Positions 1 to 41,794 of a stretch of DNA of 41,794 bases are shown one piece after another. The notes beneath the pieces were generated by a model. The model saw only the letters and a list, made by a program, of their open reading frames with translations. It was not told the DNA's origin and did no database searches. The first letter of the stretch is position 1. Every line of letters starts with the position of its first letter. Made by a program: the position numbers and the translations under genes. Origin of the DNA: Halalkalicoccus subterraneus (GTDB lineage: Archaea > Halobacteriota > Halobacteria > Halobacteriales > Halalkalicoccaceae); the NCBI RefSeq assembly GCF_003697815.1, contig NZ_RDQG01000026.1, positions 1-41,794 on the forward strand, in the 5' to 3' direction.

Positions 1-223
1 GAACGACGCGTGGGTCGGGATGTGCGGGGAGATGGCGGGCGATCCCGATCTCACGGAACTGCTCGTCGGGCTCGGACTCGACGAACTGAGCATGAGCGCG
101 GTGACGATCCCCGAGGTGAAAGCCGGGGTACGAGCCCTCGACGCCGCCGAGGCCGAGGGGCTCGCGGATCGCGCGCTCGGATCGGAGACGAAAGGAGAAC
201 TCACGGAACGACTCGAACCATGA
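1..223 (+). CDS. ptsI: PTS enzyme I (PEP-protein phosphotransferase), C-terminal fragment
   Basis: The 5' part lies outside the window; the reading frame is open from base 2. The visible 73 residues hold the conserved C-terminal end of enzyme I, with VGMCGEMAGDP followed by LGLGLDELSMSA, which forms part of the PEP-binding TIM barrel including the C-terminal active-site cysteine. Enzyme I takes phosphate from PEP and passes it to HPr at the head of the phosphotransferase sugar-uptake chain in the cytoplasm. It overlaps the next gene by an ATGA (220-223), which implies translational coupling in one operon with ptfB. In Haloferax the homologous cluster imports fructose; the substrate here is inferred only from that family. 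Confidence 0.93.
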   Translation, partial: NDAWVGMCGEMAGDPDLTELLVGLGLDELSMSAVTIPEVKAGVRALDAAEAEGLADRALGSETKGELTERLEP

Positions 224-657
224 AACTCGTAGCAATCACGTCCTGTCCGACAGGTATCGCACACAGCCAGATGGCCGCCGAGAACCTGGAGCAGACGGCC
301 GACAAACTCGGCCACGAGATCCGCGTCGAGATCCAAGGCGCGATGGGTGCCGAGGACGAACTGAGTAGTGACGAGATCGTGGCGGCCGACGCCGTCATCA
401 TCGCGTCGGATACATCAGTGAACCGAGACCGGTTCACCGAAAAGACGGTGGTGAAAGGCACAGTCAAGGACGCCGTCAACGACGCCGAATCGCTGATCGA
501 GGAGGCCGTCGAGCGTGCGGGCGGGTCGAGCGACCCCGCCGAATCCGTGGCCACCGGCGGGGAACCGGCCGCCGGTGACGATGGGGACGAGCAACAGCGC
601 CGCGGCGGTGATCCCGAGAAGGGGCTGTTCAAGCGTCTCAAGCGCCTCTTCAGCTGA
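220..657 (+). CDS. ptfB: PTS fructose-type EIIB component
   Basis: This 145-residue protein begins MKLVAITSCPTGIAHS, the signature of fructose-family EIIB proteins, with the phosphocysteine at Cys9. The EIIB domain ends near residue 105. A Gly/Asp/Glu-rich linker follows and then a short basic tail (GLFKRLKRLF), which could be an amphipathic membrane-contact helix, although no function is known for it. EIIB passes phosphate from EIIA to the sugar during transport by EIIC. The ATG at 220 overlaps the ptsI stop codon and is preferred over an upstream in-frame start because homology begins exactly here. No EIIA, EIIC or HPr gene follows, so the rest of the system must lie upstream of the window. 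Confidence 0.93.
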   Translation: MKLVAITSCPTGIAHSQMAAENLEQTADKLGHEIRVEIQGAMGAEDELSSDEIVAADAVIIASDTSVNRDRFTEKTVVKGTVKDAVNDAESLIEEAVERAGGSSDPAESVATGGEPAAGDDGDEQQRRGGDPEKGLFKRLKRLFS

Positions 658-710
658 TCACGACCGGCTGCGCCACGACGGGGAATCGACGCCGTCCGAC
701 TGACGACACG

Positions 711-718
711 TTCTTTTT
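711..718 (+). terminator. T-rich archaeal-type terminator
   Basis: A TTCTTTTT tract lies about 55 bases after the ptfB stop codon in an otherwise G+C-rich spacer. Archaeal RNA polymerase terminates at such T-tracts, so this is the likely end of the PTS operon transcript. The remainder of the 265-base spacer shows no convincing gene. Confidence 0.45.
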
Positions 719-892
719 CATTGTCGTCGTTGAGCGAAATCTGGTATCGGAACGGGCATAGCCGACGGAGCGATAGACGAGAACGCCGGTCACTGATGGA
801 TCGACTCGGCGTTTGCGGTTCGGTTTCGGTCCTTCGGTCCCCTGGTCACCCCTTTCGTGCTATCGATCGTGGATCACGGCGCATACCCGGTG

Positions 893-899
893 TTTAATA
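893..899 (+). promoter_or_regulatory. TATA-like box for the zinc-ribbon microprotein
   Basis: TTTAATA is centred 27 bases before the ATG at 923, the spacing expected for a haloarchaeal leaderless transcript. It supports the short start at 923 over the longer in-frame start at 857. Confidence 0.5.
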
Positions 900-922
900 C
901 TGACGGATACGTCGGTTCGCGT

Positions 923-1105
923 ATGGCCGACGAGAGCACCTCCGACGAGAACGAACCCCGACTGGCCCACGGCACCGAACCCGACACCGCGCTCTGCCAG
1001 CGCTGTGGGAGCGAGTTCGAATGGACCGAAGACAGCTGTCCGGACTGTGGCTGGGAGAAATCCGAGTGGGTCGACGGGGGGCGCTACGGGCTCGGCGAGG
1101 CCTGA
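923..1105 (+). CDS. Zinc-ribbon microprotein
   Basis: This is a 60-residue acidic protein with two CxxC knuckles (CQRCG and CPDCGW) 14 residues apart, enough for one zinc-ribbon fold. Such small single-ribbon proteins are abundant in haloarchaea, mostly of unknown role, and probably act in protein or nucleic-acid contacts. The ATG at 923 follows a TATA-like box by 27 bases, so the message is probably leaderless. It converges with the DUF59 gene and the two stop codons are four bases apart. The specific function is unknown. Confidence 0.75.
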   Translation: MADESTSDENEPRLAHGTEPDTALCQRCGSEFEWTEDSCPDCGWEKSEWVDGGRYGLGEA

Positions 1106-1109
1106 CCGC

Positions 1110-1859
1110 TCAGTCGCTCGGGGAGCCGATCCGCGACGCGCCGAGGTTCTCACAGACGTGGCCCTGGCCGGTCATGTTCGTCGCTGCGAGCCGGCCCCTA
1201 CTATGGACCGTCTCGAACTCGCTCGGTTGGATGGCCTCGCCCTCGGGCGTAACGAACAGCCGTTTTTCCGCTTCGTCGGCGATCCCGGTCGCGAGCGCCT
1301 TCTCGAGGTAACGTTCGAGCGACTCGGCCTCGACGCAGACCGAGAGATCGTGGTTCAGCCGGATCGTCGCACGGCTCGATTCGGGATCGATTGCGAGGTC
1401 CTCCCGGCGGAGTCGGGCGATCTGTTCGGGTTGTAGGCCCCCATCCAACAGGGACTCCGTCGCCCGGTACTGGCGTGCAACGCGCGCTTTCCCGTCGAGT
1501 TCGCGGCGAACCGATTCGACCTCGCCGTCGGCGTCCTCGAACGCCTCCCCGAACGCCAGGTCTCCATTCACTCCCTCGTTGATCTCCGCGGCGTGCATGT
1601 GGTCCCGAAGGCGTATTCTCGCCGTCGAGACCGCAGGATGAGCGGCCATGGCGTCCCGGGCATCGGCCATCATCATCCACGCGAACGCGGGCGAACACCA
1701 CGCCGTCGGCAGCGTGAACGCGACCTCGACCGACCCGCCGTCGATCTCGATGTCCTCGATGTAGTCGAGTTCGACGATCGAGCGGTCGAGTTCGGGATCA
1801 GTTACCACTTCGAGACGCTCCTCGATCGTCTCGGGACTGATTCGGTGGGTTTCGCTCAT
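1110..1859 (-). CDS. DUF59/MIP18-type metal-sulfur cluster assembly protein with C-terminal extension
   Basis: The first 100 or so residues form a DUF59 (MIP18/PaaD/SufT-like) domain with the family ITDPELDRSIVELDYI-like start and the conserved LPTAWCSPAFAW segment, whose cysteine is the expected cluster or metal contact. The 249-residue length exceeds the usual 100-residue DUF59 protein. The extra part includes a segment (ARQYRATESLLDGGL) recalling the DUF59 proteins encoded in actinobacterial propane monooxygenase operons. It starts one base after the amidohydrolase stop codon, so the two are co-transcribed and probably translationally coupled. The likely role is helping to load a metal centre of a partner enzyme. 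The partner is not visible in the window, so this is inference. Confidence 0.82.
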   Translation of the reverse strand: MSETHRISPETIEERLEVVTDPELDRSIVELDYIEDIEIDGGSVEVAFTLPTAWCSPAFAWMMMADARDAMAAHPAVSTARIRLRDHMHAAEINEGVNGDLAFGEAFEDADGEVESVRRELDGKARVARQYRATESLLDGGLQPEQIARLRREDLAIDPESSRATIRLNHDLSVCVEAESLERYLEKALATGIADEAEKRLFVTPEGEAIQPSEFETVHSRGRLAATNMTGQGHVCENLGASRIGSPSD

Positions 1860-1860
1860 G

Positions 1861-2922
1861 TCAGTCGTCCGCTACTGCGGTTCCTTCCCCGTACTGCTCT
1901 GCAAGCCCGAACTCCTCGCTGACCCCGTCGTCGCGGAGGATCTCCTTCTGGCGCTCGATGTCGATGTCGTAGAGCTTGGCGGCGTTTTCGCCCATGATCT
2001 TCTTTTTGACCTCCAGATCGAGTTCGACGCCGTACTCCTCGCGTTGCTCGGGCGTCATCTCGGCCTCCATCACCGCCTCGATGAGCCACTCGGGCTCCCA
2101 GATGGCGTAGTCGCTGCCGAAGAGGATCCGGTCCTCCCCGAGCCAGAAGAGCAGTTCGCCCATGATCTCGCCGAACTTTCTGGGTCTGCTTTCGGCCAGC
2201 GGCGCGGCGACCGCGAGCCCGCCGTAGACGTTCGGCTCCTGGGCGGCGATCCAGCAGAAGTCGTCGAGTCGGGGCAGGCCGACGTGTTCGACGACGAAGT
2301 TGAGTTCCGGGAACGACGTCGCCGCGTCGTCGACGTCGGCTACGTCGAAGGCGTCGCGGTTCAGCGGCCTAATCGTCGGGCCCTTGTGGGCGTGGATGTT
2401 CTTGATGCCGAGTTCGGCACACTTCTCGAGGTACTCGAAGCTCTCTTCGGAATCGAGACGCCACCCCTTCGAGTCGCCGTTCCATTCTGCGGTGTAGACC
2501 TTCGCGCCCCGGACGTCGAACTCCTCGGCCTGGCGTTCGAGTTCCTTCAGGCCTGCCTCGCCCTCGCGCGGATCGAACCGGCCGTTGACGATGAACCGGC
2601 TCGGGTGGTCCTCGGCGAGTTCCCCACACCGGTCGATCGTGTTGAACCCCTCCGTGTAGAACTCGTTGAGGTAGGTCGGCTGGAGGATCCCCATGTCGGC
2701 GTGGCCGTCGCCGAACATGTCCCGAACCATCCGCTCCTTGTCGTACTTGCGGTACTCCTCCAGGCTCCACTGGCGCTCCTCGGGTGTGAACCCCGTGTGA
2801 TAGTCGTAGAAACAGCGAATGAACTGCTCGCCGCCTTCGTGGCTGATGTTGTCCTTGCTCGCGTCCCACCAGTGGACGTGCCCGTCGAGCACGAACACGT
2901 CCTCTCCCTCGTACTGATACAT
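1861..2922 (-). CDS. Amidohydrolase family protein (TIM-barrel metal hydrolase, prm-operon type)
   Basis: This 353-residue protein has the amidohydrolase-2 pattern. His15 and His17 (DGHVHWWD) lie at the first strand, His177/His179 (NIHAHKGP) and His213 (VEHVGLP) follow, and Asp271 (LFGSDYAIWEP) is the expected catalytic metal ligand. Segments such as FGDGHADMGILQPTYLNEFY, KVYTAEWNGDSKGW and NVYGGL closely recall the amidohydrolase encoded next to propane monooxygenase genes in Gordonia, Rhodococcus and Mycobacterium, whose biochemical role is unresolved. It heads a minus-strand pair with the DUF59 gene and is divergent from the alcohol dehydrogenase. An AT-rich TATA region centred 28 bases before the ATG supports this start. 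The substrate is unknown. Confidence 0.88.
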   Translation of the reverse strand: MYQYEGEDVFVLDGHVHWWDASKDNISHEGGEQFIRCFYDYHTGFTPEERQWSLEEYRKYDKERMVRDMFGDGHADMGILQPTYLNEFYTEGFNTIDRCGELAEDHPSRFIVNGRFDPREGEAGLKELERQAEEFDVRGAKVYTAEWNGDSKGWRLDSEESFEYLEKCAELGIKNIHAHKGPTIRPLNRDAFDVADVDDAATSFPELNFVVEHVGLPRLDDFCWIAAQEPNVYGGLAVAAPLAESRPRKFGEIMGELLFWLGEDRILFGSDYAIWEPEWLIEAVMEAEMTPEQREEYGVELDLEVKKKIMGENAAKLYDIDIERQKEILRDDGVSEEFGLAEQYGEGTAVADD

Positions 2923-2944
2923 TCCGTGAGTGGCTAAGGATCCA

Positions 2945-2955
2945 TTATAATTATA
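2945..2955 (-). promoter_or_regulatory. TATA box for amidohydrolase-DUF59 operon
   Basis: A run of A/T (TTATAATTATA) is centred 28 bases upstream of the amidohydrolase ATG on the minus strand. This is the standard distance for a leaderless haloarchaeal message. Confidence 0.6.
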
Positions 2956-2958
2956 GTT

Positions 2959-2996
2959 TCGTACACCGGCGGTTCGACCCGAATCGCCTCGTACAC
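2959..2996. promoter_or_regulatory. Compound operator candidate in divergent promoter
   Basis: The divergent spacer between the amidohydrolase and alcohol dehydrogenase genes holds a near-perfect dyad: GGCGGTTCG at 2968-2976 and CGAATCGCC at 2980-2988, a 3-base spacer and one mismatch. It is bracketed by two direct copies of TCGTACAC (2959-2966 and 2989-2996) whose starts are 30 bases apart, close to three helical turns. It lies just upstream of the minus-strand TATA box and 40-77 bases before the ADH start, a suitable place for one regulator to act on both genes. No regulator gene is adjacent. The arrangement is seen directly; the regulatory role is inferred. Confidence 0.5.
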
Positions 2997-3035
2997 AATC
3001 TTTTTGGCGGTATCAGTCGAGTATCGAGCCGTATT

Positions 3036-4073
3036 ATGGACGCCGCGAGACTCCACGAGTACACCGAGGAGATGGGGGAGGCGCTCTCGATCGACGAGAT
3101 CGATCGGCCCACCCCTTCGAGATCGGACCACGTCGTCGTCGAGGTCGAGGGAGCGGGCTGGTGCCAGACGGACAACCACATCATCGAGGGGATGTGGACC
3201 GACTACGTCGAGCAGGACCTCCCGATGACGCTCGGCCACGAGAACGCCGGGGAAGTAGTAGAGATCGGCGGGGAGGTCTCGACCGTGGAGGTCGGCGACA
3301 AGGTGCTCTGTCACCCCCACGTGACCTGCGGGGAGTGTCGAGCCTGCCGGCTGGGCGAGGACATGCACTGCGAGAACGCGGCCTTCCCCGGGCTTAACAC
3401 CGACGGCGGGTTCGCGGAGTACCTGCTGACCTCCGAGCGCGCGACGATCACACTCGATTCGGTGGACCCAGTCGACATCGCGCCCCACGCCGACGCCGGG
3501 ATCACCGCGTATCACGCGGTCAAGAAGGCGACCCCGAACCTCTTTCCGGGGAGTTATACGGTCGTGATCGGGATCGGTGGACTGGGTCACATCGGGCTCC
3601 AAGCGGTCGAAGCGATGAGCGCGACCACCACGATCGCCGTCGACCTCAAAGAGGAGGCACTGTCGCTTGCGGATCGGCTGGGCGCGGATCACACGATCAA
3701 CTCCGCCGACGAGGACGTCGCCGAGGCCGTCGAGGCGATCACCGACGGCGCGGGCGCAGAGCAGGTGCTCGACTTCGTCGGCGCGGACCAGACGACGGCC
3801 CTGGCTCCCGACATCGTCGCGCCGGGTGGTGATCACCACGTCATCGGCTACGGCGGGCACATCCACGAGCCATCGCAGGCGCTGGTCAACGGCGAGTTCT
3901 CGTACGTCGGGAACATCGTCGGGAAGTACACCGAACTGCAGGAGCTCGTCGCGCTGGTCGAGGGGGGCGAGATGCACCTCGAGACGTCCGAGTACTCCCT
4001 AGATGAGATCAACGACGTGGCCGAGGCGCTCGAACACAACGAGATCGAGGGCCGGGCCGTCATCGTTCCCTGA
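3036..4073 (+). CDS. Zinc-dependent NAD(P) alcohol dehydrogenase (medium-chain family)
   Basis: This 345-residue MDR dehydrogenase oxidises an alcohol to an aldehyde or ketone. Catalytic zinc ligands Cys43 (GWCQTD) and His68-Glu69 (LGHEN) and the structural-zinc cysteines 98, 101, 104 and 112 are all present. The Rossmann loop GIGGLGHIG is at 179-187, and Asp203 at the end of the second strand favours NAD over NADP. The segments CENAAFPGLNTDGGFAEYL and DAGITAYHAVKKA match the alcohol dehydrogenase encoded in actinobacterial propane monooxygenase operons, which oxidises 2-propanol or similar alcohols. It is divergent from the amidohydrolase and DUF59 genes that accompany it in those operons. 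A role in alcohol or ketone metabolism is firm; a link to alkane oxidation is inference. Confidence 0.92.
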   Translation: MDAARLHEYTEEMGEALSIDEIDRPTPSRSDHVVVEVEGAGWCQTDNHIIEGMWTDYVEQDLPMTLGHENAGEVVEIGGEVSTVEVGDKVLCHPHVTCGECRACRLGEDMHCENAAFPGLNTDGGFAEYLLTSERATITLDSVDPVDIAPHADAGITAYHAVKKATPNLFPGSYTVVIGIGGLGHIGLQAVEAMSATTTIAVDLKEEALSLADRLGADHTINSADEDVAEAVEAITDGAGAEQVLDFVGADQTTALAPDIVAPGGDHHVIGYGGHIHEPSQALVNGEFSYVGNIVGKYTELQELVALVEGGEMHLETSEYSLDEINDVAEALEHNEIEGRAVIVP

Positions 4074-4116
4074 ACGGCGTCGAAATCGTGATACGACTAG
4101 CCCCCAACGGACGATC

Positions 4117-5352
4117 GTGAGCCAGCGCGCCACCCACGCGACGACCCGACGACGATTCCTGCACAGCGCCGCCGCGATCGGCGCGCTCTCGGCCGCGGGG
4201 TGTGTCGGCCCGTCCGACGACGAGCCGGGATCCGATACCGGCGGCGGGAACGGCACCGACGGTAACGAAAGTGATGGGGCGCCCGCCGGGTACGAGGTTG
4301 AGACGGTCGCCGAGGGGTTCGCGAACCCCTGGGCCATCGCGTTCCTCCCCGACGGCGGGATGCTCGTCACCGAACGCGAGGGACGGCTCTCGATCGTCGA
4401 CCGGGAGGACGGCACCACCGAGACCGTCGGGGGCGTCCCCGACGTGTACGCTGTCGGGCAGGGCGGTCTGCTCGACGTGGTGCTTCACCCCGATTACCCC
4501 GACGAACCGTGGGTCTACCTGACGTACTCCGCCGTCAACGACGCCGGCGAGTCGGCGACCCACCTCGGCCGGGGGCGTCTCGACCGCGACGGCGGGCGGT
4601 TGGAGGGGTTCGAGGTGCTGCACGTCGCCGAGCCGTTCGTCGACTCGGACGGGCACTTCGGATCTAGACTGCTCGTCGAAAGCGACGCGCTCTATATGAC
4701 CGTCGGCGACCGTCAGTCCAAGGAGTTCGGCCCCGACCACGTCGCACAGGACACCACGAACGAACTCGGAAGCACGCTCAGATTGGGACTCGACGGCTCG
4801 GTTCCCGGGGACAACCCGTTCGTTAACGACCCTGACGCGCTCGGTACGATCTACAGCTACGGCCACCGCAACCCGCAGGCCATGGCGACCCACCCGGTGA
4901 CGGGCGCGATCTGGCAGGCCGAACACGGCGAGGAGGACGGCGACGAGATCAACGTGATCGAGGCCGGGGGCAACTACGGCTGGCCGGTCGCGAGCTACGC
5001 CTGCGAGTACGGCACCGACGACCCGGTCGGTGACGATCCCGACGAACGCGAGGACACCGTCGCGCCGGTATACTACTGGGAGTGCGGATCGGGGGGCTTC
5101 CCACCCAGCGGAATGACGTTCTACGATGGCGAGGCGTTCCCCGACTGGCGGGGCGACCTGTTCGTCGGGACCCTCGCGGGCGAGTACCTCGGGCGCTTCG
5201 CCGTCGACGGCCGGACCGTCGAGGAGCGCGAATCCCTATTAGAGGGCGAGGGCTGGCGGGTCCGGGACGTCGCGGTCGCACCCGATACGGGCCACCTCTA
5301 CGTCGCCGTCGACGCCGAGGACGCCCCGGTCGTCCGCCTGCGGCCGGCGTGA
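4117..5352 (+). CDS. PQQ-dependent sugar dehydrogenase, Tat lipoprotein
   Basis: This 411-residue protein belongs to the soluble glucose/aldose (sorbosone) dehydrogenase beta-propeller family, which oxidises sugars outside the membrane using PQQ. The GTG at 4117 is chosen because it gives a clean twin-arginine signal (TTRRRFLHSAAA) followed by a lipobox (SAAGC), so the mature enzyme should be lipid-anchored on the outer face. Family landmarks include EGFANPWAIAFLPDG, GQGGLLDVVLHPDY, SYGHRNPQAMA, AEHGEEDGDEIN and GGNYGWPVAS. It stands alone in a plus-strand run with no PQQ synthesis genes, so cofactor source and use remain open. Some family members may not bind PQQ. Confidence 0.88.
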   Translation: MSQRATHATTRRRFLHSAAAIGALSAAGCVGPSDDEPGSDTGGGNGTDGNESDGAPAGYEVETVAEGFANPWAIAFLPDGGMLVTEREGRLSIVDREDGTTETVGGVPDVYAVGQGGLLDVVLHPDYPDEPWVYLTYSAVNDAGESATHLGRGRLDRDGGRLEGFEVLHVAEPFVDSDGHFGSRLLVESDALYMTVGDRQSKEFGPDHVAQDTTNELGSTLRLGLDGSVPGDNPFVNDPDALGTIYSYGHRNPQAMATHPVTGAIWQAEHGEEDGDEINVIEAGGNYGWPVASYACEYGTDDPVGDDPDEREDTVAPVYYWECGSGGFPPSGMTFYDGEAFPDWRGDLFVGTLAGEYLGRFAVDGRTVEERESLLEGEGWRVRDVAVAPDTGHLYVAVDAEDAPVVRLRPA

Positions 5353-5410
5353 TCGACTCGTCGAAGCTACACAACACAACGGTAATTGTCCCGCGCTCTG
5401 CAGACGGAGT

Positions 5411-6673
5411 ATGAACGTCGACGGAGACCGACTTCGCGAGGACATCGAGCGAACCGCAGAGTTCGGAGCGATCGAAAGCGACGAGGGGCGGGGACGGACC
5501 GTCAGGGCCGCGAGCGAGGAAAACGGCGAGGCCCGCGAGTATCTCGTCGAGCGGCTGGAGGACGCGGGTCTCGACGTGCGGATCGACGCGGTGGGCAACG
5601 TCGTGGGTCGGTGGACGCCCGAGAGCGCCGACCCCGATCTGCCGCCCGTGGCGGCGGGAAGCCACCTCGATTCGGTGCCCGAGGGCGGCATCTTCGACGG
5701 ACCCTTGGGGACCTACGCTGCCCTCGAAGCCGTCCGGACCATGCAGGAAGCGGGAGCCGAACCGGAACGCCCGATCGCGGTCGTTTCGTTCACCGAAGAG
5801 GAGGGTGGACGCTTCGGTTCGGGGATGCTCGGCTCCTCGGTCGCGGTGGGAGGACGAAGCGTCGAGGCGGCGCTCGCGCTCGAAGACGACGACGGAGTGA
5901 GCCTCGAAGACGCCCTCGAATCGATCGGCTTCCGCGGGGAGGGGCGACTCAACGCCGCGGGCTGGGACGCGTGGCTCGAACTCCACGTCGAGCAGTCCGA
6001 ACGCCTCGAAACGGTCGGTGTTCCAGTGGGGGTCGTCACCGACATCACCGGGATCACCCACTGTGACGTGACCATCGCCGGCGAAGCGAACCACGCGGGC
6101 GCGACGCCCATGGACGATCGAACCGACGCGCTGGCTGCGGCGAGCGAGTTCGTCCTCGACATCGAGCGGGCGGCAAACGAGGTGGTCGCGAGGGAGAGTG
6201 AGACGGCGGTCGGCACCGTCGGCAGCCTCTCCGTGAGCCCGAACGCGACGAACGTCGTCCCCGGACGGATCGAGTGTGGGATCGACGTTCGGGACATCGA
6301 GTCCGACTCGATGAACGAGATCGTCTCGCGGGCGCGATCGAGCCTCGCGCGCCTCGAAACCTCCCGGGGGGTCGAAACCTCCCTCGAACGGGAGTTCGAC
6401 GTCGAGCCGGTATCGATGGCCGAACGCTGTCGAACGGCCGCCCGTGAGGCCGGCGAGGCCGCGGGGATCACGACGATGGCGATGCACTCGGGGGCGGCCC
6501 ACGACACGATGCAGGTCGCACGGGTCACCGACGCCGGCCTCCTGTTCGCGCCGTCCCGCGGCGGCTACTCGCATACCCCAAAGGAGTGGACCGACTGGGA
6601 CGACTGTGCGAGTGCGACGCAGGTGCTTGCGGGGGGAATGGCGCGGCTCGCGGGGACGACGATGGAGGGCTGA
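5411..6673 (+). CDS. M20 family Zn-dependent hydrolase (N-carbamoyl-L-amino-acid hydrolase / allantoate amidohydrolase type)
   Basis: This 420-residue cytoplasmic amidase has the full di-zinc set of the HyuC/AllC branch of M20: His85 (GSHLDSVPEGG), Asp96 (FDGPLG), the acidic Glu129-131 run (FTEEEGGRF), His192 (ELHVEQ) and His388 (GYSHTPKEW). The GAAHD segment near residue 364 is typical of the hydantoinase/carbamoylase group rather than plain peptidases. It removes a carbamoyl or ureido group from an amino acid or from allantoate. No hydantoinase, allantoinase or uricase gene is nearby, so the actual substrate cannot be fixed. The ATG at 5411 matches the family start. Confidence 0.88.
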   Translation: MNVDGDRLREDIERTAEFGAIESDEGRGRTVRAASEENGEAREYLVERLEDAGLDVRIDAVGNVVGRWTPESADPDLPPVAAGSHLDSVPEGGIFDGPLGTYAALEAVRTMQEAGAEPERPIAVVSFTEEEGGRFGSGMLGSSVAVGGRSVEAALALEDDDGVSLEDALESIGFRGEGRLNAAGWDAWLELHVEQSERLETVGVPVGVVTDITGITHCDVTIAGEANHAGATPMDDRTDALAAASEFVLDIERAANEVVARESETAVGTVGSLSVSPNATNVVPGRIECGIDVRDIESDSMNEIVSRARSSLARLETSRGVETSLEREFDVEPVSMAERCRTAAREAGEAAGITTMAMHSGAAHDTMQVARVTDAGLLFAPSRGGYSHTPKEWTDWDDCASATQVLAGGMARLAGTTMEG

Positions 6674-6734
6674 TTTCTTGGCCCCGGCTCGTGTAGGGTC
6701 GGTATGGCACACCTCGCAAACGAACGTCCTGCCA

Positions 6735-6762
6735 AAACAAACGATAAACGTTTCATTTGTTT
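6735..6762. promoter_or_regulatory. Nested inverted repeat upstream of acyl-CoA dehydrogenase
   Basis: A perfect 8-base palindrome AAACGTTT (6746-6753) sits between outer arms AAACAAA (6735-6741) and TTTGTTT (6756-6762), in an AT-rich island within a G+C-rich region. It ends about 15 bases before the TATA-like GTTATTT (6778-6784), which itself is 28 bases before the ATG at 6809. The position suits an operator or activator site for the fatty-acid gene. The regulator is not known. Confidence 0.4.
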
Positions 6763-6808
6763 AGCCTCGTTTCACGAGTTATTTGTTCCTCCGAATCAAT
6801 AAGGAGCT

Positions 6809-7954
6809 ATGGAACTGCTTACCGAGGACGTCGTCCCCGAGTACGCCCGCGAGGTCAAAGCCGAGGCCCGCGAGTTCGCCGACGAACACATCGCCCCGAA
6901 CGCCGAGGAGTGTTTCCGGAAGGGCGAGTACCCGTGGGAGATCCTCGAAGCCGGTCAGGAGGCCGGCCTCGTCGCCCAGGACATCCCCGAGGAACTGGGC
7001 GGGCGCGGGTTCGACCTCGTCGAGATGCTCGCGATCGCCGAGGAATTTTATAAGGCTGACGCCGGCATCGCCCTGACTCTCCAACTGGCGAGTTTCGGTG
7101 CGGAGATGGTCTACGAGTACGGCAACGAGGAGCAAAAGGAGGAGTATCTCGAACCCGTCGCTGCGGGCGAGCAGATCACCGGCCTCGCGGTCTCGGAACC
7201 CGATACGGGAAGCGACCTCGCGGGGATGACGACCACCGCAGAGAAGCGGGATGGAGAATACGTGATCAACGGCGAGAAGTACTGGATCGGCAACGGCGTG
7301 GAGGCCGACTGGGTTACGGTGTTCGTCCGGACCAGCGAGGAGAACGACCGCTACTCGAACCACTCGATGATCATCGTCCCGACGGACGCCGACGGCTACG
7401 AGGCCGAGCACATCCCCGAGAAGATGGGGATGCGCGCCTCGAAGCAGGCCCACATCACCTTCGAGGACGTACGCGTCCCCGAGGAGAACCTCGTGGGCTA
7501 CGAGAACGGCGGCTTTCTCATGCTCGCGGACTTCTTCAACCACGGTCGGGTCGTCGTCGGCGGCCACGGACTGGGGATGGCCGCCGCGGCCATCGAGGAG
7601 GCCTGGGAGTTCGTCCACGACCGGGAGGCGTTCGGCCGGACGGTAAACGAGTTTCAGGCCGTCCAACACGGGCTGGCGGACATGCGCCTCGAGTTCGAGG
7701 CCGCCCGCGCGCTCAACTACCGGGCGGCGAAGAAGGTCCGTGACGGCGAGGACGCGGGGCTGTGGGCGGCGATGGCCAAGACGAAATCCACGGAGACGGC
7801 GACGATGTGTGCCGAACAGGGGATGCAGTTCCACGGCGGGCGCTCGATCTTCACCGACCGTCGGATCGCCCGTGTCTACCGCGACGTGCGCATTCCGGTC
7901 ATTTACGAGGGCGCAAACGAGATCCAGCGCAACCTGATCTACCGCCAGTCCTAA
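6809..7954 (+). CDS. Acyl-CoA dehydrogenase
   Basis: This 381-residue flavoenzyme matches the standard length of acyl-CoA dehydrogenases, which introduce the first double bond of beta-oxidation and pass electrons to ETF. Signature segments include AVSEPDTGSDLAGM and KYWIGNG (FAD and substrate binding) and MGMRASKQAHITFEDVRVP. The catalytic base Glu367 lies in IPVIYEGANEIQRN near the C-terminus. No other beta-oxidation gene adjoins, so the chain-length preference is not predictable. The ATG is preceded by an SD-like GGAG four bases upstream and by a TATA-like element at about -28. It converges with the HalX gene, with stop codons four bases apart. Confidence 0.93.
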   Translation: MELLTEDVVPEYAREVKAEAREFADEHIAPNAEECFRKGEYPWEILEAGQEAGLVAQDIPEELGGRGFDLVEMLAIAEEFYKADAGIALTLQLASFGAEMVYEYGNEEQKEEYLEPVAAGEQITGLAVSEPDTGSDLAGMTTTAEKRDGEYVINGEKYWIGNGVEADWVTVFVRTSEENDRYSNHSMIIVPTDADGYEAEHIPEKMGMRASKQAHITFEDVRVPEENLVGYENGGFLMLADFFNHGRVVVGGHGLGMAAAAIEEAWEFVHDREAFGRTVNEFQAVQHGLADMRLEFEAARALNYRAAKKVRDGEDAGLWAAMAKTKSTETATMCAEQGMQFHGGRSIFTDRRIARVYRDVRIPVIYEGANEIQRNLIYRQS

Positions 7955-7958
7955 CTCG

Positions 7959-8540
7959 CTACGAGTCGATGTCGCGGAAGGCGGCGGCGTAGTCCTCGTG
8001 GGTCCGAAGCCCCTCGATGGTCTCGTCGACGGATTTTCTGAGGACCGTCAGGCGCTGTTCGAGCTGCCGGAACTCCTCGTTTCGTTCGAGTTCCGAGCGG
8101 GGTTTTTCGGTCTCCAAGACGGCACGTTTCGAAGCGAGGCTGTAGTACTCGCGCATCGTTTCGTCGTACTCCTGGCGGCGGTAGACCCGCTCGACGGTCG
8201 TGGCGAGTTCGTCGTTCCTGACGGGCTTGACGAGGTAGTCGTCGAAGCCCATCTCGATGATGTCGAAATCCGGATCGACCGCGGTGACCATGATCACCCG
8301 GCAGTCGTAGCCCCGCTCGCGGATCGAATCGAGGACCTCGTCGCCGGATTTGCCCGGCATTCGGCGGTCGAGAAGTACCACGGCGACGTCCTCGTCCATC
8401 GCTGAGAGGGCTTCGTCGCCGTCGTGGGCCGTCCGTACCTCCCATTCGTCGTCGAGCCAGGCCGCAAACAGCTCCGCAAGCTGGGGCTCGTCGTCGACGA
8501 CGAGCACGACGGACGCGTCCGTTCCTGCGTCGATTGACAT
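7959..8540 (-). CDS. HalX-domain response regulator
   Basis: This 193-residue protein consists of a CheY-like receiver (residues 10-120) followed by the haloarchaeal HalX domain, a helical segment (residues 125-190) of unknown activity. Receiver residues are intact: Asp16-Asp17 acidic pocket, phosphoacceptor Asp58 (LLDRRMPG), Thr86 and Lys105 (VKPV). There is no DNA-binding domain, so it probably acts through protein contact after phosphorylation. No histidine kinase gene is nearby, so it is an orphan whose kinase must be encoded elsewhere. A strong AT-rich TATA region lies about 27 bases before its ATG. Confidence 0.9.
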   Translation of the reverse strand: MSIDAGTDASVVLVVDDEPQLAELFAAWLDDEWEVRTAHDGDEALSAMDEDVAVVLLDRRMPGKSGDEVLDSIRERGYDCRVIMVTAVDPDFDIIEMGFDDYLVKPVRNDELATTVERVYRRQEYDETMREYYSLASKRAVLETEKPRSELERNEEFRQLEQRLTVLRKSVDETIEGLRTHEDYAAAFRDIDS

Positions 8541-8562
8541 TTCCTAATTGTGGTATGATTCT

Positions 8563-8709
8563 CTATAGATATAAATTCGATGGTGCGTCGGTTCGTGTCG
8601 GGTTCAGGCGACAGCGTCGGCGTGTTTCATCCGGCGGCACGTCGAAAAGCGCGACGGCCTCGGAGACGTCATACAGACATGCGGACTGTTCGGTCGTGTC
8701 GGTATCCAT
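8563..8709 (-). CDS. Possible small protein (48 aa), doubtful
   Basis: A 48-codon frame begins MDTDTTEQSACLYDVSEAVA and lies on the same strand as, and 33 bases downstream of, the MFS gene, before HalX. The first 28 codons have coding-like third-position bias and acidic residues, but the last third is basic and runs into the HalX TATA box. No family was recognised. It may be a genuine haloarchaeal microprotein, a decayed gene end or chance. The rest of the 8541-8742 spacer holds nothing else. Confidence 0.22.
   Translation of the reverse strand: MDTDTTEQSACLYDVSEAVALFDVPPDETRRRCRLNPTRTDAPSNLYL
8564..8576 (-). promoter_or_regulatory. TATA box for HalX regulator
   Basis: TATAGATATAAAT lies 24-36 bases before the HalX start on the minus strand, as expected for leaderless transcription. 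It overlaps the 3' end of a doubtful small reading frame at 8563-8709. Confidence 0.5.
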
Positions 8710-8742
8710 GGTGACCCGAAGCCGGCAACGAAAACGTGGTCC

Positions 8743-10014
8743 CTAGTCGTCCGAACCGGTTTCGGCGGCTCGCGGCGACTCGGACCGATCGAGCAGCGTG
8801 AGCAGGCCCGCCGAGAGGCCCGCACCGATCAGCGCGAACGCGGCGAGAACGGCGAAGAAGGTCGCGAGGGAGAAGGCGTCGAGCAGGAATCCCCCGATAG
8901 CGATCGAGCCCGAGCCGAGACCGAACTCCCCGAGGTAGGTGTAGCCGTAGGAAAGCCCGCGGCTATCGGCGGACGTGTGGACTGCGACGGCGTCCTGATA
9001 GAAGGGTTGGATGGCAAAGAGGAAGAAGCCGAGCAGACCACAGAGGACGAGCAAAGGTGCCATTCCCATCCCCGTCACGGGGATGAAGGCCAGTGCGAGG
9101 GCTGCGAGAACGACGAAGATTCCGAGCAGACCCCGGGAAGGGATCATGCGATCAGTCAATTTGCCGCCGGCGTACTGGCCGACGATGCCCACGACGAGGA
9201 AGCCGACGTAGATGTACCGCGAGGGCTCGATCCCCTCGAGGTCGGGACCGACGGTGAAGCCTTCTAGTGCGGGCAGCCCCTGAAGGATCTCGGGCAGGTA
9301 GGTCAACATCCCGCGATAGAAGAGCCCCTCGAAGGTGACGATGACGAACACGAGCGCGAAAACGCTCGTGAAGAGGGTTCGGGTGTTGCCAAGCAGATCC
9401 GACAGCGATAGCGCCTTGTCGCTCGCCTCGGAGGCGTCCATTCCCTCGACGCCACCAGTCGGGTCGAAGTCCGCGGAGAGACCGTAGACCACCGCGAACA
9501 GCCCGGGAATCGCCAGCAGCGCGGCGACGAGCTGCCACGGGAAGAAGATGAGCAGTGTCGCGGCGACGAAGGGGCCCAGCGCGATGCCGACGTTGCCCGC
9601 GATGCCGTGATACGCGAAGACGGTGCCCCGTTCGGCGACGCCAGTGCTGATGAGCGAGAGCCCCGAGGGATGGTAGACGCTCGCGGCGAGTCCCCAGACG
9701 ATCAGTCCGGCAGCGATGGCGTAGATGCTGGTCGAGACCGCGAGGACGAGAAAACCGAGGCTCATGCCGGCGAGACACGCCAGCACGAGACGTTTCGGGC
9801 CGTACTTGTCCGCGAGGATGCCCGCGGGAAGCGCCCCGAATCCGAACAGTCCGTAGCTGGGCGCGAGCACGAGCCCCAGGACGGCGACCGAGACGTCGAA
9901 CTCGGCGAGCCACACGACCAGAAAGATCGGAATCGAGGTCTCGAACCAGTGGACCAGCGAGTGGCCCGCCATTGTGAATCCGGCGATCGACCTGTCGTTC
10001 GCGGAGAGCGCCAT
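8743..10014 (-). CDS. MFS transporter
   Basis: This 423-residue protein has about twelve hydrophobic membrane segments and the major facilitator loop motif between segments 2 and 3 (GILADKYGPKRLVL). A shorter acidic cytoplasmic loop near residue 200 (DFDPTGGVEGMDASEASDK) separates the two six-helix halves. It is a secondary carrier driven by an ion gradient, but the substrate cannot be read from the sequence. The C-terminus is short and acidic. It is divergent from tyrS, sharing a 98-base spacer, and no catabolic or resistance operon links to it. Confidence 0.88.
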   Translation of the reverse strand: MALSANDRSIAGFTMAGHSLVHWFETSIPIFLVVWLAEFDVSVAVLGLVLAPSYGLFGFGALPAGILADKYGPKRLVLACLAGMSLGFLVLAVSTSIYAIAAGLIVWGLAASVYHPSGLSLISTGVAERGTVFAYHGIAGNVGIALGPFVAATLLIFFPWQLVAALLAIPGLFAVVYGLSADFDPTGGVEGMDASEASDKALSLSDLLGNTRTLFTSVFALVFVIVTFEGLFYRGMLTYLPEILQGLPALEGFTVGPDLEGIEPSRYIYVGFLVVGIVGQYAGGKLTDRMIPSRGLLGIFVVLAALALAFIPVTGMGMAPLLVLCGLLGFFLFAIQPFYQDAVAVHTSADSRGLSYGYTYLGEFGLGSGSIAIGGFLLDAFSLATFFAVLAAFALIGAGLSAGLLTLLDRSESPRAAETGSDD

Positions 10015-10082
10015 TCGGTACCTCTAGTCGGCCGGTCGAGCTATTTAGCCCCGTTGCTTGGAGCGACTCGCCGAATCGAACC

Positions 10083-10088
10083 ATTTAC
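10083..10088 (+). promoter_or_regulatory. TATA-like box for tyrS
   Basis: ATTTAC is centred about 28 bases before the ATG at 10113. It supports this ATG over an upstream in-frame TTG at 10098. Confidence 0.4.
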
Positions 10089-10112
10089 CCCGGTCGGTTG
10101 GCTCCCCCCGGT

Positions 10113-11147
10113 ATGAACACCGCGGAGCGAAAACGCCTCGTCACCCGCCACACCGAGGAGGTCGTCACCGAGGAGGAACTCGACGACCTCCTCGAGGAGT
10201 CCGATCCCAGCGTCTACATCGGTTACGCGCCGACCGGCCAGATGCACATCGGCCACTTCACCACCATCCGCAAGCTCGCGGACTTCCTCAGGGCGGATAT
10301 CGACGTCACCGTTCTCGTCGCCGACCTCCATGCGCATCTCGACGACGAGAAGAGCCCCTTCGAACTCCTCGAGGCGCGTTCGGCGTACTACCGCGCCGCC
10401 ATCGAGGCGATGGTCGAGGCCGCGGGTGCGGACCCGGACCAGATCGAGTTCGTCCGAGGGACGGAGTTCGAACTCGAGGAGCCATACACCCTCGAACTCT
10501 ACCGCCTGCTCGCAGATACGACGATCTCACGGGCCCAGCGAGCCGGCAGCGAGGTCGTTCGCCAGTCCGACAACCCCAAACTCGGTGGCTTGGTCTACAC
10601 GCTGATGCAGAGCCTCGACGTCGCCGCGCTCGGCGCCGACATCGCCTACGGCGGGATCGACCAGCGGGGGATCTACATGCTCGCGCGCGAGATCCTGCCC
10701 GAGCACGGCCACGACAAACCGCTGTGTCTGTTCGCACCCCTTCTGTCGGGCCTGTCGGGCGGGAAGATGAGCGCAAGCGAGGCCGGCTCGAAAGTGAACC
10801 TCACCGACGACCCCGAGACCGTAGGCGAAAAGATCGATGGCGCGTACTGCCCGCAAGGCGAGGTCGAGGAAAACGGTGTCCTCGAATATCTCGAGCACCT
10901 CGTCTTTCCGATCCTCGAACTCGACGACGAACCGTTCGTCATCCAGCGCCCCGACCAGTACGGCGGCGATATCGTTTACGAGGACTACGGCACGCTCGAA
11001 GACGACTTCCTCGCCGGCGAACTCCACCCTCAGGACCTGAAGGGGGCAACCGGCGAAGCCATCGGAGAGATCATCACCCCCATCCGCGAGCGCTTCGAGC
11101 GCGAACCCGAACTCCTGCGAGAGGCCTATCCCGAACAGGACGACTGA
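10113..11147 (+). CDS. tyrS: Tyrosyl-tRNA synthetase
   Basis: This 344-residue class I aminoacyl-tRNA synthetase is of the archaeal/eukaryotic TyrRS type, charging tRNA-Tyr for translation in the cytoplasm. The ATP-binding signatures are present: HIGH (residues 45-48, in GQMHIGHFTTI) and KMSAS (218-222, in SGGKMSAS). The VLVADLHAHLDDEK segment is typical of archaeal TyrRS, and the length and lack of an S4 domain exclude the bacterial form. The ATG at 10113 is used because a TATA-like box lies 28 bases upstream. It is a single-copy housekeeping gene, divergent from the MFS gene. Confidence 0.96.
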   Translation: MNTAERKRLVTRHTEEVVTEEELDDLLEESDPSVYIGYAPTGQMHIGHFTTIRKLADFLRADIDVTVLVADLHAHLDDEKSPFELLEARSAYYRAAIEAMVEAAGADPDQIEFVRGTEFELEEPYTLELYRLLADTTISRAQRAGSEVVRQSDNPKLGGLVYTLMQSLDVAALGADIAYGGIDQRGIYMLAREILPEHGHDKPLCLFAPLLSGLSGGKMSASEAGSKVNLTDDPETVGEKIDGAYCPQGEVEENGVLEYLEHLVFPILELDDEPFVIQRPDQYGGDIVYEDYGTLEDDFLAGELHPQDLKGATGEAIGEIITPIRERFEREPELLREAYPEQDD

Positions 11148-11159
11148 TCCGCTCGGCAA

Positions 11160-11164
11160 TTTTT
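11160..11164 (+). terminator. T-tract after tyrS
   Basis: A TTTTT run occurs 13 bases after the tyrS stop codon in G+C-rich context, a probable archaeal terminator. A second T-rich stretch at 11180 belongs to the next promoter. Confidence 0.4.
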
Positions 11165-11218
11165 GTGCGCTGTCCCACCGTTTATTACTGAGGCCGTTCT
11201 CGTAATGAACGATTAATA

Positions 11219-11650
11219 ATGATAGATACGCCGGTTACCGGCCTCATGACGGCACCGATTCGAACGATCGACCGCGAGGAGACGGGAGTCGCCGCGGCGA
11301 GGGAGCTAACGGACCGTGGGATCGGCTCGCTCGTCGTGGGCGAGGACCGTATCGAGGGGATCGTCACCGAGACGGACATCGTCGCCGGGGTCGCCGAGGG
11401 GATCGACCTCTCCGAGACGCCCGTGGCGGCGCTGATGAGCGATCCCGTCGTCACGATCTCGCCAAGCGACTCGGTTCGCGAGGCCGGCGAACGCATGGGT
11501 CGGAACAACGTCAAGAAACTGCCGGTCTCGCGAGACGGCCGACCCGTCGGGATCGTGACGACCACCGACCTAGCGCGGTTCGTCCCCGAAAGCACCGTCA
11601 GGATGTCTCGCCAGCCCGAACCGGAGATCGAAAAGGGGGAGTTCGAGTGA
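11219..11650 (+). CDS. CBS domain pair protein
   Basis: This 143-residue protein is almost entirely two CBS motifs (about residues 7-60 and 68-125), which together form a Bateman module that binds adenine nucleotides or S-adenosyl compounds. Landmarks are VTGLMTAPIRTID, GIVTETDIVAGV, VAALMSDPVVTISPSDSV and VGIVTTTDLARF. There is no attached enzyme or DNA-binding domain, so it probably senses nucleotide state and acts on a partner protein. A TATA-like TTTATTA lies at 11181-11187. Stand-alone CBS proteins are numerous in haloarchaea and their partners are mostly unknown. Confidence 0.9.
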   Translation: MIDTPVTGLMTAPIRTIDREETGVAAARELTDRGIGSLVVGEDRIEGIVTETDIVAGVAEGIDLSETPVAALMSDPVVTISPSDSVREAGERMGRNNVKKLPVSRDGRPVGIVTTTDLARFVPESTVRMSRQPEPEIEKGEFE

Positions 11651-11711
11651 CCTGTGTCGGAGTCGGTCGCGAAGGGTTATACCGTCGGCAGTCATAGCCC
11701 CGATCCAATCG

Positions 11712-12173
11712 ATGGGTTTCGAGCTTACCGTTGTGCTGAGAGTCGTCTCCACGACCCTCGCTCAGGCCACCGTTTTCGACGCTCCGCTCGCCGCCGAACT
11801 GTTTCTGATCGGTCGGGTCCTGTTCGGCAGCGTCCTCGCGTTCAACGGGTTGAACCACTTCCTCGACGTCGAGGGGATGACCGAGTACGCCGACTCGAAA
11901 GGGGTTCCCAAACCGAGGGGTGCGGTCGTCACGACCGGTGGGATGTTGGTGGTCGGCGGCTTGGGGACCGCCCTCGGGCTGGTACCGACGTTCTCGACCG
12001 GCGCGGTCGCGACCTTCCTGCTGGTGGTGACGCCGATCATGCACGACTTCTGGGCGATCCCGGCCGCCCAGCGGGACCAGGAGGTCATCCACTTTACGAA
12101 AAACGCCACCATGTTCGGGGCGGCCCTCGTGTTGCTGGCGTTGAGTGCGACTGCGTGGCCCTACGCGCTGTGA
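11712..12173 (+). CDS. DoxX family membrane protein
   Basis: This 153-residue protein has four hydrophobic segments and the DoxX pattern around GRVLFGSVLAFNGLNHF and the MHDFWAIP segment near residue 100. DoxX proteins include Bacillus CatD and MhqP, which accompany ring-cleaving dioxygenases in quinone and catechol resistance, and quinone-linked oxidoreductase subunits. It converges with the HxlR regulator gene only seven bases away, and two VOC genes lie beyond. A role in quinone or thiol redox stress is therefore plausible by context, but the biochemical activity of this family is not well defined. Alternative starts just inside the frame are possible because the N-terminus is poorly conserved. 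Confidence 0.83.
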   Translation: MGFELTVVLRVVSTTLAQATVFDAPLAAELFLIGRVLFGSVLAFNGLNHFLDVEGMTEYADSKGVPKPRGAVVTTGGMLVVGGLGTALGLVPTFSTGAVATFLLVVTPIMHDFWAIPAAQRDQEVIHFTKNATMFGAALVLLALSATAWPYAL

Positions 12174-12180
12174 GTCGGGC

Positions 12181-12513
12181 CTACAGCCACTCCTCGGCCC
12201 AGCACTCGATCTCGTCGAAGACCGGACAGAGCGACCGCCCCTTCTCGGTGAGGCTGTAGTAGGTCGCAACCGGAGCGTCCTCCTCCAGCCGTCGCTCGAC
12301 GAACCCCAGTTCCCGCAGATCGTCGAGCACACGCGAGAGCGTCCGGGCGTTGGCGTCCGTCGAGCGCTTGAGTTCGTTGAAACGCTTCTCGCCGCCCTGC
12401 AGGTCGTGGAGCACGACGAGTCGCCACTGCGAGCCGATCTGTCCCAGCGAGTCGACGACCGCACAGGGGCCGTCGGCATTGCGCTCGACTTCGTTTTCGG
12501 TGACGGATGACAT
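12181..12513 (-). CDS. HxlR/DUF24-family redox-type transcriptional regulator
   Basis: This 110-residue winged-helix protein has the HxlR pattern: CAVVDSLGQIGSQWRLVVLH, then KRFNELKRS, recognition helix NARTLSRVLDDLRELGF, and the wing with YSLTEKGRSL. Cys17 sits 13 residues before the conserved Trp30, the place of the sensing cysteine of Bacillus YodB and CatR. Two more cysteines, Cys96 and Cys104, lie near the C-terminus where YodB has Cys101 and Cys108 for its inter-subunit disulfide. This strongly suggests a thiol switch sensing quinones or diamide-like oxidants. It is divergent from the VOC operon and convergent with DoxX, so it probably represses them and itself. Confidence 0.9.
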   Translation of the reverse strand: MSSVTENEVERNADGPCAVVDSLGQIGSQWRLVVLHDLQGGEKRFNELKRSTDANARTLSRVLDDLRELGFVERRLEEDAPVATYYSLTEKGRSLCPVFDEIECWAEEWL

Positions 12514-12514
12514 C

Positions 12515-12590
12515 GGTGTTACCTGGTGACCCGTACGTCCGCAAACCGATATATGGGTTCGGTTCGTATAGCAGGTTACAGAGTGTTACC
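12515..12590. promoter_or_regulatory. Repeated GTGTTACC elements between hxlR and VOC genes
   Basis: The octamer GTGTTACC occurs at 12516-12523, directly before the hxlR start, and again at 12583-12590, with a related GGTTAC at 12574-12579. A TATA-like ATATAT element for hxlR lies between them near 12549-12555. Repeats flanking the regulator promoter are candidate HxlR binding sites for autoregulation and control of the divergent VOC operon. No full palindrome is seen, which lowers confidence. Confidence 0.35.
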
Positions 12591-12668
12591 GTATGGTCGC
12601 ACTGGGAGCGCTCATCCGGTTGAAGTTCGATCGACACGCAAAAACACACCGAACTCGATATACGAACC

Positions 12669-13289
12669 ATGCCCGACGAACCCACACCCGTCAGCGCCGA
12701 ACTACCCGACAGTCCGATCCGTCTCTCGGGAACCGACCACATCACGCTCATCGGAAGCAACGAGGCCGATACCGTCGAATTCTATCGCGACTTGCTCGGA
12801 ATGCCGCTCGTGCTTCGCCAGCCCAATCTCGACCAACCGGAAGTCACACACCTGTTTTTCGACACCGGCGACGGGCGGATCCTCACCTTCTTCGTGAGCG
12901 ATGACCGCGAGTCGGATCCTCGACCCCAACGGACGGGACTGGGCGCAGTGCATCACCTCGCCTTCAGCGTCGAACCCGAACGCTTCGTCGAGACCAAGGC
13001 GGCCTTCGACGAGGCCGACCACCACTACAACGAGTTCGACCGCGGAGCGTTTCACTCGATCTACACCCGTGATCACAACGGGCTCGTCCTCGAGTTCGCG
13101 ACCGACAAGTTCCACGTTCCCGACGACCGGCGCGCGGAGGTGCTCGCGACCGCCCAGCGCATCCGAGTTGAAGCGGGCGCCGACTACGTCAAGGACGAGC
13201 ACATGGAAGCGGCGCTCGAAGAGCTCGGCATGGAGATCGATCCCTACGACCTGCCCGACGCGCCGACCGGCGCGGGCTACGACCGATAA
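12669..13289 (+). CDS. VOC family protein (glyoxalase/extradiol dioxygenase-like)
   Basis: This 206-residue protein has two beta-alpha-beta-beta-beta modules of the vicinal-oxygen-chelate fold. Candidate metal ligands are His24 (GTDHITLIGS), His96 (VHHLAFSVE) and Glu142 (GLVLEFAT), a 2-His-1-Glu set as in extradiol dioxygenases and glyoxalase I. A C-terminal acidic tail with predicted helices (ALEELGMEIDPYDLPDAP) extends beyond the core and is not part of the usual family. It is the first gene of a run with a second VOC gene and a flavin reductase, divergent from the HxlR regulator. Ring cleavage of catechol or hydroquinone-type compounds is inferred from context; the precise substrate is not predictable. 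Confidence 0.83.
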   Translation: MPDEPTPVSAELPDSPIRLSGTDHITLIGSNEADTVEFYRDLLGMPLVLRQPNLDQPEVTHLFFDTGDGRILTFFVSDDRESDPRPQRTGLGAVHHLAFSVEPERFVETKAAFDEADHHYNEFDRGAFHSIYTRDHNGLVLEFATDKFHVPDDRRAEVLATAQRIRVEAGADYVKDEHMEAALEELGMEIDPYDLPDAPTGAGYDR

Positions 13290-13318
13290 TCGCGTTCCGA
13301 CAGAAACCGACACAACCA

Positions 13319-13795
13319 ATGACAGAGGCACCACCGACCACCGGACTGCACCACGTGACGAACATCTGCACCGACATCGAGGAGACGAAGGCGTTCTACG
13401 AGGAGGTACTGGGTTGGCACACCGTCAAGCGTACCCAGAACTACGACGATCCCGGGACGCCGCATTACTACTTCTCCTCGACGCCCGAGGGCGAACCGGG
13501 AACGAACGTCACCTACTTCGAGTATCCGAACTCCCGTGGCCAGCCCGGTCCCGGCGCGTCCCATCACTTCGCGTTCGGCGTCGAGGACCGCGAGACCTTA
13601 GAGGAGTGGCGCGAGCATCTCTCGGAGCACGGCGTGCGGGTCTCGACCGTGAAGGACCGCACGTACTTCGAGAGCATCTACTTCAGCGATCCCGACGGAC
13701 TCGTCTTCGAACTCGCGACGCAGGGGCCGGGATTCGGCGTCGACGAGGAGGTACCCGGAAACGAGGAGATCGACCCCTTCGCGGGGAGTGAGTGA
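13319..13795 (+). CDS. VOC family protein resembling half of an MhqO-type ring-cleaving dioxygenase
   Basis: This 158-residue protein matches the N-terminal half of MhqO-type ring-cleaving dioxygenases. It starts TGLHHVTNIC, then has KRTQNYDDPGTPHYYF, the GTNVTYFEYP segment, and FSDPDGLVFELATQGPGFGVDE. Candidate metal ligands are His12, His83 and Glu131. Full MhqO-like enzymes are about 300 residues with a second VOC module, which is absent here. The flavin reductase gene follows immediately. It probably cleaves or detoxifies quinol-type substrates, either as a homodimer or with the other VOC protein; this is inference. Confidence 0.85.
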   Translation: MTEAPPTTGLHHVTNICTDIEETKAFYEEVLGWHTVKRTQNYDDPGTPHYYFSSTPEGEPGTNVTYFEYPNSRGQPGPGASHHFAFGVEDRETLEEWREHLSEHGVRVSTVKDRTYFESIYFSDPDGLVFELATQGPGFGVDEEVPGNEEIDPFAGSE

Positions 13796-13796
13796 G

Positions 13797-14372
13797 ATGG
13801 AGGTCGATATCGACGAACTCGATTCGGCCTATCGCCTGCTCGCCGGTTCCGTGATCCCTCGGCCGATCGCATGGGTCAGCACGCGCGGCGAGGACGGCGA
13901 GAACCTCGCACCCTACAGTTTCTTCAACGTCGTCTCGGTCGCTCCCCCCGTGGTGATGTTCGCGCCCGTCGGGGTCGGCGAGGACCTGAAGGACACGCCG
14001 CGAAACGTCCTCGACACCGAGGAGTTCGTCGTCAACGTCGTGACGATGGACCTCGTCGAGGCGATGAACGCGACGAGCGCCACAGTCGAGAAAAGCGAGT
14101 TCGAACACGCCGACCTCGAACGCGCGGAAGGCGTCCGGGTCGACGTCCCGCGGGTGGCGGAGGCGAAAGTCGCCTTCGAGTGTGAACTGTACAACTTCGT
14201 CGAGATCGGCCGCTCGTCGATGGTGCTCGGCGAGATCGTCTACGCGCACGTCGCCGAGGACGCGACTACAGGAGGAAAAGTCGACGTGACGAAGCTCGAC
14301 GCCGTCGGGCGGCTCTCGGGGAGCTATTACGCGAGCACGCGCGATCGCTTCTCGATGGAACGTCCGCCCTGA
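13797..14372 (+). CDS. Flavin reductase-like FMN-binding protein
   Basis: This 191-residue protein of the flavin reductase domain family shows the diagnostic start SAYRLLAGSVIPRPIAWVST and the FMN-binding APYSFFNVVSVAPPVVMF. It binds FMN and may reduce flavin or directly reduce a small substrate; some relatives serve two-component monooxygenases. The ATG at 13797 is preferred because GGGGAG lies eight bases before it; an in-frame GTG at 13788 would overlap the VOC gene by eight bases. Its tight spacing to the VOC genes indicates one operon. In the detoxification model it would fill the reductase role that MhqN has in Bacillus. Confidence 0.88.
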   Translation: MEVDIDELDSAYRLLAGSVIPRPIAWVSTRGEDGENLAPYSFFNVVSVAPPVVMFAPVGVGEDLKDTPRNVLDTEEFVVNVVTMDLVEAMNATSATVEKSEFEHADLERAEGVRVDVPRVAEAKVAFECELYNFVEIGRSSMVLGEIVYAHVAEDATTGGKVDVTKLDAVGRLSGSYYASTRDRFSMERPP

Positions 14373-14407
14373 CCGGGGATTAAGCCGTTGGCGTCCCTAT
14401 CGGAGGT

Positions 14408-15451
14408 ATGGCACTCTACGATGCCGTCTCGGACCTGTCCGTCGAGATCGATGACGTCTCGCTGTCCCGGCGCGAACGCGACACCTCAAGCGGGTTCACC
14501 CGCGTCACTACGGTGATCTCGTTGTCGGGCGGCGGCGAGGAGGGAAAGGGCGAGAACGTCACCTACGAGACGGCCGATCACGACGCGCTTCTGGAGGCGG
14601 GTGCGCCGAATCTGGCGGGCGAGTACACCCTTGAGGAGTTCTCCGAGACGGTCGGCGATCTGGACCTCTTCCCCGAGGGGCCGAGCCGACCTGATTTCGA
14701 GAACTACCGCCGATGGGGATTCGAGAGCGCCGCGCTGGACCTCGCGCTCCGACAGGCCGACACAGACCTCCCGAGCGCACTCGATCGCCAGTACGACCCC
14801 GTTCGATTCATCGCCAGCATGCGGCTGGGCGATCCCCCGAGTACGGACCGCGTCGAGCGATTCCTCGAGAACGACCCCGATATCGAGTTCAAACTCGACC
14901 CCACGAGCGAGTGGGACGAGGCGCTGATCGAACACCTCGCCGAGACGGACGCGGTCCGGGTGGTCGACCTCAAGGGTCAGTACAAAGGGACGGAGGTCGA
15001 TCAGGCGCCCGATCCTGAACTCTACGAGCGGGTGGTCGAGGGGATCCCCGAGGCCGTGATCGAGGATCCCGCGCTCACCGAGGGAACCCGGCCCGTACTG
15101 GAGGGCCACGAAAACCGCGTCTCGTGGGACGCCATTATCCACGGGCTCGCGGACGTCGAATCGCTCCCCTGGGAGCCCGAGTGGCTCAACATCAAGCCCT
15201 CGCGCTTTGGCTCGATCGAATCGCTGTTCGAGACGATCGAGCACTGCGACGAGCGCGAGATCACCATGTACGGCGGCGGCCAGTTCGAACTCGACGTCGG
15301 ACGGGGCCAGATCCAGGCGATCGCCTCGCTGTTCTACTCCGAGAACCCGAACGACGTCGCGCCCGGCGCGTACAACGATCCCGAGATCCCAGAGGACCTC
15401 CCGACGAGCCCGCTCTCGCCGCCCGAAGAGTCGGCAGGCTTCCGATGGTGA
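14408..15451 (+). CDS. Enolase-superfamily (MR/MLE-like) protein
   Basis: This 347-residue protein has an enolase-superfamily barrel with a likely metal triad Asp187 (VVDLKG), Glu219 (VIEDP) and Asp241 (VSWDAI), and a barrel lysine Lys263 (NIKPSRFG). Lys162 lies in FKLDP where muconate lactonizing enzymes and OSBS carry KxK, so the second lysine of that motif is replaced by Asp. The C-terminal segment MYGGGQFELDVGRGQ is well conserved in haloarchaeal relatives as remembered, but none is characterised. It starts 36 bases after the flavin reductase gene on the same strand. A cycloisomerase or racemase role in aromatic breakdown would fit the neighbours; this is inference. Confidence 0.72.
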   Translation: MALYDAVSDLSVEIDDVSLSRRERDTSSGFTRVTTVISLSGGGEEGKGENVTYETADHDALLEAGAPNLAGEYTLEEFSETVGDLDLFPEGPSRPDFENYRRWGFESAALDLALRQADTDLPSALDRQYDPVRFIASMRLGDPPSTDRVERFLENDPDIEFKLDPTSEWDEALIEHLAETDAVRVVDLKGQYKGTEVDQAPDPELYERVVEGIPEAVIEDPALTEGTRPVLEGHENRVSWDAIIHGLADVESLPWEPEWLNIKPSRFGSIESLFETIEHCDEREITMYGGGQFELDVGRGQIQAIASLFYSENPNDVAPGAYNDPEIPEDLPTSPLSPPEESAGFRW

Positions 15452-15491
15452 TTGGCCCATGCCCGGCGTCGGGTCCCGACTTGACCGGCCT

Positions 15492-17780
15492 TCAGTCGGC
15501 GCCGAACGACTCGGGATCGATCCGCGAGAGGCGCATCGCGTTCCCGGTCACGCCGACGGTCATCCCGGCGTCGCCGACCAACACCGCGATCGCGACGGTG
15601 ACGTAGCCGAGCGGGACGCCCACCGCGAGCAGCGCCTTGGCGGCGAGGCTCGCCCAGACGTTCTGGCGGATGACGCCGTTGGCCCGGTGTGAGAGTTCGT
15701 AGAGGTACGGCAGCTTCGAGAGGTCGTCACCCATCAGCGCGATGTCGGCCGTTTCGAGGGCCGTGTCGGTGCCCGCCGCACCCATCGCGATCCCGACGTC
15801 AGCGGTCGCGAGCGCGGGTGCGTCGTTGATCCCGTCGCCGACCATCGCCACGGTCCCGTCCTCGGAGATGAGGTCCTCGACCGCGTGCACCTTGTCCTCG
15901 GGCAGCAGTTCGGCGCGAACGTCGTCGACGCCGACGGCCTCCGCGACCGCCCGCGCGGTCCGCTCGTTGTCGCCGGTCAGCATGACCGTCCGAACGCCCG
16001 CCTCCCGGAGGTGCTCGACCGTCCGCCGCGCGCCCGGGCGGACCTCGTCGGCGACCGCGATGATCCCTTCGAGCTCGTCCTCCCGCCCGACGAGGACCGC
16101 CGTCTTCCCCTCGTCTTGGAGCCGCGGGATCGCGTCCTCGACGAGGTTCAGACAGCCCTGCCGGTCACAGAGGTCCCTGACGTCCGCCGAGAGCGCCCCC
16201 TCGCCGACGACGTGGGCGTGTTCGAGGTCGAACCCCAGGTCGCCGAACAGCCCCGGCTTTCCGGCGTAGTGGGTGATCCCGTCGAGGTCGGCCCGCACGC
16301 CCCGGCCGGTGAGGCTCTCGAACCCCGAGACTGCACGCGACTCGATGGCAGACTCGCCGGCGTGGCCGACGATGGCCTGCCCGATGGGGTGTTCGCTTCG
16401 CTCTTCGAGCCCGCGGGCACACCGCAGGACGTCCTCCTCGTCGTGATCGTTCAGCGCGAGCACGTCGGTGACCGCGAGTTCTCCCTTCGTGAGGGTCCCC
16501 GTCTTGTCGAAGGCGACGGTTCGAACCTCGCCCATCGCCTCGAGGCGGTCGCCACCCTTGATGAGCACGCCGTTGCGTGCCGCGCTCGTGATCCCCGAGA
16601 CGACGGCGACCGGCGTCGAGATGACGAACGCACACGGACAGGCCAGGACGAGCATCGTGATGCCCGCAACGAACCACGTCGTCCACGGTGCGCCGAGGAC
16701 GAGCGGCGGGACGACGGCCGTGAGGACCGCCACGCCGACCATGATCGGCGTGTAGTAGCCCGAGAACCGGTCGACGAACTGTTCGCGTTTCGTCCGGTTG
16801 CGCTGGGCGTCCTCGACGAGCGAGACGATCCGCGAGAGGGTGTTCTCGGACGCCGTCGCCGTCACCTCGAGTTCGAGGTAGCCCTCCTCGTTGATCGTCC
16901 CCGCGTAGACCTCCTCGCCGGGCGCCTTGTCGACGGGTACCGACTCGCCGGTGATCGGGGCCTGGTTCACCGCGCTCTCGCCCTCGCGCACGACGCCGTC
17001 CATCGGAACCTTCTCGCCGGGGCGGACGATCACCCGGTCGCCGACCCTGACCGCGTCGACGGGAACCGTCTGCTCCGTCCCGTTGCGCCGCACCGTCGCC
17101 TCCTCTGGGGCGAGGTCCATCAACTCACGCAGCGAGTTCCTCGCCCGGTCCATCGAGTAGCGTTCGAGGAGTTCGGCGACGTTGAACAGGAACGCCAACA
17201 CCGCGGCCTCGGAGAACAGGCGCGTCTCGGGCCCGAGCAGGCTCGCGAGGACGGCGGCGGTGATCGCGAGGCTCATCAGCAGGTCGATGTCCAGCGAGCG
17301 GTTCCGCGCCGAGTAGTAGCCGTTTTTCAGGATCACCTGCCCGCCGGCGACGATCCCGACGAGGAAGAACAGGTCGGCGAGCGCGAACTCGACGCCGAAG
17401 ACGGTCGCGGCGACCGCGTTCTCGAGGACCGCGAGGAACTCGACGGCCAACCCGAGCGCGAGAAACAGCCCGCTGATCCCCGTCTTGATCGCCCGTCCGC
17501 TCCGCCAGATGGCGTCGCGTTCGTCTTCTGCCGCATCCGACTCGATTCCGTCACCCGAGTCGATCGCGTAGCCCGCACGCCGGATTCGGTCGGCGATCGC
17601 GTCCGCGTCGGTCGCGGCGGGGTCGAACCGGACCCTGACGGTCCCGTCGGTCACGACCGGTTCGACCGACTTGATCCCCGCCAGCCGCTCGACGCTGCGT
17701 TCGATCTTCGTCGCACACGAGGGACAGTCCATTTCGGGGACGTCGAACGCGGCGATCTCGCTTCGATCCGCATCACTCAT
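15492..17780 (-). CDS. P1B-type heavy-metal ATPase, Zn/Cd/Pb class
   Basis: This 762-residue efflux pump has one N-terminal metal-binding domain (MDCPSC, Cys19 and Cys22), about eight membrane segments, TGES (277-280), the membrane metal site CPC (381-383, in LACPCAFVISTP), the phosphorylated Asp425 (DKTGTL), the His464-Pro465 pair and a GDGINDAPAL hinge. CPCxxVISTP and the VGDAG segment in the last helices match the Zn/Cd/Pb class (ZntA/CadA) rather than copper pumps, which carry CPCALGLATP. It expels divalent metals using ATP. No metal regulator gene is beside it. A TATA-like box and an inverted repeat before the start suggest metal-responsive control. Confidence 0.94.
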   Translation of the reverse strand: MSDADRSEIAAFDVPEMDCPSCATKIERSVERLAGIKSVEPVVTDGTVRVRFDPAATDADAIADRIRRAGYAIDSGDGIESDAAEDERDAIWRSGRAIKTGISGLFLALGLAVEFLAVLENAVAATVFGVEFALADLFFLVGIVAGGQVILKNGYYSARNRSLDIDLLMSLAITAAVLASLLGPETRLFSEAAVLAFLFNVAELLERYSMDRARNSLRELMDLAPEEATVRRNGTEQTVPVDAVRVGDRVIVRPGEKVPMDGVVREGESAVNQAPITGESVPVDKAPGEEVYAGTINEEGYLELEVTATASENTLSRIVSLVEDAQRNRTKREQFVDRFSGYYTPIMVGVAVLTAVVPPLVLGAPWTTWFVAGITMLVLACPCAFVISTPVAVVSGITSAARNGVLIKGGDRLEAMGEVRTVAFDKTGTLTKGELAVTDVLALNDHDEEDVLRCARGLEERSEHPIGQAIVGHAGESAIESRAVSGFESLTGRGVRADLDGITHYAGKPGLFGDLGFDLEHAHVVGEGALSADVRDLCDRQGCLNLVEDAIPRLQDEGKTAVLVGREDELEGIIAVADEVRPGARRTVEHLREAGVRTVMLTGDNERTARAVAEAVGVDDVRAELLPEDKVHAVEDLISEDGTVAMVGDGINDAPALATADVGIAMGAAGTDTALETADIALMGDDLSKLPYLYELSHRANGVIRQNVWASLAAKALLAVGVPLGYVTVAIAVLVGDAGMTVGVTGNAMRLSRIDPESFGAD

Positions 17781-17783
17781 TGT

Positions 17784-17811
17784 CCCTTCTTTGCCCCGAA
17801 GGGTTATTAAT
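17784..17811 (-). promoter_or_regulatory. Promoter with inverted repeat for metal ATPase
   Basis: TTATTAAT (17804-17811) is centred 27 bases before the ATPase ATG. Between it and the start codon lies CCCTTC (17784-17789) with its exact complement GAAGGG (17798-17803), an eight-base spacer. The position over the transcription start suits repressor binding, possibly by an ArsR/SmtB-type metal sensor encoded elsewhere. Confidence 0.45.
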
Positions 17812-17929
17812 CGAACTGTGAACTCTTGCCATCTCCCTTACTAGCGACTCATAAGTAGAGGGTATCAGAATTATTAACTCGGGCGGGCCGGACGTCCTGT
17901 CCTCCCAGACGAACGGTGACGCTACTGGA

Positions 17930-18337
17930 TCACCCGGTTCGTTCGGCCAGTCGGGCGATCCGCGAGAGTGCGAGCCGACAGACGGGCGCGTAGCCCGCCG
18001 CGAGCAGCGGTAGCTCGAAGACCGCCCGACAGGAGCCGGAGCCGTTTCGGGGATCGATCCGGTGGCCCGTCGCCGGAACCCCCGCGACCTCCCACGTCCA
18101 GCGATACCCGTCGCAGTAGGTGATCTCAAACGGGAGCCCGATCCCGCCGACGAGTCGAACCCGGCCGGTCGAGCCGGTTCGGATCCCGCGCTCTTGGCAC
18201 TCGACGTCGGTGATCGAGGGGCTCCACTCGGGCCACCGGTGGGTGTCGATCAGCAGCTCCCAGACGTCCCCGGCCGGCGCGTCGATGGTTCGGGCGATGT
18301 CGACCGTTCGCCGGGTGCTGCCGGACGTTCGATCCAT
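17930..18337 (-). CDS. SRPBCC family protein (polyketide cyclase/dehydrase-like)
   Basis: This 135-residue single-domain START/SRPBCC protein shows the family pattern TIDAPAGDVWELLIDTHRWPEWSPSITDVE at the first strand and helices, then a hydrophobic cavity-forming strand set. Such proteins bind lipids or small hydrophobic ligands, and their roles are seldom known. The ATG at 18337 is chosen over a longer frame because family homology begins within ten residues of it and a TATA-like CAAATAC lies about 25 bases upstream. It is divergent from the helicase gene. The C-terminal segment is Ala/Arg-rich (CRLALSRIARLAERTG). Confidence 0.82.
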   Translation of the reverse strand: MDRTSGSTRRTVDIARTIDAPAGDVWELLIDTHRWPEWSPSITDVECQERGIRTGSTGRVRLVGGIGLPFEITYCDGYRWTWEVAGVPATGHRIDPRNGSGSCRAVFELPLLAAGYAPVCRLALSRIARLAERTG

Positions 18338-18422
18338 GAACGGGGTTGGCGGCCAAGGTTCAAATACGGTCGGCGGACCAGCCTTCGACAGGTCTATGCA
18401 ACGCCCACGGGGAGTACCTCCC

Positions 18423-20747
18423 ATGCCCGCTTGGCACGACGTCTTCGGTCACGACGAGCCATACGAGAGTCAAGCGGACGGTATCGAAACCGCGATCGAA
18501 ACCGCCGACGACCGGGGATTTACCGTCCTCGAAGGCGCCTGCGGAACCGGGAAGACGATGCTCGCGCTCACCGCCGGAATCGACCGGGTGCGCGACCCCG
18601 ACAGCGACTACGAGCGGGTCCTCGTCCTCACCAGCGTCAAACAGCAGCTCCGGCAGTTCGAGACCGACCTCGAAACGATCAACGCGAACCTCCCCGAGGG
18701 GTGGAATCCGGTTTCGGGGCTGACGTTGGTGGGAAAGGCCGACGTCTGTCCGTACAACCGCGAGAACGCGGGCGGCATCAATGGGGAGAACGTCTACGAC
18801 CGGTGTGAGACCTTACGCGATAAAACGCGGTCGCTGGTCGGCGACGGCGGGACCACGAGCGCGAGCGCGCTGAGCGCCCAGGCGCGAAGCCAGCAGGTCG
18901 GGCTGGCCGACAGCGGGAACGCTGGTGGCGAGTTCCTCGAAACCGCGGGCGAACCGACGCCGTACCCGTCCGAACTACCCGAACACGAGGACGTCGAGTA
19001 CTGTCCCTTCTACGCGGGATATCTCGACGACCTGCCGGAGGACGGCGACGCCATCGAGTCCGTTCCCTTCGACATCACCGAGCAGGGCCATCTGACGCCC
19101 GCGGAGCTCGTCGGGCTGTCGGCCTCCTACGGCACCTGCCCCCACTCGATGATGGGCGCGCTGCTCCCCGATGTCGAAGTCGTCGTGGGAAACTACTACC
19201 ACGCGTTCGACCCTCTCACGACGGGCTCGTTTACCGGCGCGTTGCTCGACGAGTCGACCTTCCTGATCTGCGACGAGGCCCACATGCTCGAACCGCGGGT
19301 TCGGGACCTCGTCAGCGACGGAGTAGCAGACACCACCCTCCGGGACGCTGAGACCGAGCTCACGCGGGTGATCCAGGCCGCCGAGACGGCCCCAGAGACC
19401 GCCTCCGAAGGCGCTACCGCCGACGCCCGGCTCGTCCGCGAGGAGTTAGAGGACAGTGACGTCACCCTTTCCGAGTGCAAGGAGCTGCGGGCGTTTCTCG
19501 CTGACCTCCGCGAAGAACTCGACCGGCGAGTCGAGGACCACCTCGAGCGCGAACACGGTGGCTGGAAGGCGGACCTCTCCGTCCTTCCCGACGACGAGAT
19601 CCCGCTTCGCGACCCCGAGGAGCCGGGACGGGACGGCATCTCGGAATGGGCCGAGGAGGCGGGCTACGACGGCGGGACGTGGGTACGCGCCCGATCGGTC
19701 GGCGCGATCGTCGAGCGGGTTCTCGATACTGCGGAAGACGAAGAACGCACCCGGGCGACCCCGGTAGTCGGCCGCCTGCTCGGGAGCTGGTATCAGGCCG
19801 ACCACGAGAAACACTTCCGCGAGATCGAGCTGGAACGGACGTGGAACGACCTCGAACCCGAAGGGTCGTGGCGGCGGGCCTACAGCGCCCGGCTGGCGCT
19901 GTTCAACTGCGTGCCGGGCGACGCCATCGGCGACCGACTCGCGGAGTTCGGCGGCGGCGTGCTGATGAGTGCGACCCTTGAACCGCTCGACGTCTTTCGG
20001 GAGGTCACCGGGCTGGACGCGCTCGCGGAGGACCGCCCGGTCGTCGAGCGGACCTTCCCCATCGAGTTCCCCGCCGAGAACCGCGCGAGCTTCGCGGTGG
20101 ACGCCCCGAAGTTCACCTACGCGAATCGCGGCAACCCCGCTGAAGAGAACCCGACGCGCCGGCTCTACGGCGATCTGCTTGCCGAGGTCGCCGACAGCCC
20201 CGGCAACGTCCTCGTCGGGATGCCGAACTACGCGGAGGCGGCCTGGGCCGCCGGAGTGCTCGAAGCCCGAATCGACGGACCCGTACTGCTCGACGAGAGC
20301 TCCGGCGACGGCGAGACGGAGGCCCTGAAACGCGAGTTCTTCGGCGGCGAGGAGAAGGTGCTGGTGACGAGTCTCAGAGGAACCCTAACGGAGGGCGTCG
20401 ACTACAGCGGCGACCGCCTCTCGGCGGCCGTGATCTGTGGCGTGCCGATCATCAACACCGCGAGTCCGCGGACGAAGGCCGTTCGGACCGCCTACGAGCG
20501 CGCCTTCGGCGACGGGTTCGAGTACGCGTTGACGGTGCCGGCGGTGCGCAAGGCCCGCCAGGCGATCGGGCGGGTCATCCGCGGGCCCGAGGAGGTCGGC
20601 GTGCGCGTGCTACTCGACGCCCGGTATGCCCGTGAGTCGTGGGACGGGGTCAGAAAGCACTTCCCCGAGGGCGAACGCGAGGAGTTCCAGCCCGTGAGTT
20701 CTGACATGCTCGGGTTCGGTCTCAAACAATTCTGGGAGCGCCACTGA
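18423..20747 (+). CDS. XPD/Rad3-type Fe-S DNA helicase
   Basis: This 774-residue superfamily 2 helicase unwinds DNA using ATP. Walker A is at 38-45 (GACGTGKT), the DEAH box is at 284-287 (LICDEAHML) and motif VI near residue 715 reads QAIGRVIRGPEEVG. Four cysteines between motifs I and II (Cys109 in DVCPYN, Cys128 in DRCE, Cys194 in YCPFY, Cys239 in GTCPHSMM) would hold the 4Fe-4S cluster. Their spacing is much wider than in Sulfolobus XPD because of a roughly 65-residue Ser/Ala/Gly-rich insertion. The ATG at 18423 gives the expected N-terminal helicase start (WHDVFGHDEPYESQADGI). It probably acts in DNA repair. Confidence 0.9.
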   Translation: MPAWHDVFGHDEPYESQADGIETAIETADDRGFTVLEGACGTGKTMLALTAGIDRVRDPDSDYERVLVLTSVKQQLRQFETDLETINANLPEGWNPVSGLTLVGKADVCPYNRENAGGINGENVYDRCETLRDKTRSLVGDGGTTSASALSAQARSQQVGLADSGNAGGEFLETAGEPTPYPSELPEHEDVEYCPFYAGYLDDLPEDGDAIESVPFDITEQGHLTPAELVGLSASYGTCPHSMMGALLPDVEVVVGNYYHAFDPLTTGSFTGALLDESTFLICDEAHMLEPRVRDLVSDGVADTTLRDAETELTRVIQAAETAPETASEGATADARLVREELEDSDVTLSECKELRAFLADLREELDRRVEDHLEREHGGWKADLSVLPDDEIPLRDPEEPGRDGISEWAEEAGYDGGTWVRARSVGAIVERVLDTAEDEERTRATPVVGRLLGSWYQADHEKHFREIELERTWNDLEPEGSWRRAYSARLALFNCVPGDAIGDRLAEFGGGVLMSATLEPLDVFREVTGLDALAEDRPVVERTFPIEFPAENRASFAVDAPKFTYANRGNPAEENPTRRLYGDLLAEVADSPGNVLVGMPNYAEAAWAAGVLEARIDGPVLLDESSGDGETEALKREFFGGEEKVLVTSLRGTLTEGVDYSGDRLSAAVICGVPIINTASPRTKAVRTAYERAFGDGFEYALTVPAVRKARQAIGRVIRGPEEVGVRVLLDARYARESWDGVRKHFPEGEREEFQPVSSDMLGFGLKQFWERH

Positions 20748-20774
20748 CTATACGCGGGCGCTCCAACTCGGGGT

Positions 20775-21140
20775 ATGCCGCTCGAAACCGACGATGCGAT
20801 GCTCGAACAGGTCAGTAGCCGGCTCATGAGCCAGGGCGTCTACATTGAGGACGCCGACCGGGACGACGAGCGCCTCACCCTCGAATACGAAACGCTCGCA
20901 CCCGGCGACGGCGTTCCCCACCAGCAGATCGGGACGGTGATCAACACCTTCCGGGACGTCATCGAGCAGGGCTGGGAGCCGACGACCATCGAGGCGACCG
21001 TGGCTGACGTCGACGACGGCCACCACCGCGGGAGCTGGCGGATGGACGAAGAATGGCTACTCGCGCTCGAAAACGGCGAGCTCTCGGAAGTCGAGTTCTC
21101 GGGGCGCGTCCTCGATACCCTCGAGGAACCGAGCCACTGA
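20775..21140 (+). CDS. Conserved haloarchaeal hypothetical protein
   Basis: This is a 121-residue acidic soluble protein without a recognised domain. It has mixed alpha/beta character, with segments VSSRLMSQGVYIEDADRDD, GDGVPHQQIGTVINTFRDV and HRGSWRMDEEWL. I recall similar small haloarchaeal proteins of unknown function but cannot name a family with confidence. It starts 27 bases after the helicase stop, with a TATA-like CTATACG within that spacer, so it may have its own promoter. The function is unknown. Confidence 0.75.
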   Translation: MPLETDDAMLEQVSSRLMSQGVYIEDADRDDERLTLEYETLAPGDGVPHQQIGTVINTFRDVIEQGWEPTTIEATVADVDDGHHRGSWRMDEEWLLALENGELSEVEFSGRVLDTLEEPSH

Positions 21141-21185
21141 GGAGGGGTCGACACCGATCGACGTCCGTCTTCGGGTGCTGGCTGA

Positions 21186-21245
21186 CTGGCTGATGCGGGC
21201 GTCGACGGCCTCATCACCGACTTCCCGAACCTCCTCGAGCAGTGA
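21186..21245 (+). pseudogene. 3' relic of a glycerophosphodiester phosphodiesterase gene
   Basis: The last 19 codons before a TGA at 21243-21245 read LADAGVDGLITDFPNLLEQ, the C-terminal signature of glycerophosphodiester phosphodiesterases. In that frame a stop codon lies at 21183-21185 and the upstream sequence shows no family resemblance, so only about 60 bases of the gene remain. The relic stop codon directly abuts the convergent bcp stop (21246-21248), forming the palindrome AGTGATCACT. This suggests that the original neighbour order was GDPD then bcp tail to tail, and that a deletion removed the rest of GDPD. Confidence 0.58.
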
Positions 21246-21692
21246 TCACTCGAGATCGTCGAGGAGTTCCTCGGCGTGGTCCTCAGGCGAGACGCCCTCG
21301 TAGGCCGCGACGATCTCGCCGTCCTCGACGACGTAGGTGTTCCTGAAGGTCCCGTCGAAGGTCTTTCCGAACATGTTCTTCTCGCCATAGGAGTCATAGG
21401 CCGCCGCGACCTCGCCGTCGGGATCGCTCAACAGGTCGAAGGGCAGGTCGTACTCCTCGGCGAACGGTTCGAGATCCGAAACGGGGTCGTCACTGATCCC
21501 AACGACCGCGACGTCGCGCTCCTCGAAATCGGTCCAGGAGTCGCGGAAACCGCAGGCCTCGGTGGTGCAGCCGGGGGTGTCGGCCCGCGGGTAGAAGTAG
21601 ACGACCACGCGGTCGAACTCGTCGAGGCTGACGGGTTCGCCGTGCTGGTTGTCGAGGGTGAACGACGGGGCGTCGGTGCCGGGGTCGAGCAT
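21246..21692 (-). CDS. bcp: Bcp/PrxQ-type peroxiredoxin
   Basis: This 148-residue thiol peroxidase reduces hydroperoxides in the cytoplasm. The peroxidatic cysteine sits in the PRADTPGCTTEACGFRD motif, with the resolving cysteine five residues later as in PrxQ-type enzymes. Other landmarks are DFEERDVAVVGISDDPV and FGKTFDGTFRNTYVV. The start MLDPGTDAPSFTLDNQ is canonical. Its gene stop abuts the relic of a glycerophosphodiesterase gene. It could act together with the oxidant-responsive cluster at 11.7-14.4 kb, although no direct link is visible. Confidence 0.94.
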   Translation of the reverse strand: MLDPGTDAPSFTLDNQHGEPVSLDEFDRVVVYFYPRADTPGCTTEACGFRDSWTDFEERDVAVVGISDDPVSDLEPFAEEYDLPFDLLSDPDGEVAAAYDSYGEKNMFGKTFDGTFRNTYVVEDGEIVAAYEGVSPEDHAEELLDDLE

Positions 21693-21737
21693 ACCCGACC
21701 TACACCCGGGCGAGGAAAATCGCTTGCGGTCACCACA

Positions 21738-22286
21738 TCACAGATAGGTATCGCGGACGGTATCGGCCAGCATCGAATCGGGGTCGGGAACCAAATAGAC
21801 GACGACGAACGGCTCGTCGACGGGATCGAGGACGAACACCTCGTGGGGCTCGTCTTCGACCTCCCGGAGGCGGGCGATCAGCGGGTCGAGAGGCACCGCC
21901 CCGGTGCGAATCTCGGTCCAGATATCGCGCGCGCCCGACTGTTCGGCGAAGACGTAGACGGCGCCGTTCGGTTGGTTGTCGGTGCTGTAGGTCGTCTCGC
22001 CGAGCATTCCTTCGTCCTGCATCCGGGCGTCCCGACAGAGCTCACGAGCGACCTCGAACAGGTCGGTCACCTCCCGGACGAAGTGGATCCGCGTGGCGGC
22101 GCGCAGTTCGAACTCGCCGAGATGGGCCTCTCCATCGTCCCATTCGACTGTGGCCTCGATCAGGTTCCCCGGTTCGAGGTCGCCGCCCGAGACGGCGATC
22201 GATTCCGTGCTTTCGGGGTCGACGAGCAGCCACTCCCCGCGGGGATCGGGAAACACTCTGAACGTCCCACTCGTCGTCGGTTGCAT
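21738..22286 (-). CDS. Conserved haloarchaeal protein, possibly DUF6663
   Basis: This 182-residue soluble acidic protein is not linked to any characterised enzyme. The conserved-looking segments are GTFRVFPDPRGEWLLVDPES, GGDLEPGNLIEATVEWDDG and, at the C-terminus, HEVFVLDPVDEPFVVVYLV then MLADTVRDTYL. From memory it resembles the haloarchaeal DUF6663 group. The ATG at 22286 was chosen over a much longer open frame because codon bias and acidity begin there, and a TATA-like ATAAG element lies about 27 bases upstream. The function is unknown. Confidence 0.78.
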   Translation of the reverse strand: MQPTTSGTFRVFPDPRGEWLLVDPESTESIAVSGGDLEPGNLIEATVEWDDGEAHLGEFELRAATRIHFVREVTDLFEVARELCRDARMQDEGMLGETTYSTDNQPNGAVYVFAEQSGARDIWTEIRTGAVPLDPLIARLREVEDEPHEVFVLDPVDEPFVVVYLVPDPDSMLADTVRDTYL

Positions 22287-22356
22287 ACCCACGATAGCCC
22301 GTGTGGACCGATAAGCCGACCGAAAGAGTGAGAGCCCGGGCGTGCCCAGCGACCGC

Positions 22357-22584
22357 ATGAAGCAGTCGACGTTCGTGAAGTGGGGACTGCTCGCCTTTGG
22401 GCTCGTCCTCTTCACGTTCGTGATCAGGGGATCGACTCGTCTGTTTCTCGGGGACCGAACCGCGACGGTCCTGTCGGCGCCCGTCGGACTGGGCGCGCTC
22501 GCCGTGCTCGTCGTCCTGTTCGTGGTGGCGCTCCTCTCGCTTGTCGGCCTGCGACCGATGGAGCGTGACATCGACGAGCGGTAA
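22357..22584 (+). CDS. Small two-helix membrane protein
   Basis: This 75-residue protein has two strong hydrophobic segments (about residues 8-25 and 40-62) separated by a short charged loop (RGSTRLFLGDRT) and an acidic C-terminal tail. ATG at 22357 is preferred to the in-frame GTG at 22342 because the membrane segment then follows a short polar head. It lies just before another small membrane gene on the same strand, and the two may be co-expressed. No family or function is recognised. Confidence 0.6.
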   Translation: MKQSTFVKWGLLAFGLVLFTFVIRGSTRLFLGDRTATVLSAPVGLGALAVLVVLFVVALLSLVGLRPMERDIDER

Positions 22585-22607
22585 GTGCTCGACCGCTACC
22601 ACACGCC

Positions 22608-22817
22608 ATGGACCGACTCGGCGCGGCAGTGGGCGGCCTCGGTTTCGCTGTCTTGATCCTCGGCGGGTTCGTCGCGATCCGCGTCCTGACGCGACTGTTC
22701 TACTCGGTCGTTCTCCTGATCGAAACCCTCTCGCTCGCCGCGTTCGCGCTGCTTGTCGGCTACGTCGTCTATCGAATCATTCTCGGTAGCTCGGACGACC
22801 CGCGCCGATCGCGCTAA
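22608..22817 (+). CDS. Small membrane protein
   Basis: This 69-residue hydrophobic protein has two likely membrane helices (residues 8-27 and 32-58) and a basic tail ending DDPRRSR. It follows the preceding small membrane gene by 23 bases and its stop codon overlaps the stop of the convergent gene at 22814 in the tetranucleotide CTAA. No family was recognised; the coding bias and hydrophobic pattern support a real gene. Confidence 0.6.
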   Translation: MDRLGAAVGGLGFAVLILGGFVAIRVLTRLFYSVVLLIETLSLAAFALLVGYVVYRIILGSSDDPRRSR

Positions 22818-23182
22818 CCCTCGATGGTCTCGCAGTCGACCGCCCACTCGGTGTCGCTCTCCTCAGTAAGCGCGTCGTAGAACGCCCGTAAACCCGCCGA
22901 TTCGGTGGTCGTGGTGACGTGGAGCTCGACACGGTCCTCGTAGCCGACGACGCGAAAGACGGTCCCCAGTTCGCGGTCGTGGACCAGATAGACCGGCGAG
23001 GGGAGGTCGAACCAGTCGCCCGCGGTGTAACGCTCGCGTGCGAGCACCCGGCCGAGACGCTCCCCGACGGCCCCGTCCTCGGGGACGAGCGAAAAGACCG
23101 TCCCACCCGTGCGCGTGATCCCACCCCCACTATAATCGCACTCGGGGCGGACGGGGATCTCGAAGGCCGGTTCGCCGCTCAT
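22814..23182 (-). CDS. Conserved haloarchaeal hypothetical protein
   Basis: This 122-residue acidic soluble protein has an alternating strand pattern, with recognisable segments ITRTGGTVFSLVPEDGAVGE, GDWFDLPSPVYLVHD and TVFRVVGYEDRVELHV. No catalytic motif or domain family was recognised. It lies next to the ggt promoter on the opposite strand, so the two genes are divergent, and it converges with a small membrane gene with four shared bases. The function is unknown. Confidence 0.72.
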   Translation of the reverse strand: MSGEPAFEIPVRPECDYSGGGITRTGGTVFSLVPEDGAVGERLGRVLARERYTAGDWFDLPSPVYLVHDRELGTVFRVVGYEDRVELHVTTTTESAGLRAFYDALTEESDTEWAVDCETIEG

Positions 23183-23231
23183 GGGTCGAAAACGGCCGCG
23201 AGCGCCTTCAATCTGCTGGCATTCGTAATTA

Positions 23232-23251
23232 TATCCCGATATTATTATCGG
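23232..23251 (+). promoter_or_regulatory. AT-rich promoter with palindrome before ggt
   Basis: CCGATA-TTAT-TATCGG (23236-23251) is an inverted repeat with perfect 6-base arms, placed over the likely TATA box about 50 bases before the ggt ATG. It contains the 10-mer TATCCCGATA (23232-23241), which recurs before the TRAP binding-protein gene at 25177-25186. This suggests a shared transcription factor for the two transcription units. Confidence 0.45.
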
Positions 23252-23297
23252 AACGAAAGAGTTAGAACTACCACGGCTGCAGCGGGATCAGTTACTG

Positions 23298-25073
23298 ATG
23301 GGAGATAATACCAATCTCGATAGGACGCGCAAGCTGAGCCGACGACGGTTCTTGGGTGGGGTCGCGGCGGGTGCGGCGCTGCCGCTGGCCACCCAGCCCG
23401 TGCTCGGGCAGGGCGAGATCTGTGGGGCACCCGGCGTTGACTGTGGGGCGGTCGCCGAGGGCGCGGATGGAATGGTCGTCTCGGTCAGCCCCGCCGCGAG
23501 CGAGGTCGGCGCGCAGGTGCTTCGCGACGGTGGCAACGCCGTCGACGCCGCGGTTGCGGTCCAGTTCGCGCTCAACGTCACCCAACCCCACTCCTCGGGA
23601 ATCGGCGGCGGCGGGTTCATGCTGTATTACGACGCCGAGAAGGGGGACGTCGAGATCGTCAACAGCCGCGAGCGCGCGCCGGCCGGGGCGGATCCGGAGA
23701 TGTTCCTTGAGGACGGAGAGCCGATCCCCTTCGACGAGCGCCACACCCACGGGGACGCCGTTGGGGTACCGGGGACCGCGAGCGGACTCCAGCGTGCGGC
23801 CACACGCTACGGGTCGCGCCCCATCGGGGAGCTGATCGACCCCGCGATCGCCCTCGCGGAGGGGGCCGAGGTCGACGGCGTCCTGGCCGAGGAGATCGCG
23901 GCCAACGAGTGGAAGTTCAATGACGCCGCCCGCGAGGTGTTCCTCGACGAGGAGGGCGAACCGCTCTCGGAGGGCGACACCCTCGAACAGCCGGACCTCG
24001 CCGACACCCTTCGACTGCTGCGCGATCGGGGGATCCGCGAGCTCTACGAGGGCGAGATCGCGGAGGCGCTCGCCGAGGCCGTTCAAGAGGAAGGCGGGAG
24101 CATGGAGTTTTCGGACCTCTGTCGCTACGAGGCCACCATCGACGAGCCCGTCGAGGGCTGCTATCGCGGTGCGGAGGTCTACTCGATGCCCCCGCCGAGT
24201 TCCGGCGGGCTGACCGTGATCCAGATCCTCAACCTGTTGGAGGGGTTCGATCTGGGGACGAACTACGACGTGCGCTCGGGCACGAAGTACCACCTGCTCG
24301 CCGAGGCGATGCGCTTGGCCTACGCGGATCGCGGCGAGTACATGGGTGATCCCGAGTTCGTCGACGTCCCCATGGAGGGGCTGCTCGATCCCGAGTACGT
24401 TTCCGAGCGCCGCGAACTGATCGGGCCCGACTCGCTCAACGCCGAGCCCCAGCCGGGCGACCCGTGGGCCTACCAGTCCGGCAACGCGGCCTCGATGACT
24501 CAAGAGACGCCCCGCGCGCTCGGGCACACGACCCACTTCACGGTCGCCGACTCCGAGGGTAATCTCGCCTCCTATACCACCACGATCGAACAGCTGTTCG
24601 GCTCGGGGATCATGGTCCCCGAGTACGGGTTCATGCTCAACAACGAGCTCACCGACTTCGACGCCGAACCCGGCGGCGCGAACCAGGTCCAACCGAACAA
24701 ACGGCCCCTGTCGAGCATGAGTCCGACGATCATGACTCGGGACGGCGAGCCCTTCATGACCGTCGGCTCACCGGGTGGACCGACGATCATCACGTCGGTC
24801 GCTCAAATGATCCTCCATCACCTCGAGTACGGTCTCGAGCCCATCGACGCGATCGATGAACCCAGCATCTACGCGCCCCAGTCGCCGGAGATCACCCTCT
24901 GGGAGGAGGCGATTCCCGAGGACGCCCGCGAGGAGGCCGCCACTCTCGGTAACGAGTGGAGCGACGAACCCGGTCCGATCGGCAACGTCAACGTGCTCAG
25001 GGCCGAGGACGGCTACGAGGGAGCGGCCGACCAGACCCGCGACGGGCTCGCGGTCGGTCTAGACGACGTCTGA
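23298..25073 (+). CDS. ggt: Gamma-glutamyltransferase, Tat-exported
   Basis: This 591-residue Ntn-hydrolase precursor transfers or hydrolyses gamma-glutamyl groups from glutathione, gamma-glutamylcysteine or similar compounds. A twin-arginine signal (SRRRFLGGVAAGAALPL) directs folded export. Substrate-binding Arg124 (NSRERAP), the SSMSPT pair near 472-473 and the GSPGG motif near 491 are intact. Autocleavage should expose Thr411 (GHTTHFTV) as nucleophile, giving a 40-kDa class large subunit and a 20-kDa class small subunit. Downstream lies a complete TAXI-TRAP importer with a shared promoter element, which suggests recovery of glutamate released outside the cell. Haloarchaea use gamma-glutamylcysteine as a thiol, so that is a possible substrate. 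Confidence 0.95.
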   Translation: MGDNTNLDRTRKLSRRRFLGGVAAGAALPLATQPVLGQGEICGAPGVDCGAVAEGADGMVVSVSPAASEVGAQVLRDGGNAVDAAVAVQFALNVTQPHSSGIGGGGFMLYYDAEKGDVEIVNSRERAPAGADPEMFLEDGEPIPFDERHTHGDAVGVPGTASGLQRAATRYGSRPIGELIDPAIALAEGAEVDGVLAEEIAANEWKFNDAAREVFLDEEGEPLSEGDTLEQPDLADTLRLLRDRGIRELYEGEIAEALAEAVQEEGGSMEFSDLCRYEATIDEPVEGCYRGAEVYSMPPPSSGGLTVIQILNLLEGFDLGTNYDVRSGTKYHLLAEAMRLAYADRGEYMGDPEFVDVPMEGLLDPEYVSERRELIGPDSLNAEPQPGDPWAYQSGNAASMTQETPRALGHTTHFTVADSEGNLASYTTTIEQLFGSGIMVPEYGFMLNNELTDFDAEPGGANQVQPNKRPLSSMSPTIMTRDGEPFMTVGSPGGPTIITSVAQMILHHLEYGLEPIDAIDEPSIYAPQSPEITLWEEAIPEDAREEAATLGNEWSDEPGPIGNVNVLRAEDGYEGAADQTRDGLAVGLDDV

Positions 25074-25176
25074 TCGGCTCCTCCCCGTGCCCGCCGGACG
25101 TTTCTGGAGAGAATCGATCGGACCTGACTAAGTTTCAATATATTATTCATTTTATATAACTAGTCGAACACGGTCG

Positions 25177-25196
25177 TATCCCGATACATATATATT
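25177..25196 (+). promoter_or_regulatory. Promoter of TAXI-TRAP operon with shared 10-mer
   Basis: TATCCCGATA (25177-25186) is followed directly by the TATA box ATATATATT (25188-25196), centred 27 bases before the ATG at 25219. The same 10-mer precedes ggt at 23232-23241. The 145-base spacer is strongly AT-rich at 25135-25160 as well and carries no gene. Confidence 0.5.
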
Positions 25197-25218
25197 GTGG
25201 CCGAAGTCAATAACATGT

Positions 25219-26313
25219 ATGTCGCGTGATATTGCGTCAGTGGATCGCCGTACGTTCCTGAAGGCCGCGGGTGCCACCGGGGTCATCGGGCTGGCCGGCT
25301 GTATCGGAGAGGAGCCCGAGAACGGCGAGGGAGGGAACGGCGGAAACGAGAGCGAAGAGCCCGGCGAGGGCGGGCAGAACGTCGTCTGGGACGCCGGCGG
25401 TACCGGCGGGACGTACTACCCGCTGTCGGGTGAGTTCAAGACGATCGTCGAGGACAACACGCCCCACGTCCTCCAGGTCCGTTCGACGGGTGCCAGCGTC
25501 GAGAACGTCGGGAGCCTCGCGAACGAGGACGCCGACTTCGCGCTGATCCAGAACGACATCGCCTACTTCGCGGCCAACGGGACGGGCCTCGAGGAGTTCG
25601 AGGGGTCCCCAGTCGAGAACCTCCTTGGGGTCGCGACGCTCTATCCCGAGACGATCCACATCATCACCCGCCCCGGCGCGAACATCGGATCGCTTCAGGA
25701 CATGGAGGGCGCGACCGTCAACACCGGCGACCTCGGGAGCGGAACGCAGGTGAACGCCCTCCAGATACTCGAGAGCGCCGGCCTCTCGCAGGACGACTTC
25801 GAGGAGCAGAACACCGGGTTCTCGCAGGCGGCCGATCAGCTGAGCGACAACGACATCGACGCCGCGTTCGTCGTCGGCGGCTGGCCGGTCGGCGCCGTCG
25901 AGGAGCTCGCGACCACCACCGACATCCAGATCCTCAACCTCGCTCAGGAGGACCGCCAGGCGGTCCTCGACAGCGCCGAGTGGTTCGCGGAGGACACGAT
26001 CCCGAGCGGCACCTACCAGGGGATCGACGAGGACGTCGATACCGTCTCCGTCCAGGCGATGATCGCCACCCACGAGGGCGTCGACGAGAGCCTCGTCCAG
26101 GACGTCACCTCCGCGATCTTCGACAACACCGACTCGCTCAACACGAAGGCGGACTTCATCTCGGCCGACAGCGCCCTCGATGGCATGTCGATCGATCTCC
26201 ACCCCGGCGCCCAGGCGTACTTCGACGAACAGGGCGGCAGCGGGAACGAAACCGGTGGCAACGAGAGCGACAACGCCAGCGACGAGAACGGAACGGACAA
26301 CGCCAGCGGGTAG
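25219..26313 (+). CDS. TAXI family TRAP transporter substrate-binding lipoprotein
   Basis: This 364-residue binding protein collects a solute outside the cell for the TRAP permease. The N-terminus has a Tat motif (DRRTFLKAAG) and lipobox (GLAGC), so it is membrane-anchored. Family marks are GGTGGTYYPLSGEF, RSTGASVENVGSLANEDADF and TVNTGDLGSGTQVNALQIL. The last 30 residues are a Gly/Asn/Ser/Asp-rich low-complexity tail. ATG at 25219 is chosen over an upstream frame because the TATA box lies 27 bases before it. Characterised TAXI proteins bind glutamate, glutamine or 2-oxoglutarate, which fits the neighbouring ggt; the actual ligand is not established here. Confidence 0.93.
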   Translation: MSRDIASVDRRTFLKAAGATGVIGLAGCIGEEPENGEGGNGGNESEEPGEGGQNVVWDAGGTGGTYYPLSGEFKTIVEDNTPHVLQVRSTGASVENVGSLANEDADFALIQNDIAYFAANGTGLEEFEGSPVENLLGVATLYPETIHIITRPGANIGSLQDMEGATVNTGDLGSGTQVNALQILESAGLSQDDFEEQNTGFSQAADQLSDNDIDAAFVVGGWPVGAVEELATTTDIQILNLAQEDRQAVLDSAEWFAEDTIPSGTYQGIDEDVDTVSVQAMIATHEGVDESLVQDVTSAIFDNTDSLNTKADFISADSALDGMSIDLHPGAQAYFDEQGGSGNETGGNESDNASDENGTDNASG

Positions 26314-26373
26314 CGAACTCGCAATCGGCACGGCGACGGCGTTTTCGTTTCGGAACCTCCCAGTACGACGAGT

Positions 26374-26883
26374 GTGAAACGACTCCAATCGCGTTCAACC
26401 GTTCGACTGTTAGTAGTGCTGACTCTCCTCCTTCTCGTCGTTTCGTTGGGCGTCGCGGCGAGCGTGTCGACCACCGAGCGCGTCCTCGTGGTGGCGACCG
26501 ATGATGGTAAGGTACTGCTTACCGAATCAGTCACCGATGACACCACGGTTCGACTCGAGTACACCCACAGCGTCGAGAAAACGCCCGTCGCCGACGTATA
26601 TTCCGTCGATGGAACGGTACTTCGAATGACGCACATGGAGTTCAACTCGTACGGTGCAGGCCTCCCCGCTACTGCTCCGGTCGAACGGGCGGCCGATGGC
26701 GAAAGCTACGTCTACGAACTGAATCGAACGTACGACCAAATCGTAGTGTCACCCGGAGAACGAGCCGGCCATCGCCTCGTAATCGACGGCGAAGAATACG
26801 ATCTCGTCGAACGATCCGACGGGCGATCGGTCTCGATTTACGTCACGGAACGCGAAACGCGAGTGATCGACGATGTCATCTAA
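26374..26883 (+). CDS. DUF1850 protein, TAXI-TRAP accessory
   Basis: This 169-residue protein has one N-terminal hydrophobic helix (residues 11-30, signal anchor) and a small extracytoplasmic domain with the DUF1850 signature RLEYTHSVEKTPVADVY and MEFNSYGAGLP. It starts with GTG at 26374. DUF1850 genes are commonly placed between the TAXI binding-protein gene and the fused TRAP permease gene, as here, and probably assist the transporter, though the mechanism is unknown. Its end overlaps the permease start by 11 bases, implying translational coupling. Base composition is slightly less G+C-rich than its neighbours. Confidence 0.88.
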   Translation: MKRLQSRSTVRLLVVLTLLLLVVSLGVAASVSTTERVLVVATDDGKVLLTESVTDDTTVRLEYTHSVEKTPVADVYSVDGTVLRMTHMEFNSYGAGLPATAPVERAADGESYVYELNRTYDQIVVSPGERAGHRLVIDGEEYDLVERSDGRSVSIYVTERETRVIDDVI

Positions 26884-29572
26884 TACGACCCCTGCCGACG
26901 AGGACGAATCGGGTCAAGAGGATCCGAACGAGATCTTACAGGAGATCGAGCGCAAACGATCCCTCCGCGGATGGGGTGCGATCGCCGTTGCGACCATCGG
27001 GATCGTCTTCTCGCTCTTTCAGGTCTGGATCGCGGCCCGCGGGTTCGTCTTCTACGTCCCGATTCCCTTCACCGGAACCGAATACGAGATCGCCGGGCTC
27101 CAGCAGCTCCAGATCAACGCGATCCACGTCGCGTTCGCGCTCGTGCTCGCATTCCTGATGTTTCCGGTGAGTTCGCGCGACGGGTTCGTCTTTCGAACTC
27201 TGTCACGCGTTGTCCCCGCCGCCCGCGACCGGCTTGGCGACGATCACGCCGTCACGTCGGCCCTCCGCCGGGTTCGTGGAGGTGTCCGCTGGGCCGCAGC
27301 GGATCCGGATCGCGACCGCATCACGCCCGTCGATTACGTGCTTATCGGTCTCGCGCTCCTCTCGCCGATCTACATGATCGGGCAGTTCGACGAGATCCGA
27401 CAGGCGCGCGTTCGGGGCCTCAGTATCGGTCGGCCGATCGACGAGGTGTACACGTTCCTTGAGGCACCCGTCGCGGCCGTCTCCGCGCTTGGATTCCCGC
27501 TCGACGAAACGTCGTATATGTTCATCGTGGGCGTCATTGGCATCCTGCTGGTACTGGAGGCGACGCGTCGGGCGCTGGGGTTCTTCCTCATGTCGCTGGT
27601 CTCACTGTTCATCGTCTACGCCCGCTGGGGCTACGTGATTCCGGGTGATGCGCCGCTGATTGGGACGCTCTCGATCGGCGGCGTTGCCTGGGACACGGTC
27701 GTCAGCTACCTCTGGTTCACCACCGAGGGGATCTACGGAATCCCAGTCATCGTGAGCGTTCGGTTCATCTACATCTTCATCCTTTTCGGGGCGTTCCTTG
27801 AGATGAGCGGGGCGGGCAAGTGGTTCATCGACCTCGCCTACGGGTTGACCGGCACCCGACAGGGCGGTCCGGCGAAGGCCAGCGTCGTCGCGAGCGGCTT
27901 CATGGGAATGCTCTCGGGGTCGTCGGTGGCCAACACCGTCACCACCGGTGCCTTCACGATCCCGCTGATGAAGCGTTCCGGCTACTCGCCGGAGTTCGCC
28001 GGCGCGGTCGAGTCCTCGGCGTCCTCGGGCGGGCAAGTGCTCCCGCCGGTGATGGGTGCCGCGGCGTTCCTGATCATCGAGTTCACCGGCACGCCGTACT
28101 CCGAGGTCATCATCGCCGCGACGCTGCCCGCCATCGCCTTCTTCTTCGGGATGTGGGTAATGGTCCACTTCGAGGCCGTCCGCCAGGACATCGGCGGGAT
28201 CGCCCGCTCGAACCTGGTCGACATCGGGACGCATCTGAAGTCTGGTTGGTTCTACGTCCTGCCGCTGGTGTTGTTGCTGTACTTCATCATCGGGGCACGC
28301 CTCTCGATCGCCCGTGCCGGCTGGTATACGATCATCGTCATCATCGCCCTGGTCGCGGTGCTCGCGGCGTACGACGAGCGAACCCGCGTGCCACTCGTCG
28401 GCTCGATCCTCGCGGTTTTCGGGATACAGGCAGTCTCCTACGCCGTCGTCGGTGGTAACGTCTACGACGCCCTCACGGGCGGTACGGGTGCGGGGCTGGC
28501 CCCAACCGCCGCCCTCGGGGCTGCCGTCGGCGATATGGGACTCATCATCGTTCTGATCAGCCTGCTGGTCATCCTCGCTCGACCGTCCATGAACGGGCCG
28601 CTGCTCGACCTCGATCCTTCGGTCGACGAGGCCGCCGAACGGATCGACGGGTCGATCGGCAACCGGCGGATCGCGACTTCCCAGCCGGGGCGGTTCGTCA
28701 CCTTCCTCCTTCGATCGCTGGATTCGGGTGCTCGCACCGCGACGACGGTCGTCATCGCGGTCGCTGCCGCAGGCGTGATCCCCGGCATCATCGGCGCAAC
28801 GGGGCTGGGACCGAACCTGAACGCGCTGATCATCTCGGTCAGCGGCGGATCGCTCCTCGTGCTGATGCTGCTTGCGGGGATCACTGCGATCATCCTGGGG
28901 ATGGGGATGCCGACGACGGTCATGTACGTCATCCTCGTCTCGATGCTCGGGCCGGCCCTGGAGGACTTCGGCGTCGCGATCCTCGCCGCGCACCTGTTCA
29001 TCCTCTACTTCGGACTGATGGCCGACGTCACGCCGCCGGTCGCGGTCGCGGCCTACGCCGCCGCCGGCATCGCGAAGGCCGACGAGTTCTCGACGGGCGT
29101 GACCGCGTTCATGCTCTCGCTCAACAAGATCCTCGTCCCCTTCGCGTTCGTCCTCTCGCCGGGGATCCTACTGCTTCGTACCACCGACGGCGAAGTCTCG
29201 ACCATTGGAACGGCCGATATCCTCGATCTCGGCTTCTTCGTCCCGGAGGTCGTGATCCCCATCGTCGGTATGTTCGCCGGCGTCTACGCGCTGGGTATCG
29301 GGATAATCGGCTACTACACCGAGGAAGTCTCCGACATCGACCGTACGCTGTTCTCGCTGAGTTCGATCGCGATGATGGCGCCCGGACTGGTGTTGCTGAC
29401 GATACAGGGGATCGGCCGCGCGATGGGCGTCTGGCTCGTGCTCGATACGATGACCCTCGACTTCGCGCTACGGGGAGCGGGTGCCGTCCTGCTAGTGGCG
29501 CTGATGTTTCGCAACCGTGGCGGCGTTGAGGAGGACGAACGGCCTACGGCAGGCACGACCAGCGCCGAGTAG
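26873..29572 (+). CDS. TRAP transporter fused permease (4TM/12TM)
   Basis: This 899-residue membrane protein joins the small DctQ-like and large DctM-like subunits typical of TAXI-TRAP systems, with around eighteen hydrophobic segments. The large subunit shows SGSSVANTVTTGAFTIPLM and GQVLPPVMGAAAFL, then a second repeat with ILGMGMPTTVMYVI and FGLMADVTPPVAVAAYAAAG. The cytoplasmic N-terminus is acidic and has a predicted short coiled segment (NEILQEIERKRSLRGW). A polar linker lies near residues 580-605. It uses the sodium gradient to import the solute supplied by the upstream binding protein. Confidence 0.95.
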   Translation: MSSNTTPADEDESGQEDPNEILQEIERKRSLRGWGAIAVATIGIVFSLFQVWIAARGFVFYVPIPFTGTEYEIAGLQQLQINAIHVAFALVLAFLMFPVSSRDGFVFRTLSRVVPAARDRLGDDHAVTSALRRVRGGVRWAAADPDRDRITPVDYVLIGLALLSPIYMIGQFDEIRQARVRGLSIGRPIDEVYTFLEAPVAAVSALGFPLDETSYMFIVGVIGILLVLEATRRALGFFLMSLVSLFIVYARWGYVIPGDAPLIGTLSIGGVAWDTVVSYLWFTTEGIYGIPVIVSVRFIYIFILFGAFLEMSGAGKWFIDLAYGLTGTRQGGPAKASVVASGFMGMLSGSSVANTVTTGAFTIPLMKRSGYSPEFAGAVESSASSGGQVLPPVMGAAAFLIIEFTGTPYSEVIIAATLPAIAFFFGMWVMVHFEAVRQDIGGIARSNLVDIGTHLKSGWFYVLPLVLLLYFIIGARLSIARAGWYTIIVIIALVAVLAAYDERTRVPLVGSILAVFGIQAVSYAVVGGNVYDALTGGTGAGLAPTAALGAAVGDMGLIIVLISLLVILARPSMNGPLLDLDPSVDEAAERIDGSIGNRRIATSQPGRFVTFLLRSLDSGARTATTVVIAVAAAGVIPGIIGATGLGPNLNALIISVSGGSLLVLMLLAGITAIILGMGMPTTVMYVILVSMLGPALEDFGVAILAAHLFILYFGLMADVTPPVAVAAYAAAGIAKADEFSTGVTAFMLSLNKILVPFAFVLSPGILLLRTTDGEVSTIGTADILDLGFFVPEVVIPIVGMFAGVYALGIGIIGYYTEEVSDIDRTLFSLSSIAMMAPGLVLLTIQGIGRAMGVWLVLDTMTLDFALRGAGAVLLVALMFRNRGGVEEDERPTAGTTSAE

Positions 29573-29617
29573 TCCCGAACCGCAAGACCTGTCTTCGGCG
29601 GTTTCGAACCGCACCTT

Positions 29618-30082
29618 ATGTCGCTTCTCGACGCCGCGATGAACGGGGCCCACCTCGGGTTCGCCGGACTCTGGGTCGGCAGCGTGATCTTCCTGACAGT
29701 CGCCGTTCTCCCGCTGGCACGGGAAGGGGCGTTCGACGCCGCTCCGCTCGAAACCGTCACCTCCCGACTGCAGTGGATCTCTCGGATCAGCGCGTTGGCG
29801 CTGTTCGCGAGCGGCGGGCATCTGGCTGGCACGCGCTATACGGTCGACTCGCTGTTCGGGAGCGCCCAGGGCCATCTCGTGCTCGTGATGCTCACGCTGT
29901 GGTTCCTGCTTGCCCTGCTCGTCGAACTCGGTTCGAAAAAACTGGCAACCGGTTTCGCCCAGCGAAAAGTCCGCCAGCCAGCCCACGAGGCGCGGCCATA
30001 CTTCCTTGTGGCCTCGCTGGTGGGTGTCTTGTTGTTCGTCGACGCCGGCTTCCTCTCTGTGCCGACGGCGATCCCGGTTTAG
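29618..30082 (+). CDS. CopD-like small membrane protein
   Basis: This 154-residue protein has four hydrophobic segments and the opening AAMNGAHLGFAGLWVGSVIF, which recalls the CopD/DUF4149 membrane family, where a histidine in helix 1 lies before a Gly-rich turn. The family has been linked to copper handling but the evidence for this member is only resemblance. The basic loop ELGSKKLATGFAQRKVRQPA faces the cytoplasm. It follows the TRAP permease by 45 bases, and its stop codon overlaps the convergent small gene at 30079 in the tetranucleotide TTAG. Confidence 0.62.
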   Translation: MSLLDAAMNGAHLGFAGLWVGSVIFLTVAVLPLAREGAFDAAPLETVTSRLQWISRISALALFASGGHLAGTRYTVDSLFGSAQGHLVLVMLTLWFLLALLVELGSKKLATGFAQRKVRQPAHEARPYFLVASLVGVLLFVDAGFLSVPTAIPV

Positions 30083-30234
30083 GCTTCGGGCTCGGGGTCG
30101 CTGACCGCCCACCCGAACTCGAACTCGCCGTGTTCCGCGAACGCGCTGTACAGTTTGTAGCCGACGACCCCGAGGATCGCGAGGACGACCAGGACGAACA
30201 GTCCGAACGCTCTGAGCAGTTTCGACAGGACCAT
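30079..30234 (-). CDS. Single-helix membrane microprotein (51 aa)
   Basis: This is a 51-residue protein starting MVLSKLLRAFGLFVLVVLA, with one membrane helix (residues 9-27) and an acidic C-terminal part (EHGEFEFGWAVSDPEPEA). The coding signal is good, with G/C-ending codons throughout, and it overlaps the convergent CopD-like gene by four bases. It is easily missed by length cutoffs. Function is unknown; it could be a subunit or regulator of a membrane complex. Confidence 0.55.
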   Translation of the reverse strand: MVLSKLLRAFGLFVLVVLAILGVVGYKLYSAFAEHGEFEFGWAVSDPEPEA

Positions 30235-30276
30235 ACCTCCGATTGGTTCGCTAGCCACCTAATTCTGACCCCGGCC

Positions 30277-30522
30277 TCAGCGCTCGAACTCGCGCTGGAG
30301 GTCTTCGGCCGTCGACCCGACGTCCAGTTCGTCGGCCGCACCCTCGCCGCTCGTCATCGTATAGAGCCGATAGGCGAGATACGCGATACCGGTGACGAGG
30401 GCGATTCCGACGACGATCCCCAGAAGTGACAACAACAGGCTCGCCAGCGCGCTGATGACCATCAGTGCGACGATCGCCACGAGGGCGTAGCCCGCGATCT
30501 TGAGCAGCCGTAGCGTCTCCAT
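30277..30522 (-). CDS. Small membrane protein (81 aa)
   Basis: This 81-residue protein starts METLRLLKIAGYALVAIVAL and has a long hydrophobic stretch (about residues 10-52, two helices) and a polar, acidic C-terminus ending TAEDLQREFER. The ATG at 30522 is preferred to a longer frame because the TATA-like TTAACT lies about 28 bases upstream. A strong GC-rich inverted repeat sits immediately before the start codon. It lies 42 bases upstream of the 51-residue membrane microprotein on the same strand, so the two may form an operon. No family recognised. Confidence 0.62.
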   Translation of the reverse strand: METLRLLKIAGYALVAIVALMVISALASLLLSLLGIVVGIALVTGIAYLAYRLYTMTSGEGAADELDVGSTAEDLQREFER

Positions 30523-30545
30523 GCCCGGCGGTTCGCCCGCCGGGC
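30523..30545. repeat. Perfect GC-rich inverted repeat before a membrane-protein gene
   Basis: GCCCGGCGG (30523-30531) and CCGCCGGGC (30537-30545) are exact complements with a five-base loop. A third copy of GCCCGGCGG lies at 30571-30579. The dyad falls exactly between the TATA-like element and the start codon of the 81-residue membrane protein, so it could be an operator or, if transcribed, a hairpin at the 5' end of the message. Confidence 0.5.
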
Positions 30546-30682
30546 ACTTAACTATCGCCGCCGGCCTACCGCCCGGCGGTCGACTCTCCCATGCGGGCTC
30601 GACGGAGCCGGTACGAGGGACGCGAGCTAGAGGCCGCTGTCGCCGACCACAGGTTTTTGCCCCGGCGTCGAGGAGCAGTACC

Positions 30683-31660
30683 ATGGAGTACACCACGCTC
30701 GGGTCGACCGGGATGTCGGTCAGTCGACTCTGTCTGGGTTGTATGAGCTTCGGGGATCCCGACTGGCGCGAGTGGGTCCTCGAGGAAGAGGAGAGTGAAG
30801 AGATCATCGAGCGGGCGATCGACTTGGGGATCAACTTCTTCGACACCGCGAACATGTACTCGCGGGGCGAAAGCGAGCGCATCCTCGGCAACGCCCTCGA
30901 GGGCTATGACCGCGATTGGCCCGTCGTCGCCACGAAGGCCTACAACCCGATGGACGACGACAACCCCAACGCGCAGGGACTGTCCCGGAAGGCGATCGAG
31001 CAGGAACTCGAGAACAGCCTCGACCGGCTGGGAATGGAGACGATTGACCTCTATCAGACGCATCGCTGGGACGACGACACGCCAGTCGAGGAGACCCTGC
31101 GCGCGCTCGACGACGCGGTACGGCGCGGACAGGTCCGGTATATCGGGGGATCGTCGATGTGGGCCCACCAGTTCGCCGAGGCGCTCCATACGAGCGATTC
31201 GCTGGGCCTCGATCGGTTCGTCACGATGCAGAACCACTACAACCTCGTCTACCGTGAGGAGGAACGCGAGATGTTGCCGCTCTGTGAAAAGGAAGGGATC
31301 GGCGTGATGCCGTGGAGCCCCCTCGCACGCGGGTATCTCGCCCGTCCCGCCGAGGAGATCGACGCGACCACGCGCGGGGAATCGGAAGAACACATGTACG
31401 AACATCCGTATCGGGAGGGCGGTGGCCGCGAGGTCAACGAGCGAGTCGAGGAACTCTCGAACGAAAAGGGTGTCACGATGGCCCAGATCTCGCTGTCGTG
31501 GCTGCTGCACAAGGACTGGGTCGACGCCCCAATCATCGGGACGACCAGCGTCGAACACTTAGAACAGGCCGTCGAAGCCCTCGACATCGACCTCTCCGAG
31601 GGCGACATGGAGTACCTCGAAGAGCCCTACGAGCCCGTGCGCGTGTCGGGCCACCACTGA
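30683..31660 (+). CDS. Aldo/keto reductase (aryl-alcohol dehydrogenase-like)
   Basis: This 325-residue NAD(P)H-dependent reductase of the AKR superfamily reduces aldehydes or ketones. The catalytic tetrad Asp54, Tyr59 (FFDTANMYSRGESE), Lys85 (ATKAYN) and His127 (DLYQTHRWD) is intact. The sequence is closest in memory to the aryl-alcohol dehydrogenase-like group (RYIGGSSMWAHQFAE, VMPWSPLARGYLARP). The ATG at 30683 is used because a T-rich TTTTT element lies 27 bases before it in TATA position and homology starts at MEYTTLGSTGM. It is a single gene, with a macro-domain gene converging on it. Confidence 0.92.
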   Translation: MEYTTLGSTGMSVSRLCLGCMSFGDPDWREWVLEEEESEEIIERAIDLGINFFDTANMYSRGESERILGNALEGYDRDWPVVATKAYNPMDDDNPNAQGLSRKAIEQELENSLDRLGMETIDLYQTHRWDDDTPVEETLRALDDAVRRGQVRYIGGSSMWAHQFAEALHTSDSLGLDRFVTMQNHYNLVYREEEREMLPLCEKEGIGVMPWSPLARGYLARPAEEIDATTRGESEEHMYEHPYREGGGREVNERVEELSNEKGVTMAQISLSWLLHKDWVDAPIIGTTSVEHLEQAVEALDIDLSEGDMEYLEEPYEPVRVSGHH

Positions 31661-31741
31661 CGCGGCCGTCTAGTCGTTTTCTACGTCGTCCTCTAGACGC
31701 GCCGACCGACGACGACTGATTCGCACCGGACGATCGGGAGT

Positions 31742-32251
31742 TCAGCCCCTGCGGACCTCGTCCGCGACCTCCCGGACGACGTCGTACTCCGCATCGCTGT
31801 AGGCGATAAAGCGCACGTCTTCGAGGGAATCGGGATCGTAGGCGGCGCATACCTCGGCGACGACACGTGCACCCTCCCGGAGATCGAACCCGGCGGCTCC
31901 ACAGCCCAGCGCTGGGACCACCACCGACTCACAGTCCAGTTCGTCGGCCGCCTCGAGGGCGTTCCGGGTCGCCTCGCGGATGCTTTCGGAGGTTGCTCGC
32001 CCGTCCCCATAGTGAGGCATCGCCGCGGCGTGGATCACGTACTCGGCGTCCAACTCGTAGGCGTCGGTGACGGCGACCCCACCCAGATCGACCGGTCCGT
32101 TCTCCATCGCCGCCTCGTTTATCGGCCCGCCGGCGCCGCGTCGGAGCGCGCCCGCGACTCCCGAACCCATCCGTAGGCTCGTCCCCGCAGCGTTGACCAG
32201 CGCGTTGGCTTTTTGTGCTGCGATATCACCCTGAATCACGCTGAACTCCAT
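31742..32251 (-). CDS. Macro domain protein (ADP-ribose / O-acetyl-ADP-ribose binding)
   Basis: This 169-residue protein is a single macro domain of the MacroD type, which binds ADP-ribose and often removes acetyl or ADP-ribosyl groups. The diagnostic parts are QGDIAAQKANALVNAAG at the first strand and loop, SGVAGALRRGAGG, AMPHYGDGRAT and PALGCGAAGFD. The ATG at 32251 is chosen because homology starts at MEFSVIQGDI and a TATA-like GATAAAT lies 26 bases upstream. It is divergent from the tandem zinc-ribbon gene. Its in vivo substrate is unknown. Confidence 0.92.
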   Translation of the reverse strand: MEFSVIQGDIAAQKANALVNAAGTSLRMGSGVAGALRRGAGGPINEAAMENGPVDLGGVAVTDAYELDAEYVIHAAAMPHYGDGRATSESIREATRNALEAADELDCESVVVPALGCGAAGFDLREGARVVAEVCAAYDPDSLEDVRFIAYSDAEYDVVREVADEVRRG

Positions 32252-32273
32252 ACTCGAAACTGGATCGCCCGGT

Positions 32274-32310
32274 CGATAAATCCCGGGGCGAGACCGCACC
32301 GAGGATATAT
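32274..32310. promoter_or_regulatory. Divergent promoters of macro-domain and zinc-ribbon genes
   Basis: GATAAAT (32274-32280) serves the minus-strand macro gene and GATATAT (32304-32310) serves the plus-strand zinc-ribbon gene, each about 27 bases from its ATG. Both messages are probably leaderless. Confidence 0.5.
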
Positions 32311-32334
32311 GCGTGTGTGGGTGTAGCATGCGGT

Positions 32335-32622
32335 ATGGACACCGCGATCAACGCGGCCTGTACCGACTGCGGGGCGACCTTCCCGCGCGAGGAGGCCACC
32401 ACGGGGTCGGAAAACGAGCTGGCCTGTCCGGTCTGTGGCTGTGGGGTAGTCCGGGGGATCCCCGCCCAGCACACCGCGCTGACCGAGCGCGACAGCGCCC
32501 GCTGTGGGAGCTGCGGGGCGACCTTCCCGCGAAGCGAGGCGAGGACGGAGACGAAAGGCCAGTTGGTCTGTCCGGACTGCGGGGCGAACAACGTCAGGAC
32601 CATCGAGGACGAACCGGACTGA
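32335..32622 (+). CDS. Tandem zinc-ribbon protein
   Basis: This 95-residue protein contains two copies of a zinc ribbon, each with a CxxCGATFPR knuckle and a CPxCG knuckle (TDCGATFPREEA...CPVCGCG and GSCGATFPRSEA...CPDCGAN). They are joined by a linker with a GIPAQHTALTERDSAR segment. The two copies retain 21 identical bases (32367-32387 and 32511-32531), 144 bases apart, so the gene arose by recent or conserved internal duplication. The short start at 32335 is preferred because a TATA box lies 27 bases upstream. The function is unknown; such proteins often bind nucleic acid or act as protein adaptors. Confidence 0.78.
   Translation: MDTAINAACTDCGATFPREEATTGSENELACPVCGCGVVRGIPAQHTALTERDSARCGSCGATFPRSEARTETKGQLVCPDCGANNVRTIEDEPD
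32367..32531 (+). repeat. Internal duplication inside the zinc-ribbon gene
   Basis: Identical 21-base segments at 32367-32387 and 32511-32531 encode the CGATFPR part of each ribbon. The spacing of 144 bases equals 48 codons, so the reading frame is preserved between the copies. Confidence 0.85.
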
Positions 32623-32715
32623 ATTCCCCTCGGTGGCGTCCCGTCGACGCAGTGGCGACGCCTCGCGATCGGGCTGGAGCCGAAGCGTTATCCCGCCCAC
32701 CCTCCGAACCGGGAC

Positions 32716-33744
32716 ATGGACCTTTCCCTCGTCGATCTCTCTCCGGTGCCCGACGACGGTACGGCGACTGATGCCTACGCGAACACCGTCGAAATCGCAC
32801 AGCAGGCCGAGCGACTCGGCTACGAGCGAGTCTGGGTGGCCGAACACCACGGAATGGCCGACTCCCTCGCGGGGACGACGCCGGAGGTGTTGCTCGGACA
32901 TCTCGCGGCCGAGACCGAGTCGATCCGCCTCGGATCGGGGGCGGTGTTGCTCAACCACTACAGCCCGTTCAAGGTCGCGGAGGCGTTCGGCGCACTCGAT
33001 GCGCTCGCGCCCGGTCGGATCGACGCGGGGTTGGGCCGGGCGAACGGCTCGCCGGCTGCCGACCGCGCGCTCGGGACCGACCGCCACGTCCGGAACCCCG
33101 ACGAGGACCACCGCGAGAAGATCGAGGCCGTCGTCAACCACCTCTACGACGACTATCCAGATGAGCACCCCTACACCGACCTCGCGATCGCACGCTCGGG
33201 TGAGGGCCCGGCCGTACCGTGGGCGCTCGGATCGAGCCCGTCGAGCGCAGCCATTGCCGGCGAACTCGGGCTGCGGTACTGTTTCGCGGCGTTCATCCGA
33301 CCGCAGTTCGCCACTCACGCCTTCGAGGAGTACCGCGAGGAGTTCCAAGCATCGACACTGGCCGGGAGCGCCGACTCCCCTGAGGGGATACTCGCGGTCA
33401 ACGCCGTCTGCGCCGAAACCGACGAGAAGGCGGCGCGGCTCCGGGCGGTGGCCGAGGCGTCGTACAAACGGATGCAACGGGGCGTCGTGGGAACCACGCC
33501 CTCGGTCGAGGAGGCCATCGACGAACTCGGCGCCGTCCCCGATCCCACGCCCGCCACGCTCGATTCCGACGAGTGGCCGCGAGCGATCTCCGGAAGCCCG
33601 GAGACGCTTGCTGACCTGCTAGAACAGCTCACCGGACGCGTCGGCGTCGACGAGGTGATGATCCAGCAGATCCTCGCCGACCACGACGACGTGCTTCGCT
33701 CCCATGAACTGTTGGCTGAAGGCGTCGGACTCACTCCTCGATGA
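32716..33744 (+). CDS. LLM-class flavin-dependent oxidoreductase
   Basis: This 342-residue bacterial-luciferase-like enzyme uses reduced FMN or F420. Landmarks are ERVWVAEHHGMADSLAGT near residue 36, IRLGSGAVLLNHYSPFKVAE near 75 and GRIDAGLGRANGS near 98. It resembles the MsnO8-like LLM group. A TATA-like GTTATCC lies 27 bases before the ATG. No obvious pathway partner adjoins; a flavin reductase is encoded 18 kb away at 13797. Substrate unknown, though many relatives are F420-dependent dehydrogenases in archaea. Confidence 0.88.
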   Translation: MDLSLVDLSPVPDDGTATDAYANTVEIAQQAERLGYERVWVAEHHGMADSLAGTTPEVLLGHLAAETESIRLGSGAVLLNHYSPFKVAEAFGALDALAPGRIDAGLGRANGSPAADRALGTDRHVRNPDEDHREKIEAVVNHLYDDYPDEHPYTDLAIARSGEGPAVPWALGSSPSSAAIAGELGLRYCFAAFIRPQFATHAFEEYREEFQASTLAGSADSPEGILAVNAVCAETDEKAARLRAVAEASYKRMQRGVVGTTPSVEEAIDELGAVPDPTPATLDSDEWPRAISGSPETLADLLEQLTGRVGVDEVMIQQILADHDDVLRSHELLAEGVGLTPR

Positions 33745-33792
33745 TGGTCGCGAACTAGGTATCGATCATGTTCCGGAGGGCTTATCAACGTG

Positions 33793-33806
33793 TTAGGCTA
33801 GCCTAA
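33793..33806. promoter_or_regulatory. DtxR-like iron box (perfect palindrome)
   Basis: TTAGGCTAGCCTAA is a perfect 14-base palindrome ending five bases before the ATG at 33812. It matches the half-sites of the bacterial DtxR/IdeR consensus (TTAGG...CCTAA). Haloarchaea encode DtxR-family regulators (SirR, Idr1, Idr2). The position downstream of a TATA-like CTTATC (33781) suits repression of the iron-uptake binding protein when iron is sufficient. Confidence 0.7.
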
Positions 33807-33811
33807 ATCAT

Positions 33812-35017
33812 ATGACGAGGGGAAAGACGGACGGAACGCTGACGCGACGAGGATACATCAAGGGAGCAGGCGGGACCGTCGTCGCCGGGGCGATCGCGGG
33901 TTGTATCGGTGGATCCGGTGGCTCGAACGACTCGAACTCGACGGACTCGGCGGGCTCGAACGGGGGCGGCGCCTCGACCGTCGAGCTCTCGCCGGTCGGC
34001 GAGGTCGAGTTCGAGGGCGTTCCCGAGAACGTCTTTACGGTTTTCCCCCAGTACGCCGACATGGCGGTCGCGCTCGGCCACGGGGATGCGGTGAACTCGA
34101 TGTTCTCGACCGAGATGGCCGGGACGACGATGAACCACTACTACGAGCGGCTTCCAGGGGTGTCCTTCGAGTGGGAGGGGCTCTCGAACCCGTGGCAGAA
34201 CGGGCTCCCCAAGGAGCGGCTGTACGAACTCGACAGCGACGCCCATTTCGTCGATCCGACGTACGTCACGAGCCTCGACAACTGGACGCAGTCGGACATC
34301 GACGAGATCGCGGGAAGCATCGGCCCCTTCTTCGGCAACTTCTACAGCGGCACTCACGCCGAACCGGCCGGCGAGTACGACGGCGAGTATCAGTACTACA
34401 CGCTCTGGGAGCTGTTCGGAAAGGTCGCGCAGGTGTTTCAGGAGGGAGAGCGCTACGAGGCGCTGAACGGGATTCACGGCGACCTCCTCGAGACGATCGA
34501 GGCGGACCTACCACCCGAAGAGGAACGACCCACGGCCGTGCGCGTGACCCAGAACGGCGAGGAGTTCTTCACCTATCACCTCAACAAACCCGGCTACTGG
34601 CTCGCGGACACCCGGCCGCTGGGCGCGGTCGACGCCTTCGCCGAGGAGGACTGGTCACAGCTGTGGGGCACCGTCGGCTACGAGGCGATGCTCGAGGCCG
34701 ATCCCGACGTGATCCTGCATCTCTGGGGGCTCGGCCCGGACTACGACATGGAGCAGGTGCGGTCGGATCTCGCGTCCCATCCCGTCGGCGGCCAGCTTTC
34801 GGCGGTCGAAAACGACCGCGTCTATCCCGCCGGAATGCGCTATCAGGGCCCGATCATGAACCTCTTCCAGCTCGAAATGGGCGCCAAACAGCTCTATCCC
34901 GACCAGTTCGGCGAGTGGCCCGAGTATGCCGAGGGCGAGCCGTATCCGGAGATCCCCGCCGAGGAGCAGTTGTTCGACCGCCAGCGGGTCGCGGAGATCG
35001 TCACCGGCGAGGAGTAA
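33812..35017 (+). CDS. Iron-siderophore type ABC binding lipoprotein
   Basis: This 401-residue exported protein has a Tat signal (TRRGYIKGAGGTVVAGA) with lipobox (IAGC), a Ser/Asn/Gly-rich linker (residues 32-55) and a periplasmic-binding-protein domain of the Fe3+-siderophore/vitamin B12 class. Supporting segments are PQYADMAVALGHGDAVNSMF, GYEAMLEADPDVILHLW and HPVGGQLSAVENDRVYP. The iron box just before the gene supports a role in iron acquisition. No permease or ATPase genes are adjacent, so it must share a transport system encoded elsewhere. The exact ligand (siderophore, heme or other chelate) is not predictable. Confidence 0.88.
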   Translation: MTRGKTDGTLTRRGYIKGAGGTVVAGAIAGCIGGSGGSNDSNSTDSAGSNGGGASTVELSPVGEVEFEGVPENVFTVFPQYADMAVALGHGDAVNSMFSTEMAGTTMNHYYERLPGVSFEWEGLSNPWQNGLPKERLYELDSDAHFVDPTYVTSLDNWTQSDIDEIAGSIGPFFGNFYSGTHAEPAGEYDGEYQYYTLWELFGKVAQVFQEGERYEALNGIHGDLLETIEADLPPEEERPTAVRVTQNGEEFFTYHLNKPGYWLADTRPLGAVDAFAEEDWSQLWGTVGYEAMLEADPDVILHLWGLGPDYDMEQVRSDLASHPVGGQLSAVENDRVYPAGMRYQGPIMNLFQLEMGAKQLYPDQFGEWPEYAEGEPYPEIPAEEQLFDRQRVAEIVTGEE

Positions 35018-35031
35018 ATCGGTTCTGGACG

Positions 35032-35036
35032 TTTTT
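35032..35036 (+). terminator. T-tract after iron-binding lipoprotein gene
   Basis: TTTTT occurs 15 bases after the stop codon, a plausible archaeal terminator for the monocistronic message. Confidence 0.4.
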
Positions 35037-35120
35037 GCCAAATCGTCGTTTCGTATCGAGCGCGTCTCTAGTGGTGCCGCTTCTCGTGGCTTTTTGCCCC
35101 TCCTCTGCGTACCGAAACCC

Positions 35121-35822
35121 GTGTCCACCACCTACGGCGGCCTGACGATCGACTGGCTCGGCTACGCGACCTCGCGGATCACGGACGGAGAACGGGTCGT
35201 CTACATCGACCCCGGTCGATACGGCGTTCTGGACGGCTACGACGCCCGGGACGGCGACCTCGTGCTCGTCACCCACGACGACCACTACGACCCCGACGGG
35301 ATCGAGCGCGTCGCCGCGGACGACGCCGTGGTCTGCGTCTTCGAGGAGATTCGAAGCGAGGAGATCGACCGAGAGTCGCGGCCCGTTTCGGATCTCGAGT
35401 ACGAGATCCGTCGGGTCGGAACCGGCGACTCGTTCGCGGTCGATGGAATCAAAATCGAGGCGATCAGTGCCTACAACACGTCCGAGGGGCACGTCCGCGC
35501 GGACGGCACGCCGTACCACCCCGAGGGCGAGGGCGTGGGCTACCGGCTCGATTTCGGGGACACGACGGTCTTCTACCCCGGCGACAGCGACGTGATCGAG
35601 GAGTACGAGGGGCTCACCGCCGACGTCTTCCTCGCGCCCATCGACGACGCCTTTACGATGTCGCCCGGCGCCGTTCTGGATCTCGCCGAACGGATCGGTG
35701 CCGAGCTCGTGGTGCCGGTTCACTACGACACCTTCGAGGCACTGGAAGCCGACGACGAGGCCTTCGCCGCGAGCGCGCGCGAACGCGGGCTGACCGTCGA
35801 ACTCCTCAGTCCCGAGGTCTGA
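35121..35822 (+). CDS. MBL-fold metal-dependent hydrolase
   Basis: This 233-residue protein starts with GTG (VSTTYGGLTIDWLGYATSRI) and has the beta-lactamase-like fold of the UlaG/RomA branch. The metal motif reads THDDHYDPDG (His52, His55, Asp57) instead of the canonical THxHxDH, with the GDSD loop near 155 and VPVHYDT near 208 completing the site. A T-rich TTTTTGCCCC element 28 bases before the GTG occupies the TATA position and supports this start. The family includes lactonases and phosphodiesterases; the activity here is unknown. It lies upstream of the PH-domain operon but with its own promoter. Confidence 0.85.
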   Translation: MSTTYGGLTIDWLGYATSRITDGERVVYIDPGRYGVLDGYDARDGDLVLVTHDDHYDPDGIERVAADDAVVCVFEEIRSEEIDRESRPVSDLEYEIRRVGTGDSFAVDGIKIEAISAYNTSEGHVRADGTPYHPEGEGVGYRLDFGDTTVFYPGDSDVIEEYEGLTADVFLAPIDDAFTMSPGAVLDLAERIGAELVVPVHYDTFEALEADDEAFAASARERGLTVELLSPEV

Positions 35823-35861
35823 TCCAGACCCTTCATTTCCCCCCGGTTCGAACGGCAGGTA

Positions 35862-36323
35862 ATGCATTCGCTCCACCCTCGGATTCGGATCGTTTGGGTG
35901 CTTCAGGCCGCCCTTTCCGCGGTGGTACTCGCGGCCATCGTCGGACTGGTCGGGTTTTTCGCACTTGATATCGGACTCTGGCTCCCGGTCGCCGTCTTTG
36001 CCGGGCTGTTCGTCCTCTTCGCCGCTCACAGCCTGCTTCGCTACCGAATCTGGCGCTACGAGGTCCGCGAGGACGCGTTGTACCTCGAACGCGGCGTCTT
36101 CACCCGGGTGAAGACGGTCGTCCCCTTCGTGCGCATCCAGCACGTCGACTCGCGGCGCAGTCCGCTCGAACGCGTGACGGGACTGGCGAGCACCGTCGTT
36201 TATACGGCGGGCTCGCGGGGCGCTGACGTGACGGTGCCGGGATTGACGCCCGACGGGGCCGACGACCTCCAGCGCCGGCTGAAGGCACTCGCGATCGACG
36301 CCGAGGGTGACGACGCGGTATGA
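35862..36323 (+). CDS. PH domain membrane protein (YdbS-like)
   Basis: This 153-residue protein has two membrane helices at the N-terminus (residues 10-60) and one bacterial PH domain (bPH_2), with RYRIWRYEVREDALYLERGVFTRVKTVVPFVRIQHVDSRRS-type features of YdbS. It overlaps the next gene by four bases (ATGA), so both are made together. In Bacillus subtilis the ydbS-ydbT operon helps resist peptide antimicrobials. Whether the archaeal pair does the same is inference. Confidence 0.87.
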   Translation: MHSLHPRIRIVWVLQAALSAVVLAAIVGLVGFFALDIGLWLPVAVFAGLFVLFAAHSLLRYRIWRYEVREDALYLERGVFTRVKTVVPFVRIQHVDSRRSPLERVTGLASTVVYTAGSRGADVTVPGLTPDGADDLQRRLKALAIDAEGDDAV

Positions 36324-37840
36324 GTCAGCTCCACCCGCTGTCGATCCCCTACCGGGTCGCCCAGTCAGTGGTCGGCTACCTCCCGCTGGTGTTTTTCGCC
36401 ACGGTCGCCTCGGGGCCCGCCTTCGGCGGGATCGGGATCGCACTCGCGGTCCTCGCGGCCGTCGTCGGGTTCGTGGCGGTCGCCGGCTGGCAGGTCGCCT
36501 ACTACCGGCGCTTCGAGTACGTGACCACGCCCGACACGTTCGACATCCGGTCGGGCGTGATCTCCCGGCGCAACCGAGAGATCCCCTACCGGCGCGTCCA
36601 GAACGTCGATATCTCGCGAAACGTCGTCCAGCGAGCCCTCGACATCGCTGAACTCCGGATCGAGACCGCCGGCGGCGGCGAGACCGAGGCGGTCCTCCGG
36701 TATGTCGGCTACGAGGAGGCCAAACGCCTTCAGGACGAGCTTCGGCGGCGAAAGCGCGCCGACTCCACGGCGACGACCGACGAGGACCGGCCTGACGAAG
36801 ACGAGGCGTTGCTCTACGCGATCACGCCCGAGGACCTGGGCGTGCTCGCGATCGCCTCCTTCGACCTCCGGCTGGCCTCGTTTCTCTCGGTGGCGCTCTC
36901 CTTTGCCGGGCCGCCGGTGTTGATCGAACTCCTGACGGATCTGCCGGTCAGTCCCTTCCTCGTCCTCGGAGCGGTGATCGTCCTCGTGGTGGTCGCCTCG
37001 GCGCTTCTGAGCGGCGCCAACGCCGTCCTCAACACCTACGGCTTTCGGCTCTCCCGGTCGGGCGACGAACTGCGCTACGAACGCGGGCTGATCCAGCGCT
37101 ACGACGGTTCGATTCCCCTCGATAAGGTCCAGTCGCTCGTGGTGCGCGAGAACCTCCTCAAGCGTCTACTGGGCTATGCGAGCCTCTCGGTCGAGACCGC
37201 GGGCTACGCGCCCGGACAGGAGGGCAGCGTCGGCTCCGAATCCGCCGTCCCGATCGCCGACCGGGAGACGACCTTGGGAATCGCCCGCGAGATCGAACCG
37301 TTCGAGGAGGTCGAGATCACGCGCCCGCCAAAGCGCGCACGCAGACGCTACGCGTTCCGTTACCTGCTCGTCCTCGCGGTGCTCGCGACGGCTGTCTACG
37401 CGGCCACCTGGGCGCTCGGGTTCGAGATGTACTGGTACGTTCCCCTCCTGGGAGTGCCCCTCGCACCGGTCGCCGCCCACTACAAGTGGGCCTCGCGCGG
37501 GTACTTTCTGGGGGCCGACCACGTCGGTACCCGGACGGGGTTCTGGAACCGCACTACGCGGGTCGTACCCTACTACCGCGTCCAGAACGTCATCGAGACC
37601 CAGACGTTCCTCCAGCGCCGGTGGCGCCTCGCGTCAGTGCTCGTCGACACCGCGGGCACGAGCGGTCTCGTCGGCGGTGACGCCCGCGCGCTCGACCTCG
37701 ACAGCGGAGGGGCCACCGGACTCCGGGAGACGGTCGGCGACCGGCTTCAGACGGCCCTTCGAAAGCGAAAGCGCGACAGCGCACGCGCCGGGCGAGAGCG
37801 ACGGATCGACCGGGCGATTCCGCGATTCGAGGACGCATGA
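36320..37840 (+). CDS. Triple PH domain membrane protein (YdbT-like)
   Basis: This 506-residue membrane protein carries three bPH_2 domains (about residues 60-140, 235-325 and 385-480), each preceded by a pair of hydrophobic helices, the arrangement of YdbT. Repeated marks are VISRRNREIPYRRVQNVDIS, GLIQRYDGSIPLDKVQSLVV and FWNRTTRVVPYYRVQNVIET. It is coupled to the YdbS-like gene upstream and the DUF998 gene downstream by ATGA overlaps. The pair probably forms a membrane complex; its substrate or signal is unknown. Confidence 0.9.
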   Translation: MSQLHPLSIPYRVAQSVVGYLPLVFFATVASGPAFGGIGIALAVLAAVVGFVAVAGWQVAYYRRFEYVTTPDTFDIRSGVISRRNREIPYRRVQNVDISRNVVQRALDIAELRIETAGGGETEAVLRYVGYEEAKRLQDELRRRKRADSTATTDEDRPDEDEALLYAITPEDLGVLAIASFDLRLASFLSVALSFAGPPVLIELLTDLPVSPFLVLGAVIVLVVVASALLSGANAVLNTYGFRLSRSGDELRYERGLIQRYDGSIPLDKVQSLVVRENLLKRLLGYASLSVETAGYAPGQEGSVGSESAVPIADRETTLGIAREIEPFEEVEITRPPKRARRRYAFRYLLVLAVLATAVYAATWALGFEMYWYVPLLGVPLAPVAAHYKWASRGYFLGADHVGTRTGFWNRTTRVVPYYRVQNVIETQTFLQRRWRLASVLVDTAGTSGLVGGDARALDLDSGGATGLRETVGDRLQTALRKRKRDSARAGRERRIDRAIPRFEDA

Positions 37841-38397
37841 GCCGGTGCGTTCTGGCGGGCCGAGTCTCGGCGCTCCTCGCGCCCGCGGTCGCGGCCGTCG
37901 CCATCGTCGGTGCGACGCTTTCGGCCCCGGAGTTCTCGTGGGCGGGCGACGCCCTCTCGGATCTCGGCGCACCGGGCGCGCCGACCGCGTGGCTGTTCAA
38001 CGGCGGGCTGATCGTCGCCGGCGTGCTGGGTCTCCCGTTCGCGGCGGTCCTCGTCGCGAGTGCCCGCCACCGCCTCGATTGGCTCGTCGCCGCAGTGCTG
38101 GCTCTCACCCTCGGGACACTGGCGGGCGTTGGCCTCTTTCCGAGCGGTCATCCGTACCACCTCCCGGTCGCCGCCGGCTTCTATCTGGGGGCGACGCTCA
38201 CGCTCTGGATCGACGGGACGACCGGGGTCCTGACCGACGAGCCACGATTCGGGCTCGCGGCGATCTGGCTCGCGAACCTACACGTCCTCCAGTGGCTCGC
38301 GTGGGCCGCCGGCCTCCGGGTGGGGCCGGGCCTCGCGATCCCCGAGACGATCGGCGCAGCCCTGTTCGCGGTCTGGGTGCTCGGGCGTGTGGACTGA
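37837..38397 (+). CDS. DUF998 membrane protein
   Basis: This 186-residue protein has about six hydrophobic segments and the DUF998 pattern of a short N-terminal helix followed by FSWAGDALSDLGAPGAPTAWLFNGGLI and LAGVGLFPSGHPYHLPVA. DUF998 proteins are widespread in archaea and of unknown function. It is translationally coupled to the YdbT-like gene by an ATGA overlap, so it belongs to the same operon and may share its membrane role. Confidence 0.88.
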   Translation: MSRCVLAGRVSALLAPAVAAVAIVGATLSAPEFSWAGDALSDLGAPGAPTAWLFNGGLIVAGVLGLPFAAVLVASARHRLDWLVAAVLALTLGTLAGVGLFPSGHPYHLPVAAGFYLGATLTLWIDGTTGVLTDEPRFGLAAIWLANLHVLQWLAWAAGLRVGPGLAIPETIGAALFAVWVLGRVD

Positions 38398-38416
38398 TTG
38401 TGAAGCGTTGGGTAGG

Positions 38417-38425
38417 TTATTTAAT
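38417..38425 (+). promoter_or_regulatory. TATA box for four-helix membrane protein
   Basis: TTATTTAAT is centred 26 bases before the ATG at 38447, which marks a new transcription unit after the PH/DUF998 operon and supports the start. Confidence 0.5.
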
Positions 38426-38446
38426 CCATACGAAATATACCGAAAT

Positions 38447-38821
38447 ATGATCGACAACGAAGCCCTCACCGGTGGGCTCGTGATCGGGATCATCCCCCCA
38501 TTTGTACTCTCTCTCGACGGGTTCTGGGACCCGTGGCTCGTCTTTTTCGTGTGGGTATCCTTTACGATCGCCGGGTGGTTGCTGGTTCGCCGTCGCGCCG
38601 TGTTGCGTGGTGGTGATCGACGATGGAACACCCTCTTCGTGCTTCTGATCGTCGGGGGATCCCAGTTCGGGATCCACATGAACCTCCCGATCGATTCGGA
38701 CCTCAGGATAGCGCTGTGGTTTCTCGTCATGGGGATCGGTCTGGCCGCGATGTTGATCGGCGTCGAGATCGGTCGCCACTCCGTCGAGAGGTCGTCCAAC
38801 CCGGATGTGACGGCCGATTGA
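38447..38821 (+). CDS. Four-helix membrane protein, unknown
   Basis: This 124-residue protein is mostly hydrophobic, with four likely membrane segments (GLVIGIIPPFVLSL, LVFFVWVSFTIAGWLLV, WNTLFVLLIVGGSQFGIHM and LWFLVMGIGLAAMLIG). Short charged loops include an RRRAVLRGGDRRW patch that should face the cytoplasm. G+C bias is a little lower than in neighbours. It has its own TATA box. No family was recognised. Confidence 0.68.
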   Translation: MIDNEALTGGLVIGIIPPFVLSLDGFWDPWLVFFVWVSFTIAGWLLVRRRAVLRGGDRRWNTLFVLLIVGGSQFGIHMNLPIDSDLRIALWFLVMGIGLAAMLIGVEIGRHSVERSSNPDVTAD

Positions 38822-38889
38822 GTTCTTCGGGCCGTCCGGTTGACCTTGCAACCACAGTCGGTTTATGAATCGCGCCCCCATTTCGAGCC

Positions 38890-39708
38890 ATGTCACGCTC
38901 GTTTCCTGCACTCGGTTTCGGGACGTACAAGCTCGAAGACCCCGAGGACTGCGTCGAGAACGTCACACGTGCGCTCGACGCCGGCTATCGACACGTCGAC
39001 ACCGCACAGGTCTACGAGAACGAGGCCTACGTCGGCGACGCGATCGCCGAAAGCGACGTCCCGCACGAGGAGGTCTTCCTCGCGACGAAGGTCGACACCG
39101 AGAACCTCGCCTACGAGGACGTCCTCGAATCGGTCGAGAACAGCCGTGACAAACTCGGCGTCGACACGATCGATCTCCTCTACGTCCACTGGCCGACCGG
39201 CGAGTACGACGCCGAGGACACGCTCGCGGCGTTCGACGACCTCGTCGCGAACGGCACAATCGAGCACGTCGGCCTGAGCAACTTCCGGGTCGACCAGCTC
39301 GAAGAGGCCAAACGGATCCTCGATGCGCCGATCTTCGCCCATCAGGTCGAGTGTCATCCCCTGCTTCCACAGGACCGCCTCGCGGGGTTCGCCGAGGACA
39401 ACGACCACCGCCTCGTGGCGTACTCGCCGATCGCCCGCGGCGAGGTGACCGAGATCCCCGAGATCAACGACATCGCGGGCAAGCACAACGCCACGGCCAC
39501 GCAGGTCGCGTTGGCGTGGCTGATCAACCGGAGGATCTACCCCATCCCGAAGGCCAGCGGCGACCACATCGAGGAGAACTACCGCGCGCTCGATATCGTC
39601 GACGACCTCTCAGAGGGCGACATGGCGAAGATCAACGGGCTCGACGACCGCGAGCGCCTGATCGACCCCGAGAGCGCGCCGTGGAACGAGCCGCCGGCCG
39701 CCGAGTGA
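38890..39708 (+). CDS. Aldo/keto reductase
   Basis: This 272-residue AKR has the standard length of 2,5-diketogluconate reductase-type enzymes. The tetrad Asp37, Tyr42 (GYRHVDTAQVYENE), Lys67 (ATKVD) and His100 (LYVHWPTG) is intact; SNFRVDQLEEAK, HQVECHPLLPQ and PIPKASGDHIEENYRAL bind cofactor and substrate. It reduces aldehydes or ketones with NADPH. A GTTTATG element lies 26 bases before the ATG. The HAD phosphatase gene begins immediately after its stop codon with no gap, so they form an operon. Confidence 0.93.
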   Translation: MSRSFPALGFGTYKLEDPEDCVENVTRALDAGYRHVDTAQVYENEAYVGDAIAESDVPHEEVFLATKVDTENLAYEDVLESVENSRDKLGVDTIDLLYVHWPTGEYDAEDTLAAFDDLVANGTIEHVGLSNFRVDQLEEAKRILDAPIFAHQVECHPLLPQDRLAGFAEDNDHRLVAYSPIARGEVTEIPEINDIAGKHNATATQVALAWLINRRIYPIPKASGDHIEENYRALDIVDDLSEGDMAKINGLDDRERLIDPESAPWNEPPAAE

Positions 39709-40485
39709 ATGGACTACAATGGAGTCGTCCTCGACGTCGACGGCACGCTGATCCGGGGCAGTGAGCCCATCGCGGGTGCGATCGAGGCCGTCGAGACCAT
39801 CCGCGAGCGCGGTCTCCCGGTTGCGTTCGTCTCGAACAACCCGATTCGGACCCGCGAGGCCTACGCTGATCGACTGACCAGTCACGGCTTCTCGCTTTCC
39901 CCCGACGAACTGATCACCGCCGGGACGATCACTGCCGAGTACCTCGCACGCGAGCACGCCGCCGACGAGTTGTACGTGATCGGCGAGACGGGCCTCGAGA
40001 TCCAGCTTCGCGAGGCGGGCCTCACGCTCACCGACGAGTACGACCGGGCGGACGCGCTGATCGCCTCGATCGACCGGGAGTTCTCCTACGACGACCTGAC
40101 CCACGCGCTGTGGGCGCTGTCGGGTTCGACGCGCTTCATCGGCACCGACCCCGACCGGACGATTCCCACGGAGGATCGCGAGGTGCCGGGTTCGGGCGCG
40201 ATCATCAACGCGGTCGCGGGTGTCGCGGGGAGAGAACCCGACGCGATCATGGGCAAACCTGCCCCGAGCGCGGTCGAGGCCCTCGAACGAACTCTCGGAC
40301 TCGACGCCGCGGACTGTCTGATCGTCGGCGACCGCCTCGATACCGACATCGAGATGGGCGAACGCGCGGGGATGACGACCGCCCTCGTTCGAACCGGCGT
40401 CACCGACGAGCGGACCCTCGCCGAATCGGAGATCGAACCCGATCACGTTCTCGATTCGGTCGCCGAACTCGACTCGCTGCTCTAG
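39709..40485 (+). CDS. HAD-IIA family sugar phosphatase (NagD-like)
   Basis: This 258-residue hydrolase has the HAD core: nucleophile Asp9 and acid/base Asp11 (LDVDGT), Ser42-Asn43 (VSNN), Lys183 (MGKPAPSA), and Asp208 and Asp213 (VGDRLDTDI). A C2 cap of subclass IIA lies between motifs II and III. Such enzymes dephosphorylate nucleotides, sugar phosphates or phosphoglycolate; the substrate is not fixed. The ATG directly follows the aldo/keto reductase stop. Its stop overlaps the convergent YdjM-like gene by CTAG. Confidence 0.92.
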   Translation: MDYNGVVLDVDGTLIRGSEPIAGAIEAVETIRERGLPVAFVSNNPIRTREAYADRLTSHGFSLSPDELITAGTITAEYLAREHAADELYVIGETGLEIQLREAGLTLTDEYDRADALIASIDREFSYDDLTHALWALSGSTRFIGTDPDRTIPTEDREVPGSGAIINAVAGVAGREPDAIMGKPAPSAVEALERTLGLDAADCLIVGDRLDTDIEMGERAGMTTALVRTGVTDERTLAESEIEPDHVLDSVAELDSLL

Positions 40486-40970
40486 ATAATGGTGGCGAGG
40501 GCCAGTGCGGCCGTCGCCGCCGCGATCCCCGCCGCGAGCAACAGGAGGTTCGCGATCGGGTTGTTCGCGCGGACGACGTTCGCCGAGTAGCGCCACCGCG
40601 AGAGGGGCCACAGCGGGCGGATTCCCATGGGTGTGATCGAATCGGCCGCCAGGTGCGAGAGGACCGCGAGGGCGCCGACCCCGAAGGCGAACGCGCCCAT
40701 CGTCGTCGCCGCGATCCCGAAGATCGCCTCGCCGAACGCGACGCCCGCACCCCCCAACACCACACCGAGCGCGAGGGCGAACGCGAGCGAGTGGGTGGGA
40801 CCGCGATGAGCGACGAGCGGGAGCCGGTGATCGCAGTCCGGAAGCGTCGCGAGCGCGACCGTTCCGACCCCACCGAGGACGGCGAGCTCGTCGAGCCCCG
40901 CGAGCAAGAGTACGAACCCGACCGGCGAGTACACAAGCAGCCCGACGCCGACGTGACCCGTCTTGTACAT
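40482..40970 (-). CDS. YdjM-like membrane-bound metal-dependent hydrolase
   Basis: This 162-residue membrane protein begins MYKTGHVGVGLLVYSP, the usual start of the YdjM/YfhO-type membrane hydrolase family (DUF457). It has five hydrophobic segments, the metal-binding DCDHR, HRGPTHS and LSHLAADS motifs, and the ending TPMGIRPLWPL. The ATG at 40970 is preferred over one ten residues upstream because GATATATC lies about 25 bases before it. The catalytic activity of the family is poorly defined. Confidence 0.88.
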   Translation of the reverse strand: MYKTGHVGVGLLVYSPVGFVLLLAGLDELAVLGGVGTVALATLPDCDHRLPLVAHRGPTHSLAFALALGVVLGGAGVAFGEAIFGIAATTMGAFAFGVGALAVLSHLAADSITPMGIRPLWPLSRWRYSANVVRANNPIANLLLLAAGIAAATAALALATII

Positions 40971-41059
40971 ACGGACACCTGATCGTGCGAGATATATCAC
41001 GTTGTCACCCCCTCCGGACGATCAGTAGCGTTAGGGAACTCCCGACCGAACTGCCACCG

Positions 41060-41176
41060 ATGATCGAGTCGATCCTCGAACTGTTCGGTCCGTTTCTCAT
41101 CCCGGTCGCCGTCTTCGCTGCGGGGGCGATTGGGTATGTCGTCCTCGTCTTTCTGGGCCGGCGTGGCTGGCTGTAA
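41060..41176 (+). CDS. Membrane microprotein (38 aa)
   Basis: This very small protein starts MIESILELFGPFLIPVAVF and has one membrane helix (residues 11-33) and a basic end (GRRGWL). The composition and codon bias are coding-like, and it stands in an otherwise empty 295-base interval. It is likely missed by length filters. Function unknown. Confidence 0.5.
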   Translation: MIESILELFGPFLIPVAVFAAGAIGYVVLVFLGRRGWL

Positions 41177-41234
41177 CATCGGTTACCCGAAGGTAATGTC
41201 CGAAACAACTCATTAGTTATCTTATACTTATATG

Positions 41235-41252
41235 CTATTATACTTTTTATAA
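41235..41252 (+). promoter_or_regulatory. AT-rich promoter of the terminal Tat-exported gene
   Basis: TATTATAC near 41236-41243 lies about 27 bases before the ATG at 41266, within a 50-base AT-rich island. An upstream dyad TTACC-CGAA-GGTAA (41184-41197) is a possible protein site or terminator of the small gene before it. Confidence 0.4.
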
Positions 41253-41265
41253 CTGTGTGGAAAAT

Positions 41266-41794
41266 ATGCCACGACAAGCATTTACCGACGAGACGGAACC
41301 GAATAACGAGTGGACGCGTCGAACGTTCATGAGCGCGGCCGGTGCGGCCGGCGTCGCGGGCTCGACGGCGAGCGTACAGGCCCAGGACGGGGACGCCCTC
41401 GCGAACGCCGAGACGGCGACCGACGGCAACGTGGATCTACGGGCGTTCGACGAGGTGCTCGGACGGCTCGAAGCCGCCGCTGACGCCCTCGAATTCCCCG
41501 CCCGACGCATCGGCGCTAACCCCCGGGGCACCCAGCACGGCGCGACCCACTGGGGTATCCACTTCGAAACCGAACACGCGATTCATCTCGGCGAGGCGAC
41601 CGTCGACGCCGACCAGGCCGGCACCTTCAATGCCGTCGTCGGTGAGTACGACGGCACCAACTTCGATGCCGTCCACGAACGCGACATCAGCGTTGAGGCG
41701 GGACTCAACACGATCGATCTCGACATGGCTCTCGAACCCGGCGAGTACCTCCTGACGCGCGACGGGAGCTTTCCGCTGCGCCGGGCCGCGTGGT
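41266..41794 (+). CDS. Tat-exported protein, N-terminal fragment, unknown function
   Basis: The frame runs open from the ATG at 41266 to the window end, giving 176 residues. A twin-arginine signal (TRRTFMSAAGAAGVAGSTA) ends at an AxA-like site (VQAQ), with no lipobox cysteine, so the mature protein is probably released or anchored by another means. After a helical stretch the sequence turns strand-rich with repeats of the type WGIHFETEHAIHLGEATVDA and GTFNAVVGEYDG, ending GEYLLTRDGSFPLRRAAW, suggesting a beta-sandwich binding module. The catalytic part, if any, lies beyond the window. Confidence 0.72.
   Translation, partial: MPRQAFTDETEPNNEWTRRTFMSAAGAAGVAGSTASVQAQDGDALANAETATDGNVDLRAFDEVLGRLEAAADALEFPARRIGANPRGTQHGATHWGIHFETEHAIHLGEATVDADQAGTFNAVVGEYDGTNFDAVHERDISVEAGLNTIDLDMALEPGEYLLTRDGSFPLRRAAW

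Follow-up and report, generated by a model that had tools for sequence, protein, structure and literature searches.

The window analyzed here is a contig of 41,794 bp from a 3.6 Mb haloarchaeal assembly with an estimated completeness of 95%. It carries an amidohydrolase (AH) gene followed on the same strand by a gene for a DUF59-type protein, with a zinc alcohol dehydrogenase (ADH) gene diverging from them.

923..1105, plus strand: zinc-ribbon ORF of 60 aa, recognized by reading the sequence; convergent with the DUF59 gene and ending 4 bp from it
1110..1859, minus strand: DUF59-type protein, 249-250 aa (PF01883, 57 bits), with a second, C-terminal domain
1861..2922, minus strand: AH, an Amidohydrolase_2-family TIM-barrel protein of 353 aa (PF04909, 174 bits)
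2923..3035: divergent intergenic region of 113 bp between AH and ADH, in which both promoters are assumed to lie
3036..4073, plus strand: NAD-type medium-chain zinc ADH, 345 aa (PF08240/PF00107)

An earlier examination of these letters (hereafter the sequence-only reading) had placed the three genes at these positions and on these strands. All of the ORFs are present and Pfam assigns the expected families. The DUF59 gene does encode a PF01883 domain, but its product is not the bare DUF59 protein originally described, because a second domain occupies residues of about 110-245. A single base separates the AH stop codon from the start of the DUF59 gene, and the short divergent spacer between AH and ADH recurs in 35 haloarchaeal loci, with strong conservation among members of the genus. 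The zinc-ribbon neighbor recurs in some genomes of the same genus (L002, L004 and L006), and this ORF is probably not part of the AH-DUF59-ADH module.

Domain architecture of the three proteins

The AH has the hallmarks of PF04909, namely a TIM barrel with an HxH motif, two further His residues and an Asp. Its metal-ligand set (HxH/H/H/Asp: H15, H17, H177/H179, H213 and D271) is intact, and H15, H179, H213 and D271 are found in 184/184 AH sequences, H17 in 182 and H177 in 178. A sequence search found no solved structure for the AH. The AlphaFold2 model (pLDDT 90.9) lies nearest to 3irs, an uncharacterized TIM-barrel protein (Z = 26.4), and is also close to dihydroxybenzoate decarboxylases and ACMSD (Z = 19-23). 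These PF04909 members share the TIM-barrel fold and the HxH/H/H/D pattern with AH, although they are only 13-21% identical to it. By modeled fold and ligands, the AH thus resembles an ACMSD/decarboxylase-type enzyme. The ADH contains both zinc sites expected of medium-chain zinc alcohol dehydrogenases, a catalytic site at C43/H68 and a structural site formed by C98, C101, C104 and C112, and its best solved relative is the Aeropyrum pernix ADH (PDB 1h2b, 340 bits).

The DUF59 protein is predicted to have two domains (AlphaFold2 pLDDT 92.8). Its N-terminal domain folds like CIAO2B (Z = 12.5) and SufT-type DUF59 proteins, and it has the DPE...PTxxC motif in common with PaaD, SufT and CIAO2. In contrast to those proteins, the window's DUF59 protein carries an additional recombinase-like C-terminal domain with an invariant Cys236. 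Pfam alone does not detect this domain, which is recognized only by fold and profile comparison. The fold matches Cre (Z = 9.3) and XerA/XerD, with Z scores in the range of 8-9, and Foldseek aligns it to XerA with an E-value of 0.009 and a probability of 0.99. Moreover, hhalign matches the C-terminal domain to integrases at 91% (P = 1e-6), compared to 0.1% for the N-terminal domain used as a control. The first-box catalytic Arg of tyrosine recombinases is replaced throughout the DUF59 family, mostly by T, D, S or E and by Q in the window, and therefore the C-terminal domain is at most an inactive recombinase derivative. Each domain contributes one Cys residue, Cys55 and Cys236, that is invariant in 162/162 DUF59 proteins, and His87 and Arg243 are present in 161. 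The protein was also considered as a haloarchaeal PaaD (NF041868), but it scores 31.1 bits against a cut-off of 180, and over the DUF59 region only.

Distribution of the genes in haloarchaea

We surveyed 243 haloarchaeal genomes of the window's order and called AH orthologs at an identity of ≥68%, with the next matches appearing only at 36%. AH orthologs are present in 61 of the 243 genomes, about a quarter of the sample, and span 28 genera; the DUF59 protein occurs in the identical set of 61 (Fisher p = 6e-59). The ADH ortholog is found in 60 of these 61 carriers, and also in 53 haloarchaeal genomes that lack the pair. It lies within 4 kb of the pair in 55/61 carriers, and the divergent order seen in the window, with ADH transcribed away from AH and DUF59, is found in 54/61. 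The AH and DUF59 genes overlap or are ≤11 bp apart in most of 43 haloarchaeal loci. Recurrence of this arrangement is far beyond chance. The three genes therefore co-occur as the sequence-only reading had expected, but its view that they are unusual in archaea is contradicted by these counts: the trio is a common haloarchaeal module, not a rarity. A phylum-wide search confined AH orthologs to the window's own order. Plasmid-borne sets were found in Halomicrococcus and Halorarius. No earlier account of the haloarchaeal trio was found in the literature, drawn mainly from non-subscription sources.

Two genomes help to define the core of the module. A genome of the same genus (G057) retains the ADH-GSDH-M20-ACAD neighborhood with other genes upstream of ADH, and AH-DUF59 is absent from it as a unit. 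In another genome of the same family (G065), the pair and ADH are separated by about 2 Mb. Together with the identical sets of 61 genomes, these cases indicate that AH-DUF59 is the inseparable core. When the neighbors at 40 haloarchaeal loci were clustered, no third partner emerged, and the neighbors that do recur look like lineage synteny.

Relationship to prm/mim clusters and to loci without a monooxygenase

Actinobacterial prm clusters have a metal-dependent hydrolase, a metal-sulfur cluster protein, an ADH and GroEL as neighbors (PMC4428276), and the same neighbors are described in other group V clusters (PMC9213486) and in a mim cluster (PMC7176365). Our comparison showed that prm/mim group V soluble diiron monooxygenase (SDIMO) clusters of Rhodococcus, Mycobacterium, Gordonia, Paracoccus and Caballeronia encode an orthologous AH, then a two-domain DUF59 protein, and a related ADH. 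The resemblance noticed in the sequence-only reading is genuine, because identities to cluster members from Rhodococcus, Amycolatopsis, Paracoccus and Caballeronia reach 54-58% for AH, 29-36% for the DUF59 protein and 45-48% for ADH. On plasmids of Paracoccus, Caballeronia, Aminobacter, Bradyrhizobium, Gemmobacter and Ponticoccus, AH-DUF59 sits immediately behind or just downstream of four monooxygenase genes, together with GroEL and often ADH. AH and DUF59 are codirectional and <200 bp apart in all 91 bacterial loci that have both. Unlike the prm/mim clusters, the haloarchaeal locus lacks a hydroxylase, a reductase, a coupling protein, a GroEL-like chaperonin and a Fis regulator; its ADH is divergent rather than downstream, and its AH belongs to a deep clade of its own.

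We then looked for a monooxygenase in the haloarchaea themselves. Neither the window's own genome nor any of the 61 carriers gave a match to a MimA query, whereas the same query matched 27%-identical hydroxylases in two non-carrier haloarchaea (G127 and G215), and these distant matches show that the search works. PF02332 also gave zero matches in the window's genome, but its control was silent too, and therefore the MimA search with its internal positive was used instead. No MimA-D or Fis regulator was found in the window or in 42 haloarchaeal loci, covering ~10 kb around the trios and about 0.88 Mb in all, in a search that found its positive control; the one GroEL-type (MimG) match, in L148 only, was weak at 22%. 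The trio thus stands alone at these loci, as had been proposed.

AH-DUF59 also occurs without monooxygenase genes in bacteria. Relatives were collected in a contig scan that covered the 80 most Thermomicrobium-like of at least 588 and that therefore hardly sampled archaea beyond the window's phylum. We examined 26 bacterial loci that have AH-DUF59 and no SDIMO genes nearby. Thirteen of the corresponding genomes have no MimA match at all, three Acidiphilium genomes encode MimA at another locus, and in further genomes the matches are either distant (24-30%) or fragmentary; three of the 26 were checked as plasmid records only, and one of these has a distant match. SDIMO-free sets in Thermomicrobium, Thermoflexus, Poribacteria, Chloroflexus, Thermogemmatispora and Bacillota contain the same AH-DUF59(-ADH) genes as the haloarchaeal trio, and most of these genomes gave no monooxygenase match at other loci either, but their ADH is codirectional, regulators and neighbors are different, and DUF59 comes first in some. 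Clustering of the 26 loci, with 30 neighbors scanned, found no recurrent third partner, and several SDIMO-free loci have the pair with no ADH match nearby. This last observation and the 53 haloarchaeal genomes with ADH alone indicate that ADH is a frequent, but not an obligate, partner.

A tree of 65 AH sequences rooted on paralogs places the haloarchaeal AHs in one clade (100/99) outside all sampled bacterial AHs (98/90), so that they were not acquired recently from any of the sampled prm/mim operons. Grouping the SDIMO-linked AHs as a single clade was rejected (p-AU = 1.2e-6). The SDIMO-linked state requires at least 4-5 changes on this tree, and the counts alone fit either gain or loss. In a quick tree, the window ADH falls within a haloarchaeal clade in which some genomes have the pair and others lack it, and the next relatives of that clade are the Aeropyrum ADH and ADHs from bacterial clusters. 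The ADH is an ordinary haloarchaeal enzyme, present in genomes that lack the pair as well. The question of whether these are merely housekeeping haloarchaeal proteins therefore has a split answer: the AH is not one, and the genes co-occur, but the ADH does belong to a mixed haloarchaeal ADH clade. Because MimA matches are absent from all haloarchaeal carriers and from 13 bacterial genomes with the pair, SDIMO-linked AHs do not form one clade, and the haloarchaeal AHs lie outside all sampled bacterial ones, AH-DUF59 is a portable, monooxygenase-independent unit.

Proposed function and alternative explanations

Given that the haloarchaeal carriers lack the monooxygenase, AH-DUF59-ADH must play an independent role in them. 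We propose that AH-DUF59 is a tightly coupled metalloprotein unit that needs no SDIMO, usually works with a zinc secondary-alcohol dehydrogenase and acts in the metabolism of small alcohols or ketones, a reading to which we would give an even chance. The ADH would use NAD to oxidize a short-chain secondary alcohol or a hydroxyketone, in a reaction of the 2-propanol-to-acetone or acetol-to-methylglyoxal type. The AH, as a metal-dependent TIM-barrel protein of the ACMSD/decarboxylase type, would take the carbonyl product of ADH, or a carboxylated form of it, as its substrate, assuming that the pathway runs in this direction. The DUF59 protein may load or maintain the metal center of AH (or ADH) through Cys55, as in CIAO2/SufT-type proteins, and Cys236. 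In bacteria with prm/mim operons, the monooxygenase would supply the alcohol or ketone and the unit would follow downstream of it, and in haloarchaea the substrate would come from a source other than a monooxygenase.

The ADH step is suggested by knowledge of the family and by mim clusters, and the C3 substrate is borrowed from the prm/mim bacteria. Adh1 and an amidohydrolase-like protein reach high abundance on acetone and on 2-hydroxyisobutyrate in a mim-bearing actinobacterium, and acetol oxidation has been proposed for Adh1 (PMC7176365). In the literature found on prm/mim accessory genes, mainly from non-subscription sources, neither AH nor DUF59 is assigned a function, and AH is not credited with any substrate or activity. 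The sole recurrent extra gene in bacterial AH-DUF59 loci, a VOC/glyoxalase-like gene in at least 11 of them by raw count, fits a methylglyoxal branch. The trio probably takes part in the metabolism of short secondary alcohols and ketones. The distinct alcohol/ketone pathway offered by the sequence-only reading thus survives as the option that remains once the monooxygenase role fails, with its substrates and the AH reaction still putative. In a bolder form, which we find possible but doubtful, AH-DUF59 would be an undescribed two-protein metalloenzyme for a missing C3 secondary alcohol/ketone step in archaea and bacteria, the DUF59-recombinase-like fusion being its dedicated metal loader and the link to propane monooxygenases a secondary recruitment.

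The other option in the sequence-only reading was that the genes serve a propane/acetone monooxygenase of the soluble diiron type whose genes lie at another site in the genome. Three Acidiphilium genomes do have AH-DUF59-ADH and MimA at separate loci, and a monooxygenase gene could be missing from the window's assembly, given its completeness of 95%. However, MimA is found in 0/61 carriers by a search that recovers 27% relatives in two non-carriers, and neither MimA-D nor Fis appears in the ~0.88 Mb around the haloarchaeal trios. At the sensitivity used, this explanation is refuted for haloarchaea, and overall we consider it most improbable. The pair could instead be a metallocenter maturation factor for another enzyme, such as the diiron monooxygenase in bacteria and the PaaABC epoxidase in haloarchaea, with the AH acting as a chaperone-like protein or scaffold. 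DUF59 domains fall in the Fe-S assembly/CIAO2/PaaD group, and PaaA/PaaC-type diiron proteins are encoded in the window's genome and in 147/243 haloarchaea. Yet PaaA is present in 43/61 carriers and missing from 18, and since this co-distribution is not clear (Fisher p = 0.07), PaaA was rejected as the partner of the pair. Further, the DUF59 protein reaches just 31 of the 180 bits set as the haloarchaeal PaaD cut-off, the complete catalytic ligand set of AH would be superfluous in a scaffold, and no SDIMO was found in the 61 carriers. We regard a maturation role as unlikely.

Instead of supporting growth on alcohols, the pair might help to clear reactive carbonyls such as methylglyoxal, whether these arise from the ADH reaction or from general metabolism. 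The VOC/glyoxalase-like gene would suit this function, particularly in the two loci without an adjacent SDIMO (L037 and L105), as would the DJ-1/PfpI gene that follows the pair in Peribacillus. But neither gene was seen beside the haloarchaeal trios, and in most cases the VOC gene lies at a distance of several kb and belongs to an SDIMO-linked locus, its count being a raw one. Such a detoxification function seems to us distinctly unlikely.

In the literature found, no function is annotated for the AH and DUF59 genes that accompany propane/acetone monooxygenases in their operons, and these genes are easily mistaken for monooxygenase helpers. The many archaea and bacteria that keep the pair, and in which no such monooxygenase was found, offer a clean, oxygenase-free setting in which to ask what it does. 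Because AH-DUF59 exists independently in archaea and several bacterial phyla, its function is directly testable. If AH-DUF59 carries out a ketone or hydroxyketone step, this would fill a gap in the degradation of short-chain alkanes and acetone, and haloarchaea would gain a C3 pathway.

Altered mim/prm clusters and apparently damaged pair genes

The mim/prm cluster on a plasmid of Rhodococcus aetherivorans BW2 looks like the product of an internal deletion:

L031 (NZ_CP154794.1), 5579-7937: mim/prm cluster with an apparent deletion

About 490 amino acids of the hydroxylase alpha subunit MimA continue into a truncated zinc dehydrogenase; mimB, mimC and mimD are missing, and the genes for the amidohydrolase (AH), DUF59 protein, ADH and GroEL are retained. 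The customary single operon is divided into two parts in Acidiphilium (loci L065, L066 and L077; genomes G418, G419 and G423), where the MimA gene is separate from the AH-DUF59-ADH set. Acidiphilium MimA is 85-87% identical to Caballeronia MimA.

Two genomes carry extra copies that are apparently broken, each besides an intact copy:

G060, contig C3, 2410892-2411479: extra DUF59 gene with an in-frame TGA
G155, contig C30, 138737-140271: extra AH-DUF59 pair, AH match split into two pieces

Variation within the pair proteins

In the AH lineage of a Peribacillus sp. R9-11 plasmid (L033), Ala replaces the second His in the metal-binding HxH motif, as found in 2 of 184 sequences. A DJ-1/PfpI gene lies 3' of this AH-DUF59 pair. 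In the window (1110-1859) and family members at loci L031-L166, the DUF59 protein has a C-terminal domain (residues about 120-231) with a predicted tyrosine-recombinase-like fold, comparable to Cre and XerA, that lacks the first catalytic Arg and is not recognized by Pfam.

Haloarchaeal hydroxylases and other window genes

Soluble diiron monooxygenase hydroxylases are rare in the window's order (2/243 genomes). Distant hydroxylases (25-28%) occur in haloarchaeal genomes G127 (L125/L205) and G215 (L126/L206), both without the AH-DUF59 pair.

Elsewhere, gene adjacency suggests an import and peptide-salvage group:

Window, 23298-29572: gamma-glutamyltranspeptidase, then TAXI-type solute-binding protein and DctM-family TRAP permease
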